A stretch of 64,000 bases of DNA, taken from assembly GCF_009753675.1 (NCBI RefSeq), contig NZ_WQLV01000002.1:248001-312000 (forward strand), read 5' to 3'. Within the stretch, counting starts at the first letter, position 1. Every line of letters starts with the position of its first letter. Shown piece after piece: positions 1-64,000 of the stretch. The translations under genes were made by a program, and so were the position numbers. The notes under the pieces were generated by a model. It saw only the letters and a program-made list of their open reading frames with translations. It searched no databases and was not told the origin of the DNA. The DNA is from Parasedimentitalea huanghaiensis. GTDB taxonomy: Bacteria; Pseudomonadota; Alphaproteobacteria; Rhodobacterales; Rhodobacteraceae.

Positions 1-3000
1 GCAGAGCCGCCAAAACCAACATGAACCAGCGTGTCGCTCCAACCTGCAAGGCATGGCGAAGCGCGGCGATAGGCCGTGCCACATCGCGCTGCATTGCCAC
101 CAGCGCAGGCACCAACAACAACACCAGCCCCATGCCAAATCCCAGGCCGTAGACCAGGGTGATGACCGTTGGCTTCAAAAACTGAGCCTGTTGGGACCGT
201 TCAAACAACAGAGGCGCTAAGCCGAGAACCGTGGTGAGGGTGGTCAGCATCACAGGCCGCAGCCGATCAGCAGCCCCGTCAATTATCGACGGTATCAATC
301 CGCGTTCCTCTGCATATTCGTCGATGGTGGTCACCAGCACAATGGAATCATTGATGATGATCCCCGTCATTCCCAACAGTCCCACTACTGTGAACATGCT
401 CAGCGGCACCTCCCAGACATAGTGCCCCCAGATCGTCCCGACCAAGCCAAATGGGATGATAGCCATAACGACCAAAGGGCGCGACCAGCTGGCAAATACC
501 CATGACAGCACCAGATAGATCCCGGTCAGGCAGAGGATCAAACCGGTTTTGGCATCGTTCAAGAACTCACTTTCCTGCTCACTCAGCCCTGCCAATCGCC
601 AGTCGACCTGCCGTTCGCTGGCTATGTTCGGCAAGATGTCGTTCTCCAGCGCTTGCATGGCCATTACGGCACGGGCCGGATCATCTTCGGAAATGTCGCC
701 GGTCACCGAAATCAGCCGAATGCCGTTTTCACGTCGCACCGTAGAAAACCCACTGCGGCGACTGACCGACACGATGTCCGCCAAGGGCACATAGGCCCCG
801 CCCGGTGCACGCATCAAGGTCCGCTCCAGAAAATCCGCCGTCAGTTCCCCGGCGGGTAACTCAACCCGGATCGTGGCTGACCGTGGCCCATCCGGGTAGG
901 TCGCTGCCTCAATACCGTTCAACCGCGCACGCAAACTCCGCCCCAGCGTATCAATGGTAAAATTCAGCGCCTTCCCCTGCGGCGTCAGATCAAGAATAAT
1001 CTCTTCCTTGTCATAGGCCAGATTGTCCTCCACCGCCGTGATTTCGGGGTAGCGTAGCAAAGCTTCTTTCAGGTCTTCACTCGCCGCCTTTAAGATCTGC
1101 ACATCGGCTCCATAGAACTGGACGTCCAGCGCATCACCGCCCGGCCCCGAACGCCAGCCCCGGAACGATACGGTTTCTGCCATCGGATGATGGATCACGC
1201 TGTCCTGCAGCTCAGCAATAAAGGCAAAACTGGAATATGGACGCAGGTCAGCGTCGATCAGCTCAATGCTGATACCGCCCAGCAAATCTGTATCTTTAGT
1301 GTCCACACCAGACAGGCCACGGCCAGCATTGCCACCAATTTCGGCCATCACATAATCCAGCGGATTGAGGCCATAGCGGGTCTCATACTCCGCGCCCAGC
1401 GCCTCGGTCGCGCGCTGCATTTCGCGCATCATGTCCAAGGTATCAGCCCGACTGGCCCCCTCGGCCATGGCAAAGTTTCCCGCGACCGAACCGCGTTCGG
1501 GCGCGTTAAAGAAGCGCCATTTAACATCGCCACCAATGAACAGCGCCATCTGGCTGGCCAAGATCGCCAAGGCTCCGGCCAGAATAACATACCGCCCCCA
1601 AATTACCCAGGCCATCAACCGCCGGAACAGATGATCCCGCACCCATCGGAACCCCCGGTTCACCACCCGGTTGGGGTAGTCGTACCAATGTTCCTTTGCC
1701 GCATGCGCAATGGCATGGGACAGGTGGTTGGGCAGGATCAGGAAGCACTCGACCAAGGAGGCTGCCAGAACAGCGATCACCGTCAAGGGAATGTCACGGA
1801 TCAAATCCCCAAACCGGCTGCCAATAATGGTCAGACCAAAGAAGGCAATGATCGTGGTTAGTGTCGCAGCCAGCACGGGCATCGCCATGCGCCGCGCCGC
1901 GTTTTCCGAAGCCGCCACCGGATGTTCTCCCAGGCGCCTGGCCCGAAAATCTGCGTGTTCCCCCACCACAATAGCGTCATCAACGACAATACCGAGCGTA
2001 ATGATCAGACCAAACAGGCTGATCATATTGATGGTCAACCCGGCCGCATACATGATGGCAATCGCAGCAAGCATCGCGGCCGGTATCCCCGCCGCCACCC
2101 AGAACGCAATACGCGCGTTCAGGAACAGGAACAGCAGCGTCACCACAAGGGCCAGCCCCATCAGTCCGTTGTCCACCAGCAAGTTCAAACGACCGGTAAT
2201 GGCCTCGGCCCGGGTGCGGATCAGTTCAATACTGACCCCCTGTGGCAAGCTGGCCTGCACCTGTTCAACCACCTGTTCAACACGGCGTTGAATGGCAATG
2301 GCATCGCCCTTATCCGACCGATCCACACGCAGGGACATAGCCGGGTTTTCCCCGACATAATAAGAGCGGTTGCGATCAACGCCTTCAATCCTGATCTGCG
2401 CCACATCGCCAATGGTCAGTGCTGACCCATCAGGGTTCGAACGCAAGACAATAGCTTCTATCTCTTCGGGTTTTCGCTTTTCCCGCCCCGTGCGCACCCG
2501 TGCATTGGCCCCTGAAATATCACCGGCAGGATCCGCGTTGACCTCAGCAGCGATAGCCTCGGCAATCTGGGTTAGCGTCACATCATTGGCGATTAGATTG
2601 TAGGACGGCACTTCAACCATAGTTTGTGGAGCTGCCACACCGCGGATGGTGGTGCGGGTCACCCCCACTTCGAACAGTCGCGAGATAAGCTCATCCGCAA
2701 ACAGACCTAATTGTTGCGGTTCCAGCGGCCCAGTGATGACAACATCAGTAACCCGATCTCGCCAGGCGCCACGTATGACCTTTGGGTCATCGGCCTCAGC
2801 AGGCAATGTGGTGACTGCATCCACGGCAGACTGAACATCATCCGCAGCGCGCGCCATGTCCCAGTTGGGTTCAAAGTCCAAACGTATGGAGGCCCGACCC
2901 TCACGCGAAGACGCAGAAGAAGATTCTACCCCGTCGACCGCAAGTAGTGCCGGTTCCAGAGCCTGAACAATGGCGCTGTCAATATCTTCGGGTCCGGCAC

Positions 3001-3184
3001 CGTCCCAAGTCACCGAAACCGTCACCCGGTCGATAATCACATCCGGAAAAAACTGTGCCCGCATATTGGGAATCGCCGCAACGCCCAGCACCAGCAAGAT
3101 CACCAAGAGCAGATTTGCAGCGGTCCGATGCCGGGTGAAGTAGCTTAACAGGCCACCCGCAGATTTGGGCAGGTCGCGAATCAT
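1..3184 (-). CDS. RND efflux transporter permease (3' end beyond window)
   Basis: The inner-membrane proton-driven permease of a tripartite RND pump. About 1061 codons are visible and the C-terminus runs off the left edge. A first membrane helix lies at about residues 20-40, a large periplasmic loop follows, and a helix block near residues 330-520 carries the family signature GIVVDDAIVVGEH with its paired acidic residues. A second helix block near 850-1000 contains GMTGIIINDSIVL. ATG at 3184 was chosen because GGAG lies eight bases upstream. The adaptor gene lies 87 bp upstream on the same strand, so the two probably form an operon. The substrate cannot be read from the sequence. Confidence 0.93.
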   Translation of the reverse strand, partial: MIRDLPKSAGGLLSYFTRHRTAANLLLVILLVLGVAAIPNMRAQFFPDVIIDRVTVSVTWDGAGPEDIDSAIVQALEPALLAVDGVESSSASSREGRASIRLDFEPNWDMARAADDVQSAVDAVTTLPAEADDPKVIRGAWRDRVTDVVITGPLEPQQLGLFADELISRLFEVGVTRTTIRGVAAPQTMVEVPSYNLIANDVTLTQIAEAIAAEVNADPAGDISGANARVRTGREKRKPEEIEAIVLRSNPDGSALTIGDVAQIRIEGVDRNRSYYVGENPAMSLRVDRSDKGDAIAIQRRVEQVVEQVQASLPQGVSIELIRTRAEAITGRLNLLVDNGLMGLALVVTLLFLFLNARIAFWVAAGIPAAMLAAIAIMYAAGLTINMISLFGLIITLGIVVDDAIVVGEHADFRARRLGEHPVAASENAARRMAMPVLAATLTTIIAFFGLTIIGSRFGDLIRDIPLTVIAVLAASLVECFLILPNHLSHAIAHAAKEHWYDYPNRVVNRGFRWVRDHLFRRLMAWVIWGRYVILAGALAILASQMALFIGGDVKWRFFNAPERGSVAGNFAMAEGASRADTLDMMREMQRATEALGAEYETRYGLNPLDYVMAEIGGNAGRGLSGVDTKDTDLLGGISIELIDADLRPYSSFAFIAELQDSVIHHPMAETVSFRGWRSGPGGDALDVQFYGADVQILKAASEDLKEALLRYPEITAVEDNLAYDKEEIILDLTPQGKALNFTIDTLGRSLRARLNGIEAATYPDGPRSATIRVELPAGELTADFLERTLMRAPGGAYVPLADIVSVSRRSGFSTVRRENGIRLISVTGDISEDDPARAVMAMQALENDILPNIASERQVDWRLAGLSEQESEFLNDAKTGLILCLTGIYLVLSWVFASWSRPLVVMAIIPFGLVGTIWGHYVWEVPLSMFTVVGLLGMTGIIINDSIVLVTTIDEYAEERGLIPSIIDGAADRLRPVMLTTLTTVLGLAPLLFERSQQAQFLKPTVITLVYGLGFGMGLVLLLVPALVAMQRDVARPIAALRHALQVGATRWFMLVLAAL

Positions 3185-3271
3185 TCGAAAACTCCGGGGG
3201 TGCTCGCACCCATGGCCTGACCTACCGGTCGGACCGCGCCTGAGCTCTGATCCTCATCAGGCGCCATCCTA

Positions 3272-4726
3272 TTAGCCCCCCATCCGTGATTCAATCCGGG
3301 TCACGAGCTTTGCGGGCACCTTGGCCTCGGCCAACTGCGCCAGAACCCGTTGCTTGGCTTCATCCGGCATACGGCTGTTCCCTTTGACAAAGGCCAACAG
3401 CCGCGCGCGCCGATCATCACTCAATTCAATCAGTTCCGCCTGAGGCTGTGCCGCAGCTTCATCTCGTAGCGCCCGCACCTTAATGCCAGCCCCCAATAGG
3501 GGTGTACGACCAACCACCACTTGACGACCCGCCAATCCGGCACCTCGGACCAGGATTTGATCTCCCTGACGTCGCACCAATTCGACCTCAAGCTGCTCCA
3601 GCCGGTCCTCAGCTCCTAAAACCAGAACCGTGCCACTGGCATCCAGAACCGAGGCCGGTAACAGGGCCACCGCGTTCAGTTCCGGCTCAAGAACAGTTAC
3701 TGTAACAAAATCACCCGGCTTGAACCCCGGTGCAGCATTCAACCGGGCATAGATCAGCCGCCCTGACTGGCCCTCACCTGCCCCGCCACTGTCACGACTG
3801 ATGATCCCGGTGGCGCTAAGATCTGCACCTGTCGCATCCAAAGATGCCTGCATTGACGCCTTCAATAACCGCCCGTTTTCATCCAGCAGTCGGGCGTATT
3901 GCACTGTGGAAATGCGAAACGCCACATCCAGCAGCGTTGGATCGACAAGATCGGCCAACTTTTCATTGGCGGACACGAGGCGGCCTTCAACCAAATTCAC
4001 CGATTGCAATGTGCCGTCGAACTCAGCCTTCACAGTTGTATCCGCAAGGTCGCGCTGCGCGGTTTCCAGCGCAATCTGTGCCCGTGCCAACCGGGTCAAG
4101 GTCTGATCCACCCGGGCTTCGGCCTGCGATACCGCCTGCCGCCGTGAAATCACCGCCTGCCGGGCCTGCACCGCAGCCAGTTCCGCAACCTCAACCGTGG
4201 CAGCAGTGCCAACACCGCGCTCTTTCAAATCGATCTGCCGTTGAAAGGCCCGCTGGCGCAGCTGTGCCTGATCCTGAGTTGCCGCCAGTTCGTCCTGCGC
4301 CAATCCCAGCGCCCGACCCGCTTCACGCTCTTCTGCGTTGGCGTCCTGCATATCGGCTTCTGCCCGATCCAGTGCCGATTGCGCATCCGCCGGGTTGATC
4401 TGCACCAGCAACTGGCCCGCCACAACCGCGCCGCCCTCTTCGAAGCCCTCAGCCAGGGTGATCACCCGCCCGGCGACTGGGGTACGCAATTCCAATCGCC
4501 GACGGCTTTCGACTTTGCCAAAAGCGATCAGCTCTGGCGCCACATTTTTCAATTCGGCGGTTACGAGGTTCACCGCAAAAATGCGTTCCCGAGGCGCAGG
4601 CGGTTTATGCTCGGTATTCATCCGCTGCTGCACCGCGCCAAACACCAGCTGCCCCGCATAGAGCAGAAGGGCCAGACAGGCCGATGCCAGGAATATCCCG
4701 GTCAAACTCTGACGCAAAAACCGCAT
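3272..4726 (-). CDS. RND pump periplasmic adaptor (HlyD/MFP family)
   Basis: Membrane fusion protein of 484 residues linking the downstream RND permease to an outer-membrane channel. It has an N-terminal membrane anchor at about residues 9-33, a biotinyl/lipoyl-like half motif near residue 80 (GRVITLAEG), a long Ala/Glu/Gln/Arg-rich alpha-hairpin at about 110-220, and the second lipoyl half and beta-barrel after that. The acidic and basic C-terminal tail beyond residue 400 is longer than usual for the family. No TolC-like outer-membrane gene is visible next to it, so the channel is either encoded elsewhere or shared. Confidence 0.9.
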   Translation of the reverse strand: MRFLRQSLTGIFLASACLALLLYAGQLVFGAVQQRMNTEHKPPAPRERIFAVNLVTAELKNVAPELIAFGKVESRRRLELRTPVAGRVITLAEGFEEGGAVVAGQLLVQINPADAQSALDRAEADMQDANAEEREAGRALGLAQDELAATQDQAQLRQRAFQRQIDLKERGVGTAATVEVAELAAVQARQAVISRRQAVSQAEARVDQTLTRLARAQIALETAQRDLADTTVKAEFDGTLQSVNLVEGRLVSANEKLADLVDPTLLDVAFRISTVQYARLLDENGRLLKASMQASLDATGADLSATGIISRDSGGAGEGQSGRLIYARLNAAPGFKPGDFVTVTVLEPELNAVALLPASVLDASGTVLVLGAEDRLEQLEVELVRRQGDQILVRGAGLAGRQVVVGRTPLLGAGIKVRALRDEAAAQPQAELIELSDDRRARLLAFVKGNSRMPDEAKQRVLAQLAEAKVPAKLVTRIESRMGG

Positions 4727-4831
4727 CCATAGTCCCTTTCAGGTGGCATTCGCTGCCTGTTTCAGCCCGTTGGACCCTGTCGGAACCTATCAAGTTTCGG
4801 CAGGGTTTACGAGGTTACACGCAACAACAGA

Positions 4832-5374
4832 TTATTTCCGTCGCTTGTGTTCTTCCAATCTGGGCATAATTTCTACAAAATTACAGGGCCGGTGCCGATA
4901 ATCCAGCTGTAGCGACAAAATTTCGTCCCAACCATCCTTGCATGCGCCCGGACTTCCCGGAAGCGCAAACAGGTAGGTGCCACCCGCCACACCACCCGTG
5001 GCCCGCGATTGCACAGCGCTAGTGCCAATTTTTTTCATCGACACCATGGTGAACACTGTCCCAAATGCCTCGATTTCCTTTTCATAGACATCACGGTGTG
5101 CCTCAACCGTGACATCACGCCCCGTTAGCCCGGTGCCGCCCGTCGAGATCACCACATCCACATTGGGATCTGCCACCCAGGCACGCAGTTGGTCGGCGAT
5201 CAGAGCGCGCTCGTCCGGCAGCATCTTACGATCTGCCAGCACATGGCCCGCGGCCTCCAACCGATCCACCAGCACCTGACCCGAGCGATCCTGCTCAGGC
5301 GTGCGGCTGTCCGACAGGGTCAAAACCGCAATGCGAACCGGGAAGAAGTCCATACTTTCGTCAATTCGAGACAT
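4832..5374 (-). CDS. moaB: molybdenum cofactor biosynthesis protein MoaB
   Basis: MoaB/MogA-type protein of 180 residues that adenylylates molybdopterin or acts in a related late step of molybdenum cofactor synthesis. The family motifs STGGTGLTGRDVT (about residues 82-94) and LPGSPGACKDGWDEIL (about 143-158) are intact, and the N-terminal strand VRIAVLTLSDSR is typical. Length fits the family. moaD and moaE lie about 17 kb away in the same window, so the pathway is split here. The next gene upstream on this strand, the phosphoesterase, ends 94 bp away; moaB may be transcribed with it. Confidence 0.93.
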   Translation of the reverse strand: MSRIDESMDFFPVRIAVLTLSDSRTPEQDRSGQVLVDRLEAAGHVLADRKMLPDERALIADQLRAWVADPNVDVVISTGGTGLTGRDVTVEAHRDVYEKEIEAFGTVFTMVSMKKIGTSAVQSRATGGVAGGTYLFALPGSPGACKDGWDEILSLQLDYRHRPCNFVEIMPRLEEHKRRK

Positions 5375-5468
5375 ATCGAAACTGTATCCTTTGGATGAGT
5401 GTCGTTACCCGAGATGAGTTCGGCAACGCTATTGGCCAATCAGAGGCTGATGGCAGACCTGGCGCAGT

Positions 5469-6068
5469 TCAATGACCTACCTCAAACCAGTTTACAGTTG
5501 GTCCCAGGTTCACCACCTCGCTAGTGCCAATACATCCCCGGTGCCCCCAGCTGTCATGAATATGGCCGCACAGTGCCAAACGTGGCTGCAATCGCTTAAT
5601 GGCGGAGTGTATCGCTGTTGAACCAACCGAAATCCCATCCGACGTCAGATCCGCCAAACCTTTAGGAGGCGAATGAGTGATCAAAATGTCCGCGGTCGAA
5701 CACTCATCCAGCAACTGCCCAGCGAAATGTTCTGTTAAATCGCAAGACCAATCGCCAAACGGCGTCACCGGCACGCCATACCCCAAACCAAAGAACTGCA
5801 ACCCCTCAAGCTCAACACCAGTCCCATGCAGGACGGTAGTACCATCCAGTGCAGCCGCCTGTAACTCACTTGCGCTTTCTGCATTGCCAGGCACCACTAG
5901 CATCGGCGCGGCGATATCTGACAAGAGCTGCATCGCCTTATCCAGCCCGTTTCGCATATTACAAAAATCCCCGGCGCCAATCACAAGGTCCGCGCCAGCA
6001 CTGGCCGCAACCAGATCAGCGGCCCGCGCGCGCGCCATGTGCAAGTCAGAAAACGCCAGTATCTTCAC
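5469..6068 (-). CDS. metallophosphoesterase family protein
   Basis: Calcineurin-like phosphoesterase of about 199 residues. The dimetal site motifs appear in order: SDLH near the N-terminus, GAGDF, VPGNAES (the GN-E/D variant), THSPPKG and GHIH near the end. GTG at 6068 is preferred because it overlaps the stop of the upstream uracil-DNA glycosylase gene as GTGA, a typical translational coupling; a longer ATG start would lie deep in that gene. The natural substrate cannot be inferred. The coupling suggests joint expression with the repair glycosylase, not necessarily joint function. Confidence 0.85.
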   Translation of the reverse strand: MKILAFSDLHMARARAADLVAASAGADLVIGAGDFCNMRNGLDKAMQLLSDIAAPMLVVPGNAESASELQAAALDGTTVLHGTGVELEGLQFFGLGYGVPVTPFGDWSCDLTEHFAGQLLDECSTADILITHSPPKGLADLTSDGISVGSTAIHSAIKRLQPRLALCGHIHDSWGHRGCIGTSEVVNLGPTVNWFEVGH

Positions 6069-6826
6069 GCCAACATCCCCAGTTTTGCCTTCAGCGACAG
6101 CAGGTCCGCCCAAGCCGCGCGCTTGCCTTGCGGCTGTGTCAGCAACTTTTCTGGCGGCACCATTGGCAGAACGGGTTTACCCCAGGCTTGCAGCCATTCC
6201 CCGCGCAACCGGCTGATACCCCGCTTGCCGAGCACCGCCTGACAGGCCGTATTGCCCATCAACACCAGAACTTCTGGCTCGGCCAATTCCACATGGCGCT
6301 GCAGAAACGGGGTCATCATAGCTATATCTCCGGCCTGAACCTCCTGATTCAGCGGAGGCCGCCAGGGCAGAACCGACGTCAGATAAACATTCTTACTGCG
6401 CTCCAGTTCAATGGCTGCCAACATCTTGTCCAGGAGCCCACCTGCGCGCCCGGCAAAGGGTATACCTGCCCGGTCCTCGTCACGCCCCGGCGCATCGCCA
6501 ATGATCATCACCCGCGCCCCGGCCTGACCATCGCTGAACACCAGATTGCGCGCGCCCTTTTTCAAGGCGCAATGCTCAAACCCCTCTAGCGCGGCCCGTA
6601 AACTGGGCAACCCAGTGGCCGCCCGTGCTGCCTTTTGCGCCTGCTCAACGGGGTCTACGTCCTTAGGCTTGATCACCGCAGGCGCCTGATCTGCCTTCGC
6701 TTTTGGCACCGTTGCTTGCAACGCATAACGATCGACCGGCTCATCACCGATGCTCTCGGTCACGCCCAATTCAACCTGCCACTGCAAGAGCGCCCGCGCG
6801 CTGTAATAATCTAATGCCGATTCCAT
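6065..6826 (-). CDS. uracil-DNA glycosylase, family 4-like without Fe-S cysteines
   Basis: Base-excision repair glycosylase of 253 residues in the UDG family 4/5 fold. The active-site motif is GDAPGRDED (residues 110-118) where family 4 normally reads GEAPG, followed by GIPFAGRAGGLLD and a C-terminal MGNTACQAVLG. The four cysteines that hold the 4Fe-4S cluster in classical family 4 enzymes are not present: only Cys86 and Cys195 occur, and the usual KCRPP and AC-PYL positions read PWRPP and MMTPFL. Residues 1-70 are a low-complexity extension. It is divergent from pyrB and coupled to the phosphoesterase. Uracil specificity is inferred from the family. Confidence 0.82.
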   Translation of the reverse strand: MESALDYYSARALLQWQVELGVTESIGDEPVDRYALQATVPKAKADQAPAVIKPKDVDPVEQAQKAARAATGLPSLRAALEGFEHCALKKGARNLVFSDGQAGARVMIIGDAPGRDEDRAGIPFAGRAGGLLDKMLAAIELERSKNVYLTSVLPWRPPLNQEVQAGDIAMMTPFLQRHVELAEPEVLVLMGNTACQAVLGKRGISRLRGEWLQAWGKPVLPMVPPEKLLTQPQGKRAAWADLLSLKAKLGMLA

Positions 6827-7002
6827 AGCGCCAAACTACTCCGCTTACCCCAGATACGAAACACCCCAGCTTCTCGTTGCCCAAAATACTCAAATTCCAA
6901 CACTTACTACACATGCAACGGCAGGGTTTCCCCGACGCACAACATCTTGCCCGCCACAGCCCACATCCCTATAACAGCCCCGACCCAGCGCGGAGCCTAC
7001 CC

Positions 7003-7962
7003 ATGATCCCCACCCCATTTGGCCACAAACACCTGCTTGGCATTGAACCCCTGCGCCCGCACGAGATCACTGCGATCCTTGATCTGGCAGACAAATATGT
7101 TGACCAGAACCGCGCCACCGAAAAACGATCCGAGGCTCTGACAGGGCTAACCCAGGTCAATATGTTCTTTGAAAACTCCACCCGCACCCAAGCCAGCTTT
7201 GAGATTGCCGGCAAACGGCTGGGCGCGGACGTGATGAACATGGCGATGCAGGCCTCTTCGATCAAAAAGGGCGAAACCCTGATCGACACTGCGATGACCC
7301 TGAACGCCATGCACCCCGACCTGCTCGTGGTGCGCCACCCGCATTCCGGCGCGGTGGATTTGCTGGCACAAAAGGTCAACTGCGCGGTGCTGAACGCCGG
7401 CGACGGCCGCCATGAGCACCCAACTCAGGCCCTGCTGGATGCGCTGACCATCCGTCGGGCCAAGGGCCGCTTACACCGCTTGAACATCGCCATTTGTGGC
7501 GACGTCGCCCACAGCCGGGTGGCGCGATCGAACCTGATCCTGCTCGGCAAGATGGAAAACCGCATCCGCCTGATCGGACCGCCAACATTGGTGCCGAGCC
7601 AGTTCGCCGAATTCGGTGCCGAGATCTATGACGACATGCATGAGGGCCTGAAAGACGTCGATGTCGTGATGATGCTTCGCCTGCAAAAAGAACGCATGGA
7701 CGGCGGCTTTATCCCGTCTGAGCGCGAGTATTACCACCGCTATGGGCTGGACGCAGACAAGCTGGCCCTGGCCAAACCCGACGCGATCGTCATGCACCCA
7801 GGCCCAATGAATCGCGGTGTGGAAATCGACGGCACCCTGGCCGACGACATCAATCGTTCGGTGATCCAGGAACAGGTCGAAATGGGCGTCGCCGTGCGCA
7901 TGGCGGTGATGGATCTGCTGGCGCAAAACCTGCGGGCCGAACAACAGGCGGCAGCGAGCTAG
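7003..7962 (+). CDS. pyrB: aspartate carbamoyltransferase catalytic chain
   Basis: Catalyses carbamoyl phosphate plus aspartate to carbamoyl aspartate in pyrimidine synthesis. The 319-residue product has the carbamoyl phosphate motif [12 protein letters not shown] near residue 50, HPTQALLD near residue 135 and [11 protein letters not shown] near residue 225. ATG at 7003 is chosen because CGGAG lies eight bases before it and the conserved N-terminal region begins shortly after; the open frame extends 42 codons further upstream without any conserved residues. It opens an operon that continues through three small genes to the dihydroorotase homologue at 9487. No pyrI regulatory chain gene is present. 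Confidence 0.96.
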
Positions 7963-7966
7963 ACAC

Positions 7967-8500
7967 ATGGGCGTGGTGCAGCACATTCCAGCAGGCGAAC
8001 GCGGCGTGATCCGTGTCTTTGATCTGGATATGCGGCCTGAACAGGCCCGGTTTCTTCGTGAACCGGGCGCATTGGCGCAGGTGTTGGGAATCGAAGAGAT
8101 CGATCTGGATCACGTCGAAATTTTCCCGATCAGCGATCTCGAGGAGTTGGGTCTTGTTGGCTATTTGACCGAGGGCTGCGGTGTTCCGGCGGATCAGATA
8201 ACTGACGACGGTGAAACACTACAGGCGCTGACTGGTCATGTATTGTTGGTCCGATCCCATGCATTTGGCGGCGAAGAGACTCATCTGACCCCCGCCACTC
8301 CAATCACTCTGATCGGCGCTTACGGCGAACAGCGCCCGCAATGGACAGGTACGCCCATCGAGGCCGAAAGCGCCAAACCCTATACCGCACCGCGACTACC
8401 CCCACGCGCGGGCCGATCAAAAGCGCGGCGCATTGGGGCCAGTCTGTTTGCTGTGATCATGACTCTTATCGTTCTGGCCGTTTTGAAGATGGTAACCTGA
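7967..8500 (+). CDS. conserved membrane-anchored protein in pyr operon
   Basis: Protein of 177 residues that I cannot name. Residues 1-130 form a soluble, acidic region (VIRVFDLDMRPEQARFL is the most distinctive stretch). A basic linker follows (residues about 137-155, rich in Arg and Pro), then one hydrophobic C-terminal helix at about 156-175, so it is probably a tail-anchored inner-membrane protein. It starts four bases after the pyrB stop and ends one base before the next start, so it belongs to the pyrB-plsY operon. Link to pyrimidine synthesis is only positional. Confidence 0.75.
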   Translation: MGVVQHIPAGERGVIRVFDLDMRPEQARFLREPGALAQVLGIEEIDLDHVEIFPISDLEELGLVGYLTEGCGVPADQITDDGETLQALTGHVLLVRSHAFGGEETHLTPATPITLIGAYGEQRPQWTGTPIEAESAKPYTAPRLPPRAGRSKARRIGASLFAVIMTLIVLAVLKMVT

Positions 8501-8501
8501 A

Positions 8502-8885
8502 ATGCCTGAGACCCAATTCACCCCCGACCGAACGGCCTATATCCGCTCGCACGCCTGGATGGCGGCGCTGGCCATGGCGGCGGGCATGGTGATCCTCTGG
8601 GCCATGGGCAATCCCCATGTCTGGACAGGCGCTATTGGCGGGTTAGGTGCCATCATCCTGCGCGGCTGGTATTTGATGTCCGAGGAAATGGCGGTCGTCT
8701 GGACTTTGGCCGACACATCGCTGACCGGCCCGGCTGAACGCAATATCCCACTGGCCCAGATCGAACGGGTACACACTATGGGCAGCTATGTACAAGTGGT
8801 GACCAAAAGTGGCGATAAACATCTGATCAAGTATCAGGCGGATCCTGACGCAACGAGCAGGATCATCGAGAGTGCACGCAGATGA
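8502..8885 (+). CDS. small membrane protein with PH-like C-terminal domain
   Basis: A 127-residue protein with two hydrophobic segments (about residues 19-36 and 41-56) followed by a short beta-rich region, RNIPLAQIERVHTMGSYVQVV, that resembles bacterial PH-like (bPH) domains. It overlaps the next gene by four bases (ATGA) and follows the previous stop by one base. Function unknown; bPH proteins of this kind are usually membrane-associated. The neighbour at 8882 also appears PH-like, so the two may act together. Naming beyond the fold would be guesswork. Confidence 0.7.
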   Translation: MPETQFTPDRTAYIRSHAWMAALAMAAGMVILWAMGNPHVWTGAIGGLGAIILRGWYLMSEEMAVVWTLADTSLTGPAERNIPLAQIERVHTMGSYVQVVTKSGDKHLIKYQADPDATSRIIESARR

Positions 8886-9490
8886 GTGGTGCAGACGAAT
8901 GGGACAAAATTCTAGAACCCGGTGAAGAAGTACTTTGGCAAGGGCGCCCTGACAGTGACTTTCGCTGGCAAAACCAAATTTTGCTCCCGCTCAAAATCGG
9001 CCTACTCTGTTTTGCCGCATGGTTGCCGCTGCTCGTGTTCGCTCCCGATTGGCCAGAAGGAACCATTCCCGCATCACAATTGTTTCGTGATTTTGCACTA
9101 ATTCTGATCAGCGGAAACATAGGCTATCTTGCTCTGAAACAACTGCAAGCCCGGTTCGTATTTCGAAAAACGTGGTACACCTTGACTAATCGACGCGCAT
9201 TTATTGCCCGCAACCACCCTCTGCTTGGCAAGCGCCTTTGGGATTACCCCATTTCCGGAGATTCGGTCATAGACATATCTTTTACCCCACACTGTAGTGT
9301 CTGGTTTGCATGGCGTTATCCGACATCGCTGGATAAAGCGATCAGCGAATTTGATATGGCTGGGCAAATTGCCGTCAGACACCATGGATCGCACGAAGTA
9401 GGGTTCGAGAATATTCTTGACGGAGAAAAAGTATATCAGCTCATGGGCCTCGTTCAGGCCGGGGCTATGGACAAGAGAGACCACACATGA
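8882..9490 (+). CDS. PH domain-containing membrane protein
   Basis: Protein of 202 residues. It opens with EWDKILEPGEEVLWQGRP, a common start of bacterial bPH proteins, followed by two membrane segments (about 38-57 and 69-87), then TWYTLTNRRAFIARNHP near residue 98, the usual first strand of the bPH domain. The ATGA overlaps on both sides place it firmly inside the pyr operon. Base composition is visibly more AT-rich than in pyrB and the dihydroorotase homologue, which could reflect weaker codon selection or later acquisition. Function unknown. Confidence 0.75.
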   Translation: MSGADEWDKILEPGEEVLWQGRPDSDFRWQNQILLPLKIGLLCFAAWLPLLVFAPDWPEGTIPASQLFRDFALILISGNIGYLALKQLQARFVFRKTWYTLTNRRAFIARNHPLLGKRLWDYPISGDSVIDISFTPHCSVWFAWRYPTSLDKAISEFDMAGQIAVRHHGSHEVGFENILDGEKVYQLMGLVQAGAMDKRDHT

Positions 9491-10797
9491 CCATCTTTTT
9501 CACCAATGCCCGCCTGATCGACCCTGAGGCAGGGACTGATGCTCCGGGCAATTTGCTGGTCCAAGACGGAAAGATTACCGAAATATTTCCGGAAAACATC
9601 GAATTTGAGGCAATGTTTCGCGCGCGAAACATTTCTCCAGAAGCTGTTGAAATCATTGATTGCAAAAACCGCTGTCTGGCCCCCGGTATCGTCGATATCG
9701 GTGTCAAAGTCTGCGAACCGGGCGAACGTCACAAGGAAAGTTACAAATCGGCGGGCCTTGCGGCGGCGGCGGGTGGTGTCACCACCATGGTCACTCGCCC
9801 CGATACCTCACCCGCGATCGATAACCCAGAGGCCTTGGAATTTGTTACCCGCCGTGCGCAGGCTGATGCGCCGGTCAACGTGTTGCCAATGGCCGCGCTG
9901 ACCAAAGGACGCGACGGGCGTGAGATGACCGAGATCGGCTTTCTGATGGACGCCGGCGCGGTGGCTTTTACCGATTGCGACCGGGTTGTCACCGATACCA
10001 AGGTGTTCTCGCGTGCTTTGACCTATGCCCGGTCATGTGGCGCATTGGTCATTGCCCACCCGCAAGAGCCTATCCTGTCCAAGGGCGCCGCGGCCACCAG
10101 TGGCAAATTCGCCGCGCTGCGCGGGTTACCCGCCGTGTCGCCAATGGCGGAACGCATGGGGCTGGACCGGGACATCGCGCTGTTGGAAATGACCGGTGCG
10201 AGATACCACGCTGACCAAATCACCACTGCCCGCGCCCTGCCCGCGCTTGAGCGTGCCAAGAATAATGGGTTGGACATCACCGCCGGCACGTCGATCCATC
10301 ACCTGACATTGAACGAGTTGGACCCGGCGGATTACCGGACCTTCTTTAAGGTCAAGCCACCGCTACGATCCGAGGAAGACCGTCTGGCCGTAGTCGAGGC
10401 CGTGCGGACGGGGCTGATCGATACCATCAGTTCAATGCACACCCCGCAGGATGAAGAAAGCAAACGCCTGCCGTTTGAAGAGGCCGCTGCCGGTGCCGTT
10501 GCGCTGGAAACCCTACTGCCCGCTGCCCTGCGTCTGTATCACTCGGAACATCTGGACCTGCCCACTCTGTTCCGTGCCATGTCCCTGAACCCGGCCAAGC
10601 GCTTGGGTCTGGATAGTGGCCGTCTGTGTGCCGGTGCCCCTGCGGATTTGTTGCTGTTTGATCCGGATGTGCCCTTTGTAATGGATCGCTTTGCTTTGAA
10701 ATCCAAATCGCAGAACACACCGTTTGACGGCCAGCGTATGCAAGGTAGGGTGCTGGCAACCTATGTCGCCGGTCAGCCGGTCTACCGGAGAACCTGA
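9487..10797 (+). CDS. pyrC: dihydroorotase homologue, probably non-catalytic (PyrX/PyrC' type)
   Basis: A 436-residue amidohydrolase closest to class I dihydroorotase: it keeps APGIVDIG, the GAVAFTD segment, IHHLTLNE, KVKPPLRSEEDR and the C-terminal GAPADLLLFDPD. The metal-binding HxH is replaced (Gly72 and Lys74 in VDIGVKVCEPGE), and the catalytic Asp of the usual TDHAPH is missing, the segment reading SSMHTP (residues 315-320). Such proteins in Pseudomonas are structural partners of aspartate carbamoyltransferase. That role is inferred here from the shared operon with pyrB; an active dihydroorotase must then lie elsewhere. It overlaps its neighbours at both ends. Confidence 0.85.
   Translation: MTIFFTNARLIDPEAGTDAPGNLLVQDGKITEIFPENIEFEAMFRARNISPEAVEIIDCKNRCLAPGIVDIGVKVCEPGERHKESYKSAGLAAAAGGVTTMVTRPDTSPAIDNPEALEFVTRRAQADAPVNVLPMAALTKGRDGREMTEIGFLMDAGAVAFTDCDRVVTDTKVFSRALTYARSCGALVIAHPQEPILSKGAAATSGKFAALRGLPAVSPMAERMGLDRDIALLEMTGARYHADQITTARALPALERAKNNGLDITAGTSIHHLTLNELDPADYRTFFKVKPPLRSEEDRLAVVEAVRTGLIDTISSMHTPQDEESKRLPFEEAAAGAVALETLLPAALRLYHSEHLDLPTLFRAMSLNPAKRLGLDSGRLCAGAPADLLLFDPDVPFVMDRFALKSKSQNTPFDGQRMQGRVLATYVAGQPVYRRT
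9613..9632. repeat. 20-bp perfect palindrome inside dihydroorotase homologue
   Basis: ATGTTTCGCGCGCGAAACAT is its own reverse complement. It lies in the coding sequence for residues about 43-49, in a region where dihydroorotases vary. It could be a chance product of Arg/Ala codons or a protein-binding site. Confidence 0.5.
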
Positions 10798-11402
10798 TGC
10801 CTGTATTTGAGACCTCTGCCGCCCTGTTGCTACTTTGGGCCGTGATTGGCTATGGGCTGGGGTCGATCCCCTTTGGGCTGTTGCTGACCCGTGTGATGGG
10901 TCTGGGCAATCTGCGCGATATCGGGTCGGGCAACATCGGCACCACCAATGTTTTGCGCACAGGGTCCAAAAAGGCAGCGGCGCTGACCCTGCTGCTGGAC
11001 GGTGGCAAGGGTGCAGTCGCAGTTCTGATTGCCCGCGCCTTTGCGGGTGACGACGCGGCGCAGCTCGCTGGGCTGATGGCCTTTGTCGGTCACTGCTTTC
11101 CAGTCTGGCTCGGCTTCAAAGGCGGCAAGGGTGTCGCCACCTTCCTTGGTCTAATGTTGGCGCTGGCCTGGCCTGTTGGCATCACTTGCTGCGCCACATG
11201 GTTAGCCACCGCGGCTGTTAGCCGGATTTCTTCGGTGGGGGCATTGGGCGCAGCTCTGTCAGCGCCATTTTGGGCAGTGCTGCTGGGATACGCAGATGCA
11301 GTTCTTCTTGCGGCTGCCCTTGCGACAATTGTGGTCTGGCGGCACAGCGCAAACATCACCCGCATCCGCGCGGGGACTGAGCCAAAAATCGGACAGAAGT
11401 AG
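10797..11402 (+). CDS. plsY: acyl-phosphate:glycerol-3-phosphate acyltransferase
   Basis: Integral membrane enzyme of 201 residues that acylates glycerol-3-phosphate using acyl phosphate, the first step of phospholipid synthesis. The three PlsY motifs are visible: GSIPFGLLLTR near residue 20, GSGNIGTTNVLRTG near residue 42, and FPVWLGFKGGKGVATFLG near residue 103. Multiple hydrophobic helices fit the five-helix family topology. Its ATG overlaps the upstream stop by one base (TGATG), making it the last gene of the operon that starts with pyrB. Confidence 0.95.
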   Translation: MPVFETSAALLLLWAVIGYGLGSIPFGLLLTRVMGLGNLRDIGSGNIGTTNVLRTGSKKAAALTLLLDGGKGAVAVLIARAFAGDDAAQLAGLMAFVGHCFPVWLGFKGGKGVATFLGLMLALAWPVGITCCATWLATAAVSRISSVGALGAALSAPFWAVLLGYADAVLLAAALATIVVWRHSANITRIRAGTEPKIGQK

Positions 11403-11721
11403 TCCCGGCTTAGCGCCCCTTGCTGCACATAATCGCCCCAGTAGACTATGGTTCACCGGATGCCCTGTGGACCCTTGCGGTGTTGCACCGTTAGCGATGG
11501 TTGCACCCAGCACCATATGCTCACGCTGTTTTCACAACCATTTGTTTCGGCACAGATGCACAGCCAGCCCTCTGCCATGCACAATCAAATTGAGTTGCTT
11601 TGAACGTGAACGTCAAAGGTCCCAGATCAGTGTCGTGGTCATCAATTACGGTGCCCCAAAACGATACAAGCCTTGCCCAATTGAATTTACCGATCGGGCA
11701 CTCACTCAAAGGATATAAACA
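11403..11721. other. intergenic region plsY to YHS gene
   Basis: About 320 bases without a convincing gene. The last 15 bases hold AAAGGA eight bases before the YHS start codon. No strong hairpin, repeat or consensus promoter was seen; the segment is moderately AT-rich toward its right end, where the YHS gene promoter should lie. Confidence 0.6.
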
Positions 11722-12195
11722 ATGAACACAGTCAAAACACTGATCAGCGGCGTCGCCCTATCCGTCGCTCTGGCAACTTCGGCCATGGCGGCCGGCGTTG
11801 AACTGAATGCGTCATCTACCGGTCTAGCCCTGCAAGGTTACGACCCTGTTGCCTATTTCACAGTTGGTGAACCCACCAAGGGCAATTGGAAAATCACCAG
11901 CCTGCACAACGATGCCATGTACCGTTTTTCTTCAGAAGAAAACAAAGTTGCCTTTGAAAAGAACCCAGAAGCCTATCTACCGGAATACGGCGGATACTGC
12001 GCCTTTGGTGCGGCAATGGGTTTCAAATTTGACGGTGATCCAACCCTGTGGCGGATTGTTGACGGCGAACTGTTTTTGAACATTTCCTCAGACATCCAAG
12101 AGCGTTGGGAAACCGACATTCCCGGCTTCATTGTTCAAGCGGACGCAAACTGGGAAGACATTGCCGACAAAGAACCGGCAGCCTTGCAGAACTAA
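11722..12195 (+). CDS. exported YHS domain protein
   Basis: A 157-residue protein with a clear Sec signal peptide (positive start, hydrophobic core, cleavage after about AMAA, residue 24). The mature part carries a YHS-like fold: LQGYDPVAYF near residue 37, YRFSSEENKVAFEKNPEAYLPEYGGYCA, the core YHS block. YHS proteins often bind metals or heme and are frequently periplasmic in Proteobacteria. The specific role here is unknown. A good ribosome site precedes the ATG and a strong hairpin follows the stop, so it is probably monocistronic. Confidence 0.85.
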   Translation: MNTVKTLISGVALSVALATSAMAAGVELNASSTGLALQGYDPVAYFTVGEPTKGNWKITSLHNDAMYRFSSEENKVAFEKNPEAYLPEYGGYCAFGAAMGFKFDGDPTLWRIVDGELFLNISSDIQERWETDIPGFIVQADANWEDIADKEPAALQN

Positions 12196-12218
12196 GCTTA
12201 TAACCACTCACATGAACC

Positions 12219-12252
12219 GACCGGCGGCAGGGCAACTTGCCGCCGGTCATTT
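12219..12252 (+). terminator. hairpin after YHS gene
   Basis: An 11-bp perfect stem (GACCGGCGGCA paired with TGCCGCCGGTC) with an 8-base loop, followed by ATTTTA. It sits between convergent genes and probably stops transcription of the YHS gene; the opposite side has no T-run. Confidence 0.75.
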
Positions 12253-12258
12253 TACTGC

Positions 12259-12513
12259 TTAGCCGCCCTGCGCCATCCGCTCGGTGGCTTCAGCGGTGCG
12301 TTTGGTGTTGTCGTAAATGCCTAAGAACAGATACATCATTCCGCCCATCAGGATGACATAGAGCCCTCCAAAAATCAGCACTCCGACAGCCGCAAGCACG
12401 CCGCCCTGTTCGTTCATCATGGCGCCACCAGCCCCAACGACAACGGCGATGCACATCAGGGCAACAACTACAGTGATCAGTTTTTCGAGAGATGAAATAA
12501 AAAAGTCGCGCAT
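12259..12513 (-). CDS. small two-helix membrane protein
   Basis: An 84-residue protein with two hydrophobic helices (about residues 11-31 and 40-65) separated by GGAMMNEQGG, then a short polar tail. I do not recognise the family. It is divergent from the GbsR/MarR regulator starting at 12675, so the palindrome between them may control it too. ATG 12513 is preceded by GGAGAATACCT, which supports this start. Confidence 0.7.
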   Translation of the reverse strand: MRDFFISSLEKLITVVVALMCIAVVVGAGGAMMNEQGGVLAAVGVLIFGGLYVILMGGMMYLFLGIYDNTKRTAEATERMAQGG

Positions 12514-12617
12514 AGGTATTCTCCAAATTTGGGTGTGAATATCCTAAGGATGCGCGATTTTTGGGGTTTGTGGCAAATTTTATGGTTCGCCAATCCAAAG
12601 GCGCCCCGAGAAGAAAC

Positions 12618-12659
12618 TTGACAATTCTGTGTTTTCGGTATTTTCTGTTATTACAGAAA
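12618..12659 (+). promoter_or_regulatory. promoter and 18-bp palindromic operator of GbsR-like gene
   Basis: TTGACA at 12618-12623 matches the -35 consensus. The palindrome TTTCTGT-TATT-ACAGAAA occupies 12642-12659, overlapping the expected -10 area, and an overlapping repeat CTGTTATT/AATAACAG spans 12645-12665. The position right before the regulator gene suggests autorepression; the divergent 84-residue gene may share it. Confidence 0.6.
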
Positions 12660-12674
12660 TAACAGGATTTCGTG

Positions 12675-13211
12675 ATGAAACTGACCCCCGCCATGCAAAA
12701 CTTCATCCTACACTGGGGGGAAATGGGTTCGCGGTGGGGCGTAAATCGATCCGTCGCGCAGATCCATGCCTTGTTGCATATCACACCAGATCCGATGACC
12801 GCTGATGAGATCTGCGACGCCCTGAACCTGGCTCGGTCAAACGTGTCGAACGGATTGAAAGAGCTGCAATCGCAGGGGCTGGTAAAAACCAGTCGCAAAC
12901 TCGGCGACCGGCGTGATCATTTCACGTCGATCCGGGACATGTTCGATCTGGTAGATGCGGTGATTGCAGCACGGCGGGAACGAGAAATTGCCCCAACACT
13001 ACGTGCCTTACAAGAGGTAGTGACCGAAGCCGAAAGCGACGCAACGCCCAAAATTGTCAAAGACAGAATGGGGGAAACCCTGCGGGTCATGAAGATGTTT
13101 GACGACTGGTACGCAGACTTTTCCCGACTGCCCCGTTCGGTTCATTTGGCGGTGCTGAAACTGGGTTCAAAATTGGTGCGTTTTCTACCGGGAGGTAAGC
13201 CCAACGACTAG
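12675..13211 (+). CDS. GbsR/MarR family transcriptional regulator
   Basis: Winged-helix regulator of 178 residues. The DNA-binding region lies at about 35-85 (MTADEICDALNLARSNVSNGLKELQSQGL), and a long C-terminal helical part follows, the arrangement of the GbsR subfamily of MarR proteins. GTG at 12672 is an alternative start directly before the ATG. Its own palindromic operator lies 16 bases upstream. Downstream come two membrane proteins and a desaturase in the same direction, the likely regulon, so a role in membrane or osmotic adaptation is possible but inferred. Confidence 0.85.
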   Translation: MKLTPAMQNFILHWGEMGSRWGVNRSVAQIHALLHITPDPMTADEICDALNLARSNVSNGLKELQSQGLVKTSRKLGDRRDHFTSIRDMFDLVDAVIAARREREIAPTLRALQEVVTEAESDATPKIVKDRMGETLRVMKMFDDWYADFSRLPRSVHLAVLKLGSKLVRFLPGGKPND

Positions 13212-13263
13212 CCTAACAGGCACACACCAGCAGGCCGGACAGAAGACGTTTGGAGATTTCTAA

Positions 13264-13737
13264 ATGACGACCTTTATCAAATTCACCGTCCCGGATAACA
13301 GATTTTTTGGTTTCTTGCTGCTGGCCCCAATTGCCACCAGCCTTAGTCTCCTTGCGCTAACCTTTGTTTTTCTCGCCGTGCAACCCACGCTCGTTCTGCT
13401 GTTTCCATCAGCAAAGGAAGGGCTGGACGAAGCAATTATGGTGCTCCCCGTCATGCAACTTATTGCGGGCATGTCGCCGATATTTGGTGGCTTGCAATAT
13501 CTGCTTTTTGGCGGCGTAGCCCTGTGGATCTACCTGCAAAACAACCCAGTAAGACCCTGGGCCTGTGCGTTACTATTGTTTGCAGTAAACGGCGCGGTGA
13601 CAGCGGGCATCTACCTTTTTGTAGATCAGGAGTTTGGCGTGCTTTGCTTTACGCTTGGGTCATTCTTCGCGCCAGTTTGGGGATTGGTTTTTGCCCTGTT
13701 TTACAGACGTTTCACCCGGCAAGAGGCCAATCTGTGA
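13264..13737 (+). CDS. polytopic membrane protein, paralogue 1
   Basis: A 157-residue protein with about four membrane helices. The segment QYLLFGGVALWIYLQNN and the later VWGLVFALFYRRFTRQ match the arrangement of the next gene product (PWLIFGGPALWSSLRKH ... FWWIFHLLTKRR), so the two are diverged tandem duplicates. The family is not known to me. ATG 13264 follows a gap of 52 bases from the regulator stop; GGAG lies 7-10 bases before it. Confidence 0.75.
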   Translation: MTTFIKFTVPDNRFFGFLLLAPIATSLSLLALTFVFLAVQPTLVLLFPSAKEGLDEAIMVLPVMQLIAGMSPIFGGLQYLLFGGVALWIYLQNNPVRPWACALLLFAVNGAVTAGIYLFVDQEFGVLCFTLGSFFAPVWGLVFALFYRRFTRQEANL

Positions 13738-13781
13738 TCTGACGACCATTGCTGTCAAAAATTTTGCAACGGAATTTGGTC

Positions 13782-14219
13782 ATGACAGAATTATCGAAAA
13801 GCAAACCGGAAACCCAATCTGCCAGGCCCGCGCTCTACGAGGTCAACAAACGAGATTTCTACATCGCCTTGTTCGGCGCACCAATGTTGACGGCACTTCT
13901 ATTTTTCTGGGTTTTACTGATACCCGTTTTTGCAGTTCTTTTTGGCGGTGTTCCCTGGTTAATTTTTGGCGGGCCTGCACTGTGGAGCAGCCTGAGAAAG
14001 CACGGGCCCGGCCTCAGACTATTGCGCTCGGCATTTGTCGCCAATCTTGTGGGCACACCCTTGGTCGTTGCCATCTACGTCCTGTTTGATGCAAGGCCAG
14101 ACCGCTTTTTAAAAGAACTGATCGAGTCGATGTTTGTTGTCGCTTTTGGCTGCATTTTTTCACTGATCTGGGCGACCGCATTCTGGTGGATATTCCACCT
14201 TCTAACCAAACGGCGATAG
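13782..14219 (+). CDS. polytopic membrane protein, paralogue 2
   Basis: A 145-residue protein with about four membrane helices, shorter in its central loop than its left neighbour but sharing the FGG-ALW motif and helix order. ATG at 13782 is favoured; an ATG at 13749 would add 11 residues. Residues 1-25 form a charged cytoplasmic extension (KSKPETQ). Function unknown. The pair sits between a GbsR-type regulator and a desaturase, suggesting membrane physiology. Confidence 0.72.
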   Translation: MTELSKSKPETQSARPALYEVNKRDFYIALFGAPMLTALLFFWVLLIPVFAVLFGGVPWLIFGGPALWSSLRKHGPGLRLLRSAFVANLVGTPLVVAIYVLFDARPDRFLKELIESMFVVAFGCIFSLIWATAFWWIFHLLTKRR

Positions 14220-14235
14220 GCAAAATTCACCAAGT

Positions 14236-14258
14236 TGCTCTCTGAACCGCAGAGAGCA
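14236..14258 (+). terminator. short hairpin between membrane protein and desaturase
   Basis: TGCTCTCT and AGAGAGCA pair around a 7-base loop. No T-run follows, so this may be an attenuating or processing stem rather than a terminator. Confidence 0.4.
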
Positions 14259-14295
14259 CCCGTTCAGCATTAAACAGCCAGGAAAGGATCACAAA

Positions 14296-15144
14296 ATGTG
14301 CCAAGCCATTCCACGCGAAACCGCCCCCCATGATGTTGCATGGCAAGACTTACTGCCAATGACCCGGCACCAGAAATTCATCGAGCTTACCCTTCCGCTG
14401 CCCTGGTTACTGGCTTCTTGGGCACTCTTTGCCTCGCCTGTTTGGTGGCTGGGGGCTTTGCCAAGTTTCATGTTTTTCCTCTGTGCACTGCGGCTGAACC
14501 ACGAGGCCATTCATAGCAACCTTGGCCTGTCGAGACGCACGGACATTGCCATCCTGCATATCCTGAGCGCGCTGATGGGAGGGTCAAACTGCGCGGTAGC
14601 CTGGAACCACATGCAGCACCACCGTCATGCCATGGGACCAAAAGACCATGAAGGACATTGCGGCGAGATGACAGCCTTAGAAGTCCTGAGATATGGGCCA
14701 CGCTTCCCCCTTGATTTGAACCGGGCAGCTTGGTCAATGGGGGGACGGAAATGGCGGCTGCGCATTCTGCAGGACTGGCTTGGCGTCGCAGCATTTACAA
14801 TCTTTGCACTGTGGCTCGGGCAGCGCTTTTTACTGCTACACTTGGTTGCGGTCGCTGTGGCGCAATGCCTGACTGCGTTTTTTGCGGTCTGGATCACCCA
14901 TCAGGGCACCACAAACAGTGGGCTGGCAGCCCGCAGCCAACGAGGCGTGTTGGCCAAGGCGGCTTACCTGATGTTCTACCATCGCGAGCACCATTTGTTT
15001 CCGAAGGTGCCCGTTGCCCGGCTGCCAGAATTGGCGGATCGATTAGACCGCGGGATTGCAGGATATGCTGAAAGTCGGCGTCCAGTCGTCTCGTTCCTGG
15101 ACAGCGAAAAAGTTGGACGAGGTTCGCCCATTTCGTCTTGCTAG
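14296..15144 (+). CDS. fatty acid desaturase family protein
   Basis: Membrane di-iron oxygenase of 282 residues. The three histidine boxes are present: HEAIH (about residue 72), HMQHH with RHA after it (about 110), and HREHH (about 234), with helices between. These are the metal ligands of acyl-lipid desaturases and related carotenoid ketolases or hydroxylases; the substrate cannot be decided. AGGAAAGGA lies seven bases before the ATG. The setting after a GbsR regulator and two membrane proteins suggests lipid adjustment. Confidence 0.85.
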   Translation: MCQAIPRETAPHDVAWQDLLPMTRHQKFIELTLPLPWLLASWALFASPVWWLGALPSFMFFLCALRLNHEAIHSNLGLSRRTDIAILHILSALMGGSNCAVAWNHMQHHRHAMGPKDHEGHCGEMTALEVLRYGPRFPLDLNRAAWSMGGRKWRLRILQDWLGVAAFTIFALWLGQRFLLLHLVAVAVAQCLTAFFAVWITHQGTTNSGLAARSQRGVLAKAAYLMFYHREHHLFPKVPVARLPELADRLDRGIAGYAESRRPVVSFLDSEKVGRGSPISSC

Positions 15145-15166
15145 AAGTAGTTCAGCCGAAAACGTG

Positions 15167-15199
15167 TCGAACAGCCCGGCCAATATCCGGGCTGTTCGA
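15167..15199. terminator. bidirectional terminator between desaturase and gshA
   Basis: A 13-bp perfect stem TCGAACAGCCCGG / CCGGGCTGTTCGA with a 7-base loop, centred between two convergent genes. On the minus strand the stem is followed at a short distance by CGTTTTC, so it should serve gshA best. Confidence 0.8.
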
Positions 15200-15207
15200 T
15201 TGATAGG

Positions 15208-16578
15208 TTAGTAACTGAACTCGCCATAGATCTTGGTCAGATCCCCATTCCAATCGCCATGATAGCGCTCCAGCAGCTCATCAGCGGGGACTTTACCGCT
15301 GTCCAAGCTGTCTTTCAGCGCGTTTAGGAAATGGGTTTCGTCTGGGACCAACCCACCAGCGCCGGCCCGTCCGCGTGCTTTTAGCCCAGCATCGGAAATT
15401 GCCACCACTTCGCGGGCCAGATCCATCATCTTGATGTCCCCCACTTGCGCCTGCAAGGCGGACTGCGAAGCTGCGACCCGCAGGCCTTCGCGTGTTTCGG
15501 CGTCCCAGCCTTTGGCCAGATCCCATGCCGCATCAAGGCTGGACTGGTCATACATCAAGCCAACCCAGAACGCAGGCAGCGCACAAAGACGACGCCACGG
15601 GCCACCATCTGCGCCGCGCATCTCCATGTATTTCTTGATCCGCGCCTCGGGGAAGGCCGTGGTCAGGTGGTCTGCCCAGTCTGACAGCGTTGGCATTTCG
15701 CCAGGTAGCGCAGGCAATTCGCCCTTTAGGAAGTCGCGGAACGACATGCCCAGCGCGTTGATATATTCACCGTTGCGATAGACAAAATACATCGGCACAT
15801 CGAGCGCATATTGCACGTAGGCCTCAAACCCAAAGCCCTCTTCGAACACAAAAGGCAGCATGCCTGTGCGCGCATCGTCCAGATGACGCCAGATCTTGCT
15901 CCGCCAGGATTTGTGACCGTTTGGTTTACCCTCAAAGAACGGCGAATTAGCAAAGAGAGCGGTCGCTACAGGTTGCAGTGCCAGCGCGACGCGTAGCTTT
16001 TGCACCATGTCGGCTTCGGAGCCGAAATCAATGTTGACCTGCACGGTGGTGGTGCGGCGCATCATGTCGCGCCCCATGGTGCCCACCTTGGTCATGTAAT
16101 CGTTCATAAGGGTGTAACGGCCCTTGGGCATCAATGGCATCTGGTCATGCGTCCAGATCGGAGCCGCACCCAGACCAATGAAACCAACACCGATTTTATC
16201 AGCGATTTCCTTGACCTCGCGCAGATGGGTGTTCACCTCGTCGCAAGTCTCGTGGATGGTTTCCAGCGGAGCACCTGACAGTTCCAGCGCGCCGCCCGGT
16301 TCCAGGCTGACATTGGCTCCGTCTTTTTCCAGACCAATCAGATTGCCGCCTTCGGTGACCGGCGACCAGCCATAGCTGTCGCGCAGGCCTTGTAGCACCG
16401 CCACAATAGAGCGTTCGCCCTCAAACGGCAGCGGCTTCAGCGAGTCTTTGCAATAGCCGAACTTTTCATGCTCGGTGCCGATACGCCAATCGGCCTTGGG
16501 TTTGCAGCCATCAGCCAGATAACCCGCCAGTTGGTCGTGATGTTCGATGGGCCCGCCACCGGACTGAGGAATGGACAT
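15208..16578 (-). CDS. gshA: glutamate-cysteine ligase (plant/alphaproteobacterial type)
   Basis: Joins glutamate and cysteine, the first step of glutathione synthesis. The 456-residue protein is of the GSH1-like type found in plants and alphaproteobacteria: GTEHEKFGY near residue 34, EPGGALELSGAPLETIHE near residue 95, PKGRYTLMNDYM near 150, and TTVQVNIDFGSE near 180. Length and motif order fit the family. It lies 65 bp downstream of the DUF gene at 16644 on the same strand, so it may end an operon that starts with rsmE. A strong terminator follows. Confidence 0.95.
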   Translation of the reverse strand: MSIPQSGGGPIEHHDQLAGYLADGCKPKADWRIGTEHEKFGYCKDSLKPLPFEGERSIVAVLQGLRDSYGWSPVTEGGNLIGLEKDGANVSLEPGGALELSGAPLETIHETCDEVNTHLREVKEIADKIGVGFIGLGAAPIWTHDQMPLMPKGRYTLMNDYMTKVGTMGRDMMRRTTTVQVNIDFGSEADMVQKLRVALALQPVATALFANSPFFEGKPNGHKSWRSKIWRHLDDARTGMLPFVFEEGFGFEAYVQYALDVPMYFVYRNGEYINALGMSFRDFLKGELPALPGEMPTLSDWADHLTTAFPEARIKKYMEMRGADGGPWRRLCALPAFWVGLMYDQSSLDAAWDLAKGWDAETREGLRVAASQSALQAQVGDIKMMDLAREVVAISDAGLKARGRAGAGGLVPDETHFLNALKDSLDSGKVPADELLERYHGDWNGDLTKIYGEFSY

Positions 16579-16643
16579 GAGCGGCGCTCCGTTGCTGTAA
16601 GATCATGTTGGTCGATCAGTGGTGAGGTGAATTTACGTGACTG

Positions 16644-17171
16644 TCAATGCAGCCTGTGCATTGGCGGGCGCGTGGCATTGCGTTCCCAGATCACGACATG
16701 GTGAGGTCCAGGTTTGCGCAGCTCCGCCAACATCCGTTCTGTGCGCAATCCGGGCAGACTGGCAAAGACATCAAACAGGGTCTCGGTCCCCGCTGCATTC
16801 ACCGGAATATGCAAGGCATCTTGCCCCGGCTGCTGGAGGATCCAATGGGCGGGTTTGGCGGTGTGGTCCAGCGCCAGCATGGTCAGTTCGGACACCGCAA
16901 CGGCGCCGCCTGTCAAGGGACCGAAATAGGCAATTTGGCCCTCGTCCACCTGCACCACGCCCGGACCATCAGCCTCAAGACGAAAGCGCAGCCGTTGCAC
17001 GCCCACAATCGCAAGTGCGGTGCCGATGATCAGCAGAACCCAGCCTCCCCAGAACAACAAGCCAAAAGCCCCCAACACCCAGCGCAGCCCCATCAACAAC
17101 ACAACGGCGGCAACGATAAGTTCGCGCCAGCGCCAGAGTGCGGTTCGGGCTTCAGGTCTGATAAGACTCAT
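16644..17171 (-). CDS. conserved two-helix membrane protein
   Basis: A 175-residue protein with two adjacent helices (residues about 17-35 and 40-60) and a cytoplasmic C-terminal beta-rich region (GVVQVDEGQIAYFGPLTGG) of unknown function. Its start overlaps the GNAT stop by four bases (ATGA), indicating translational coupling. Together with rsmE and the GNAT gene it forms a tight three-gene block. No family name can be assigned by eye, though the arrangement seems conserved in related bacteria. Confidence 0.75.
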   Translation of the reverse strand: MSLIRPEARTALWRWRELIVAAVVLLMGLRWVLGAFGLLFWGGWVLLIIGTALAIVGVQRLRFRLEADGPGVVQVDEGQIAYFGPLTGGAVAVSELTMLALDHTAKPAHWILQQPGQDALHIPVNAAGTETLFDVFASLPGLRTERMLAELRKPGPHHVVIWERNATRPPMHRLH

Positions 17172-18025
17172 GTTGTTTCCTTTCGGCCAGTATCGAACAG
17201 GACCAACGAAAACTCTCCTGCCCGTTGATACCCTAAGGACATATAGGCACGAACCGCGGCGGTACTAGCAGCAAACAGCACAGATTGTGTCACCCCCTTG
17301 GCGCGAACCTCTTGCAGGTGCAACGCCAGGGCAAGGCGGGCATAACCGCGACCGCGCAGGTCGGGTGGTGTGTAAACGCCACCAACTTGCACCACCGAAG
17401 GCAGGACCGCGTTGAAACCTGTCATTGCAACGGGCTGATTTTTGACCAATAGCGCACGGTGGCTGTCTTTTTCTATATAGCTGGTGATGTCAGTTTCAGC
17501 CACTGCTGTGGCCTTACGCTTAGACGTTCCCATGACCTCAAAATGGTAGCTGGCACGCCAGTGCACCACCAGTTCGCGTGGCACTACCGACAGCGGTACC
17601 AGCTCCCCTCCCTGCATTTGAGGCATAATCAATTCTGCCAAATTCAAACGAAAGGCAGGCTCGTCGTCATTGAGTAAAGTCGGCATGTTACTTAGCCCGG
17701 CAGCCGACAAAAAGGCGCGAACCTGACGTGCTTCCCCCAAACACCCGGTCAACACGGGCCGATCAGCAATCAGGTCGCTCGCGCGCGCCCACATGCGATC
17801 AACTGCATTTGGCGCCTGTAACAGGATCATGCCCGAATTGGTGATAGCAAAAATCCCGGAGGCTGATCCTTGGGCCAACCAGATAGTCATGCCTTTGTCA
17901 GACGTTTTATCATGAAGCCCGTGATCACGCAGATTGCTCAGCAGGAACATCGACGATTGAAGGTTGGCGTACAAAAAGGACTGGATCCAGTCCAGATCTG
18001 CGTCCTGCGCTAGACGCCAGTTCAT
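17168..18025 (-). CDS. GNAT family N-acetyltransferase
   Basis: Protein of 285 residues whose C-terminal part has the GNAT acetyl-CoA motif: VGGVYTPPDLRGRGYARLALALH near residue 225 (V-x-P-x-x-R-G-x-G-x-A), with a following helix. The N-terminal half resembles the first GNAT lobe. The ATG at 18025 overlaps the rsmE stop by one base (TGATG); the open frame upstream lies inside rsmE and has no homology signal. Substrate unknown. Confidence 0.83.
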   Translation of the reverse strand: MNWRLAQDADLDWIQSFLYANLQSSMFLLSNLRDHGLHDKTSDKGMTIWLAQGSASGIFAITNSGMILLQAPNAVDRMWARASDLIADRPVLTGCLGEARQVRAFLSAAGLSNMPTLLNDDEPAFRLNLAELIMPQMQGGELVPLSVVPRELVVHWRASYHFEVMGTSKRKATAVAETDITSYIEKDSHRALLVKNQPVAMTGFNAVLPSVVQVGGVYTPPDLRGRGYARLALALHLQEVRAKGVTQSVLFAASTAAVRAYMSLGYQRAGEFSLVLFDTGRKETT

Positions 18026-18750
18026 CACCAGTCCCCAAGCGCCTGTTGCCACAGGGTCATCGCGGCCACCGCGGCCGTATCGGCGCGCAGGATACGGGGC
18101 CCTAGGCTTACGACGTGAGAATAAGGCAAAGCGTGCAGGCGTTTGCGTTCGACTTCGGAAAATCCGCCCTCTGGGCCGATAAGGATTGCCCAAGGGGCAT
18201 CTCCATGGGCACCTGCCGCCAGTTCCAGCGCGTTGCCCACCTCTGCCTCATCACAGAACATCAGCTGTCGATCCTCAGGCCAATGATCGAGCAGTCGGCC
18301 TAACTTTTGCAGATCCCCCACCTCGGGCACATAGGTGCCACCGCATTGTTCGGCTGCTTCAACCGCGTGGGACTGCAGGCGATCCTGGCGGATACGCTCG
18401 GAATTGGTGAATTCGGTTTGCACCGGCAGGATTTGTGCGGCGCCCATCTCGGCAGCTTTTTCGACGATGAAATCGGTGCGGGCCTTTTTGATCGGGGCGA
18501 ACAAGAGCCACAGGTCGGGCGGCATTTGCAGCGGCTTAGTCTGTTCAACACAGGTCAGCACCCCGGCACGTTTCTTGGCCTCGGTTACATCGGCCAGCCA
18601 CTCGCCATCTGTTCCATTGAACAGCAGCACCTGGCTGCCCGCACTGAGCCGCATCACCCCAAACAGGTAATGTGCCTGATCCCGATCCAGAGGAAGCGAT
18701 TGCCCTGCCCCCAGCGGGTGCTCTACATACAGTCTGATCTTTGCGCTCAT
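18025..18750 (-). CDS. rsmE: 16S rRNA m3U1498 methyltransferase
   Basis: SPOUT-class methyltransferase of 241 residues. The N-terminal OB-like domain (residues about 1-70) is followed by the SPOUT knot with the motifs AEQCGGTYVPEV near 145, LIGPEGGFSEVE near 195 and LGPRILRADTAA near 218, the last forming the SAM knot. Length fits. It is the first gene of a block continuing with GNAT, a membrane protein and perhaps gshA. Its start codon lies only 12 bases from the divergent ubiA start. Confidence 0.95.
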   Translation of the reverse strand: MSAKIRLYVEHPLGAGQSLPLDRDQAHYLFGVMRLSAGSQVLLFNGTDGEWLADVTEAKKRAGVLTCVEQTKPLQMPPDLWLLFAPIKKARTDFIVEKAAEMGAAQILPVQTEFTNSERIRQDRLQSHAVEAAEQCGGTYVPEVGDLQKLGRLLDHWPEDRQLMFCDEAEVGNALELAAGAHGDAPWAILIGPEGGFSEVERKRLHALPYSHVVSLGPRILRADTAAVAAMTLWQQALGDW

Positions 18751-18762
18751 GAGGCCCTACAT

Positions 18763-19740
18763 ATGCAAGGCGACGCCCCTAATCCAGACGAACCGAACCT
18801 TGAAGGTCAAGTTTCGGACGCTGTTACAGACAATTGGGTGGATACCCGCGCGCCGGAATGGACGCGCCCCTATCTACGGCTGTCGCGTGCGGATCGTCCG
18901 ATTGGCACTTGGCTGCTACTGATTCCCTGTTGGTGGGGGCTGGCGCTGGCGATGTTGTGGGATCAAAACCCGCGCTGGGAGGATGCCTGGATCTTTGTTG
19001 CATGCGCCGCTGGGGCCTGGTTGATGCGCGGTGCGGGATGCACCTGGAACGACATCACCGACCGCGATTTTGATGGACAGGTCGAACGGACCCGGTCGCG
19101 CCCTATCCCCTCTGGGCAGGTCAGCGTCAAAGGTGCTGTCGTCTGGATGGTCATACAAATTGCGATTTCAGCCCTGATCCTGTTCAGTTTCAACTATGCC
19201 GCTATTGCCATGGGCATACTGGCCCTGTTCCCAGTTGCGATCTATCCTTTCGCCAAGCGGTTCACCTGGTGGCCGCAGGTATTTCTGGGGCTAGCCTTTA
19301 ACTGGGGCGCAATGCTGGCCTGGGTCGCGCATACAGGCACTCTGAACTGGCCGGCTGTGTATCTGTATCTGGCAGGAATCGCCTGGACACTGTTCTATGA
19401 CACTATCTATGCCCATCAGGACACCGAGGACGATGCGCTGATCGGCGTAAAGTCCACAGCCCGACTGTTCGGCAAAGATACAGCAACCTGGCTTCGCAGG
19501 TTCCTGGTCGCCGTTGTCTGCCTGATGGGACTGGCGGTACTTATGGCTGTAATGCCCAACGGGTCTATTCTGGCTCTGCTGCTGTCCCTGATTGCACCAT
19601 GGGCGATGGGTTGGCATCTGACTTGGCAGTTGCGTGCGCTGGACACTGAAAACAACGACCGGCTGCTACAACTCTTTCGACTCAACCGCGACACAGGCTT
19701 GATCCCGCTCATCTTCTTCGCGGCAGCTCTGTTCGCATGA
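18763..19740 (+). CDS. ubiA: 4-hydroxybenzoate polyprenyltransferase
   Basis: Inner-membrane prenyltransferase of 325 residues in ubiquinone synthesis. The two Mg-diphosphate motifs are present: NDITDRDFD near residue 96 and the second D-rich loop YDTIYAHQDTEDD near residue 214, among eight or so helices. ATG at 18763 is chosen because the conserved soluble start (NWVDTRAPEW) follows; a longer frame would run inside rsmE. The start lies 12 bases from that of rsmE, so the ubiA promoter must lie within rsmE or overlap it. Confidence 0.95.
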   Translation: MQGDAPNPDEPNLEGQVSDAVTDNWVDTRAPEWTRPYLRLSRADRPIGTWLLLIPCWWGLALAMLWDQNPRWEDAWIFVACAAGAWLMRGAGCTWNDITDRDFDGQVERTRSRPIPSGQVSVKGAVVWMVIQIAISALILFSFNYAAIAMGILALFPVAIYPFAKRFTWWPQVFLGLAFNWGAMLAWVAHTGTLNWPAVYLYLAGIAWTLFYDTIYAHQDTEDDALIGVKSTARLFGKDTATWLRRFLVAVVCLMGLAVLMAVMPNGSILALLLSLIAPWAMGWHLTWQLRALDTENNDRLLQLFRLNRDTGLIPLIFFAAALFA

Positions 19741-19803
19741 TTGAACAGTTGCTCTACAGCCGATAAGAAGACGTAACACTAATTGGACGAACTTACCCCG
19801 CCT

Positions 19804-21723
19804 ATGCGCCTATCTTCACTTTTGATCGTCAGCCTCACTTTTCTGGCGGCCGCAGGGCTAAGCCTGGTTGCGGCTGGTTTCGCCGTCACTGGGGTCGAAC
19901 GCAGCACCGAAATCGCCGTTCGCCGCACCCTGGACGAGACCCGGAATGACTGGGCAGAAGTGACCGCTGATGGGCTACAGGTCATCTTGAACGGCACCGC
20001 CCCCGACGAAGCCACCCGGTTCACTGCCCTTTCAGTGGTGGGCGGCACGGTAGACGCCGCTCGTATCATTGACCTCATACAAATTGCTCCGACCGCCGAC
20101 CTGGCACCGCCGCGCTTTTCGGTAGAAATCCTGCGCAATGACAGCGGAATCTCGATCATCGGATTGATCCCCACCGGTACAGACCGCGCCGCAATCGTCG
20201 AACAACTTTCCGGACTGGTTAGGGAAGAGCGCGTTACCGACCTTCTGGAGACCGCCAGCTACAGCACGCCTGCGGGTTGGATCGACGCGATGGGCTATGC
20301 TGTCAGCGCATTACGCTACCTGCCGCGCGCCAAAATCTCGGTGGTTTCTGGTCTGGTTACGATTACTGCCATATCGGACAGCCGCGAGGAAAAGCAGGCT
20401 CTGGAGAAGACACTAACCCGCGCCGCGCCTCCGGGATTGCGGCTGTCGATCGACATCTCTGCACCCCGCCCGGTGATCACACCTTTTACACTGCGCTATC
20501 ACATTGACGAAGCTGGCGGCAGCTTTGACGCTTGCTCTGCTGAGAGCGAAGCCAGTCGAGACCGCATCCTTGCCGCTGCCCAACTGGCGGGTCAGACCAA
20601 CACCCCCAGCTGCGTTATTGGGATGGGTGTACCGTCGCCCAATTGGGCCCGTGCAGCGGAGTTGAGCATTGCCAGTCTCGCCCAACTCGGCGCCGGCTCG
20701 GTTACAATCGCTAATGCTGACATTACGTTGGTGGCAACCGTCGACACCAGCCCTGAATTGTTCGACCAAGTTATCGGTGAGTTGGAAGCTGCGCTACCAA
20801 AAGTTTTTGCGCTGCATGCGGTCCTACCAGAGCCCGAAGCCGATACCCAAGGTGGCGTTCCCGAGTTTACGGCCACTCTAAGCCCCGAGGGCCTTGTGCA
20901 GCTTCGTGGTCGTCTGAGCGACGAAACTCTGCGACATCTGGTCGACAGCTATGCCAAGGCAAGATTTGGATCGGAAAGTGTGTATACCGCCACGCGTGTA
21001 GTCAACGATCTGCCCATAAACTGGTCGGTGCGGGTTTTAACTGGCCTGGAGGCTCTCTCACTCCTGCAACGCGGCGCATTACTGGTAACCCCAGACAACG
21101 TCATTCTACGCGGGATGAGCCACCAGGAAGAAGCCACGGCCGAAATTGCCAAGTTGCTGTCTGCGAAACTGGGCGAGGCAGAAAGTTATGCGCTGGATAT
21201 CAGCTATGAAGAACCACCAGAACCTGAAGACAAGCCGGTAGAGCCTGAAGTCTGCGAAGCAGAGTTGGCCAGTATTCAGGAGGCTGGCAAAATCGCCTTT
21301 GAACCTGGGTCGGCCACCATTGCATCCCAGAGCCGCGACACTATGGATGCAATCGCTGAAATTCTGGAACGATGCGGCGATATGCGGTTGGAGATCCAAG
21401 GCCATACTGACAGCCAAGGCCGCGAAGAGATGAACCAGAACCTGAGCCAGGCTCGTGCCCAGTCCGTTCTCAACGAATTGCGCACGCGCCGTGTGCCGAC
21501 CTCCAGCTACGCTGCTAAAGGATACGGTGAGACCAACCCAATTGCCGACAATGGCACCGAAGAAGGCCGAGAACAAAATCGCCGTATTACCTTTCACTTG
21601 ATTCGGCTCGAACAGGGTCCCGAGCAAGAAAGTACGCTGGATGCTGCAGCGGCTGAAAAAGCCGAGGACCTCTCGCCAACCGAAACGCCTGACACCACCG
21701 AACAGGAGCTCCCCGGACAATGA
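19804..21723 (+). CDS. OmpA family protein with BON-like repeats
   Basis: A 639-residue exported protein. Signal peptide or anchor at about residues 3-25 (SLLIVSLTFLAAAGLSLVAA). The central 400 residues hold several BON-like modules (for example LQVILNGTAPDEATRFTAL), and the C-terminal OmpA peptidoglycan-binding domain has IAFEPGSATI near residue 500 and the key LEIQGHTDSQGREEMNQNLS. A short Glu/Thr-rich tail follows. TTG at 19783 is an alternative start. The next gene overlaps its stop by four bases, suggesting a coupled envelope pair. Confidence 0.88.
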   Translation: MRLSSLLIVSLTFLAAAGLSLVAAGFAVTGVERSTEIAVRRTLDETRNDWAEVTADGLQVILNGTAPDEATRFTALSVVGGTVDAARIIDLIQIAPTADLAPPRFSVEILRNDSGISIIGLIPTGTDRAAIVEQLSGLVREERVTDLLETASYSTPAGWIDAMGYAVSALRYLPRAKISVVSGLVTITAISDSREEKQALEKTLTRAAPPGLRLSIDISAPRPVITPFTLRYHIDEAGGSFDACSAESEASRDRILAAAQLAGQTNTPSCVIGMGVPSPNWARAAELSIASLAQLGAGSVTIANADITLVATVDTSPELFDQVIGELEAALPKVFALHAVLPEPEADTQGGVPEFTATLSPEGLVQLRGRLSDETLRHLVDSYAKARFGSESVYTATRVVNDLPINWSVRVLTGLEALSLLQRGALLVTPDNVILRGMSHQEEATAEIAKLLSAKLGEAESYALDISYEEPPEPEDKPVEPEVCEAELASIQEAGKIAFEPGSATIASQSRDTMDAIAEILERCGDMRLEIQGHTDSQGREEMNQNLSQARAQSVLNELRTRRVPTSSYAAKGYGETNPIADNGTEEGREQNRRITFHLIRLEQGPEQESTLDAAAAEKAEDLSPTETPDTTEQELPGQ

Positions 21724-22034
21724 ACAGAACTGAGTTCATCATCACCACCGCCATCATCCTGTTTGCGGCTTTTGTAATGGGCTGGTTTGCCAATTGGCTG
21801 GTTCACCGGTTCACCCGCGTACGGCAGAGCGATGTTGCGGACCTAGATCGGATGAGCCAGGAACTGCACGAGGCCGAAGAAACCCGCGACCAGGCGATTA
21901 CCTACCTGCAGCAGCGAGAGGCCGAACTTAGCAACCAGCTGGCGCAGACCGAGGCTGAGCTGCGCGCAGCGATGGACGGGTTGCAAGCGGCCCGACAAGA
22001 GGCTGAAGAGCTGCGGATGCACCTGCAGGAGTGA
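21720..22034 (+). CDS. membrane-anchored coiled-coil protein
   Basis: A 104-residue protein with one N-terminal helix (about residues 7-28) and a Glu/Gln/Ala-rich coiled coil over residues about 38-103. It is translationally coupled (ATGA overlap) to the OmpA/BON gene, suggesting the pair works together at the envelope, perhaps as scaffold and tether. No family assignment. Confidence 0.75.
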   Translation: MNRTEFIITTAIILFAAFVMGWFANWLVHRFTRVRQSDVADLDRMSQELHEAEETRDQAITYLQQREAELSNQLAQTEAELRAAMDGLQAARQEAEELRMHLQE

Positions 22035-22048
22035 TCTGTTGCTCTTGT

Positions 22049-22076
22049 GGTGCGTGCAAGCACACACCCTACACAG
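22049..22076 (-). repeat. REP-like hairpin, copy 1
   Basis: 28-base element reading, on the minus strand, CTGTGTAGGGTGTGTGCTTG and onward; a GTAG tetranucleotide (CTAC at 22069-22072 on +) abuts an imperfect hairpin GGTGTGT-GCTTGC-ACGCACC. It lies between the coiled-coil gene and moaE and matches the copies flanking the transposase at 48931 with one base difference in the stem. Confidence 0.8.
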
Positions 22077-22204
22077 ACATTCCGACTGAATTTGTCAGTG
22101 ATTTTGACATAGGGGTCTCCCCCGGCGCGGCAGCAGGCCGCGCTATGCCCAACAGGAGAAGATCACCTGTTGATCGTTCGACGGGCGGGAGCCGTTGTTT
22201 AGAA

Positions 22205-22651
22205 CTACCAGCGGTCTAACGCGTCCTCATCGGAGTCCTTAGCAGCGACCCAGTCTGTTGTGCCACTGTCCAGGATTTCCTTTTTCCAAAACGGCGCACG
22301 AGATTTGAGATAATCCATCAGGTATTCGGCAGCTTCGAACGCATCCTTGCGGTGGCGCGATGCGGTTGCAACCATCATGATCTGTTCCCCAGGTGCAAGA
22401 CGGCCATAGCGGTGGATTACCAGCGCATCGCCAAGTGACCAGCGGTCCATCGCGGTCTGTGTAATCTCCGTCAGGGCTTTGAGTGTCATGCCCGGATAAT
22501 GCTCAATTTCCATCGCCACCAGACCGCCCTGATCCGCATCTCGAACGATGCCCGTGAAGGTAACAATGGCACCCATAGCGTTATTGGCCTGAGCAAAAGC
22601 CTCTGCCCTTGCGCCAAATTCGAACCCTTCCTCCTGAACAGACACTTGCAT
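22205..22651 (-). CDS. moaE: molybdopterin synthase catalytic subunit
   Basis: Large subunit of molybdopterin synthase, 148 residues. Motifs: GAIVTFTGIVRD near residue 27, MEIEHYPGMT near 47, IHRYGRLAPGE near 80, SRHRKDAFEAAEYLMDYLK, and the catalytic FWKKE near 126. It acts with the MoaD sulfur carrier to insert the dithiolene sulfurs into cPMP. It lies four bases downstream of moaD in the order pgsA-moaD-moaE. Confidence 0.95.
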   Translation of the reverse strand: MQVSVQEEGFEFGARAEAFAQANNAMGAIVTFTGIVRDADQGGLVAMEIEHYPGMTLKALTEITQTAMDRWSLGDALVIHRYGRLAPGEQIMMVATASRHRKDAFEAAEYLMDYLKSRAPFWKKEILDSGTTDWVAAKDSDEDALDRW

Positions 22652-22655
22652 CAGT

Positions 22656-22901
22656 TCAGCCTCCGGTCATCGGCGGGAAGAAAGCGACTTCTCGCACCCC
22701 CTGCAGAGAAGCATCAAAGCTGCTCAATTCCTGATCCAGAGCAACCCGCAGGGCTGACAGGTCGGCAAAAGCAGCGGCGTAACGATCTTCGCGAGCACGC
22801 AGTTCTTCTACCAGTCCAGCGACGGTGGTTGCGGAGGTCTCGATCCGCTCACGCGGCAGCCCGATGCGTTCACGCACCCATGCAAAATACAACACATCCA
22901 T
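22656..22901 (-). CDS. moaD: molybdopterin synthase sulfur carrier subunit
   Basis: Ubiquitin-like sulfur carrier of 81 residues ending in the required Gly-Gly (FFPPMTGG) that is thiocarboxylated by the MoeB-type enzyme. The YFAWVRERIGLPRE start is characteristic. Its ATG overlaps the pgsA stop by one base (TGATG), so phospholipid and cofactor genes share an operon here. Confidence 0.95.
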   Translation of the reverse strand: MDVLYFAWVRERIGLPRERIETSATTVAGLVEELRAREDRYAAAFADLSALRVALDQELSSFDASLQGVREVAFFPPMTGG

Positions 22902-23566
22902 CAGCTATTTTCCTTTAGAAATGGGAATGCTTTGCGAAGATAATCTGCGCCCGTAATCAGGGTCAGTGCCGCAGCAACCCAAAGAAGCCACAAGCCGATC
23001 CGCCCAGACCAGACCATTGCTTCAAACTTCCAGCGCAGACCTTGCAGGTCTTCCACCTCTCCCAGCATGACTTGATCGACCAGCGCCTGATCCATGCCCC
23101 AGGCGGACATACCCAGGTAGTGTTCAAAAATACCCTGAGCAAACAAGACTGCAATGGCAACCATTTGAGCCGTGGTTTTCCACTTGGCCAATTTGGTCAC
23201 CTTGAGCGTTCCGGCAGTATCCCCAAGGAATTCACGCAGGCCGGACACAAACACTTCTCGAAACAGAATGAAGGTCGCAGGCAACACCAGCCAGGGTGAC
23301 ATTGAGGAATAGCCGACAATCACCATTAGCGCGATCACCACCATTGCCTTGTCAGCGATTGGGTCCAGCATCGCACCCAGTTTGGTTTCTTGCTTCCACG
23401 CACGTGCAAGATAGCCGTCAATCCAGTCAGTCAACGCAGCAATGACAAACAACATCAACGCAAACCAGTCCGCGTAGGGGCGACTAAAATACAAAAACAT
23501 CAGTGCGAGTCCAGGGGCCGCAACAAGGCGAAGCACTGTCAGAATATTGGGTAAGGTCCATGTCAT
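22901..23566 (-). CDS. pgsA: CDP-diacylglycerol--glycerol-3-phosphate 3-phosphatidyltransferase
   Basis: Membrane enzyme of 221 residues that makes phosphatidylglycerol phosphate. The CDP-alcohol phosphotransferase signature DWIDGYLARAWKQETKLG, followed by MLDPIADKAM, gives D-x2-DG-x2-AR-x8-G-x3-D-x3-D in full. Helices surround it. Length is slightly longer than the E. coli enzyme owing to an insertion near residues 150-180. It heads the pgsA-moaD-moaE block. Confidence 0.93.
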   Translation of the reverse strand: MTWTLPNILTVLRLVAAPGLALMFLYFSRPYADWFALMLFVIAALTDWIDGYLARAWKQETKLGAMLDPIADKAMVVIALMVIVGYSSMSPWLVLPATFILFREVFVSGLREFLGDTAGTLKVTKLAKWKTTAQMVAIAVLFAQGIFEHYLGMSAWGMDQALVDQVMLGEVEDLQGLRWKFEAMVWSGRIGLWLLWVAAALTLITGADYLRKAFPFLKENS

Positions 23567-23638
23567 AAGGCGGACATTAACTTGTCGGCGTCCGGGTGGA
23601 AAGGCGATGCAGGTAAAATCTGCCTGTTAAGAATAGAT

Positions 23639-23659
23639 GCCTCCGGCGGGGATATTTTT
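23639..23659. repeat. Roseobacter-type GCCTCCGGCGGGGATATTT motif
   Basis: A short GC-rich block followed by ATATTTTTA, between the pgsA start and the uvrC stop. From memory this motif recurs in intergenic spaces of many Roseobacter-group genomes. It could terminate transcription rightward or be a binding site; the function is unknown to me. Confidence 0.5.
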
Positions 23660-23705
23660 AGCTAGATGAACAAGGGGTTGCACTGGAACGCAGACCTTTG
23701 TCGCG

Positions 23706-25577
23706 TCATCTATCCTGGAAAAAGTCATATATTCTTTGTGCCAGCGCACCAGAGACGCCCGAAACCGCCTTGAGGTCCGCCAGATTGGCACGGCTCACTG
23801 CTTTGGCGCTGCCGAAATGCGCCAGTAAGGCCCTCTTGCGGCTGGCGCCAACGCCGGGAACTTCATCCAGTGGTGTTGCGCCAATGGCCTTGGCCCGCTT
23901 GGCCCGGTGGGTGCCTATGGCAAAACGGTGAGCCTCGTCCCGCATGCGCTGGACAAAATACAACACCGGGTCGTTGCGTTGCAGCGCAAACGGGCGTTTC
24001 CCCGTACGGTGGAACTCTTCCTTGCCGTGGTCACGATCAACCCCCTTGGCAACGCCAACCATCGGAATATCACCAACACCGTGTTCATCCATGATCTGGG
24101 CCACGGCCGAGACCTGCCCGGCGCCGCCGTCAATCAGCAACAAATCCGGCCAATGGCCTTTGCTGCGGTCCGGGTCTTCCTTTTGCAACCTAGAAAACCG
24201 CCGGTGCAGCACTTCTTTCATCATGCCAAAGTCATCACCCGGAACCAGATCATCGCCTTTGATATTGAACTTGCGGTAGGCGTTTTTCATAAACCCGTCA
24301 GGACCAGCCACAATCATGCCGCCAACGGCATTGGTGCCCTGGATATGTGAGTTGTCATAGACTTCGATCCGCTGCGGTGGACCGTCCAGCCCAAAGGCCT
24401 CAGCCAGTCCACGCAGCAACCTGGCCTGTGTCGCACTTTCCGACATCTTACGCGCCAGAGATTCGCGCGCGTTACGAGTGGCGCCCGCGACCAGTTCCGC
24501 CTTCTCGCCGCGTTGAGGAACAAGAATTTCGACCCGGTGAGAAGTTTTACTGCTGAGCGCCTCGGTCATCAGGTCATCATGCTCTATGGCGTCAGACAGG
24601 ATCAGCTGGCGCGGCGGCAGCTTGTTGTCGTAAAACTGGCCAATAAAGGCCTCCATCACCTCGGCAGCAGTTACATCGGCGCCAATACGGGGATAAAAAT
24701 CCTGATTGCCCCAGTTTTGGTTGGCGCGGATGAAGAACACCTGCACGCAGGCCTGCCCGGCCTCTATGTGCAGCCCGATCACGTCCGCCTCGGCCACCCC
24801 GCGCGGGTTGATGCCCTGCGCTGTCTGCACCTGAGTCAATGCCTTGATCCGGTCACGTAGCGCCGCGGCGCGTTCAAACTCCAGGGCCTCCGACGCGGCC
24901 ATCATCAGTTCGGCCAGTTCTTCTTGTATTTTGGTAGAGCGCCCAGACAGGAACCGTTCCGCGTCGTATACGCTGGCGGCGTAGTCTTCTTGGCTGATTT
25001 CACCTGTACAGGGTGCCGAACAACGTTTGATCTGGTATTGCAGACAGGGACGGCTTCGCCCCTCGAACATTGCATTTGAACAGTTGCGCAGCAAAAATGC
25101 CTTTTGCATCTGGTTCAGAGTTCGCGTCACTGCACTGGCGCTGGCAAATGGCCCAAAGTAGGCCCCCTTTGCCTTACGCGCGCCCCGGTGCTTTTTGATC
25201 TGTGGGTAGTCGTGCGACTTATCCAGCAGAATATTGGGGAAACTTTTGTCGTCACGTAGCAGCACGTTGTATTTTGGTTTTAGCTGCTTGATCAGGTTTT
25301 GTTCGAGTAGCAAAGCCTCTGTTTCTGTCCGCGTGGTCAGGAACATCATCGACGTCGTCAGCGCGATCATCCGTTCGATACGCTGAGTGTGGCCCGGACG
25401 ACTGTAGTTGGACACCCGCGCCCGCAGATTGCGCGCCTTGCCAACGTAGAGAACCCGGTTCTCTGCATCCAGCATACGGTACACCCCAGGAGAGCCATCA
25501 AGTGTCTTAAGATAGTCCTGCACTACGGCATAACCGGTTGGCGGCACGGCGGGCTTTTCTGGGGGCAAATCAGTCAT
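23706..25577 (-). CDS. uvrC: excinuclease ABC subunit C
   Basis: Nucleotide excision repair nuclease making both incisions around a lesion. The 623-residue protein has the GIY-YIG domain ([21 protein letters not shown] near residue 28), a cysteine-containing linker ([20 protein letters not shown] near 160), a UVR segment ([13 protein letters not shown] near 235), the C-terminal RNase H-like domain ([12 protein letters not shown] near 410, LLIDGGAGQ near 495) and paired helix-hairpin-helix motifs ([18 protein letters not shown]). ATG 25577 is preferred; an earlier ATG adds 24 unconserved residues. Confidence 0.95.
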
Positions 25578-26118
25578 GTTACCGAAGATATGATTCCCCG
25601 CCTCGAGCTGCAACGTGTAAGCCTCAGGAGCAAGCAAAAACAAATCCACCGAAGCTGTGGATAACTGTGGAGATATCTTTTGGCTATCTGCTGTTTATAA
25701 CTGGAAACATCGACATTTTCGGAGTTGCCTGTTTTTTAGGCAAATTGATAAGACTTTGAATTTAAACGGTACTTTTTCTGAAAATCCACAACACGTTGAA
25801 ATCAAATACATTTTTATTACAAGTTTATGACGTAATTTTTCCCAGTGCACAACTTGTCGCACTTTATGGAATTGGCGGTGCTTAAACGTGGTATTCAGCC
25901 TAGGTCACATCCGTAAATGCAACCGCCAGAAATGGCCCTTGGCGGGCAAATCAGTGCCCCTTGAAGCCAAGGGCGGAGAAGGTCGCAGATCAGTTAACGA
26001 TGCGATATCGTTGCCCTAGGATGAACTGCAGTGGTAGCGACAAAACGCAACCAAGGGTTAACGCATAACAACCAGCATAGAACTATCATCGCACAGAGAT
26101 GTGCTTGTACTGGTTGTG
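25578..26118. other. intergenic region uvrC to antiporter, AT-rich, one DnaA box
   Basis: About 540 bases without a convincing gene. The left half (about 25670-25880) is markedly AT-rich. A perfect DnaA box on the minus strand (TTATCCACA) lies at 25656-25664 close to the uvrC start. The right half holds two stems: GCCCTTGG/CCAAGGGC at 25935-25974 (24-base loop) and AACGAT/ATCGTT at 25996-26012. These may include the antiporter terminator and the uvrC promoter. Confidence 0.5.
25656..25664 (-). promoter_or_regulatory. consensus DnaA box upstream of uvrC
   Basis: Minus-strand TTATCCACA matches the DnaA consensus exactly, next to an AT-rich stretch. A single box can occur by chance; with an AT-rich flank it could allow DnaA control of uvrC. 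A weaker match, AAATCCACA, lies about 125 bases to the right. Confidence 0.45.
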
Positions 26119-27072
26119 TTACAAAACCGCGACCATATAGGCCAGATATAACCCCGTCAAAACAACACCCCATGTGCGAGTAATATCTTGCTTGAAGAAC
26201 ACAAACGGCACCAGCAAGAGAGAAGCAGCCAGCATCACCCAAAGATCGAACAGCAAGAATGTCGGCTTTACTGGGATAGGACCAATAAATGTAGCGACCC
26301 CGACGATGGCAAGCAGGTTGAACATGTTCGAACCGATGACATTGCCCAAAGCCACGTCGGCCTGTCGGCGCAGAGCCGCCATCACCGTAGTTGCAAGCTC
26401 TGGCAACGAGGTGCCGATAGCGATTAGCGTCAAACCGATCACCCGCTCGCTGACATGATAAGTACGGGCGATCTCGGTCCCGTTATCAACCAACAAATCT
26501 GCGCCCAAAGGCAGGCCAATCAAGCCCAACACCAAGTAAACGCCTATGCGCCAGTACGGCATATTAGGATCGGCCTCGTCGATGTCCTCCAGGTCATCGT
26601 CACCTTCGCAGCCACACCGGCGATGCGCGCGCGCTTCGCTGAAGGCTGAGCCAAGCACGAAGGCCAGAGCAGCCAGCAGAACCAGCCCGGACCAGAGTGT
26701 AAATACGCCGCAAAATGCAAGTGCGATGAACAATACAGTAGCACCCAGCATGTAGATATAGTTCTTGCGGGTGTCACATTCGCTAGTGTGAAGGCTGGTC
26801 ATAATGGCTGGAACGCCCAAAACCAGCAGAATATTAGCGGTGTTCGACCCGACCACATTCCCAAGGGCAATGCTTGGAACGTCTTCTAATACGGCCTGAA
26901 TGGCAATCAGCAGCTCAGGCGCGGAGGTTCCAAAGGCAACAATGGTGAGGCTGACAATCAGTGCAGGCACCCCAAGCCGAAGACTGAGGTTCACCGCACC
27001 GCGCACCAGGGCATCCCCCGCCAGCAGCAAGATCACCAGACCCAGCGCCAAAAATAGCCATGGCATCATCAT
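26119..27072 (-). CDS. calcium/sodium antiporter (CaCA family, YrbG-like)
   Basis: Polytopic exchanger of 317 residues with the duplicated CaCA repeats: AFGTSAPELLIAIQA near residue 46 and AIGTSLPELATTVMA near 219, followed by ALGNVVGSNTANILLV and ALGNVIGSNMFNLLA. An acidic loop (CEGDDDLEDIDEADP) separates the halves. ATG 27072 overlaps the stop of the small zinc-ribbon gene as ATGA. It probably exchanges Ca2+ for Na+ or H+. Confidence 0.92.
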   Translation of the reverse strand: MMMPWLFLALGLVILLLAGDALVRGAVNLSLRLGVPALIVSLTIVAFGTSAPELLIAIQAVLEDVPSIALGNVVGSNTANILLVLGVPAIMTSLHTSECDTRKNYIYMLGATVLFIALAFCGVFTLWSGLVLLAALAFVLGSAFSEARAHRRCGCEGDDDLEDIDEADPNMPYWRIGVYLVLGLIGLPLGADLLVDNGTEIARTYHVSERVIGLTLIAIGTSLPELATTVMAALRRQADVALGNVIGSNMFNLLAIVGVATFIGPIPVKPTFLLFDLWVMLAASLLLVPFVFFKQDITRTWGVVLTGLYLAYMVAVL

Positions 27073-27239
27073 CCGCGTCGCCCTTTTCCACAGGCACAGG
27101 GGCCCTTGCCAATTTTGAAACGTCCACAATGTGGACAACGGGCCGACTCCAGTTTCTTTTGCCCGGGAAACTTCAGTTTTCCGAACATCGCCAGCACCGC
27201 CATTGCGACCAGAAACAAGGATACAATTTTAAAAATCAC
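27069..27239 (-). CDS. 56-residue membrane zinc-ribbon protein
   Basis: A short gene below usual length cut-offs. GTG at 27239 starts one base after the upstream peptidase stop, and the stop overlaps the antiporter start by four bases, so coupling supports translation. The product has one hydrophobic helix (residues 2-18) and a C-terminal CPHC...CAC motif (Cys35, Cys38, Cys48, Cys50) typical of a zinc ribbon, then a basic tail. I recall similar tiny proteins in Roseobacter genomes, but the function is unknown. Confidence 0.75.
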   Translation of the reverse strand: MIFKIVSLFLVAMAVLAMFGKLKFPGQKKLESARCPHCGRFKIGKGPCACGKGRRG

Positions 27240-27240
27240 C

Positions 27241-28038
27241 TCAGAGCCCAAAGCGTGCAAAAGCAGCACGCTCCTCAACTCCGCCCAACGCGTCCTGTGC
27301 CAGTTGCACGCCAATCCGGGACAAGAACGGTTTCTTCATCCCATAGCGGCGAAAGCGGACTTTCTTGCCAAACAGCTCCTGCATCTTTGGCTTTATATGG
27401 GCGACGCCCTCAATCAGCCCCAATTCACTGGCACGCCGTGCTAGCCAGATCTCACCAGTGAACAGGTTTTGCTCTTCGCTTAGCTTAGCGCCACGTCGCG
27501 TCGTCACATGATCAATGAAATTCTGATGGATATCTCCGAGCAGAGTTTTCAGCCGCGCGACATCTTCATCATTTTCCGGCTGGAATGGATCCAGCATCGA
27601 TTTGCTTTCGCCCGCCGTATAAACGCGTCGCTCAACCCCTTGGCGGGCGAGCAATTCATGTGCTCCAAACCCGGCAGATATTACCCCAATGGACCCCAGA
27701 ACCGAGCTTTCATCCGCCCAGATCTCATCCGCCGCTGCCGCCAGCCAGTAGCCACCTGATGCGGCTACATCCTCAACAAACGCATAGACCGGCACGTCCA
27801 ATTCGTCAGCCAGACGGCGGATGCGGGCACCAATCAGAGAGCTTTGTACAGGTGATCCACCCGGAGAATTGATCTCCAGGGCAATCGCAGCAGGCTTACC
27901 TTTGCGAAAAGCGCGCTCCAAAACGGGGGCCAAACCCGCGTCACTTAGCGCACCACGTCCGGGCATGCCAATCGCGCCAGCAAGACGCACAACCGCCACC
28001 AAAGGAGGCTTCTTCAAAAAGGGTATATTCAGGGTCAT
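27241..28038 (-). CDS. S49 family peptidase (SppA/SohB-like)
   Basis: Serine-lysine peptidase of 265 residues. The nucleophile serine sits in VAASGGYWLAAA near residue 93 and the general base lysine in TAGESKSMLDP near residue 145. NSPGGSP near residue 59 is the oxyanion region. No signal peptide is evident, so it is closer to short SohB-type enzymes or a soluble form than to the large SppA. It starts the block peptidase - zinc-ribbon protein - antiporter. Membrane-peptide degradation is the usual role. Confidence 0.88.
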   Translation of the reverse strand: MTLNIPFLKKPPLVAVVRLAGAIGMPGRGALSDAGLAPVLERAFRKGKPAAIALEINSPGGSPVQSSLIGARIRRLADELDVPVYAFVEDVAASGGYWLAAAADEIWADESSVLGSIGVISAGFGAHELLARQGVERRVYTAGESKSMLDPFQPENDEDVARLKTLLGDIHQNFIDHVTTRRGAKLSEEQNLFTGEIWLARRASELGLIEGVAHIKPKMQELFGKKVRFRRYGMKKPFLSRIGVQLAQDALGGVEERAAFARFGL

Positions 28039-28209
28039 CCAGCCGATGTAGATTGCCCCCCCGCCCGAAACAAGGCACGGGCCGGTTGCAAAACGTTACG
28101 ACGTGAAAAAACAGTAGACAGGTGGGTAAAATTGCAACGCTCTCGCGATCACAATACGAACACCACATCCGCCTCCAGTCACCTCCTGATCACGCTACTT
28201 TTCAGCCCG

Positions 28210-28971
28210 TTACGAGCGAATGCGCCAGCCAGTTTTGAAAATCCACCAAATCACCGCAATACAGGCAACAGTAAAACCACCAATGGCCAGCAAACTTAGC
28301 GTGACCGGTACATCAGCCGTGTCAAAGAATGCCCAGCGAAAACCAGAGATCAAATAGACCACCGGATTAAACAGAGTAATTTTTTGCCAGATCGGCGGCA
28401 GCATCGAGATTGAATAGAACGACCCACCCAGGAAGACCAAAGGCGTCACAACCATCAGTGGGATCAACTGCAGCTGTTCAAAATTGCCGGCCCATATACC
28501 GATGATGAACCCCAATAACGCAAAGCTGAGGCACGTCAGCAGCATGAACAGGATCATTGCAAATGGGTGAGCAATGGGCAGATCCACAAACAGCGAGGCT
28601 GTCGCCAGAATCACCACCCCAATAAACAACGCTTTGGTTGCAGCTGCTCCCACATAGCCAAGCACGATCTCAAGAAAATTCACAGGTGCCGACAGCAACT
28701 CGTAAATGGTCCCTATAAATTTCGGGAAATAGATTCCAAACGAAGCATTCGAAATCGCCTGCGTCATCACACTCAGCATGATCAAACCCGGCACAATAAA
28801 GGCGCCATAATCAATGCCTTCGACTTGATCAATTCGACTGCCAATGGCAGCGCCAAACACAACGAAATACAAAGAGGTCGACAATACAGGCGATAGGAAA
28901 CTCTGCGTGAGGGTGCGGAAGAAACGCGCCATTTCAAATCGGTAAATGGCGGCGATAGCGGTCCAGTTCAT
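28210..28971 (-). CDS. ABC-2 type transporter permease
   Basis: Permease of 253 residues with six hydrophobic segments, typical of the ABC-2 superfamily (drug, lipid or polysaccharide export). The start overlaps the ATPase stop by four bases, so the two form the exporter. The pattern is close to E. coli YadH/YadG-type exporters of unknown substrate. Confidence 0.88.
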
Positions 28972-29897
28972 GCGGTTTCTCCGGATACAAGGCCGACAAA
29001 AATGTCTTCGAGGCTGGATTGACGGGTCTGGACATCTGCCAGCACAAGACCAGCCTGTGCGACATCATTCAACAGTGCGGTGATGCCAGTGCGTTCACCG
29101 CGGGTGTCATAGGTATAGACCAGTGCACCACCACCATTCACCAACTGCAAATCATGATGCGCCAGTGCGTCGGGCAGTACCGCCACGGGTTCAGTTAGCT
29201 GCACCTCCAGTTGCTTTTGCCCCATACGGGCCATGAGTTGCGCCTTTTCCTCGACCAACATCAACTTGCCCTCGGCAATCACCCCAACCCGATCAGCAAT
29301 GGCTTCTGCCTCTTCGATGTAATGGGTGGTGAGGATGATCGTCACGCCAGAGGCCTTTAGCTCAGCAACGATCTCCCACATGTCTTTGCGCAGCTCAACA
29401 TCCACCCCAGCGGTGGGTTCATCAAGAAACAGCACACGAGGCTCATGGCTGAGCGCTTTGGCGATCAAGACCCGGCGCTTCATGCCACCGGACAGCTCCA
29501 TGATCCGGTTTTTGCGCTTATCCCACAGCGAAAGCTTGCGAAGAATATCCTCAAGCAGTGCGTCATTGCGTGACTTGCCAAACAATCCGCGTGAGAACCG
29601 CACCGTGTTCCAAACCGTTTCAAACGGCTCCAGATTGATTTCTTGTGGCACCAGTCCGATCAACGACCGCGCCGCACGAAAGTCATCAAGAATGTCATGC
29701 CCACCCACGGTTACACTGCCTGATGTTGGGGTGATGATACCACAAACTGTAGAAATCAGCGTCGTCTTGCCTGCCCCATTGGGGCCAAGCAGCGCCAGGA
29801 TCTCGCCTTCTTCAATGTCGAGGCTGACGCTTTTCAGCGCTTCAAATCCGTCTGCATAAGATTTCCGCAAGTCGCGGATCGTGAGGATAGCAGGCAT
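28968..29897 (-). CDS. ABC transporter ATP-binding protein
   Basis: ATPase of 309 residues with Walker [10 protein letters not shown] (near residue 38), signature LSGGMKRRV (near 138) and Walker [13 protein letters not shown]. The 80-residue C-terminal region after the ATPase domain is typical of ABC-2 exporters (NodI/DrrA-like). Paired with the permease gene it overlaps. Confidence 0.93.
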
Positions 29898-30011
29898 GAC
29901 GCTCCCATTCTGAACTGATCAGTTTGGTTTACGTTATCCTGCACCCGTGGCAGCGACCAGAGGGGATATATACAAACGGAGCGCGCAGGTAGATGTGCAT
30001 CTGTGCAGGGG

Positions 30012-30533
30012 TCAGCTGCGGGCTGTGATTTTCTTTAACCAACTCTTTTTTTGTTCACCCTCAGCAGCGTCAGAGGCTTCACCCTCCTCTTCATCCTGTT
30101 CCGGGGCCAAAGTATTCTGCAGGTTGGTAAAGAACTGATCCGCCATTTTTTTGGCAAACCCATCAATCAAGCGACTGCCCAATTGCGCCAGCTTGCCGCC
30201 AACTTTGGCTTCAACATCATAGGCCAGTAATGTGCCGGTTTCGCTGGCTGTCAGTGTTACCTCAGCACCGCCCTTGGCAAAGCCAGCCGCGCCACCTTTG
30301 CCTTCACCACTGATGGTCAGCTTTTCGCCCTCGACCAGATCCGACAGGGTAACCTGCCCTTTGAACGTCGCCTTCACCGGGCCGACTTTTTGCGTCACCG
30401 TCGCCTCAAACCCTTCCTTGGGGGAACCGGTCACCTCTTTCGCGCCGGGCACACAGGCTTTCAGGATCTCGGGGTTTAGCAGCGCTGCATAAACCGTGGC
30501 CGGATCTGCTGCGATCTCTTTTTGGTCACTCAT
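30012..30533 (-). CDS. CoxG/SRPBCC family protein
   Basis: A 173-residue protein of the CO dehydrogenase subunit G (SRPBCC) fold: QKEIAADPATVYAALLNPEILKACVPGAKEV at the start, the typical hydrophobic pocket strands following. The last 30 residues are acidic then basic (EQDEEEGEASDAAEGEQKKSW), a charged tail that could help membrane recruitment as in CoxG. The ATG at 30539 is an alternative start two codons earlier. CO dehydrogenase genes are not in this window, so another molybdenum hydroxylase may be the partner. Confidence 0.85.
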   Translation of the reverse strand: MSDQKEIAADPATVYAALLNPEILKACVPGAKEVTGSPKEGFEATVTQKVGPVKATFKGQVTLSDLVEGEKLTISGEGKGGAAGFAKGGAEVTLTASETGTLLAYDVEAKVGGKLAQLGSRLIDGFAKKMADQFFTNLQNTLAPEQDEEEGEASDAAEGEQKKSWLKKITARS

Positions 30534-30673
30534 ATGCATGGCTGGCCCTCCGATGTACGTGCGATGCCGTCCACTCCTAACCGGAGCCCGACACCGCTGC
30601 CAAGTCTCGTACGACCAATTGGCTATACCAGATTGCTATGTCTGGTTCTGCTTAAGCTATGCCAGGCAAGCGG

Positions 30674-32866
<2,193 letters not shown>

Positions 32867-32929
32867 CAGTTCCACGCCGTGCGGGCCGGGTACCGAACAA
32901 ATATTGTGAGTACCAAAGGACCATGTGCC

Positions 32930-34114
32930 ATGAGTGAAAAAGCTGTCGTTGCCGGGGTTGGTATGACCAAATTTGTCAAACCCGGGCAAAATGATCCTTA
33001 CCCACAGATGGGTGCAGCGGCGATCAATGATGCACTGGCGGATGCCGGGATCAACTATGATGCAGTACAGCAAGCCTATGCGGGCTATACCTATGGAGAC
33101 AGTACCTGTGGCCAGACAGTAATCTATAAGGTTGGCATGACCGGCATTCCGGTCATCAACGTCAATAACAACTGCTCAACGGGATCAACCGCATTGTTTC
33201 TGGCCCGCCAGGCGGTTGAGAGCGGCGCAGTTGACGTGGCTCTGGCACTCGGGTTTGAACAGATGCAGCCCGGTGCGCTGGGGTCACATTGGACAGATCG
33301 TCCGAGCCCATTTGATGCCTTTGACGCCGAGACAGATACCTTGGTTGGACATCCCGAAATTCCTCTGGCGCTGCGTTACTTTGGCGGTGCTGGTAAAGCT
33401 CATATGGAGAAATACGGATCAACCCTGACTGATCTGGCCCGCATCCGGGCCAAGGCCAGTCGCCATGCGGTGAACAATCCGCTAGCCCTGTTTAGAAAAG
33501 AGCTCAGCCCCGAGGACGTGCTGGAAGCGCCAATGATATGGGAGGGAGTGATGACCCGTCTGATGGCCTGCCCGCCGACCTGTGGGGCCGCTGCCGCCAT
33601 TGTAGTCAGCGATCGGTATGCCCGTGCCCACGGGTTGGACAACACAGTGCAAATCATCGGTCAAGCGATGACCACTGACACACCCAGCACCTTTGACAGC
33701 CACGACATGATGCGGTTGGTGGGTTACGACATGACCGCCGCTGCTGCTGCCCAAGTATACGAACAAACCGGCATTGGCGCGCAGGATGTCGACGTCATCG
33801 AACTACATGACTGTTTCGCCCATAACGAAATTATCACCTACGAAGGCCTGGGTCTATGCGCTGAGGGCGGTGCCAGCCAGTTTATCGCAGACGGCGATAA
33901 CAGCTATGGTGGAACGTATGTCACCAACCCTTCTGGCGGGTTGCTCTCCAAGGGCCACCCACTGGGCGCCACCGGGTTGGCTCAGTGTTATGAACTGACC
34001 CGGCAATTACGCGGTTCAGCCGGACTGACCCAAGTCGAAGGCGCACGCACCGCGCTACAGCATAACCTGGGACTGGGTGGCGCCTGTGTGGTCACCATGT
34101 ATCAGGCGCAATAG
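32930..34114 (+). CDS. SCP-x-type thiolase / acetyl-CoA acetyltransferase-like protein
   Basis: Thiolase-superfamily protein of 394 residues of the SCP-x/lipid-transfer type. The acyl-accepting cysteine is in NNNCSTGS near residue 89, the second active-site region reads HDCFAHNE near 304, and GGLLSKGHPLGATG near 345 holds the catalytic His. It leads an apparent three-gene operon with an SDR and a CoA-transferase. Such sets cleave CoA-activated side chains of sterols or branched or aromatic acids. The substrate is not known. The start was set at the ATG of the MSEKAVVAGVG start. Confidence 0.9.
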   Translation: MSEKAVVAGVGMTKFVKPGQNDPYPQMGAAAINDALADAGINYDAVQQAYAGYTYGDSTCGQTVIYKVGMTGIPVINVNNNCSTGSTALFLARQAVESGAVDVALALGFEQMQPGALGSHWTDRPSPFDAFDAETDTLVGHPEIPLALRYFGGAGKAHMEKYGSTLTDLARIRAKASRHAVNNPLALFRKELSPEDVLEAPMIWEGVMTRLMACPPTCGAAAAIVVSDRYARAHGLDNTVQIIGQAMTTDTPSTFDSHDMMRLVGYDMTAAAAAQVYEQTGIGAQDVDVIELHDCFAHNEIITYEGLGLCAEGGASQFIADGDNSYGGTYVTNPSGGLLSKGHPLGATGLAQCYELTRQLRGSAGLTQVEGARTALQHNLGLGGACVVTMYQAQ

Positions 34115-34146
34115 CATAACCCGACAAGGCATAAGGAACTGAAACA

Positions 34147-34971
34147 ATGACAAAGCTCTTGGATAAAACCGCTTATGTGACTGGCGCAGGCCGTGGTATT
34201 GGACGTGCCATCGCGTTAAAACTGGCCGCAGATGGCGCCAACCTGGTGATCAACGATCTGGATGCTGACCCCGCCAATGCGGTGGTGGCTGAAATCAGGG
34301 AGATGGGTGGCAAAGCCATTGCCGTCGCTGGATCGGTGAGTGCTGAGGGCTTTGCCGAAAGTTTCATTCAGGGCGGTATCGATCGCTTTGGCGGTGTCGA
34401 TATCATCGTCAACAACGCAGGATACACTTGGGATGCGCTGATCGGGAAAATGTCAGATGCACAGTTTGATGCAATGATGGACGTCCACCTGAAAGCCCCG
34501 TTCCGCATCCTGCGCGCAGCCACGCCTTTCATCACCGAAGCCGCGACCCAAGAGGCCGCCGAGGGCCGCGAGGTCTTCCGCAAGGTGGTCAACATTTCAT
34601 CCGTAGCAGGCACCGGTGGCAATCCCGGTCAGGCCAACTACGCAGCCGCCAAGGCTGGGGTTCTGGGGCTTACCAAAACGCTGGCCAAGGAATGGGGACG
34701 CTACAAAGTCAATGTGAACGCCGTGGCCTTTGGCATGATTGCCACCCGCCTGACCGCAGCCACCGCCGAGAAAGAAATGATCACGGTTGACGGCAATCAG
34801 GTTGGTGTCGGCATTCCGCAAAAGGTTGTTCAGGGAGTAGAGTCGATGATCCCAATGCGCCGGGCTGGCACCGTCGAAGAAGCTGCCGGTGGGGTCTATC
34901 TGTTTTGCATTCCAGAAAGCAATTATGTCTCCGGCCAGACCCTGATTGTTGGTGGCGGTTTATCATTCTGA
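34147..34971 (+). CDS. SDR family oxidoreductase (FabG-like)
   Basis: NAD(P)-dependent dehydrogenase of 274 residues. TGAGRGIG (near residue 13), NNAG (near 92), catalytic Ser in NISSVAGTGG and YAAAK (near 172) are all present, so it should be active. A longer-than-usual loop before the catalytic Ser is visible. Located between the thiolase and the CaiB gene, suggesting it oxidises the 3-hydroxyacyl-CoA just before thiolysis. Confidence 0.92.
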   Translation: MTKLLDKTAYVTGAGRGIGRAIALKLAADGANLVINDLDADPANAVVAEIREMGGKAIAVAGSVSAEGFAESFIQGGIDRFGGVDIIVNNAGYTWDALIGKMSDAQFDAMMDVHLKAPFRILRAATPFITEAATQEAAEGREVFRKVVNISSVAGTGGNPGQANYAAAKAGVLGLTKTLAKEWGRYKVNVNAVAFGMIATRLTAATAEKEMITVDGNQVGVGIPQKVVQGVESMIPMRRAGTVEEAAGGVYLFCIPESNYVSGQTLIVGGGLSF

Positions 34972-35012
34972 CCGCCTGCAAAACGGCAAATTCCAAAGGA
35001 AAGGTCCACTAG

Positions 35013-36104
35013 ATGCTAAACGGTATCCGCATTGTCGAAGTTGAAGGTCTGGGCCCTGGCCCGTTTACGGCCATGTTGCTGGCCGATCTTGGGGCGGATG
35101 TGATCTGCGTCCATCGCAAGGGCGGCACGGTGACGCCCGGGATGCCAGAACACTCCATCTTGGATCGCGGCAAGCGTTCGATCGAACTGGACCTGAAAAA
35201 CAGTGCCGACATAGAAACCTTCAAATCATTGGTGGCAACAGCAGATGGATTGATCGAAGGGTTTCGCCCCGGTGTGATGGAGAAATTGGGGCTGGGTCCA
35301 GATGTTTGTTTGGCCACAAACCCAGCGCTGGTATTTGGCCGCATGACCGGCTGGGGACAGGACAGCGCGCTCTCACACACCGCCGGGCATGATCTCAACT
35401 ATATCTCGCTGTCTGGCGCGCTCTGGTATGGATCCGCCCCCGGCGACGTGCCCCTGACACCAGCCACGCTTGTTGGTGATATTGGTGGCGGAGCAATGTA
35501 TCTGGCGGTTGGGATGCTGGCGGCCATCCTAAAAGCCAAAGCCACCGGTGAAGGCTGCATAGTCGATGCCGCCATCTATGATGGCTCGGCCCACATGATG
35601 AACCTGCTGCTAACCATGCGCCAAACCGGAAACTTTGGCGTCACCCGCGGTCAGAACCTGCTGGATGGTCCACATTGGAGCCGCACCTACCGCTGCGGCG
35701 ACGGCGGCTTTATCTCGGTACAATGCCTTGAGCCTAAGTTCTATGCCGAGTTCCTGCGCCTGATGGGCCTCAGCGAAGACGCCGATTTTCAACACCAGTT
35801 TGACCGCAACATCTGGACCACCCTCTGCGATCGGCTGACCGGGATGTTTGCCAGCCAGCCGCGTGATCACTGGGCAGCACTGTTTGATGGGTCTGATGCC
35901 TGTGTTGCGCCGGTGCTCAACCCCGAAGAAGCCATGGCACATCCAATGAACAGCCGCGCCACCTGGGTCGAAGCACAGGGCGCACTACAGGCCGCCCCAG
36001 CACCTCGGTTTTCTGGTCAACCCGACTGGGTTGCCCCAGCGAGTCCTACACGCGGACAACATACTGACAAGATCCTTTCAGAACTGGCCCCAAAGACCCA
36101 CTAG
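35013..36104 (+). CDS. CaiB/BaiF family CoA-transferase or racemase
   Basis: Family III CoA-transferase/alpha-methylacyl-CoA racemase of 363 residues. The N-terminal RIVEVEGLGPGPFTAMLLADLGADV and the catalytic-Asp region GHDLNYISLSGALW near residue 129 are typical. It ends the cluster with the thiolase and SDR. CoA activation of the substrate, or racemisation of a 2-methylacyl-CoA, are both possible; the latter goes well with an SCP-x thiolase. Confidence 0.9.
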   Translation: MLNGIRIVEVEGLGPGPFTAMLLADLGADVICVHRKGGTVTPGMPEHSILDRGKRSIELDLKNSADIETFKSLVATADGLIEGFRPGVMEKLGLGPDVCLATNPALVFGRMTGWGQDSALSHTAGHDLNYISLSGALWYGSAPGDVPLTPATLVGDIGGGAMYLAVGMLAAILKAKATGEGCIVDAAIYDGSAHMMNLLLTMRQTGNFGVTRGQNLLDGPHWSRTYRCGDGGFISVQCLEPKFYAEFLRLMGLSEDADFQHQFDRNIWTTLCDRLTGMFASQPRDHWAALFDGSDACVAPVLNPEEAMAHPMNSRATWVEAQGALQAAPAPRFSGQPDWVAPASPTRGQHTDKILSELAPKTH

Positions 36105-36108
36105 GAGC

Positions 36109-36276
36109 TCAGCCCTGTTTCTTGGCCTCAGCCGCTGCTTTCATTCGCGCCAGCAATTCAGCCTTGGTTGCACTCTGTCCAAACGGGTTCTTACTGCTTC
36201 CCTTGGCATTGTGTTCTTTGTGCCGAGGCGCGTTTGTGCCCTTTTTCTGGGGGCCGCCTGTCTTGCTGTAATCCAT
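36109..36276 (-). CDS. 55-residue conserved basic protein
   Basis: A short gene convergent with the CoA-transferase, four bases apart. ATG 36276 is preceded by AAGGGCGG. The product begins MDYSKTGGPQKKGTNAPRHK, is rich in Lys, Gly and Ala and has a short C-terminal helix (KAELLARMKAAAEAKK). I recall near-identical small proteins in other Roseobacter genomes, all of unknown function; a nucleic acid-binding or ribosome-associated role would be a guess. Confidence 0.72.
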   Translation of the reverse strand: MDYSKTGGPQKKGTNAPRHKEHNAKGSSKNPFGQSATKAELLARMKAAAEAKKQG

Positions 36277-36450
36277 GATACCGCCCTTTCAACTGGCATT
36301 TGATTGGGCGCTCATGCCTGAAACTGCGCCTCACAACAAGGCAAAGTGCTGATTTGATCCGTTTTCATCTAGCCTGAAATATCCCGGGGGCGAGCAGGCA
36401 TCTTGGAAGCTGTCCAGCGGACAGTTTCGCCTGAGAGCGGGCGGAGCCCA

Positions 36451-36468
36451 CGAGGGGCTAGCCCCTCG
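36451..36468 (-). terminator. hairpin after hemE
   Basis: Perfect 18-bp palindrome CGAGGGGCTAGCCCCTCG, starting 11 bases beyond the hemE stop, with extended imperfect outer arms (CCTGAAAGAGCG with CGCTCTCAGG). Lacking a T-run, it may terminate weakly or stabilise the 3' end. Confidence 0.55.
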
Positions 36469-36478
36469 CTCTTTCAGG

Positions 36479-37513
36479 TCAACCTTCGCGTACGGTGTCG
36501 ATCATCAACTGCACGTTGGCCGGATCTGCGTCCGGTGTAATGCCATGCCCCAGGTTAAAGATATGCGCGCCACCCTTGAACGCCTTTACGATGGCTCGGG
36601 TCTCATCCACCAGATCCTGACCACCCGTCACCATGTGACGCGAGGCCAGATTGCCCTGCACACAGCCATCAACCTGCACATTGGCAGCGGCCCACTCGGG
36701 AGACACCGAATTGTCCAGCGCCACACAATCAACGCCTGTGGCCTTGGCAAAGCCAATGTATTTATCACCTGCTTCACGCGGGAACCCGATGATCGGGACA
36801 CTGGGATGGCGCGCCTTTAATGCGGCTGTGATCATCCGTGCAGGTTCCAGAGCGTATTTCTGAAATGCATCCCCCTTCAATGACCCTGCCCAGCTGTCAA
36901 AGATCTTGACCACTTCAGCACCCGCTTCGATTTGCATCGACAGGTATTCAATCGTCGCAGCTGTAATCCGCTCCAGCAGGGCTTCGAACAGGGCGTTATT
37001 CTCTTGCCGCAATAGATGTGCAGGCCCCTGATCCGGAGTTCCCCGTCCAGCGATCATATAGGTCGCTACAGTCCATGGCGCACCCGCAAAACCGATCAAT
37101 GTGGTCTCACTGGGCAATTCACGCGACAGCAGTTTCACCGTCTCATAAATTGGGTTCAGCACCTCGTGGATGTCCGAAACCGGACCCAGCTTATCAAAAT
37201 CGGCCTGCGTGGTCACCGTAGACAGCCGCGGCCCCTCGCCTGTGACAAACCAAAGATCTGCGCCCAGCGCCTGTGGTACCAACAGGATATCAGCAAACAG
37301 AATCGCGGCGTCAAAGCCGTAACGCCGGATCGGCTGTAGGGTCACTTCGGTGGCCAGCTCAGGATTATAACACAGCTTTAGAAAATCGCCGGCCTGCGCG
37401 CGGGTGGCGCGATATTCGGGCAGGTACCGCCCAGCTTGGCGCATCATCCAGATCGGTGGGACGTCTTGTTGTTCACCCGCAAGTGCTTTCAGCAGCGTTT
37501 TCGTCTCAGCCAT
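36479..37513 (-). CDS. hemE: uroporphyrinogen decarboxylase
   Basis: Decarboxylates uroporphyrinogen III to coproporphyrinogen III. The 344-residue protein has [17 protein letters not shown] near residue 18 and [14 protein letters not shown] near 139, both active-site regions, and [11 protein letters not shown] near 206. ATG 37513 is preferred over the one four codons earlier because GAGGA lies just upstream. Divergent from hemC with a 214-bp spacer; both act in tetrapyrrole synthesis. Confidence 0.96.
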
Positions 37514-37727
37514 GTCATTCCTCATCTGTCGCTTGATGCCTGAGGTCAGGCTTTAACGACGCTTTGTCAAGGTAAAGCCCACCAATCGCGGCCTCCTGCC
37601 CCATGGGTGCGAAATAAGCTTTCCCATCGCACCTTATCTTTGTCCTATGTCAAAGCAGACGACTATCGGCTGCGGCAGATGCAATAGCAGTTTCCACCGG
37701 ATGCAAAAATACTTTAAGGCTGACGCC

Positions 37728-38684
37728 ATGACATTGACGCTACCCTCCCCCGCCTCACCGCTCAAAATCGGCACCCGTGGTTCACCGCTTGCTCTGGCGC
37801 AAGCCTACGAGACCCGCCGCCGTCTGGGCGCTGCCTTTGATTTGCCCGAAGCAGCGTTTGAGATCGTCATCATCAAGACCACAGGCGACAATCAGGCCCT
37901 GATCGCAGCTGACAAGCCGCTGAAAGAGCTGGGCGGTAAAGGTTTGTTCACCAAAGAGATCGAAGAGGATCTGCTGTCGGGTGCCATCGACATCGCAGTG
38001 CATTCGATGAAGGACATGCCAGTGGCCCAACCCGAAGGGCTGTTACTAGATACCTATCTGCCACGCGAAGACGTACGCGATGCCTTTGTTTCACCCGGCA
38101 ACTCGTCTCTGGCTAAACTCGCTGCCGGGGCCGTGGTTGGCACCTCGTCGCTGCGCCGCCGCGCACAACTGCTGAACCGCCGCCCTGATCTGAAAGTGGT
38201 GGAGTTCCGCGGCAACGTGCAGACACGGCTGAAAAAACTGGGCGATGGCGTTGCGGATTGTACCTTCCTTGCCATGGCCGGCCTGAACCGGCTGGGCATG
38301 AAGGATGTTCCCGCCACTGCCGTAAGTGTCGAAGATATGTTGCCCGCCGTTGCACAGGGTGCCATCGGTATTGAACGTCGTGGCGATGACAGTGCCACCG
38401 CTGAACTGCTGGCTGCTCTCCACCACGCAGAAACCGGCCAGCGCTTGGCGGCAGAACGTGCGTTCCTGGCGGCACTGGATGGGTCCTGCGAAACGCCCAT
38501 CGCAGCATTGGCTGAATTGGACGGCTCCACCCTGCGGCTACGTGGCGAAGTTCTGCGCCCGGACGGAAGCGAATCCATCGCAGCGGATGAGACATGTGCA
38601 GTTGAAGATGGTGCTGCACTGGGTCGCGAGATGGCTGCAAACCTGCTGAAACGCGCTGGTGAGGGCTTCTTTGACTGGCGTTGA
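37728..38684 (+). CDS. hemC: porphobilinogen deaminase (hydroxymethylbilane synthase)
   Basis: Polymerises four porphobilinogens on a dipyrromethane cofactor. The 318-residue enzyme shows IGTRGSPLALAQA at the start, GGKGLFTKEIEEDLL near residue 76, HSMKDMP near 96 and the cofactor cysteine in LDGSCETPIA near 251. The longer open frame upstream (from 37647) has no family residues, so ATG 37728 is used. It faces hemE across a shared upstream region and ends at a strong terminator. Confidence 0.96.
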   Translation: MTLTLPSPASPLKIGTRGSPLALAQAYETRRRLGAAFDLPEAAFEIVIIKTTGDNQALIAADKPLKELGGKGLFTKEIEEDLLSGAIDIAVHSMKDMPVAQPEGLLLDTYLPREDVRDAFVSPGNSSLAKLAAGAVVGTSSLRRRAQLLNRRPDLKVVEFRGNVQTRLKKLGDGVADCTFLAMAGLNRLGMKDVPATAVSVEDMLPAVAQGAIGIERRGDDSATAELLAALHHAETGQRLAAERAFLAALDGSCETPIAALAELDGSTLRLRGEVLRPDGSESIAADETCAVEDGAALGREMAANLLKRAGEGFFDWR

Positions 38685-38712
38685 TCAGCTCAAAAGCAAA
38701 CACAACATATTG

Positions 38713-38745
38713 AAAAAAGGGAGCGACGACGCCGCTCCCTTTTTT
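38713..38745. terminator. bidirectional terminator hemC / lyase gene
   Basis: AAAAAAGGGAGCG paired with CGCTCCCTTTTTT across a 7-base loop. T-runs on both strands make this a clear Rho-independent terminator for the convergent genes. Confidence 0.95.
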
Positions 38746-38751
38746 GTTCCT

Positions 38752-40219
<1,468 letters not shown>

Positions 40220-40340
40220 TTCATCCCTCCGGCGCATGGTGCGCTTGAGTGGCCAAGTAAAACGCTAGCGGCGGATTTTCTAACGCACAAGCGCCTGCAA
40301 ACACGGCCGGACGAAATGTCGCAATCATCCGCACTGGCCA

Positions 40341-40359
40341 TTTAACATGTTATGTTAAA
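40341..40359. promoter_or_regulatory. operator-like palindrome upstream of the lyase gene
   Basis: TTTAACAT-GTT-ATGTTAAA, an exact 8-bp inverted repeat 200 bases upstream of the lyase start, in an otherwise gene-free gap. Likely a regulator site (for example a TyrR-, Lrp- or GntR-type protein). Confidence 0.55.
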
Positions 40360-40403
40360 ACACCAATTCCTCTCGGCTCGACGAACTGATCCGCAAATCA
40401 AAT

Positions 40404-41216
40404 CTATTGGAGTGATTGACCACTCCACTGCAGCCAGCTTTCCGGGCTGCCTCTAAACACGTTCACATCCACATCGCCTTCAACACCTGGCACCCTGCCA
40501 GTGCCGCTGTATTGCCAGAAGTTCCAAGAGGCTCCGGGGTAGACTTGGGCTGGATGACCGGCAACAGAGCGCAACCAAAATTCTGTTCCCGGCAACCGGC
40601 CGATCCCGGTATCCTGATAGAAATCCACGGTAGTATAAACAACCGGGCGACGCCCGTAGTGGGCCTCCAACATGCTCAGAAACAGCGTCGCTTCGCGCCG
40701 GATATGTGAACCGTCTGGGCGTTTGGTGCAGGTCGGAGAATGCGGGGTCCATTCCATGTCCAGCACATGCGGCAGCGCGTTTGCTTCGCGCGGCACATGT
40801 TTGATAAACCAGCGCGCCTGTTGTGCGGCGGGACGGCAAAAGTAGAAATAATGATAGGCCCCACGGGGCACCCCAGCTTGGCGCGAGGCGCGCCAGTAAC
40901 TATCGAACTTTGGATCTGCCACATCACCGCCTTCAGTCGCTTTGATGTAGGCAAAGGACACCCCGGCTGACCTGGCCTGCCGCCAGTTGATGTCACCCTG
41001 CCAACGCGATACGTCGATACCATGGATTGGATAGGATGTTGGCTTGCGCCGTTCCCAGTCATAGGGATCACTGTCTCCGAACCGGGGATAGGTCACCAAT
41101 TGAGCGACAGCCGTACCTGTCGAGGCAGGCACAGCCTGCACCAGTTCAGGTTCAACCCTGCGACCACAGCTGACCAGAATTGACACGGCTACAATCAGAT
41201 AAATAACTTTACGCAT
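40404..41216 (-). CDS. GH25 family lysozyme lipoprotein
   Basis: Peptidoglycan hydrolase of 270 residues. A lipobox (LVSC, Cys17) follows a hydrophobic N-terminus, so it is probably a lipoprotein. The GH25 fold starts at IHGIDVSRWQGDINW (Asp68) and the catalytic pair is in LDMEW (Asp153, Glu155). YHYFYFCRP near 121 is also typical. Located between the lyase and the TAXI gene; no obvious functional link to either. Confidence 0.9.
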   Translation of the reverse strand: MRKVIYLIVAVSILVSCGRRVEPELVQAVPASTGTAVAQLVTYPRFGDSDPYDWERRKPTSYPIHGIDVSRWQGDINWRQARSAGVSFAYIKATEGGDVADPKFDSYWRASRQAGVPRGAYHYFYFCRPAAQQARWFIKHVPREANALPHVLDMEWTPHSPTCTKRPDGSHIRREATLFLSMLEAHYGRRPVVYTTVDFYQDTGIGRLPGTEFWLRSVAGHPAQVYPGASWNFWQYSGTGRVPGVEGDVDVNVFRGSPESWLQWSGQSLQ

Positions 41217-41344
41217 AAACCTGCCTTACCAAAGCGACACCAAAACGGAGCACTAGGTCCAACATAGCTCGGACTGGGAGATCGCTTAGTTTTTTGATGA
41301 CTATCGGCGGGGTTTCGCTCTCAATCAGTATGTTAGCGCCCTGC

Positions 41345-42631
41345 CTAAAAGGCCACCGCCTCTTGCTGTGCAGAAATGCGTTTGCGTACCAATTCTATAT
41401 GGATGCGAGCATTGTAGGCCGTTTGCCGGTACAGAGGTGGCAGACGGACCTGTGCAAGCCTTTCATCCAGTTCAACCAAACGCTGGTCCATCTCTACCAA
41501 CAAGGACAAATCCGGAGCCTGAGCCAGGTCATCCTCGATCTGTTTGATTTCTGGGTAGTGTTGCAACACCCGCCAACGCATTAAAAACGCATAGAGCGAA
41601 GGCACGGCCCGCAGCATTGGAAGCAACAGGAACAGAATAGGCAACATGAGCAGGAACAACCGATTGACCTGCGCCGCCATCCAGTAGGGCAACCAGTCAT
41701 GCCAAGTCGAGGGGCCATTCAAGATCAATTGGCGCGCTGCATTGTTCACGGACAGGCCTGTCCCTTCGACTGAGGGAAACTGACCTTGGTCCGTGATAAT
41801 GTCCCGAGCGCTGTGCAACTCGATAGCTGCCATGGTCAATCGATTGACCAAGGCCGGGTGCAGGCCATCGCTGATCGCCAAGCGAGCCTCAAGCGCCAGT
41901 AACTGGCGCGGCACAGGGGGGACCACAGGCTTCAGGGAAATCGCGCCGGTCGGCACTGTCACTGTATTGGCATAATTCAGGCGTCGAGATATTGCCTCGC
42001 TATAGTCCAGCGGCAACAAACGTATCCTGTGATCTGCATAGGCTGCCACCAGATATGGGGCGTCAATTGGTGCAACAAAAACAGCGACATCAATGGTGCC
42101 CTTTATCAGCGCCGAAACGGCATCGCTGTAGCCCATATCAAAATGCTGGTTCAATGACGGGCGCAAACCAACCGCCGTTTGAAAGTCATCAAAGGCGGCC
42201 GCAGTGCCAGATCCAAGCCGCCCACTGCTGATGCGCAGATCTGACCACAATGCTGGATTGGCCGGGACTTCGATATCCTGCCGGGTCAGGAACACCATCG
42301 GTTCAAAGAAAATAGCACCGATGGCTTCAGTGCTTTGCCCTTGCACCCCAATACCACCCTGAAGAAATGCCGCATCAACCTGTGTGGTTTCGATCAGGCC
42401 CGCATTCTCGGCAGACCCGGCGGTGTCGACAACAACAAGATCAATCCCATCACGGGCCAAAATGGCACGGTAGCGCCCTGCTAACTGATGATAGGCCCCT
42501 CCAGAGGGACCTGCTGCCAATGTCATGACAATCGGCGGATGTAGACGAAACAGCATCACAACAGATCCGGTTAGGATAGCCGCAACCCCCAAAAGGGCCC
42601 AAAACCGGGTGTTGTTCAGCCGCTTCAGCAT
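41345..42631 (-). CDS. TAXI family solute-binding protein with C-terminal membrane/coiled-coil extension
   Basis: A 428-residue protein. An N-terminal anchor (about residues 11-29) precedes a TAXI-type TRAP solute-binding domain: TLAAGPSGGAYHQLAGRY near residue 37 and VDAAFLQGG near 86. Unlike ordinary soluble TAXI proteins it continues into a second membrane helix (about 321-342) and a cytoplasmic coiled-coil tail of some 80 residues. No TRAP permease gene is nearby. It could be a membrane sensor rather than a transporter part. Confidence 0.8.
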   Translation of the reverse strand: MLKRLNNTRFWALLGVAAILTGSVVMLFRLHPPIVMTLAAGPSGGAYHQLAGRYRAILARDGIDLVVVDTAGSAENAGLIETTQVDAAFLQGGIGVQGQSTEAIGAIFFEPMVFLTRQDIEVPANPALWSDLRISSGRLGSGTAAAFDDFQTAVGLRPSLNQHFDMGYSDAVSALIKGTIDVAVFVAPIDAPYLVAAYADHRIRLLPLDYSEAISRRLNYANTVTVPTGAISLKPVVPPVPRQLLALEARLAISDGLHPALVNRLTMAAIELHSARDIITDQGQFPSVEGTGLSVNNAARQLILNGPSTWHDWLPYWMAAQVNRLFLLMLPILFLLLPMLRAVPSLYAFLMRWRVLQHYPEIKQIEDDLAQAPDLSLLVEMDQRLVELDERLAQVRLPPLYRQTAYNARIHIELVRKRISAQQEAVAF

Positions 42632-42641
42632 CTGCTGCTTC

Positions 42642-43535
42642 TTATATCCACTTGGCCAGAGGTGGCAGACTCATCAGCACGGCATTGGCGTCATGGCCTG
42701 TTTCAAGGCCGAATTTGGTTCCCCGGTCATAGACCAGATTATATTCAGCATAGAGCCCACGATGCACCAGCTGGGCCTCTTTGTCGGCGTCCGACCAATT
42801 CTGCACCCGGCGCTTTTCCACCAAGGGGACAAAAGCGGGGAGGAATGCACGGCCGATGTCTTGTGTCAGGGCAAAATCCTGTGCCCAGTCGCCACTGTTG
42901 CGGTCATCCATAAAGATGCCGCCAACACCACGGGCGCGATTGCGATGCGGTATATAGAAGTACTCGTCCGCCCAGGCTTTCAACTCCGGATAAAGACGCT
43001 CGCCATGCGGATCCAAATGCTCTTTTTGCTGGCCGTGGAAATGCGCCGTGTCTTCGTCATATTCGATGCAGGGGTTCAGGTCCGACCCACCGCCAAACCA
43101 CCAGGCATGCGGCGTCCAGAACATCCGAGTGTTCATATGTACGGCTGGCGCATGCGGGTTCTGCATGTGCGCCACCAAAGAAATACCCGAGGCCCAGAAC
43201 CGTGGGTCGTCTTTCATCCCTGGAATGCCTTTGCGGGCTGCCATCGCATTTTGCGCCCGTTCGCCCAGTGTACCGTAAACTTCAGAGACATTGACGCCGA
43301 CCTTTTCGAACACCCGACCGCCCCGCATCACGCTCATCAGGCCTCCGCCAGCGTCTGACCCGTCATCTGAGGTACGTGTGGTTTCAGACACCTCAAACCG
43401 GCCCGGCGTCTGGTCGGACAAAGGCCCGTCAGCATGGCTGTCTTCCAGCCCCTCAAACGCCGCTACGATTTGATCGCGCAATGTACGGAACCACGCGGCA
43501 GCCTGGGCTTTTTCGGTCTTCATTTCGCTACTCAT
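42642..43535 (-). CDS. hemF: oxygen-dependent coproporphyrinogen III oxidase
   Basis: Converts coproporphyrinogen III to protoporphyrinogen IX using O2. The 297-residue enzyme contains GISLVAHMQNPHAPAVHMNTR near residue 110 and WWFGGGSDLNP near 136, plus CIEYDEDTAHFH; all are HemF hallmarks. ATG 43535 is chosen; TTG at 43550 is possible. Together with hemE and hemC, three heme pathway genes lie within 7 kb. Confidence 0.95.
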   Translation of the reverse strand: MSSEMKTEKAQAAAWFRTLRDQIVAAFEGLEDSHADGPLSDQTPGRFEVSETTRTSDDGSDAGGGLMSVMRGGRVFEKVGVNVSEVYGTLGERAQNAMAARKGIPGMKDDPRFWASGISLVAHMQNPHAPAVHMNTRMFWTPHAWWFGGGSDLNPCIEYDEDTAHFHGQQKEHLDPHGERLYPELKAWADEYFYIPHRNRARGVGGIFMDDRNSGDWAQDFALTQDIGRAFLPAFVPLVEKRRVQNWSDADKEAQLVHRGLYAEYNLVYDRGTKFGLETGHDANAVLMSLPPLAKWI

Positions 43536-43576
43536 AGAAAGTTCTTTCAATTAAGCTGCCAGTTGAACTTACCCGG

Positions 43577-44380
43577 CTAGTGCACAGGCGCATCCACTGG
43601 ATCCAGCAAAGTGCGACCACCATCAAGCGTCACAATTTGCCCGGTCATAAAACTTGAGGCCTCAGACGCCAAAAACTGGGCCGTTTCGGTCAGTTCGGTT
43701 GGCGAAGCGATACGCCCCAACGGTGTGTGGTCTTCGATATCTTCACGATAGGAACGGTTGTCACGCAGGACGGCCTTTAACGAGGCACTCATCACCGAGC
43801 CAAAGGCGATGCTGTTGACCCGGATCCGATGTGGCGCCATCGCCACCGACAGGGATCGTGTCATCTGGTCCATCGCAGCCGAGGACACGGAATAGGCCAT
43901 CAGTTCCGGGTGGGTCCGGCGGGCTGCAATTGATGACAGGTTGACGATAGACCCAAGCGGGCCCTGCGACTCGCGGCCTTCCCCCTGCTTAATCATCCGT
44001 TTCGCCACCTGCTGCGACAGCCGCAAGGTTGGCAGCAAGTTCTCAGTCAACAACATATGGGTAGAATCATCTTCTGGATCCAGCGGATCGCTGGTCACCA
44101 CCTGACGGGCTCCGTTGACCAGAATATCAATCTGATCAAAGGCATCAATGGTGGCTGACAACAGATTGGCAATGGTCAATCGTTCTCGCAGATCGCCGGC
44201 AAAATACCGTGTGCTGCTGTCTTCGGGCTGGCTGCCCAATTCGCGGATCAGGCCTGCCTCATCCGCATCGGCAAACATTACGTTCGCTCCTGCAGCCGCA
44301 AACTGTTTACCGATGGCCAAACCAATACCATTGGCAGCGCCGGTCACGATGGCTGTTTTGCCGGAAATGGAAAAAGACAT
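43577..44380 (-). CDS. SDR family protein lacking the catalytic lysine
   Basis: A 267-residue Rossmann-fold SDR. The cofactor motif TGAANGIG (residues 13-20) and the catalytic serine region VNLSSIAARR are present, and the substrate tyrosine is Tyr163, but the YxxxK motif reads YSVSS (Ser167 for Lys) and NNAG reads NGAR. It may be a binding protein, or use a shifted base. It lies 41 bases upstream of hemF on the same strand; the neighbourhood gives no clear substrate. Confidence 0.85.
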   Translation of the reverse strand: MSFSISGKTAIVTGAANGIGLAIGKQFAAAGANVMFADADEAGLIRELGSQPEDSSTRYFAGDLRERLTIANLLSATIDAFDQIDILVNGARQVVTSDPLDPEDDSTHMLLTENLLPTLRLSQQVAKRMIKQGEGRESQGPLGSIVNLSSIAARRTHPELMAYSVSSAAMDQMTRSLSVAMAPHRIRVNSIAFGSVMSASLKAVLRDNRSYREDIEDHTPLGRIASPTELTETAQFLASEASSFMTGQIVTLDGGRTLLDPVDAPVH

Positions 44381-44457
44381 ATACAGCCTCCGTCAGGATC
44401 ATTCAGGCGGCAGGTTAGACCGCATTTGTCAGCTTGGAAACAGCCGCGTAACCCGCG

Positions 44458-45453
44458 CTACCGGCGTTGACGTTTTGGCCGGAAGGCATGCAACACCTTG
44501 AAACGGTTATCCCCCGCAATTTCCGAGACCTGTACAAACAGCTCCCCAAGGATTGTCTCATAAGGCAGGTGCCGGTTTGCTACTAGCCACAGGCTCCCCG
44601 AGGGCGACAACACCCGCGCAGCGGTTGCAATAAAGGCCTGCCCAAGCGAGGGCTCGGCGCTACGGCCAGTATGAAACGGCGGGTTCATGATCACACCATC
44701 CAACAGATGCGGAGGCTTCCACTGACGCGCGTCGGCCCAATGGAATTCAGCGCGCGGGTCGCTGACGTTACGCTGGGCACAGGCCAGTGATGTGTGGTCC
44801 GCTTCTATCAAATGCAGTTTTTCGATGACGTCATCACGCTGCAGCAGTTGCGCTGAGAGATATCCCCAGCCAGCACCAAGATCCGCCAGAGTGCGGCCAA
44901 GCTTTGTCGGCAGCGCTTCAGCCAGCAAGCGAGAAGCCGGATCAATGCCATCCGCCGAAAACACACCCGGAGCGGTGGCATAGCCATCGACGCTGGCAAA
45001 TTCATCGACGTGCCAATCGGCAAAAACCTGCCCATCAGCCTCTACCCAGAACACTTTACCATGCGCCTTTGAGATCGGAGAAGACGGTTCGGTCAGCTTG
45101 CGCGCTGCTTTGAGCACCGAATCTATGCCATCGGTTTTGGCTCCATCGATCAAAACCGGACCAGAACTTAAGGCCACAGCCTGCGCAATCAAGTGCCGCG
45201 CCAGTGCCTTAGCCCGAGGCAAGAACACTATCGCGGCTGCGATTTCTGTGTCAGCTTCCAGGGCAGCAACACAGTCGTAACCACGGGCGACAAAAATATC
45301 GTGATCCGGGCGCATAGGCTGCACCACCAGTACTTGTTCGCGAGGTAGCACCGACAGGTCGTGTTCCTCGCGCGGATGAAACACTGAGATCTTGCCACTT
45401 TCTGGCACGGCAAAGCCACCTGACTCGATAGCCAGGGAAAGACGGATGGACAT
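44458..45453 (-). CDS. class I SAM methyltransferase, RsmC/RlmG-like
   Basis: Methyltransferase of 331 residues with an N-terminal non-catalytic region and a C-terminal Rossmann domain: DLGAGWGYLSAQLL near residue 198 and the amine-methylation motif IMNPPFHTG near 258. This domain order matches RsmC/RlmG enzymes that methylate guanine N2 in rRNA. A 12-base gap separates it from the clpS stop. Confidence 0.85.
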   Translation of the reverse strand: MSIRLSLAIESGGFAVPESGKISVFHPREEHDLSVLPREQVLVVQPMRPDHDIFVARGYDCVAALEADTEIAAAIVFLPRAKALARHLIAQAVALSSGPVLIDGAKTDGIDSVLKAARKLTEPSSPISKAHGKVFWVEADGQVFADWHVDEFASVDGYATAPGVFSADGIDPASRLLAEALPTKLGRTLADLGAGWGYLSAQLLQRDDVIEKLHLIEADHTSLACAQRNVSDPRAEFHWADARQWKPPHLLDGVIMNPPFHTGRSAEPSLGQAFIATAARVLSPSGSLWLVANRHLPYETILGELFVQVSEIAGDNRFKVLHAFRPKRQRR

Positions 45454-45465
45454 CAGAGGAGCCTC

Positions 45466-45786
45466 TTATTCTTCTTTTTCCATGGTGCATTGCAGCGGAT
45501 GCTGCTGCCGGCGCGCAAAATCCATTACCTGACCAACTTTGGTTTCGGCAATTTCATGGCTGTAAACACCAACCACTGCCAGGCCCTTTTTGTGGACGAT
45601 CAACATGATTTCAAACGCCTCGGCATGGGTCATGCCAAAGAAACGTTCCAGAACCATCACCACAAATTCCATCGGCGTATAGTCGTCATTCAACAACAAC
45701 ACCTTATATCGTGGAGGGCGTTGGGTCTTTGGTTTGGTCTTGGTGAGGACTCCGGTATCTGTAGAGTCATCCGACTGGTCTGACAT
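45466..45786 (-). CDS. clpS: ATP-dependent Clp protease adaptor ClpS
   Basis: Adaptor of 106 residues that delivers N-degron substrates to Clp[28 protein letters not shown] and the [21 protein letters not shown] stretch are signature parts; the NDDYTP residues bind the N-degron. Residues 1-30 are a disordered Asp/Thr/Lys-rich tail. The start is uncertain, 45786 or 45807. clpA is not adjacent. Confidence 0.93.
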
Positions 45787-45896
45787 GATATGGGGCAACA
45801 GTGTCATTAGCGGTTCAATCCGGGTCAGGCATGGGAATTCTTCACTGGCATATATAGCCTCTATCTCAGCGAGGAAAAGAGAAAGCGAGCAATACA

Positions 45897-46610
45897 ATGG
45901 CACGCACTTTAACGACTATCGGGTTTGATGCCGATGATACCCTTTGGCACAACGAGCGTTTTTTCCGGATTACGCAGCAAAGATTTGCCGAATTGCTGGA
46001 AGATCACACGCCTTTAGACATGGACCCTGAGCTATTGAGCGAACGGCTTTTGGCTGCCGAAAAACGCAATCTTGGACGCTATGGGTATGGCGTCAAAGGA
46101 TTCACCCTGTCGATGATCGAAACCGCCATCGAAGTCACTGATGCAAGGGTTCCGGCCAGTGTAATTCACGAATTGATTGAGGCAGGGCAGATGATGCTGT
46201 CTTTTCCAATCGAACTTCTTCCCCATGCCCGTGACGCAGTGACGGCGGTGGCGAGCAGTCATCGGGTGATCCTGGTGACCAAAGGTGACCTACTGGACCA
46301 GGAACGCAAACTGGCGCAATCGGGCCTGGGTGATCTGTTCTCCGCGGTTGAAATCGTGTCGGAGAAAACACCCGAAGCATACAATGAGATATTTCAGCGC
46401 CACGGTGACGGCGCAAGTCGGGCGATGATGGTCGGGAACTCCATGAGATCAGATGTGATGCCCGTGTTGGCGGCGGGGGGCTGGGGCACCTATGTGCCGC
46501 ATGGTCTGACCTGGGAGATAGAACAGGCATCCGCTCCCGAAGGCGACCCGCGATATCGGGAAATTGTTGATCTATCTGAATTGGCCAATCTTGTGGACCA
46601 AATTGGATGA
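45897..46610 (+). CDS. HAD family hydrolase
   Basis: Phosphatase-like protein of 237 residues. Motif I is [15 protein letters not shown] (nucleophile Asp10), motif II is ILVTKGD (Thr122), motif III includes a Lys in VSEKTPEAY, and motif IV is [18 protein letters not shown]. It is divergent from clpS with a 110-base spacer. Subfamily similar to phosphoglycolate-type or YjjG-like enzymes; substrate unknown. Confidence 0.88.
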
Positions 46611-46698
46611 AAGCCTCAGGGACAGATTGACATCAGGTGACCAACCCTTCTTTCTGCGCTTTGGACAGATCATACATCTAAACTAGCCGGAGACCCCG

Positions 46699-47025
46699 AT
46701 GCCACATGCCGAAGTTAAATACTCCTCAGATCTCGACATTGATACTCAGGCGATCCTGACCAAGATTGAAGCTGTCATTTTAGAACACGATGATGGTGCC
46801 GGCGACTGCAAGGGACGTGGCTACCCCACCAGTGAATACCAGTACACGCATATTGATATCTCGGTTTCAGTATTGTCGAAACCACATCGCGACGCAGCCT
46901 TCTCCAACGCACTGCTTGCAGATCTGGAACACAGCATCAAAGCCCTGATCCCAATGGCCTGCGAGTTCTCCCTTGGACTGCACTATATTACCCCGTTTTA
47001 TATCACGGGTAGCCACCGCCCCTGA
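46699..47025 (+). CDS. 5-carboxymethyl-2-hydroxymuconate isomerase family protein
   Basis: A small tautomerase-fold enzyme of 108 residues. After removal of the initial Met the N-terminal Pro2 is exposed, the catalytic base of CHMI (MPHAEVKYS). KGRGYPTSEYQYTHIDISV and the C-terminal EFSLGLHYI are typical. The other genes of the homoprotocatechuate pathway are not in view. Confidence 0.82.
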   Translation: MPHAEVKYSSDLDIDTQAILTKIEAVILEHDDGAGDCKGRGYPTSEYQYTHIDISVSVLSKPHRDAAFSNALLADLEHSIKALIPMACEFSLGLHYITPFYITGSHRP

Positions 47026-47272
47026 GAATGGGGAGCATGATTCTTGTGGCACAGAAACACCAGTTGGGCGGTAAAATGCCCAAAATTGCGGTAACACTTA
47101 TTTAATGCTTCCCCCATGTAGCGGCCACATTGGTTAGCACCCACCAGATATTGCCTGTTCAAGCATTCTCATCACCAGCCCCCAAAAAGCATTAGTTTCT
47201 TCCGAAGCCCCTTTGTGCTAGCTTTGCGTTAGGTAAAAAAGTCAGCCGGACAACCGGCGGCATGAGGCAGAC

Positions 47273-48850
47273 ATGGCAAAATTCGCGCAGGTTCGGTGCA
47301 TCTTTCCGGCCCGTTTGGGCTTGGGAATTCTGACAGCTTTCTGGCTGTGTATTCTGGTGCCGATGGCGGCCAGTACCGCCCCATATGCGGCATTGGTGAT
47401 GGATGCGCGCACTGGCGAGGTTCTACACTCTCGCAACGCTGATACCCGCCTTCACCCTGCATCCCTGACCAAAATGATGACGCTCTATATCGTTTTTGAA
47501 GCGGTGCGGAACGGTGAAATATCTTTGGACACCAAGGTCAAGATCAGTCGCAACGCCGCGTCTGAACCCCCTTCTAAGCTGGGCTTGCGTACCGGTCAGA
47601 CGATCGCACTGCGCTATCTCATCAGGGCAGCAGCCGTGAAATCCGCAAATGATGCCGCCACTGCACTGGGCGAAGCCATTTCGGGGTCCGAGGCTGCTTT
47701 TGCACGCCGCATGACCCGCACAGCAAAATCACTGGGCATGACACGTACCACCTTTCGCAATGCCCATGGGTTGACCCAATCCGGGCACATGTCGACCGCC
47801 CGTGACATGACAACGCTGGGGCGACATATTCTGTATGACTACCCCGAATACTATAACCTGTTCTCTCGCCGCTCGACTGATGCCGGAGTAAAGCAGGTGA
47901 ACAATACCAATCGACGCTTACTGGCAGCCTACCGTGGCGCCGATGGCATCAAAACCGGCTATACCAATGCTGCTGGGTTTAACTTGGTCGCCTCTGCCAA
48001 GCGCGGTAACGAACGCATCATCGCAACAGTGTTTGGCGGCAAATCCACCGCCTCACGCAATGCCAAAGTTGCCGATCTTCTTGATCTAGGGTTTCGCAGG
48101 GCACCGTCGCAGGCACGATTGCGCCGCCCCGGCCTGCCGCAATATGTCGGCAATATCGAAGCCCCTGTCGCCGCCAGTGCAGCCGGTTCGGGTAAGACTG
48201 TCAGACCCAACGGGTTAGTCACCACCAGCCTTCGCCCCAAAACCCGCCCTGCGGCCAACAGTGACGAAACCGTTCTACGCCTGGCCGAGGCCGAAATCCC
48301 TCCGGAACCCAGCGCAGATCCTGCAGCTGCAAGTCCGGTTGAAACAGATCAAAACTTGCTGCGTACAAGCATTCAGGCCGCTTTGGCTGAAGCGGAAGAA
48401 AACCCTGTAACTGAAGCTTTGGCAGAAGCACTCCAGATCGAAACAGCCACACTAACTGAAACAACCACAGAACAGGTGGTTGCAGCGGTGGCCGCGGCAC
48501 CACAGCCTGCGGTTTATACCGGATTGCGGCCTACAGCGCGCCCCGCCAACCTTAGGACAACTCCGGTGGCAGCGGCGGATCCAGTTGTTGTGACTCGCTT
48601 GTCCACCTCAGGAGGACGTCACTGGGGCATCAATGTTGGTCGTTTCAACACCCGGTATCAGGCAGAAAAAGTACTTCTGCGGACTGCACTGGCTGAAATG
48701 GAGACGCTGGATGGCAGTCTGCGCAAGGTGGCCCAGTCTAATCGTGGGTTTGAAGCAAACTTCCTCGGCATGACGCAGGAAGGCGCAGATCTGGCTTGTC
48801 GCCGTCTCAGTGCCCGCAACGTGGCCTGCACCCCCATCGGGCCATCCTGA
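47273..48850 (+). CDS. D-alanyl-D-alanine carboxypeptidase with SPOR-like C-terminus
   Basis: Penicillin-binding protein of class C low-mass type, 525 residues. A signal peptide at about 10-37 precedes the three active-site motifs: ASLTKM (Ser64-Lys67), AVKSAND (about 121-127, SxN) and GIKTGYT (about 224-230, KTG). Residues 290-440 are an Ala/Pro/Glu/Thr-rich linker; the last 80 residues (WGINVGRFNTRYQAEKVL...) look like a SPOR peptidoglycan-binding domain. It trims peptidoglycan in the periplasm. Confidence 0.9.
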   Translation: MAKFAQVRCIFPARLGLGILTAFWLCILVPMAASTAPYAALVMDARTGEVLHSRNADTRLHPASLTKMMTLYIVFEAVRNGEISLDTKVKISRNAASEPPSKLGLRTGQTIALRYLIRAAAVKSANDAATALGEAISGSEAAFARRMTRTAKSLGMTRTTFRNAHGLTQSGHMSTARDMTTLGRHILYDYPEYYNLFSRRSTDAGVKQVNNTNRRLLAAYRGADGIKTGYTNAAGFNLVASAKRGNERIIATVFGGKSTASRNAKVADLLDLGFRRAPSQARLRRPGLPQYVGNIEAPVAASAAGSGKTVRPNGLVTTSLRPKTRPAANSDETVLRLAEAEIPPEPSADPAAASPVETDQNLLRTSIQAALAEAEENPVTEALAEALQIETATLTETTTEQVVAAVAAAPQPAVYTGLRPTARPANLRTTPVAAADPVVVTRLSTSGGRHWGINVGRFNTRYQAEKVLLRTALAEMETLDGSLRKVAQSNRGFEANFLGMTQEGADLACRRLSARNVACTPIGPS

Positions 48851-48864
48851 CCGCACAAACTCCC

Positions 48865-48892
48865 GGTGCGTGCAAGCACGCACCCTACACAG
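48865..48892 (-). repeat. REP-like hairpin, copy 2 (left of transposase)
   Basis: Hairpin GGTGCGT-GCAAGC-ACGCACC followed by CTAC (GTAG on the minus strand) and ACAG, lying 39-66 bases before the transposase start. It is inverted relative to the right copy, so the GTAG feet face the gene. Confidence 0.85.
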
Positions 48893-48930
48893 ATTCAGAG
48901 GTTGTTGACCATGTTGGCTGATGCTGGGGT

Positions 48931-49386
48931 ATGTCCCGGTATCTACGCCCTCGCGCGCCCGGCGCCACAATCTATTTCGTAGTTTGCCTGGCGCAGCGCG
49001 GTTCAACTCTTTTGATTGACGAAATTGACGCCCTGCGCGCCGCTGTTGGCCTGACCCGTCGCCAGCACTCCTTCCATGTTGATGCCTGGGTGGTGCTACC
49101 TGATCACATGCGATGCATCTGGACATTACCCGCTGGGGACTGCGATTTTTCGACACGCTGGCGCCAGATCAAAACCCGGTTCTCACGTGCTGTACCGCGC
49201 CAGATCACCAGCGCAAGCCAACTGGCGCGACGCGAACGCGGTATCTGGCAACGCCGATTCTGGGAGCACCACGTCCGCAACCCGCCGGACTATTGGCAAC
49301 ATATGGACATTTGCCGTGACGCTCCGGTCAATCTTGGTCTCGTCGAGAAGAGTGCCGACTGGCCTTATTCATCCTTTCGCATCTGA
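48931..49386 (+). CDS. REP-associated tyrosine transposase (RAYT), active site degraded
   Basis: Y1/IS200-type transposase-like protein of 151 residues. The core strand VDAWVVLPDHMRCIWTLP (residues 50-67) and the end WPYSSF are RAYT traits, but the HxH motif reads H59-M-R61, and the usual catalytic-tyrosine stretch (DYIHYNPV-like) reads DICRDAPV. With both residues substituted it is unlikely to cut DNA. REP-like hairpins with GTAG feet flank it on both sides, in inverted order. It lies between a DD-carboxypeptidase and the cco genes. The start codon has only a weak ribosome site. Confidence 0.85.
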   Translation: MSRYLRPRAPGATIYFVVCLAQRGSTLLIDEIDALRAAVGLTRRQHSFHVDAWVVLPDHMRCIWTLPAGDCDFSTRWRQIKTRFSRAVPRQITSASQLARRERGIWQRRFWEHHVRNPPDYWQHMDICRDAPVNLGLVEKSADWPYSSFRI

Positions 49387-49414
49387 CCGTGTAGGGTGTG
49401 TGCTTGCACGCACC
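49387..49414 (+). repeat. REP-like hairpin, copy 3 (right of transposase)
   Basis: CCGTGTAG followed by GGTGTGT-GCTTGC-ACGCACC, directly after the transposase stop codon. GTAG at 49391-49394 immediately precedes the hairpin, as in enteric REP elements recognised by TnpA-REP. Confidence 0.88.
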
Positions 49415-49433
49415 TTTGATGTCTCAAAAAGGC

Positions 49434-49592
49434 TCAAGGCTTGGGATGATCATCCCATTCATCACTGAGTATCCTTTGTGAATCACCTTCCGGATCATCA
49501 TATTGATTGCTGCGCACGGTATATAGAAAACCAAGCAACCCCAGCCCCCCCAGAACCAGCGAAATCGGGATCAAATAAAACAAAACTTGCAT
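49434..49592 (-). CDS. ccoS: cbb3 oxidase assembly protein CcoS
   Basis: Small assembly factor of 52 residues. A hydrophobic helix (residues about 2-25) followed by an acidic tail (DDPEGDSQRIL) is the CcoS pattern. It follows ccoI by four bases and completes the ccoGHIS group. Its length is under the usual ORF-calling limit. Confidence 0.85.
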   Translation of the reverse strand: MQVLFYLIPISLVLGGLGLLGFLYTVRSNQYDDPEGDSQRILSDEWDDHPKP

Positions 49593-49596
49593 GTGC

Positions 49597-51774
49597 TTAC
49601 CTCAACCGAAGGGCATTCAGGGACACTGTAATTGATGAGGTCGACATCGCCAAGGCGGCGATCAGCGGCGTTGCCAAGCCTGCCACCGCCAGCGGCACTG
49701 CAATCACGTTATACAAGGTGGCCAAGCGGAAGTTTTCACGAATGCGCTTGGTGGCACGGTGTGCAACATCACAGGCCTCTGCTATCGGGGTCAGATCCTG
49801 GCCCAACAGCACTATGTCCGACGCAACGCGCGCAGCGTCCAATGCCGAGGCAGGTGAGATCGACACATGCGCAGCCGCTAACGCAGCGGTATCGTTCAGA
49901 CCGTCACCAACCATCAGCACCTTGTGGCCTTGCTCGGACAAGACCTTGATCCGCTCGACTTTATCTTCCGGCAGAGCTTCACCAACCCAATTGGTAATCC
50001 CCAAACGCGCCGCTAAAATCTGAACAGCCCCTTTAGAATCACCTGACACCAGTTGAACCTGTTTACCAGCGCCCAGCAGTGCCTGTACTGCCGCCTCTGC
50101 TCCGGGACGCAACGCATCGGTAAACATAAAGCCCTGCGGGTATTCATCACCGATATCCAACCACGCCGCAGTTACATCGCTCTGCTGCGCCCCAACCCAA
50201 GCCGCGCGGCCCAAACGAACGCGAGAGCCACGAAACGAACCTTCGGTGCCATAGCCTGGCACCTCGTGAATATCGCTGACCGCTGCAGCAGTTATGCCAG
50301 CCTCACCTGCAGCCTGCGCCAGAGACTTTGACAACGGATGCGCCGATGCTTCGGCCAGAGCCAGCGCAATCTCCAGATCGGCTCGCTTGAAATCTGCCAG
50401 ATTGGTCAATTGCGGTGTTCCAGCTGTCAGCGTACCAGTTTTATCGAACACCACTGTGTCCACCTGTGCCAAACGTTCCAGTGCAGTGGCATGTTTGATC
50501 AACATCCCCTTGCGAAACAACCGCCCCGAGGCCGCTGTGGTCACCGCAGGCACCGCCAGTCCCAGCGCACAGGGGCAAGTGATGATCAGTACCGCCGCAG
50601 CAATGTTCAGCGCCGTGCGCAGATCCCAAGAGTACAGATACCAGCCAGCAAAGCTGAGCGCCGACAGGATATGCACCCCCGGCGCATACAGTTTCGCTGC
50701 ATTATCCGCCAAAGACGTATAGCGCGACCGACCGCTCTCAGCGATCGCCACCAAATCGCCCATCCGGTGGAGTGATGTATCTTCACCCACTGTCGTGACC
50801 CGAATGGTCAACGGCCCGGTCAGGTTGACCTCACCTGCCGAAACCCCCTGCCCCTGCTCAGCAAACACCGGCAAGGTTTCCCCGGTCAGCAGCGAACGAT
50901 CCAGCTCAGATTGTCCCGAAACCACCTCACCATCTACAGGCATACGGCCGCCAGGGCGGACCAGGATCAGATCACCAATCGACAGTTCACCAACGGAAAC
51001 TTCGCTTTCAACACCATCACTCAGGCGAATGGCACGGGGAACCTCCAACGCCGCCAGTTCCTCGGCGGCAGATCGCGCCACAGCGCGGGTGCGAAAGTCC
51101 AGATAGCGCCCAGCCAGCAAGAAAAAGGTCAGGGTCAGGGCCGCATCGAAATAGGCGTGTTCCCCCGACAGCGTAGTCTCCCACAGCGAGGTGACCAAGG
51201 CCAGCACCAACGCCAGCACAATTGGCACATCCATGTTCAGCCGACGCACCCGCAAGGCACTCCAGGCGCTTTTGAAAAATGGCTGCGCGGAGAATGCAAT
51301 GGTTGGCAGGGTGATCGCGGCAGATATCCAATGGAACATGTCACGGGTGGCATCCGTCGCCCCGGCCCAGACAGAAACCGACAGCAACATCACGTTCATC
51401 GAGGCAAAACCGGCAACGGCCAACCGCATCAGCAAATCACGGCCTGCCTTGTCACCCTGGGTTGCCGTTAACGTGCCGAGATCCAGCTCATGCGCCTCAT
51501 AGCCCAAATCACCCAACACCGGGATTAAATCGGCGGCGCGCACGTCAGGCTCCGCCTCAATCATTGCCCGCTTCAGGGTCAAGTTGACCCGCGCCGAAGT
51601 TACTCCGGGCGTAGCATTCAAACCCCGTTCCACAGCAGAAATACAGGCCTGGCAGTGAATACCAGGAAGTGACAGCGCCAGCCGGGACGACGTGGGTGCC
51701 TCGTCAACTGCATCTCGCGGAACCGCCAGGCAACCCGGGCAGGCCGCCGCAGAGGGGCGGATTTGAGCCGTCAT
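49597..51774 (-). CDS. ccoI: copper-translocating P-type ATPase CcoI
   Basis: P1B-type ATPase of 725 residues needed for copper delivery to the cbb3 oxidase. N-terminal Cys pair and a heavy-metal domain motif HCQAC (residues 40-44), CPC in the ion channel helix (ITCPCALGLAVPA near residue 398), the phosphorylated DKTGTLT near 440 and MVGDGLNDTAAL near 630. Longer N-terminus and HMA with CxxC fit the FixI/CcoI group, which exports copper out of the cytoplasm for oxidase maturation. Confidence 0.95.
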   Translation of the reverse strand: MTAQIRPSAAACPGCLAVPRDAVDEAPTSSRLALSLPGIHCQACISAVERGLNATPGVTSARVNLTLKRAMIEAEPDVRAADLIPVLGDLGYEAHELDLGTLTATQGDKAGRDLLMRLAVAGFASMNVMLLSVSVWAGATDATRDMFHWISAAITLPTIAFSAQPFFKSAWSALRVRRLNMDVPIVLALVLALVTSLWETTLSGEHAYFDAALTLTFFLLAGRYLDFRTRAVARSAAEELAALEVPRAIRLSDGVESEVSVGELSIGDLILVRPGGRMPVDGEVVSGQSELDRSLLTGETLPVFAEQGQGVSAGEVNLTGPLTIRVTTVGEDTSLHRMGDLVAIAESGRSRYTSLADNAAKLYAPGVHILSALSFAGWYLYSWDLRTALNIAAAVLIITCPCALGLAVPAVTTAASGRLFRKGMLIKHATALERLAQVDTVVFDKTGTLTAGTPQLTNLADFKRADLEIALALAEASAHPLSKSLAQAAGEAGITAAAVSDIHEVPGYGTEGSFRGSRVRLGRAAWVGAQQSDVTAAWLDIGDEYPQGFMFTDALRPGAEAAVQALLGAGKQVQLVSGDSKGAVQILAARLGITNWVGEALPEDKVERIKVLSEQGHKVLMVGDGLNDTAALAAAHVSISPASALDAARVASDIVLLGQDLTPIAEACDVAHRATKRIRENFRLATLYNVIAVPLAVAGLATPLIAALAMSTSSITVSLNALRLR

Positions 51775-51780
51775 CGTGAC

Positions 51781-52254
51781 TTACCCTTTCACATGCAGGA
51801 CAACCCGCTGGGTAAACTCGGTCCCGTTTTTGGCACGGGCCACCATGCGAATGTTCCAGTTTCCTGCCCCCAGTTGAACCGGTGCCACATAGGCCTTGCC
51901 GTCAAATTGGAATTCTGGGTTCTGATCATCCTTTACATGGGTGGCCCGGCCCAAAGTCGCGCTCAGCTTGACGACCTCAACTGGATTGCCTTGCGCATCA
52001 GTGATCTCCAGCTTGACCAGATCATCTGTAGCTGAGGCATAGACGGACCAGCCCAGCGCCTGCTGGGCGGTTCGACGGAGATCAAATTCCTGACTGGCAA
52101 CATATGAATTGCCCACCTCCAGCCCCGGAAAGGTTCTGACCGCGTTCACAGCCAGCGTGATGTTGACCCCGATGATCACTGCAAAGGCACCTCCAAAGAC
52201 CATCAGAGCATGTTTGCCGGTGAATTCACGTTGAGGTTTAGGCGTCGTCATCAC
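51781..52254 (-). CDS. ccoH: cbb3 oxidase accessory protein CcoH/FixH
   Basis: Membrane protein of 157 residues with one N-terminal helix (about 16-38) and a periplasmic beta domain (FDLRRTAQQALGWSVY, YVAPVQLGAGNWNIRMVA), the FixH/CcoH plan. It begins directly after the ccoG stop and ends six bases before ccoI, consistent with the conserved ccoGHIS order. Confidence 0.93.
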   Translation of the reverse strand: MMTTPKPQREFTGKHALMVFGGAFAVIIGVNITLAVNAVRTFPGLEVGNSYVASQEFDLRRTAQQALGWSVYASATDDLVKLEITDAQGNPVEVVKLSATLGRATHVKDDQNPEFQFDGKAYVAPVQLGAGNWNIRMVARAKNGTEFTQRVVLHVKG

Positions 52255-53691
52255 TCAGTTTTCCTTACCGTTGAAGGTGGTATCGCGATAAGCGCGCTCA
52301 CCATTGGCATTGTCCTCGACCCAGATCCGGAACGGAATCGCACTGCTGGTCGATGGCACTGTCCCTTTTGGACTGATCACATAAACGCGTTGCAGGTGCG
52401 CGGCGTTTGCAGGGACCGGGACCGACGCATAAGGCGTGCCTTCCAACTGCACCCGCAACGTCGCGTCGCCTGTAACGGATAGCTGGAACTGGCGTTCTTC
52501 ACCATGCTTGTTGCGCAGTCGTACGTCATAAGTATTCCGGACCGAGCCATCCGACAACACAACATATGTCGGGTTACGTACAGGCGCGACCGTCAGCTCA
52601 ATATCTGGACGAATGAACAGGGCAAACACCAATCCAAACCCGACCAACAACCACATCACGGTATACATGATAGTGCGCGGTCGTAGGATGTGTTTCCAGA
52701 TATTGCGGGGCTCCTGCCCAACCCGACCATCAGTTTCATCGCTGACCGCCATATAGTCGATCAACCCACGTGGCTTGCCGATCTTGGCCATCATATCATC
52801 GCAGGCGTCGATACACAGGGCACAGGTTATACATTCCATCTGCTGACCGTCGCGGATATCGATCCCCACAGGACACACATTGACACAGGCCATGCAGTCA
52901 ATGCAGTCACCCTGAGGCTCTGCGGCCTGATCTGCGGTTTTGCGCAGCTTGCCACGCGGTTCGCCGCGCCACTCACGATAGCCAACGACCAGTGTGTCTT
53001 CGTCCATCATTGCCGCCTGAATGCGCGGCCATGGACAGGCGTAAATACAGATTTGTTCGCGGGCGAAGCCCCCAAAGAAAAACGTCGTAAGTGTCAAAAC
53101 CGCCATCGTGGTATATGCGATTGGATGCGCATTGCCGGTTATCAGATCAACCAACAGCGTTGGCGCATCTGCAAAATAGAACACCCAAGCCCCGCCGGTG
53201 GCCAAACCAATCAACAACCAGCTTACCCATTTGGTTAGTCGCAACCGCACCTTGCGAAAGTCCAGTTTCTTCTGGTGATGCAGGCGCAGGCGCGCATTGC
53301 GGTCGCCCTCTATCCATCGCTCCACCAGTATATAGAGATCAGTCCAAACTGTCTGCGGGCAAGCATAGCCGCACCAAACCCGACCCAAAGCCGAGGTGAA
53401 CAGAAACAATCCCAAACCAGCCATAATCAGCAGGCCCGCGACGAAATAAAATTCGTGCGGCCAGATTTCGATCCAGAAAAAGTAAAAGCGCCGGTTGGCC
53501 AAATCCAGGAGTACTGCTTGATCCGGAAGGCTTGGTCCGCGATCCCAACGGATCCAGGGGGTCAAGTAATAGATCCCCAGCGTCACGGCCATAATAATCC
53601 ACTTAAGATTGCGGAAAGGGCCCGACACCCGTTTCGGAAAGATTGGCTCCCTAGCTTGGTATAGGCTGGGGGCTGGATTGGAATCGCTCAC
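52255..53691 (-). CDS. ccoG: cbb3 oxidase accessory protein CcoG/FixG
   Basis: Iron-sulfur membrane protein of 478 residues; in the family it reduces or handles copper during oxidase assembly. Two 4Fe-4S clusters are marked by IDCMACVNVCPVGID near residue 259 and MECITCALCIDAC near residue 279. Membrane helices lie before and after, and a C-terminal Ig-like domain follows (about 380-478). An FNR-like box lies 61-74 bases before its start, so it is probably induced under low oxygen. Confidence 0.95.
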   Translation of the reverse strand: MSDSNPAPSLYQAREPIFPKRVSGPFRNLKWIIMAVTLGIYYLTPWIRWDRGPSLPDQAVLLDLANRRFYFFWIEIWPHEFYFVAGLLIMAGLGLFLFTSALGRVWCGYACPQTVWTDLYILVERWIEGDRNARLRLHHQKKLDFRKVRLRLTKWVSWLLIGLATGGAWVFYFADAPTLLVDLITGNAHPIAYTTMAVLTLTTFFFGGFAREQICIYACPWPRIQAAMMDEDTLVVGYREWRGEPRGKLRKTADQAAEPQGDCIDCMACVNVCPVGIDIRDGQQMECITCALCIDACDDMMAKIGKPRGLIDYMAVSDETDGRVGQEPRNIWKHILRPRTIMYTVMWLLVGFGLVFALFIRPDIELTVAPVRNPTYVVLSDGSVRNTYDVRLRNKHGEERQFQLSVTGDATLRVQLEGTPYASVPVPANAAHLQRVYVISPKGTVPSTSSAIPFRIWVEDNANGERAYRDTTFNGKEN

Positions 53692-53751
53692 GGAATCACT
53701 CCGGTTGTTGGCATGCTGCCAGCCTTGTCCCAGAAGCAGTTCACGTCAACT

Positions 53752-53765
53752 TTGACGTGGATCAA
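53752..53765 (-). promoter_or_regulatory. FNR-like box upstream of ccoG
   Basis: TTGACGTGGATCAA matches the FNR/FnrL consensus TTGATNNNNATCAA at 9 of 10 fixed positions and lies 61-74 bases before the ccoG start, the usual distance for an activated promoter. Confidence 0.75.
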
Positions 53766-53787
53766 AAACTGCATCACAAACACATGT

Positions 53788-54666
53788 TTATGAGCTCATG
53801 TTCTTTTGGCGCCGTAACCATTGAACAAAGCTCCGCGCAGAGGGGCGCAACACTCCTGGACGGATCACAATATGATATCCACGTTGGTCCGTTTCACAAA
53901 ACAGCTCCACCAATCGTCCAGATTTAAGATCATCCTCAACAAAATGCCGCACCGTCACCACCACCCCCTGCCCGGACCTCACCCCATCCAACAACAAATT
54001 CCCGGGCACCTGCACCCGGCTGACCCAACCTGAGGGGCTCACGCCATAAGATTCCAGCCAGTTGGTAGATTCAGTCGTGCCCAACTCATCCAACCAAGGG
54101 TAATTGACTAAATCTGCAGGCGTTCTGCCTTCCTTGACCGGCACCAACCCAGGCGCGGCAACGATGACCATTGGCGAGGCCAACAACATTTCCACGTCAT
54201 GACCTGGCCAGCCCCCCTGCCCATACCGAATGGCTATATCAACCCCACCAGGGGTTAGTGCGACCAGCTCTGGTGAGGGATCCAGCATCAAATTAATTTC
54301 GGGGTGCAAGGCGCGAAACCCAGGCAGGCGCGGCATCAACCAAGACGCCGCGAACGAAGATGTGCAAGAAATATGCAGTGGCCGGTTGGCGTCAGCCCCC
54401 TTTAAGTCCTGAACAGCCGCACCAATTGCACCAAAGCCGAGATCCAGAGCACGGGCCAGCTGTTCGCCCTTTTCGGTCAGGGACAAAGCGCGCCCCGAGC
54501 GATCTAGCAACCCAACGCCCAGATGGGCCTCCAGTGCTCTAAGGTGCTGACTGATGGCAGCATGGCTTACATTAAGCGCAGCACCGGCAAGTTTAACATT
54601 TCCGGCCTCTGAAAAGGCTGCAAACGCCCGAAGCGATGCCATTGGGGGGATATCACGCCAGTTCAT
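53788..54666 (-). CDS. LysR family regulator (GcvA-like)
   Basis: LysR-type regulator of 292 residues with an N-terminal HTH (AAFSEAGNVKLAGAALNVSHAAISQHLRALE) and the substrate-binding domain after about residue 90. It resembles GcvA/TrpI-type members. Divergent from a 73-codon gene at 54766. Its AAGGA Shine-Dalgarno lies in one arm of a 10-bp inverted repeat (see 54674-54740). Confidence 0.88.
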   Translation of the reverse strand: MNWRDIPPMASLRAFAAFSEAGNVKLAGAALNVSHAAISQHLRALEAHLGVGLLDRSGRALSLTEKGEQLARALDLGFGAIGAAVQDLKGADANRPLHISCTSSFAASWLMPRLPGFRALHPEINLMLDPSPELVALTPGGVDIAIRYGQGGWPGHDVEMLLASPMVIVAAPGLVPVKEGRTPADLVNYPWLDELGTTESTNWLESYGVSPSGWVSRVQVPGNLLLDGVRSGQGVVVTVRHFVEDDLKSGRLVELFCETDQRGYHIVIRPGVLRPSARSFVQWLRRQKNMSS

Positions 54667-54673
54667 CTGTAAG

Positions 54674-54740
54674 CTGTCCTTACATTATGCCATTCGTATT
54701 GAGTCGCATTTTCCGCTCAAAATATCAACAGTAAGGACAG
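54674..54740. promoter_or_regulatory. 10-bp inverted repeat between LysR and small gene
   Basis: CTGTCCTTAC at 54674-54683 and GTAAGGACAG at 54731-54740 form an exact inverted repeat 47 bases apart in the divergent promoter region. It may be the LysR operator; the left arm also carries the LysR ribosome site. Confidence 0.45.
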
Positions 54741-54765
54741 GATCACCCAAACAGAGGACATCACG

Positions 54766-54987
54766 ATGCTGAATATTTTTGCCAACACATTCCGGATCGC
54801 CACTGGCCTGGAGCAGGCTCACACGCAGAGCAGACCCTTTGCAGACGAAAAACCGCAGGAAGCCTGGCTGCCTGAGGGGCACTGGTGGCGGCGCTCCGAT
54901 CGCAACCTTAGCTCTGCGGAACACCGGTCAAAGGAAACCAAACGGCACGCAACACGCGAAACCAGACCAGATCCGCAGGATGTTTGA
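54766..54987 (+). CDS. small uncharacterised protein divergent from LysR
   Basis: A 73-residue, charged protein (MLNIFANTFRIATGLEQAH at its start) with many Arg, Glu and His residues in its second half and no obvious membrane helix. GAGGA lies eight bases before ATG 54766. Divergent orientation from a LysR gene suggests it is the target. I recognise no family; DUF1127-like small proteins are sometimes found in such places, but the YRRL-type motif is absent. Confidence 0.5.
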   Translation: MLNIFANTFRIATGLEQAHTQSRPFADEKPQEAWLPEGHWWRRSDRNLSSAEHRSKETKRHATRETRPDPQDV

Positions 54988-55164
54988 GAAAAAAGCGTCG
55001 GCCTTCCAGGAAACGCGCGAACAGATCGGAAAGCCGACGCTTAGCCCAAACCACTTGCGAACAAGCGAAATGGGTATTTTTGACACCCCCCAGACCGTCA
55101 AGGGGGATGGCCGCCCCAGGAAGTGTCGTTGCAGTTATTAAATCACCAATTTGTCCAGCCTTAT

Positions 55165-55178
55165 TTGATCCGGATCAA
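55165..55178 (+). promoter_or_regulatory. FNR box upstream of DUF2270 gene
   Basis: TTGATCCGGATCAA fits the FNR consensus exactly and is the strongest box in the window. It lies about 72 bases before the DUF2270 start codon, within range of a promoter. Confidence 0.82.
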
Positions 55179-55249
55179 ACACCGAACAAAGTTTGACCCT
55201 TTGCCCCCAGAAACTACCCTTTTACTGAACAGGGGCTGGAGGACGGGGA

Positions 55250-55924
55250 GTGGAGGAGCAACACATTGAGCGCAAAACCCTGAACCAGGCCGAAATTGGC
55301 GCTGTGGCGCACCTCTATCGGGGCGAAGTCTATCGCAGCACCATTTGGCGCACCCGACTCGACACCACCACCAATTGGGCAGTCGTAACACTGGGCGTGG
55401 CGCTGTCGATCACCTTTTCTTCCCCCAATGCATCACCTCTCCCTCTGATCTTGGTCGGTATTCTGATTATTTTCTTCCTGCTGCTCGAAGCCCGGCGCTA
55501 TCGCTATTTCAACGTTTTCCGCGCACGCGCACGCTGGTTGGAGCGTCACTTTTACGCACCACTGCTGTATGACGGCGACCTGCATATGGAGGAAAACTGG
55601 CAGAAAGTACTGGCAGAAGACTACCTGCGGCCAGAATACCACGTCAGCTATATGACCTCGGTAGGGCGGCGGATCCGGCACAACTACCTATGGATCCTGC
55701 TCATCCAGTCACTCGCCTATGCGGGAAAGCTGGTGGTGCACCCGACCCCTATCACCTCACTCCTGCAAGGCGTAGAGCGAGCCGATGTTGGCCCACTGCC
55801 GGGTGAACTGGTAATAGGCGTTGGTGTGATCTACGTGGTGACCTGGAGCAGCATCGCCTTGTGGAGTGGATGGAGCGACGCAGCCCGCGCTGAAGTCCGC
55901 CACTCAAATTCTTACATGGGATAG
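55250..55924 (+). CDS. DUF2270 membrane protein
   Basis: A 224-residue protein with at least three hydrophobic segments (about 44-60, 64-80 and near the end at about 185-205) and the DUF2270 stretch EARRYRYFNVFRARARWLERHFYAPLL. GTG at 55250 is used as start, GGGGA nearby as ribosome site. The perfect FNR box upstream and the location next to cbb3 oxidase genes fit the pattern seen for DUF2270 genes in related bacteria, pointing to a role in low-oxygen growth. Confidence 0.82.
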   Translation: MEEQHIERKTLNQAEIGAVAHLYRGEVYRSTIWRTRLDTTTNWAVVTLGVALSITFSSPNASPLPLILVGILIIFFLLLEARRYRYFNVFRARARWLERHFYAPLLYDGDLHMEENWQKVLAEDYLRPEYHVSYMTSVGRRIRHNYLWILLIQSLAYAGKLVVHPTPITSLLQGVERADVGPLPGELVIGVGVIYVVTWSSIALWSGWSDAARAEVRHSNSYMG

Positions 55925-55935
55925 ACAGTGGCGCC

Positions 55936-56838
55936 CTAGCAAGCGTTCGCATGCTTAGGGACCTCTTGAATCAGGTACTCCACAAAGGCACGCACCTTGG
56001 GCTGCACAATACGGTGATAGGGCTGCACCAGATAGATGTCTTGCACCTGTCGCGGCAACGATGGCATCGCATCCTCAACCTCTCCACTCATTAACGCATC
56101 TTGCGACAGGTAGTCAGGCAGGTAAGCAATCCCAAGTCCGGCAATGGCAGCGTCCAACTGGCACTGCCCATCATTTATGCACAATCCGCCTTTGGCACGC
56201 ACCTGCCGCAACTCGCCATTTGGCGCTTCCAGTTTCCACACACACCGACTGGAGATATTGGAGGCATGGATAAGGTTGAAGTCCGTCAGTTGATTGATAG
56301 TTTTAGGGCGCCCTCGCTGGGCGAGGTATTCAGGGCTCGCCAGCAGGCGCATCCGGGTTTCTGTCAATTTCCGTGCTCGCAGACTGCTATCTTCCAGCGG
56401 CCCAACCCGAATTGCCAGATCAAACCCTTCGGACACCAGCTCCACCCGGCGTTGGCACAGGACGACATCCAATGTCACCTGTGGATATAGATTTAGGAAT
56501 TCCGGAAGCAGTTCCGAAAGGTGTTTGACGCCAAAATCCGTCGCACAGGTGACCCGCAACAACCCAGCTGGTTCGCTTTGCATGGCCGAGACCAGCGCAT
56601 CTGCTTCACCTGCGTCGTTCAGCACGCGGCGAGCCCGATCATAATAGGCCATCCCAATGTCGGTTGGCCCGACCCTGCGAGTGGTCCGGTTCAGCAACCG
56701 AGCACCCAATCTGTTTTCCAGACTGGAAACGTGTTTGGAAATTGCAGATTTGGAGAGGCCCATTTTATGGGCCGCATCCGTGAACCCACCCTGGTCCACT
56801 ACCTCAGCAAAAGCTTCCATTTCAGTCAGTCTGTCCAT
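55936..56838 (-). CDS. LysR family transcriptional regulator
   Basis: LysR-type regulator of 300 residues (CrgA/AaeR-like group). HTH at about 15-45 (GGFTDAAHKMGLSKSAISKHVSSLENRLGARLL), effector domain after residue 85. The AT-rich region upstream carries a palindrome at 56905-56921 and no gene reads divergently from it, so it may be an orphan, autoregulated regulator. Located between the DUF2270 gene and ccoP. Confidence 0.88.
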   Translation of the reverse strand: MDRLTEMEAFAEVVDQGGFTDAAHKMGLSKSAISKHVSSLENRLGARLLNRTTRRVGPTDIGMAYYDRARRVLNDAGEADALVSAMQSEPAGLLRVTCATDFGVKHLSELLPEFLNLYPQVTLDVVLCQRRVELVSEGFDLAIRVGPLEDSSLRARKLTETRMRLLASPEYLAQRGRPKTINQLTDFNLIHASNISSRCVWKLEAPNGELRQVRAKGGLCINDGQCQLDAAIAGLGIAYLPDYLSQDALMSGEVEDAMPSLPRQVQDIYLVQPYHRIVQPKVRAFVEYLIQEVPKHANAC

Positions 56839-56904
56839 TCACAACTCCTGTGCTTGCAGGATGCATTTGTGTCCGAGGGGCAACGATTTCAATCGAAACT
56901 AATA

Positions 56905-56921
56905 AAATTGTTTGACAATTT
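56905..56921. promoter_or_regulatory. LysR-type palindrome
   Basis: AAATTGT-TTG-ACAATTT, an exact 7-bp inverted repeat, with a fitting T-N11-A core, 67 bases upstream of the LysR start codon in a very AT-rich stretch. Likely an autoregulatory site. Confidence 0.5.
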
Positions 56922-56985
56922 ATATAGATTTCGAATCGACACATTTGGTGAGTGAGAAACGGCGATCCTCCGCCGATCCAAAGGC

Positions 56986-57013
56986 AAAACGCAGCGCCAG
57001 GGCGCTGCGTTTT
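56986..57013 (-). terminator. terminator after ccoNOQP
   Basis: AAAACGCAGCGCC pairs with GGCGCTGCGTTTT with almost no loop, giving T-runs on both strands, 75 bases after the ccoP stop. Confidence 0.8.
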
Positions 57014-57021
57014 CCTTGGCT

Positions 57022-57035
57022 ATGATCTACATCAA
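57022..57035. promoter_or_regulatory. near-consensus FNR box beyond ccoP
   Basis: ATGATCTACATCAA differs from TTGATNNNNATCAA only at the first base. It lies between the ccoP stop and a terminator, with no gene start close by: the next start, that of the LysR gene, is 184 bases away. It might drive a small RNA or be neutral. Confidence 0.45.
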
Positions 57036-57087
57036 AGCCCCTTGTTTTGTTGACCGAAGCAATCAAGCCAGATCTGGCTGTCTCACC

Positions 57088-57957
57088 CTACTCGCCACCA
57101 CCCAACTGGTGGACATAAGCTGTAACAGCGCGAATCTGCCATTCGGTCAGGCGTGTGTTCCAGGCTGGCATCACACCATAACGTGCGTTACTCACGGTCT
57201 CTGTCAGTGTTTCGTGATCACCGCCATACAACCACAGTGCATCTGCCAGATTTGGCGCACCCTGATCCCGATCACCAGTGCCGTCTTCAGCATGGCAGGA
57301 TGAACAGTTGTCTTCAAAAACAACCGCGCCATCAGCCACTTTGGATGCATCCACCGGATCACCGGACAAAGACATGACAAAGTTCACAACCTGATCGATC
57401 TCTTCCTTCTCCAGAAGCTCATCGCGGCCAAAGGCAGGCATTTCTGAATAGCGGGTCTCGTCATTATCATCGCTACGAATACCGTGGGTGACAGTTGTAT
57501 GGATCGCCTCCATATCACCGCCCCACAACCAGCTATCATCCAAGAGGTTCGGGTACCCCTTGGCGCCAGCCGCACCAGAACCATGACACTGGGCGCACCA
57601 GGTCATGAACACTGCGTTACCCGCTGATGAAGCATAGGCATTTAGCTCGGCATCACTGGTGATCGCAGTCAACTCAACCGAAGCCAACTTGGCGTTGATC
57701 GCCGCATTGGATTCTTCAACCGCTGCAATCTCAGCCGCGACATTGGCGCGTGTTGACCAGCCCAGCATACCAGTTGTGGCTTGGTTGATCATCGGCCAGG
57801 CCGGATAGGCAATCGTATAGCCGATACCCCAGATGATGGTCAGATAGAGGCACCACAACCACCAGCGTGGCATTGGGTTATCGAACTCTTCGATCCCATC
57901 CCACACGTGACCGGTGGTATTCGGATCGCCCTCGAACTTTTTAGATTTTTTTGTCAT
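57088..57957 (-). CDS. ccoP: cbb3-type cytochrome c oxidase subunit III
   Basis: Di-heme cytochrome c subunit of 289 residues. One membrane helix (about 31-52) is followed by two heme c sites, CAQCH (about residue 121) and CSSCH (about residue 220). The start overlaps the ccoQ stop by four bases. Passes electrons from cytochrome c to CcoO/CcoN. Confidence 0.95.
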
Positions 57958-58166
57958 GTCCTCGCCTCCTTGGATGCGGCGGGTGTGTCTACGCCCGACT
58001 GGGGCGCAGGTGCGTCAACGTGGCGAAACGGGATATTGGCAACGTCCTGATAGACCTTTGTACTGCCAGGGCGAAACGCCCAGAGGACAACAGTCACAAA
58101 GACAACAAACAGGAACAATAACATCCAGCTATCTGCGAATTCCCGAAGGAGAGTATAGATTTCCAT
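57954..58166 (-). CDS. ccoQ: cbb3-type cytochrome oxidase subunit CcoQ
   Basis: Small subunit of 70 residues with one helix (about residues 14-31) and a polar tail, between ccoO and ccoP in the invariant order. It stabilises the oxidase core. Confidence 0.92.
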
Positions 58167-58177
58167 GTTCCCCTCCC

Positions 58178-58906
58178 TTAGCGGCTTGCAACAGGGGTGA
58201 AGGTCGAGAAATCAACCAATGTCCCCAGCATCTGCAAATACGCCACCAGCGCGTCCATTTCGGTCAATTGCGGCTGACCGTCAAAGTTGCGCACACTCAC
58301 TTTGTCACCATAGCGTTCGAGTAGACCATCATAGTCACTGTCCGGATCGGCCTGAGCCCTAAAGTCAGCCTGCGCACTGGCGATCATCTCATCTGTGTAA
58401 GGAACACCCACCATTGCGTTAGTAGCGATAAGATCAGCGACATATTTGCCATCAATCACGGTGCGCTCCAAGAAGCCGTATTTTGGCATCACAGACTCCG
58501 GCACCACAGACTGCGGGTCACGCAGGTGATCTGCCTGCCACTCATCCGAGTAACGTCCCCCAACCCGAGCCAAGTCCGGTCCGGTCCGTTTTGAACCCCA
58601 CTGATGCGGGTGGTCGTACTTGGACTCTGCGGCCAGTGAGTAGTGACCATAGCGTTCCACTTCGTCACGCATTGGGCGAATCATCTGGCTGTGGCAGGTG
58701 TAACACCCTTCACGGACATAGATATCCCGCCCTGTCAGCTCCAGCGGAGTGTAGGGGCGCATGCCCTCTACATCTTCGATGGTGTTTTCCAGCCAGAACA
58801 GTGGTGCAATCTGCACCAGACCGCCGATGGACACGACCAGCAAGCTGCAAACCAGCAGCAGGGTCGCGTTGGTCTCGAGGACCTTGTGTTTGTCGAGAAA
58901 TGACAT
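58178..58906 (-). CDS. ccoO: cbb3-type cytochrome c oxidase subunit II
   Basis: Mono-heme cytochrome c subunit of 242 residues. An N-terminal anchor (about 15-36) precedes the heme c motif CYTCH (about 68-72) and typical [14 protein letters not shown]-like stretch ([16 protein letters not shown]). A gap of 14 bases follows ccoN. Confidence 0.95.
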
Positions 58907-58920
58907 TGTTTCAGTCCTCC

Positions 58921-60531
58921 TTATTCAGCTGGAACCGCGACGGTAAGGCTGGCCTCTTTGGCCGGCGCCCGACGAACGGTCATCCACAGGTTGTAACACA
59001 TGACCACAGCACCAGAGAGGAACAGAAGCCCGCCCAATCCACGCACGATGTTCATAGGAGTTTTGGCAGCAACGGTGTCAGCGAACGAGTTCACCAGGAA
59101 GCCGTTGGCATCTACTTCACGCCACATCAGGCCTTCCATGATACCAGTGACCCACATCGACGCGGCGTACAGAACGATACCGATCGTGGCGAGCCAAAAG
59201 TGCCAGGACACTAGGCTAAGGCTATACAGACGCTCACGCTTCCACAGAACCGGAACCAGATAATACAGCGCACCAAAGGTGATCATACCGTTCCAGCCCA
59301 AAGCGCCGGAATGCACGTGGCCAATGGTCCAGTCAGTGTAATGGCTCAGCGCGTTGACGGCGCGGATCGACATCATTGGACCTTCAAAGGTCGACATACC
59401 GTAGAAGCCAAGCGAGATAACCATCATCCGGATCACCGGATCGGTACGCAGCTTGTCCCATGCACCAGACAGGGTCATCAGACCGTTGATCATACCGCCC
59501 CAAGAGGGCATCCACAGCACAATCGAGAACACCATGCCCAGCGTTGTCGCCCAGTCAGGCAGCGCTGTGTAGTGCAGGTGGTGAGGGCCAGCCCAGATGT
59601 ACAGGAAGATCAGCGCCCAGAAGTGGATGATCGACAGCTTGTACGAGAAAACCGGGCGTTCCGCCTGTTTCGGGATGAAGTAGTACATCATGCCCAGGAA
59701 ACCAGCGGTCAGGAAGAAGCCAACAGCGTTGTGGCCATACCACCACTGAACCATCGCATCCTGCACACCCGAGAAGACCTGTACCGACTTGGAACCCCAG
59801 ATCGAAACCGGGATCGACAGGTTGTTGACCACGTGCAGCATGGCAACGGTGATGATAAAGGCAAGATAGAACCAGTTGGCCACATAGATGTGCGGCTCTT
59901 TGCGCTTAATCAACGTTCCCAGGAATACAGCCAGATAGGCTAACCACACTACGGTCAACCAGATGTCCACGTACCATTCGGGTTCAGCATATTCTTTAGA
60001 TTGGGTGCCGCCCAGCAGATAGCCGGTCGCCGCCAGAACGATGAACAGCTGATAGCCCCAGAAGACAAACCATGCTGTGTTGCCCCCCCAAAGGCGCGCG
60101 GCGCAGGTGCGCTGCACCACATAGAACGACGTGGCGATCAACGCGTTGCCACCAAAGGCAAAGATCACCGCAGAGGTATGCAGCGGGCGCAGGCGCCCAA
60201 AGTTTGCATAGCCTTCTGCCCATTCAAAATTCAGCCCGGGAAAGGCCAATTGAAAGGCAATAAAAACACCAGCCAAAAACCCGACAACGCCCCAAAAGGC
60301 GGTCGCGATTACGCCTGCGCGCACCACACTGTCAAAATATTCGTTGGCAACTGCCCCAGCCGCCACCTGCGGCTCGTCAGTTTGGCGAAGAGTGTGGAGA
60401 AACAGCCCGGCAGACACGACCATGATAATGATCGCATGAACCAAATAAGCCATATCTCGCGCATAGTTGGTTGCAAGCATTGCAAATAGCACAACCAAAC
60501 CAAGCACTATCAGCTTGATATAATTAGACAT
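58921..60531 (-). CDS. ccoN: cbb3-type cytochrome c oxidase subunit I
   Basis: Catalytic heme-copper subunit of 536 residues, twelve helices. Heme b ligand in LRPLHTS (about residue 118), CuB ligands in WWYGHNAVG (about 267) and GPHHLHYT (about 315), and heme ligands in [11 protein letters not shown] (about 402). The high-affinity proton pump for low oxygen. An FNR box 93-106 bases upstream of its start lies in the divergent region shared with uspA. Confidence 0.96.
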
Positions 60532-60623
60532 CTTATGTCCCTTTACCTTGTCCCGCGCGATTCTTGTGCCGCGCCAGACGGTTTTAACTGAGCGCTTGAT
60601 GCAAAATGAAAGGACCTCGTGCT

Positions 60624-60637
60624 TTGATCTGCATCAA
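60624..60637. promoter_or_regulatory. FNR box between ccoN and universal stress gene
   Basis: TTGATCTGCATCAA is a perfect consensus box. It sits 93-106 bases from the ccoN start on the minus side and 90-103 bases from the uspA start on the plus side, so either or both genes could be controlled by FNR. Confidence 0.8.
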
Positions 60638-60726
60638 GACATAATGCCTCTAACTATGTGAAGCCTCACACAGAAAGCAATTAGTGCGACCAATTTGAGG
60701 TCACACATTCTGCAAGTGAGGTGGAA

Positions 60727-61566
60727 ATGTCCTATAAATCTTTGCTCACCGTTTTGACCGAGGCCAAAACATCCACTGCGCCTCTGGCTCAGGTCTCTGC
60801 TCTGGCCGAACGGTTCAACGGGCACGCCGAAGCGCTTTGTCTAGGTGTCGACCGAACCCAGACCGGATACTACTACGCCGGAGCCAACGCTCTGGTGTTG
60901 CAAGAGTCCCTGGCCCGCGCCAAAGAAGAAGCCTCCGCCGTTCAAGCCTATGCCAGTGATGTACTGGAAAAGGCCGGTGTGACATGGTCAGCGGAATCCG
61001 GCGTCGCACAAATCGCTGACTTAGGTCGGCATGTTGCGCAGCGGGCGCGGTTTTCAGATCTTGTCGTGCTGGGCAAACCCTATGGTCGCGATCGAAATGT
61101 CGAAGCCGAGCCCATCGTCGAGGCTGCCCTGTTTGAAGGCCATGCACCCGTTTTGGTGGTCCCGGACGAGATCAACGTGGTTACACAGCCAAAAACTGTC
61201 ACTGTAGCCTGGAACGAAAGTGTTGAGGCACTGACCGCAATTCGCAAAGCCATGCCCTTCCTGACAGGTGCAGATCTGGTACGGGTGGTGGTGATTGATC
61301 CACCAACACACGGGCCTGAACGCTCCGATCCGGGTGGATTGCTAAGCCAGATGCTGTCGCGGCACGGGGTCTCTTGCGAGATTGATGTATTAAGCAAAAC
61401 CCTAAGCCGGGTCTCCGATGTGCTGAACCGCCACGCCACCGACACCGGATCAGAAATGATTGTGATGGGCGCCTATGGTCACTCTCGCTTTCGCGAAGCA
61501 ATTCTCGGAGGCGCCACCCGCAACATGCTGGAACAGGCCAAGGTTCCAGTCTTTATGGCGCACTAA
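60727..61566 (+). CDS. universal stress protein (tandem USP domains)
   Basis: A 279-residue protein with two USP folds in tandem. The second has the ATP-binding signature MGAYGHSRFREAILGGATRNML (G-x2-G-x9-G-S/T type) near its end. The first looks degenerate in this motif. GGTGG lies just before ATG 60727. Divergent from ccoNOQP around an FNR box, in line with oxygen-limitation USPs. Confidence 0.88.
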   Translation: MSYKSLLTVLTEAKTSTAPLAQVSALAERFNGHAEALCLGVDRTQTGYYYAGANALVLQESLARAKEEASAVQAYASDVLEKAGVTWSAESGVAQIADLGRHVAQRARFSDLVVLGKPYGRDRNVEAEPIVEAALFEGHAPVLVVPDEINVVTQPKTVTVAWNESVEALTAIRKAMPFLTGADLVRVVVIDPPTHGPERSDPGGLLSQMLSRHGVSCEIDVLSKTLSRVSDVLNRHATDTGSEMIVMGAYGHSRFREAILGGATRNMLEQAKVPVFMAH

Positions 61567-61574
61567 AATTTGGC

Positions 61575-61598
61575 GTAGGGTGTGTGCTTGCACGCACC
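61575..61598 (+). repeat. REP-like hairpin, copy 4
   Basis: GTAG followed directly by GGTGTGT-GCTTGC-ACGCACC, eight bases after the uspA stop. Identical over 24 bases to the right-hand copy at 49391. Confidence 0.88.
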
Positions 61599-61622
61599 CA
61601 TACTTAAAAAGTCCCAAACGGG

Positions 61623-61841
61623 TCAGAACCTGCGGCCAGTCATGCCGTCGGGATGGTCGGTTAGAAACTTCAGGACAATAGGTGGTAAACGGCTCGGTCC
61701 AACGATGCACGTCACTGCACGTTCCAGTGGCTGCACCGCCCCCTTGCTCAATCGATTTGCCTCCGTCTTGGCAGCAGAGGTCGCGCTCTCAACTTCACGC
61801 AGATGAAACACCAGAAAGTGACGAATACGGCATGTGTCCAT
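61623..61841 (-). CDS. possible 72-residue protein next to P460 remnant
   Basis: An open frame with a strong ribosome site (GGGAGGGAG) before ATG 61841 and product beginning MDTCRIRHFLVFHLREVE. No family is evident, and no helix or metal motif stands out. It is convergent with the uspA gene and sits between the REP copy and the degraded P460 gene. It may be a genuine small gene or a by-product of a decayed region. Confidence 0.35.
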   Translation of the reverse strand: MDTCRIRHFLVFHLREVESATSAAKTEANRLSKGAVQPLERAVTCIVGPSRLPPIVLKFLTDHPDGMTGRRF

Positions 61842-61915
61842 GTGGATCTCCCTCCCTCTGTTGCACCATAGATTCACAGATCATTTGGTTATGGAAACCA
61901 TAGCCAAAACTCACC

Positions 61916-62190
61916 ACCGCCCTCCCTGTTTTGTACGAACGTGAATTCGCCAAGGAACTGGTGATGATCCAGACCGGTGATGGCACTGATCTGGAGGGGG
62001 AGGGATGATGGTCAAAGATACTCGAGGCCGCTTTGCCGACAATCCAGCTTGGGGTCAAATTCAAGGCGGTGATACCCTGACCAGTATTGCGCCAGACTAT
62101 CAGGAAAGCTGACTGAGTTGCCACAGTCCAGCACAAGGCAGCGACTGGATTCATACGCAGGCTTATCAGGTCTTATCTGAAGCTCGGTGA
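61916..62190 (+). pseudogene. cytochrome P460 family remnant
   Basis: Two disjoint frames read as one C-terminal half of a P460-type protein: LYEREFAKELVMIQTGDG (about 61931-61986), then after a frameshift MVKDTRGRFADNPAWG (from 62008), the typical MVKD-RF-NP-WG pattern, and LSCHSPAQGSDWIHTQAYQVL (62113 on). The heme motif should read CLSCH, but the first Cys codon is TGA at 62110-62112. The N-terminal half is missing. Downstream is a terminator hairpin. The gene is therefore inactive. Confidence 0.68.
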
Positions 62191-62199
62191 AACCGAACC

Positions 62200-62243
62200 G
62201 TGGGGGCCGCGCAGATGATTTACACTGCGGGCCCCACGTTTTT
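62200..62243 (+). terminator. hairpin and T-run after P460 remnant
   Basis: GTGGGGGCCGCGCAG pairs imperfectly with CTGCGGGCCCCAC across a 10-base loop, then GTTTTT. It fits termination rightward, and may also serve the SHMT-like gene from the other side. Confidence 0.7.
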
Positions 62244-62244
62244 G

Positions 62245-63567
62245 CTATGACCTTACAAAATGCATACCCTGAAACTCTGCTCTAAACGCCGCGACCTCAT
62301 TGGCCAGTGTTTCCGGTTCAGATGACCGCAGTGCTTGGGCCACCAAAGACGCCAGTGTCGCAGCGTGTTCTGATGTTACCCCACGACGCACCAATTCCGG
62401 CGTACCAATCCTCAGCCCGTTCATATCCCCTGCCACCTCGGTGATTGGCAGACCAATACCACAGGCCAAGAATCCCGCCTTACGCAGCTTCTTCGAAGCC
62501 CTCTGTCCGCCACCAAATTGTGCAGCTTCTAGTGCAAACTGATGTGACTGAGTTCCCCCGTGAGCTGCCGCAAAGATTGGTAGATCCAACGCTGCCATCT
62601 CTTGGGCCAGGGCTTGCGACAGATTTATCATCGCCTGAGCGTATCCCTCTCCGTGCTCGATCCAATCCAGCATGGTCAATGCCAGCGCCGCTGACTTCGC
62701 CGCATCAAAGTTTGCCGTCATGCCGGGAAATGCGATGGCATCCAGCTTTTGGGCAATCTCAGCGTCGTTGCTCACAATCAACCCGCCAGCAGGGCCGCCC
62801 AGACTTTTGTAAGTGCTCATCGTCATCATATGGGCGCCTTGGTCCAGAGGATTGGCCCAAGCGCCACCAGCAATGATGCCGCATTGATGCGCGGCGTCAA
62901 ATAGCACCTTAGCGCCCACCTCGTCGGCGATCTGCCGCACCTCTGCGACCGGATGTGGAAACAGGTTCAGGCTGCCGCCAATGGTGATCAGCTTGGGGCG
63001 CACCCGCAGTGCCAGATCACGCAATGCGTCCAGATCAACGGTATAGCCATCCGCATTCACCGGTGCCGGGTGGCTTTGCACCCCGTACAAACCCGCACAG
63101 CCATCGCCGTGGTGAGTCACATGCCCACCAATTGCAGCTGGCGGCGCGATGATGCTGTCGCCGGGTTGGGTCAACGCCATAAAGCCATAGAGGTTCGCCA
63201 ATGCGCCAGATCCCACCCGGATTTCGGCATAGCGCGCGTTGAACACCTGCGCCGCCAATTCCGCTGCGATCACTTCAATTTCTTCAATCGCCTCCAGCCC
63301 CATCTCGTATTTATCTCCGGGATAGCCGAGCGACGGACGGCTGCCGAGTCCCTGTGCCAGTACAGCTTCGGCCGCTGGATTCATCACATTGGTGGCCGGG
63401 TTCAGATTGAAACACTCACGGTCATGGATTTGGGTGTTGCGGGCGATCAGCGCGCCGACCTTTGCTGCGATCTGATCCGAAGAGGCAGCCGCAGTGCGCA
63501 TTGCCAGCTCTTGTACTCGGGTTTCACACTGGGCAGGCACCCAATCACGTGGGGCAAGATGTATCAT
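62245..63567 (-). CDS. serine hydroxymethyltransferase-like PLP enzyme
   Basis: PLP enzyme of 440 residues in the SHMT family. The PLP lysine is Lys254 in MSTYKSLGGP, where GlyA reads THKTLRGP; Asp224 and His227 lie in FDAAHQCGI. The family residues for folate are less clear, and the sequence is far from housekeeping glyA, so 2-methylserine or other beta-hydroxy amino acid aldol chemistry is possible. ATG 63567 has GGAGG five bases before it. A divergent LysR gene follows at the window edge and is a candidate regulator. Confidence 0.85.
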   Translation of the reverse strand: MIHLAPRDWVPAQCETRVQELAMRTAAASSDQIAAKVGALIARNTQIHDRECFNLNPATNVMNPAAEAVLAQGLGSRPSLGYPGDKYEMGLEAIEEIEVIAAELAAQVFNARYAEIRVGSGALANLYGFMALTQPGDSIIAPPAAIGGHVTHHGDGCAGLYGVQSHPAPVNADGYTVDLDALRDLALRVRPKLITIGGSLNLFPHPVAEVRQIADEVGAKVLFDAAHQCGIIAGGAWANPLDQGAHMMTMSTYKSLGGPAGGLIVSNDAEIAQKLDAIAFPGMTANFDAAKSAALALTMLDWIEHGEGYAQAMINLSQALAQEMAALDLPIFAAAHGGTQSHQFALEAAQFGGGQRASKKLRKAGFLACGIGLPITEVAGDMNGLRIGTPELVRRGVTSEHAATLASLVAQALRSSEPETLANEVAAFRAEFQGMHFVRS

Positions 63568-63681
63568 AGTAGCCTCCAATTTGGCACATAGGTTTATCTA
63601 ACCCCACTCAACACCCCAAGCCCCCTTGCCAGCAAATCAGTTTTGCGAAAAAATAGGCTTAGAAAAACTAAGGCTAAGCTC

Positions 63682-64000
63682 ATGCCCGTCTCTCCTCCCA
63701 GACCTAAGCAACTACCCATGACTGCGCTGCGCGCCTTTGAAACAGCAGCCCGGCTGGGCGGCTTTGCTGCCGCTGCACAAGAGTTGGGCATTAGTCCCGG
63801 TGCCGTGTCCGCCCATGTGAAAACACTGGAAGATAGCCTGCGTGCGCCACTCTTTCTGCGCAGCGCCAAAGGCGTCACACTGACGGCGCTAGGGGCGCGG
63901 GTGCTACCCGATTTCACCTCAGCGTTCGATCAGATGGGACAGGCCATGCAACTATTGCACAGCGAGGCCGCGCCGCAGGTTGTCCATATTGCTGCCCTGC
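63682..64000 (+). CDS. LysR family regulator (3' end beyond window)
   Basis: The first 106 codons are visible. The HTH region MTALRAFETAARLGGFAAAAQELGIS and VSAHVKTLEDSL is a canonical LysR DNA-binding domain, GcvA-like. Divergent from the SHMT-like gene with 114 bases between starts, which suggests it controls that gene. ATG 63682 is taken; ATG at 63718 is an alternative. Confidence 0.85.
   Translation, partial: MPVSPPRPKQLPMTALRAFETAARLGGFAAAAQELGISPGAVSAHVKTLEDSLRAPLFLRSAKGVTLTALGARVLPDFTSAFDQMGQAMQLLHSEAAPQVVHIAAL

Follow-up and report, generated by a model that had tools for sequence, protein, structure and literature searches.

The window, i.e. the whole stretch of 64,000 nucleotides analysed here, contains a homologue of the REP-associated tyrosine transposases (RAYTs) placed between two inverted REPs (Table 1). 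A previous sequence-only reading had described these elements as near-identical 28-base repeats, each with a GTAG foot facing the gene and touching a hairpin with a 7-bp stem. The inverted pair around the gene was recovered with a length of 26 nt rather than 28 (48865-48890 and 49389-49414, 96% complementary), and both arms carried GTAG directly 5' of the palindrome, with the feet facing the gene as described. The hairpin was likewise present, although its stem was not of 7 bp: the left stem reached 9 bp on paper, and the DNA fold gave 8 bp with a 4-nt loop. The 24-mer formed by GTAG and the hairpin matched four sites in the window, compared to none in 100 dinucleotide shuffles. An Rfam search over 48800-49500 returned nothing credible (three matches, all far under their gathering scores). 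The neighbouring genes encode a D-Ala-D-Ala carboxypeptidase-like protein (47273-48850) and a copper-type P-type ATPase (49597-51774), which we take to be CcoI; cbb3 oxidase genes, named from plasmid matches, are found nearby.

Table 1. Features of the RAYT locus and dispersed REP copies in the window. Residue numbers of E. coli TnpA-REP follow structure 4er8.
Feature	Position	Strand	Description
Left REP	48865..48888	-	GTAG + GGTGCGTGC-TT-GCACGCACC; 14 nt past the stop of the upstream gene
Right REP	49391..49414	+	GTAG + GGTGTGTGC-TT-GCACGCACC
RAYT homologue (REP-associated tyrosine transposase)	48931..49386	+	151 aa, catalytic residues lost
RAYT codon 61	49111..49113	+	CGA; Arg replaces the second HUH histidine (E. 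coli H61)
RAYT codon 127	49309..49311	+	ATT; Ile replaces the nucleophilic tyrosine (E. coli Y115)
RAYT codon 131	49321..49323	+	GCT; Ala replaces Asn (E. coli N119)
RAYT codons 106-116	49246..49278	+	W106 Q107 E112 H113 R116 = E. coli W94 Q95 E100 H101 R104, GTAG-recognition region
Dispersed REP copy	22049..22072	-	24-mer GTAG + hairpin match
Dispersed REP copy	61575..61598	+	24-mer GTAG + hairpin match

The window RAYT scored 150.9 bits against the NCBIfam family NF047646 (REP_Tyr_transpos; cut-off 80). A sequence search of solved structures gave the E. coli TnpA-REP (4er8; E = 6.5e-35) as its sole relative at E 0.001, and a Pfam search at the same threshold gave no family. The AlphaFold model (pLDDT 90.5) had 4er8 as top Foldseek match (TMq = 0.84), i.e. 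a TnpA-REP fold. The family model, the closest structure and the presence of 46 footed REPs in the genome support the proposed RAYT/REP system (REPtron), and the REPtron criterion, a RAYT between inverted GTAG-footed REPs with further copies elsewhere in the genome, was fulfilled. The earlier reading implied a working REP-copying enzyme, and it overlooked that the window RAYT lacks residues needed for DNA cutting. No second RAYT was found beside the window gene in its genome (G000; 4.86 Mb, 40 contigs). A RAYT was found at the same locus in five of the seven congeners searched, giving six in all with the window's own, and the congener search returned no RAYT match in G003 and G005. Outside the genus, RAYTs occurred on 24 plasmid records, every one below 60% identity to the window protein, and the RAYT matches listed from a titled genome collection, among which the genus was absent, did not exceed 62% identity to it. 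In a tree of 106 proteins, the genus RAYTs grouped together (100/99) with a long branch (0.84 changes per site), which would fit a burst of change followed by constraint.

Aligned to 4er8, the window RAYT possesses H-M-R instead of the HUH H-M-H, with isoleucine at Tyr115 and alanine at Asn119. The G004 homologue has R61/L115/A119, those of G002 and G007 have R61/Y115/A119, with the tyrosine retained, and those of G006 and G001 have H61/L115/T119 and H61/L115/A119, respectively. Based on this residue alignment, all six genus RAYTs lack N119 plus H61 and/or Y115 (Y115 absent in 4/6, H61 in 4/6, and N119, replaced by Ala or Thr, in 6/6). Among relatives from the titled genome collection (80 of 559 confirmed), H59 and H61 were present in 80/80, Y115 in 77/80 and N119 in 72/80; one of the two search patterns used to find these relatives favoured H or R at position 61. 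According to a figure legend of PMC6006769, transposition in vivo requires N119, and changing the catalytic tyrosine to phenylalanine left no product in three TnpA-REP systems, E. coli Y115F included (PMC8266576). Earlier alignments, as far as their available sections go, had the HUH motif and the tyrosine retained in every RAYT compared (PMC3733652, PMC2817692). Sequences without HuH and Y were excluded as probably non-functional in the available text of PMC6006769, so RAYTs of this kind may have been filtered from surveys.

The equivalents of W94, Q95, E100, H101 and R104, which belong to the GTAG-recognition region of E. coli TnpA-REP (PMC6006769, in part), are invariant in the six genus RAYTs. 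All six lack the C-terminal tail with which E. coli TnpA-REP contacts GTAG, as do several near relatives with intact catalytic residues. In G004, G006 and G001 (loci L023, L025 and L027), the RAYT frame extends through the right REP, which yields a hairpin-encoded C-terminal tail; in the window, a TGA ends the frame just ahead of the right REP.

A search of G000 with the hairpin pattern (up to 3 mismatches) returned 48 forward and 49 reverse matches, compared to 1 and 1 for a reversed-pattern control. Among the 48 hairpin sites examined, 46 had a recognisable foot and 43 a perfect GTAG; the two footless hairpins (C11:279901 and C37:239084) were left out before the 46-site counts, and the 49th match (C11:360905) was rejected as a REP because it had 5 mismatches with the foot included. 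The outcome by which the REPtron proposal was to be refuted, i.e. only the four copies of the window existing genome-wide, did not occur. REP orientation was assigned from the foot alone, and the loop, read on the GTAG strand, began with T in 46/46. The REPs were mostly single, with 7 inverted pairs besides the one at the RAYT gene. As the list was built with the hairpin pattern in G000, it is biased toward good copies.

As to the clustering in intergenic regions that the sequence-only reading suggested checking, 37/46 REPs were intergenic and 9/46 within a frame called by a simple gene caller. With 43 perfect feet and 7 doublets in addition, the copies fulfilled the criterion for GTAG-type REPs, which calls for GTAG immediately 5' of a palindrome in dispersed, extragenic and commonly paired copies. 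The intergenic copies were situated between convergent genes (18) or tandem genes (19), and never between divergent ones. REPs within 15 nt of the stop of a long frame, on either side, represented 35/46, compared to 55/1840 random positions counted on one side only. With two gene callers, gene ends seemed to lie preferentially at the hairpin end without the tag, but a fuller count did not make this significant (25 on the tail side and 14 on the foot side; p = 0.11), and no such preference is claimed.

All 46 REP loci of G000 were located in G004, whose RAYT, like that of G000, lacks H61, Y115 and N119, and 45 still had a REP. Only REP-holding G004 loci were fetched, otherwise without selection by REP state, and all 46 G000 loci fell within them. 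One doublet is represented there by a single copy, which has lost its foot, and another copy has a 5-nt gap. The doublet (C23:136446-136520 in G000) corresponds to a single footless hairpin at C1:565674 in G004, from which the intervening stretch is gone; a further G004 hairpin, C22:10132, is also footless. Between the two genomes, changes affected 8/805 stem, 5/177 foot and 8/90 loop positions, and 4.4-8.5% of flank positions. The stems differed strongly from the +20 to +69 flank (118/2292; p = 1e-8) and the feet less so (p = 0.02), so that constraint on the foot, as estimated from this one pair, would be only moderate.

Stability extended to the more distant G002, which differs from G000 by 46.5% at the third codon positions of two host genes. 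There, 33/46 G000 REPs were found at the same place and in the same orientation, and 3 more had kept their place but were oriented differently or ambiguously. The rest consisted of 3 sites at which the flanks were recovered without any REP in the nearest 150 nt (one of them with a REP 327 nt away), 1 weak match and 6 without a fetched locus. Conversely, 37/55 G002 REPs had a partner in G000 or G004, and 46/55 in at least one other genome, decayed G003 copies included (these counts cover 55 of the 60 sites counted per strand). In G006, 20/46 G000 REPs were matched in 21 loci, which are all the G006 loci fetched. The loci of G002, G004 and G006 were chosen because they hold REPs, and those of G003 partly so and partly by synteny alone. 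Overall, the G000, G004 and G002 REPs did not fulfil the criterion of a mobile population, namely copies at differing places between related genomes.

These comparisons bear on whether the locus is an ordinary active REPtron, in which the RAYT would still nick and copy REPs, if very rarely, either with a reconstituted active site or despite its substitutions. Family membership and fold are clear, Y115 is retained in G002 and G007 and H61 in G006 and G001, and residual activity in G002 and G007 is not excluded, since their tyrosine persists. A tyrosine six residues ahead of the Y115 position is also present in 6/6 genus RAYTs, but E. coli TnpA-REP has it too, and its Y115F variant gave no product in the part of the report available (PMC8266576). 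Nine of the 55 G002 REPs had no partner in any locus fetched, and one exact footed G004 REP (C21:197096, locus L203) had none in the G000 loci examined; its near flank fails to align at the expected end of G000 contig C7, and gain, loss and rearrangement could not be told apart. As some G000, G002 and G004 REPs lack partners, some turnover or gain remains possible. Against ongoing copying stand the loss from all six RAYTs of residues kept in most of the 80 relatives, and the recovery in G004 of every G000 locus, 45 with their REP. We consider an active REPtron unlikely.

The loss of catalytic residues was not accompanied by decay of the coding sequence. Across all 15 pairs of genus RAYTs, dN/dS ranged from 0.08 to 0.21 (NG86, 149 codons), and with YN00, which gave a value for 14 of the 15 pairs, from 0.05 to 0.375, the highest being that of G000/G004. 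Synonymous divergence among the three RAYT clades (NG86 dS = 0.89-1.47) is close to or beyond saturation. For three pairs sharing a loss, neutral simulations begun from one member of each pair matched or undercut the observed nonsynonymous fraction in 9/1677, 0/2759 and 0/1013 runs without a stop; stops arose in 45-80% of all runs. As judged from these codon comparisons, the RAYT has been under purifying selection after the residue loss.

The abundance of REPs followed the presence of the gene within the genus. Exact footed 24-mers numbered 37 in G000, 30 in G001, 54 in G002, 36 in G004, 52 in G006 and 51 in G007, compared to 3 and 1 in the RAYT-less G003 and G005, and the six RAYT-bearing congeners were the only ones among 101 genomes with at least 30 exact copies. 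At orthologous sites with both flanks found, the 24-mer was perfect in 25/27 cases in G002, 0/25 in G003 (three of these sites with 10-11 mismatches) and 1/6 in G005. At the 21 places common to G002 and G003, it was perfect in 19 and 0, respectively. The 19 shared sites still recognisable in G003 had changes at 1/76 foot and 0/342 stem positions in G002, and at 16/76 and 34/342 in G003, these rates omitting two of the 21 sites (more than 7 mismatches); the choice of loci partly favours G002, whose loci were REP-selected. With a hairpin pattern blind to the foot, perfect feet accompanied 139/150 hairpins in G000, G004 and G002, compared to 9/28 in G003 and G005 (p = 1e-11), the G003 tally taking in sites of unclear orientation. 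A Fisher test on exact hairpins gave the same direction (260 of at most 280 compared to 4/9; p = 3e-4), with denominators that are upper bounds; palindromic TA-loop sites were counted double in one hairpin tally.

The earlier reading would have been refuted by related genomes having the repeat without any RAYT homologue, and this was only partly the case: G003 and G005 retain few repeats, in decayed form, but G041 (family f1, genus g35) holds 11 perfect footed 24-mers with no RAYT match at 1e-5, contrary to the trend. G041 may have lost its RAYT recently, its assembly may have a gap, or it may be a genuine exception. At the empty RAYT locus of G003, the left REP persists in decayed form (4 mismatches), which indicates that the gene was lost there. 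In a rooted tree of the ATPase, G003 and G005 grouped with G002/G007 (100%), so one or two losses are inferred; the two were sisters at 53% in this tree and not in two DNA trees. That REPs fade after RAYT loss was already known, since REP abundance is tied to the cognate RAYT in the accessible text of PMC3686654, where frameshifted or stop-bearing RAYT pseudogenes are also described.

The same data can be set against the proposal that the RAYT is on its way to becoming a pseudogene, with the hairpins conserved independently of it, as terminators or mRNA 3' structures. The REPs do stand directly after stop codons, and effects of REPs at 3' ends have been reported: E. coli REPs this near a stop codon reduce translation and stall ribosomes (PMC12306157, in part), and REPs are said to affect termination and mRNA half-life (PMC8049555, in part). 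At least 69 REPINs are likewise said to occur per E. coli genome, RAYT-less ones included, in what was available of PMC8049555, and the perfect copies of G041 point the same way. Yet dN/dS is near 0.1 in most pairs, and the reading frames are intact across a dS mostly above 1 between clades. Moreover, the GTAG foot lies outside the hairpin and is nevertheless retained where the RAYT is present and lost where it is absent, the stems of G003 decay also, and TTT follows just 5/46 hairpins (GTAG strand only, without a formal terminator scan). Given the dN/dS values and the foot-blind GTAG test, neither the terminator-only nor the pseudogene reading was retained, and together they now seem improbable.

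It is also conceivable that the REP/RAYT pair lost its use in G003 and G005 in some other way, that both decayed, and that RAYT loss was a consequence of relaxed selection on REPs. With one or two losses only, the comparative data are unable to order these events, and nothing decisive speaks against it; such joint decay likewise treats the RAYT and its REPs as a single functional unit and differs in causal direction only, and we regard it as very unlikely. Gene conversion among copies, instead of selection, is hardly tenable as the source of REP identity: the copies are near-identical and the RAYT-flanking pair has the same loop type within G000, G002 and G006, but a site-specific stem variant (C3:88462) persists across species (G000, G004 and G006), and the loop changes at the flank rate (8/90) when the stems do not, although no formal test of concerted evolution was made. 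At C3:88462, both sides of the stem have changed together from the consensus and are retained in G004 and G006; the G006 orthologue has one loop change, and in G002 the doublet is missing there.

The explanation that we find probable, though by no means settled, is that of a domesticated REPtron, now a DNA-binding system without catalysis that the host maintains at the 3' ends of genes. The RAYT would have lost DNA cutting and joining while the genus radiated or earlier, and selection would keep it as a reader of the GTAG-hairpin. The 30-54 intact REPs per genome would be fixed sites bound by it, most of them no more than 15 nt from a stop codon, and not a spreading population. The protein may bind the GTAG-hairpin as single-stranded DNA (or RNA), and its binding may act on the adjacent gene, where the termination of transcription, the 3' end of the mRNA or the release of ribosomes could be affected, or on local DNA structure. 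At the level of the compared genomes, the residue losses, the constraint on the protein, the stability of most REPs, the constraint on stems and more weakly on feet, and the decay without RAYT are established; catalytic inactivity, binding of REPs by the protein and any effect on the neighbouring gene are inferred, in the absence of binding or expression data. A weakness of this domestication model is that there are only two RAYT-less congeners, possibly representing one loss.

Compared to known systems, the locus resembles RAYT/TnpA-REP and REPtrons (4er8; NF047646) in protein family, fold and GTAG-region residues, as well as in having one gene at a locus common to the genus, inverted flanking REPs with GTAG touching the hairpin, and dispersed REPs and doublets. 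It departs from them in that the genus RAYTs lack N119 plus H61 and/or Y115, with H-M-R for the HUH motif in four, that most REP positions in the genus are stable, and that REPs decay where a catalytically impaired RAYT is lost. It was filed as a RAYT/REP variant because it is a member by descent, yet fails the catalytic criteria of an active transposase. The small hairpin and GTAG foot recall the short-hairpin REPs of group 3 RAYTs in Stenotrophomonas and Marinomonas, where the loop position also matters, being a T in Marinomonas (PMC8266576, in part). Unlike group 3, the window RAYT has E/H at positions 100/101, the state of the group 2 protein of E. coli; subclass 2.5, equated with group 3 in the available part of PMC6006769, has D instead of E100. 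Like the REPIN populations of Pseudomonas and E. coli, the genus REPs are small repeats in stable, moderate numbers that are commoner with a cognate RAYT (PMC3116915, PMC8049555, both in part). Unlike those populations, they are mostly single, with 30-54 exact copies, and their RAYT lacks residues that replication should need.

TldR proteins descended from TnpB nucleases. They are RNA-guided transcription factors (PMC13418256, in part), and in them, as here, a transposon nuclease relative became a regulator through catalytic loss, regulation being inferred in our case. The genus RAYTs differ in belonging to the TnpA-like HUH family and in having no known guide RNA. A catalytically dead RAYT could thus be a dedicated GTAG-hairpin reader, with the fixed REPs as operator-like sites at gene ends, forming an HUH-transposase counterpart of the TldR-type dead-nuclease regulators; we find this narrower proposal evenly poised.

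It is still unsettled why RAYT genes and REPs persist in bacteria over such long periods. Little evidence for a benefit to bacteria is acknowledged in what is available of PMC8049555, and in a model described in the accessible part of PMC3686654 REPs cannot be sustained unless their RAYT is active. In the openly licensed PubMed Central literature, no paper was found on catalytically dead yet conserved RAYTs, nor on this 24-mer REP family in Rhodobacterales; what is new here is that REPs are kept alongside an intact but catalytically impaired RAYT. Replication and benefit appear evolutionarily separated in this genus: residues are lost and most REPs are static, both partners are kept, and REP decay accompanies gene loss. 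If the proposal of a dedicated GTAG-hairpin reader is true, the genus would directly show that the REP/RAYT partnership can pay its way without REP replication. Host benefit would be testable by a single gene deletion, the outcome of which should not be confused by transposition.

At 17 other RAYT loci, the remaining flanks showed different GTAG hairpins or none detected, but the same 24-mer hairpin flanks two of the genes (Allosediminivita pacifica, L059; Paracoccus benzoatiresistens, L062); on the evidence of these sequences, the REP type is not peculiar to the genus. Other Rhodobacteraceae-type RAYTs also miss a catalytic residue (L060, L086 and L094, and the G056, G013, G057, G035 and G022 loci L033, L041, L036, L038 and L043), with states such as F115/A119, H115 or V59/L115/A119. 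As these proteins scatter over the 106-protein tree, catalytic loss may have occurred several times.
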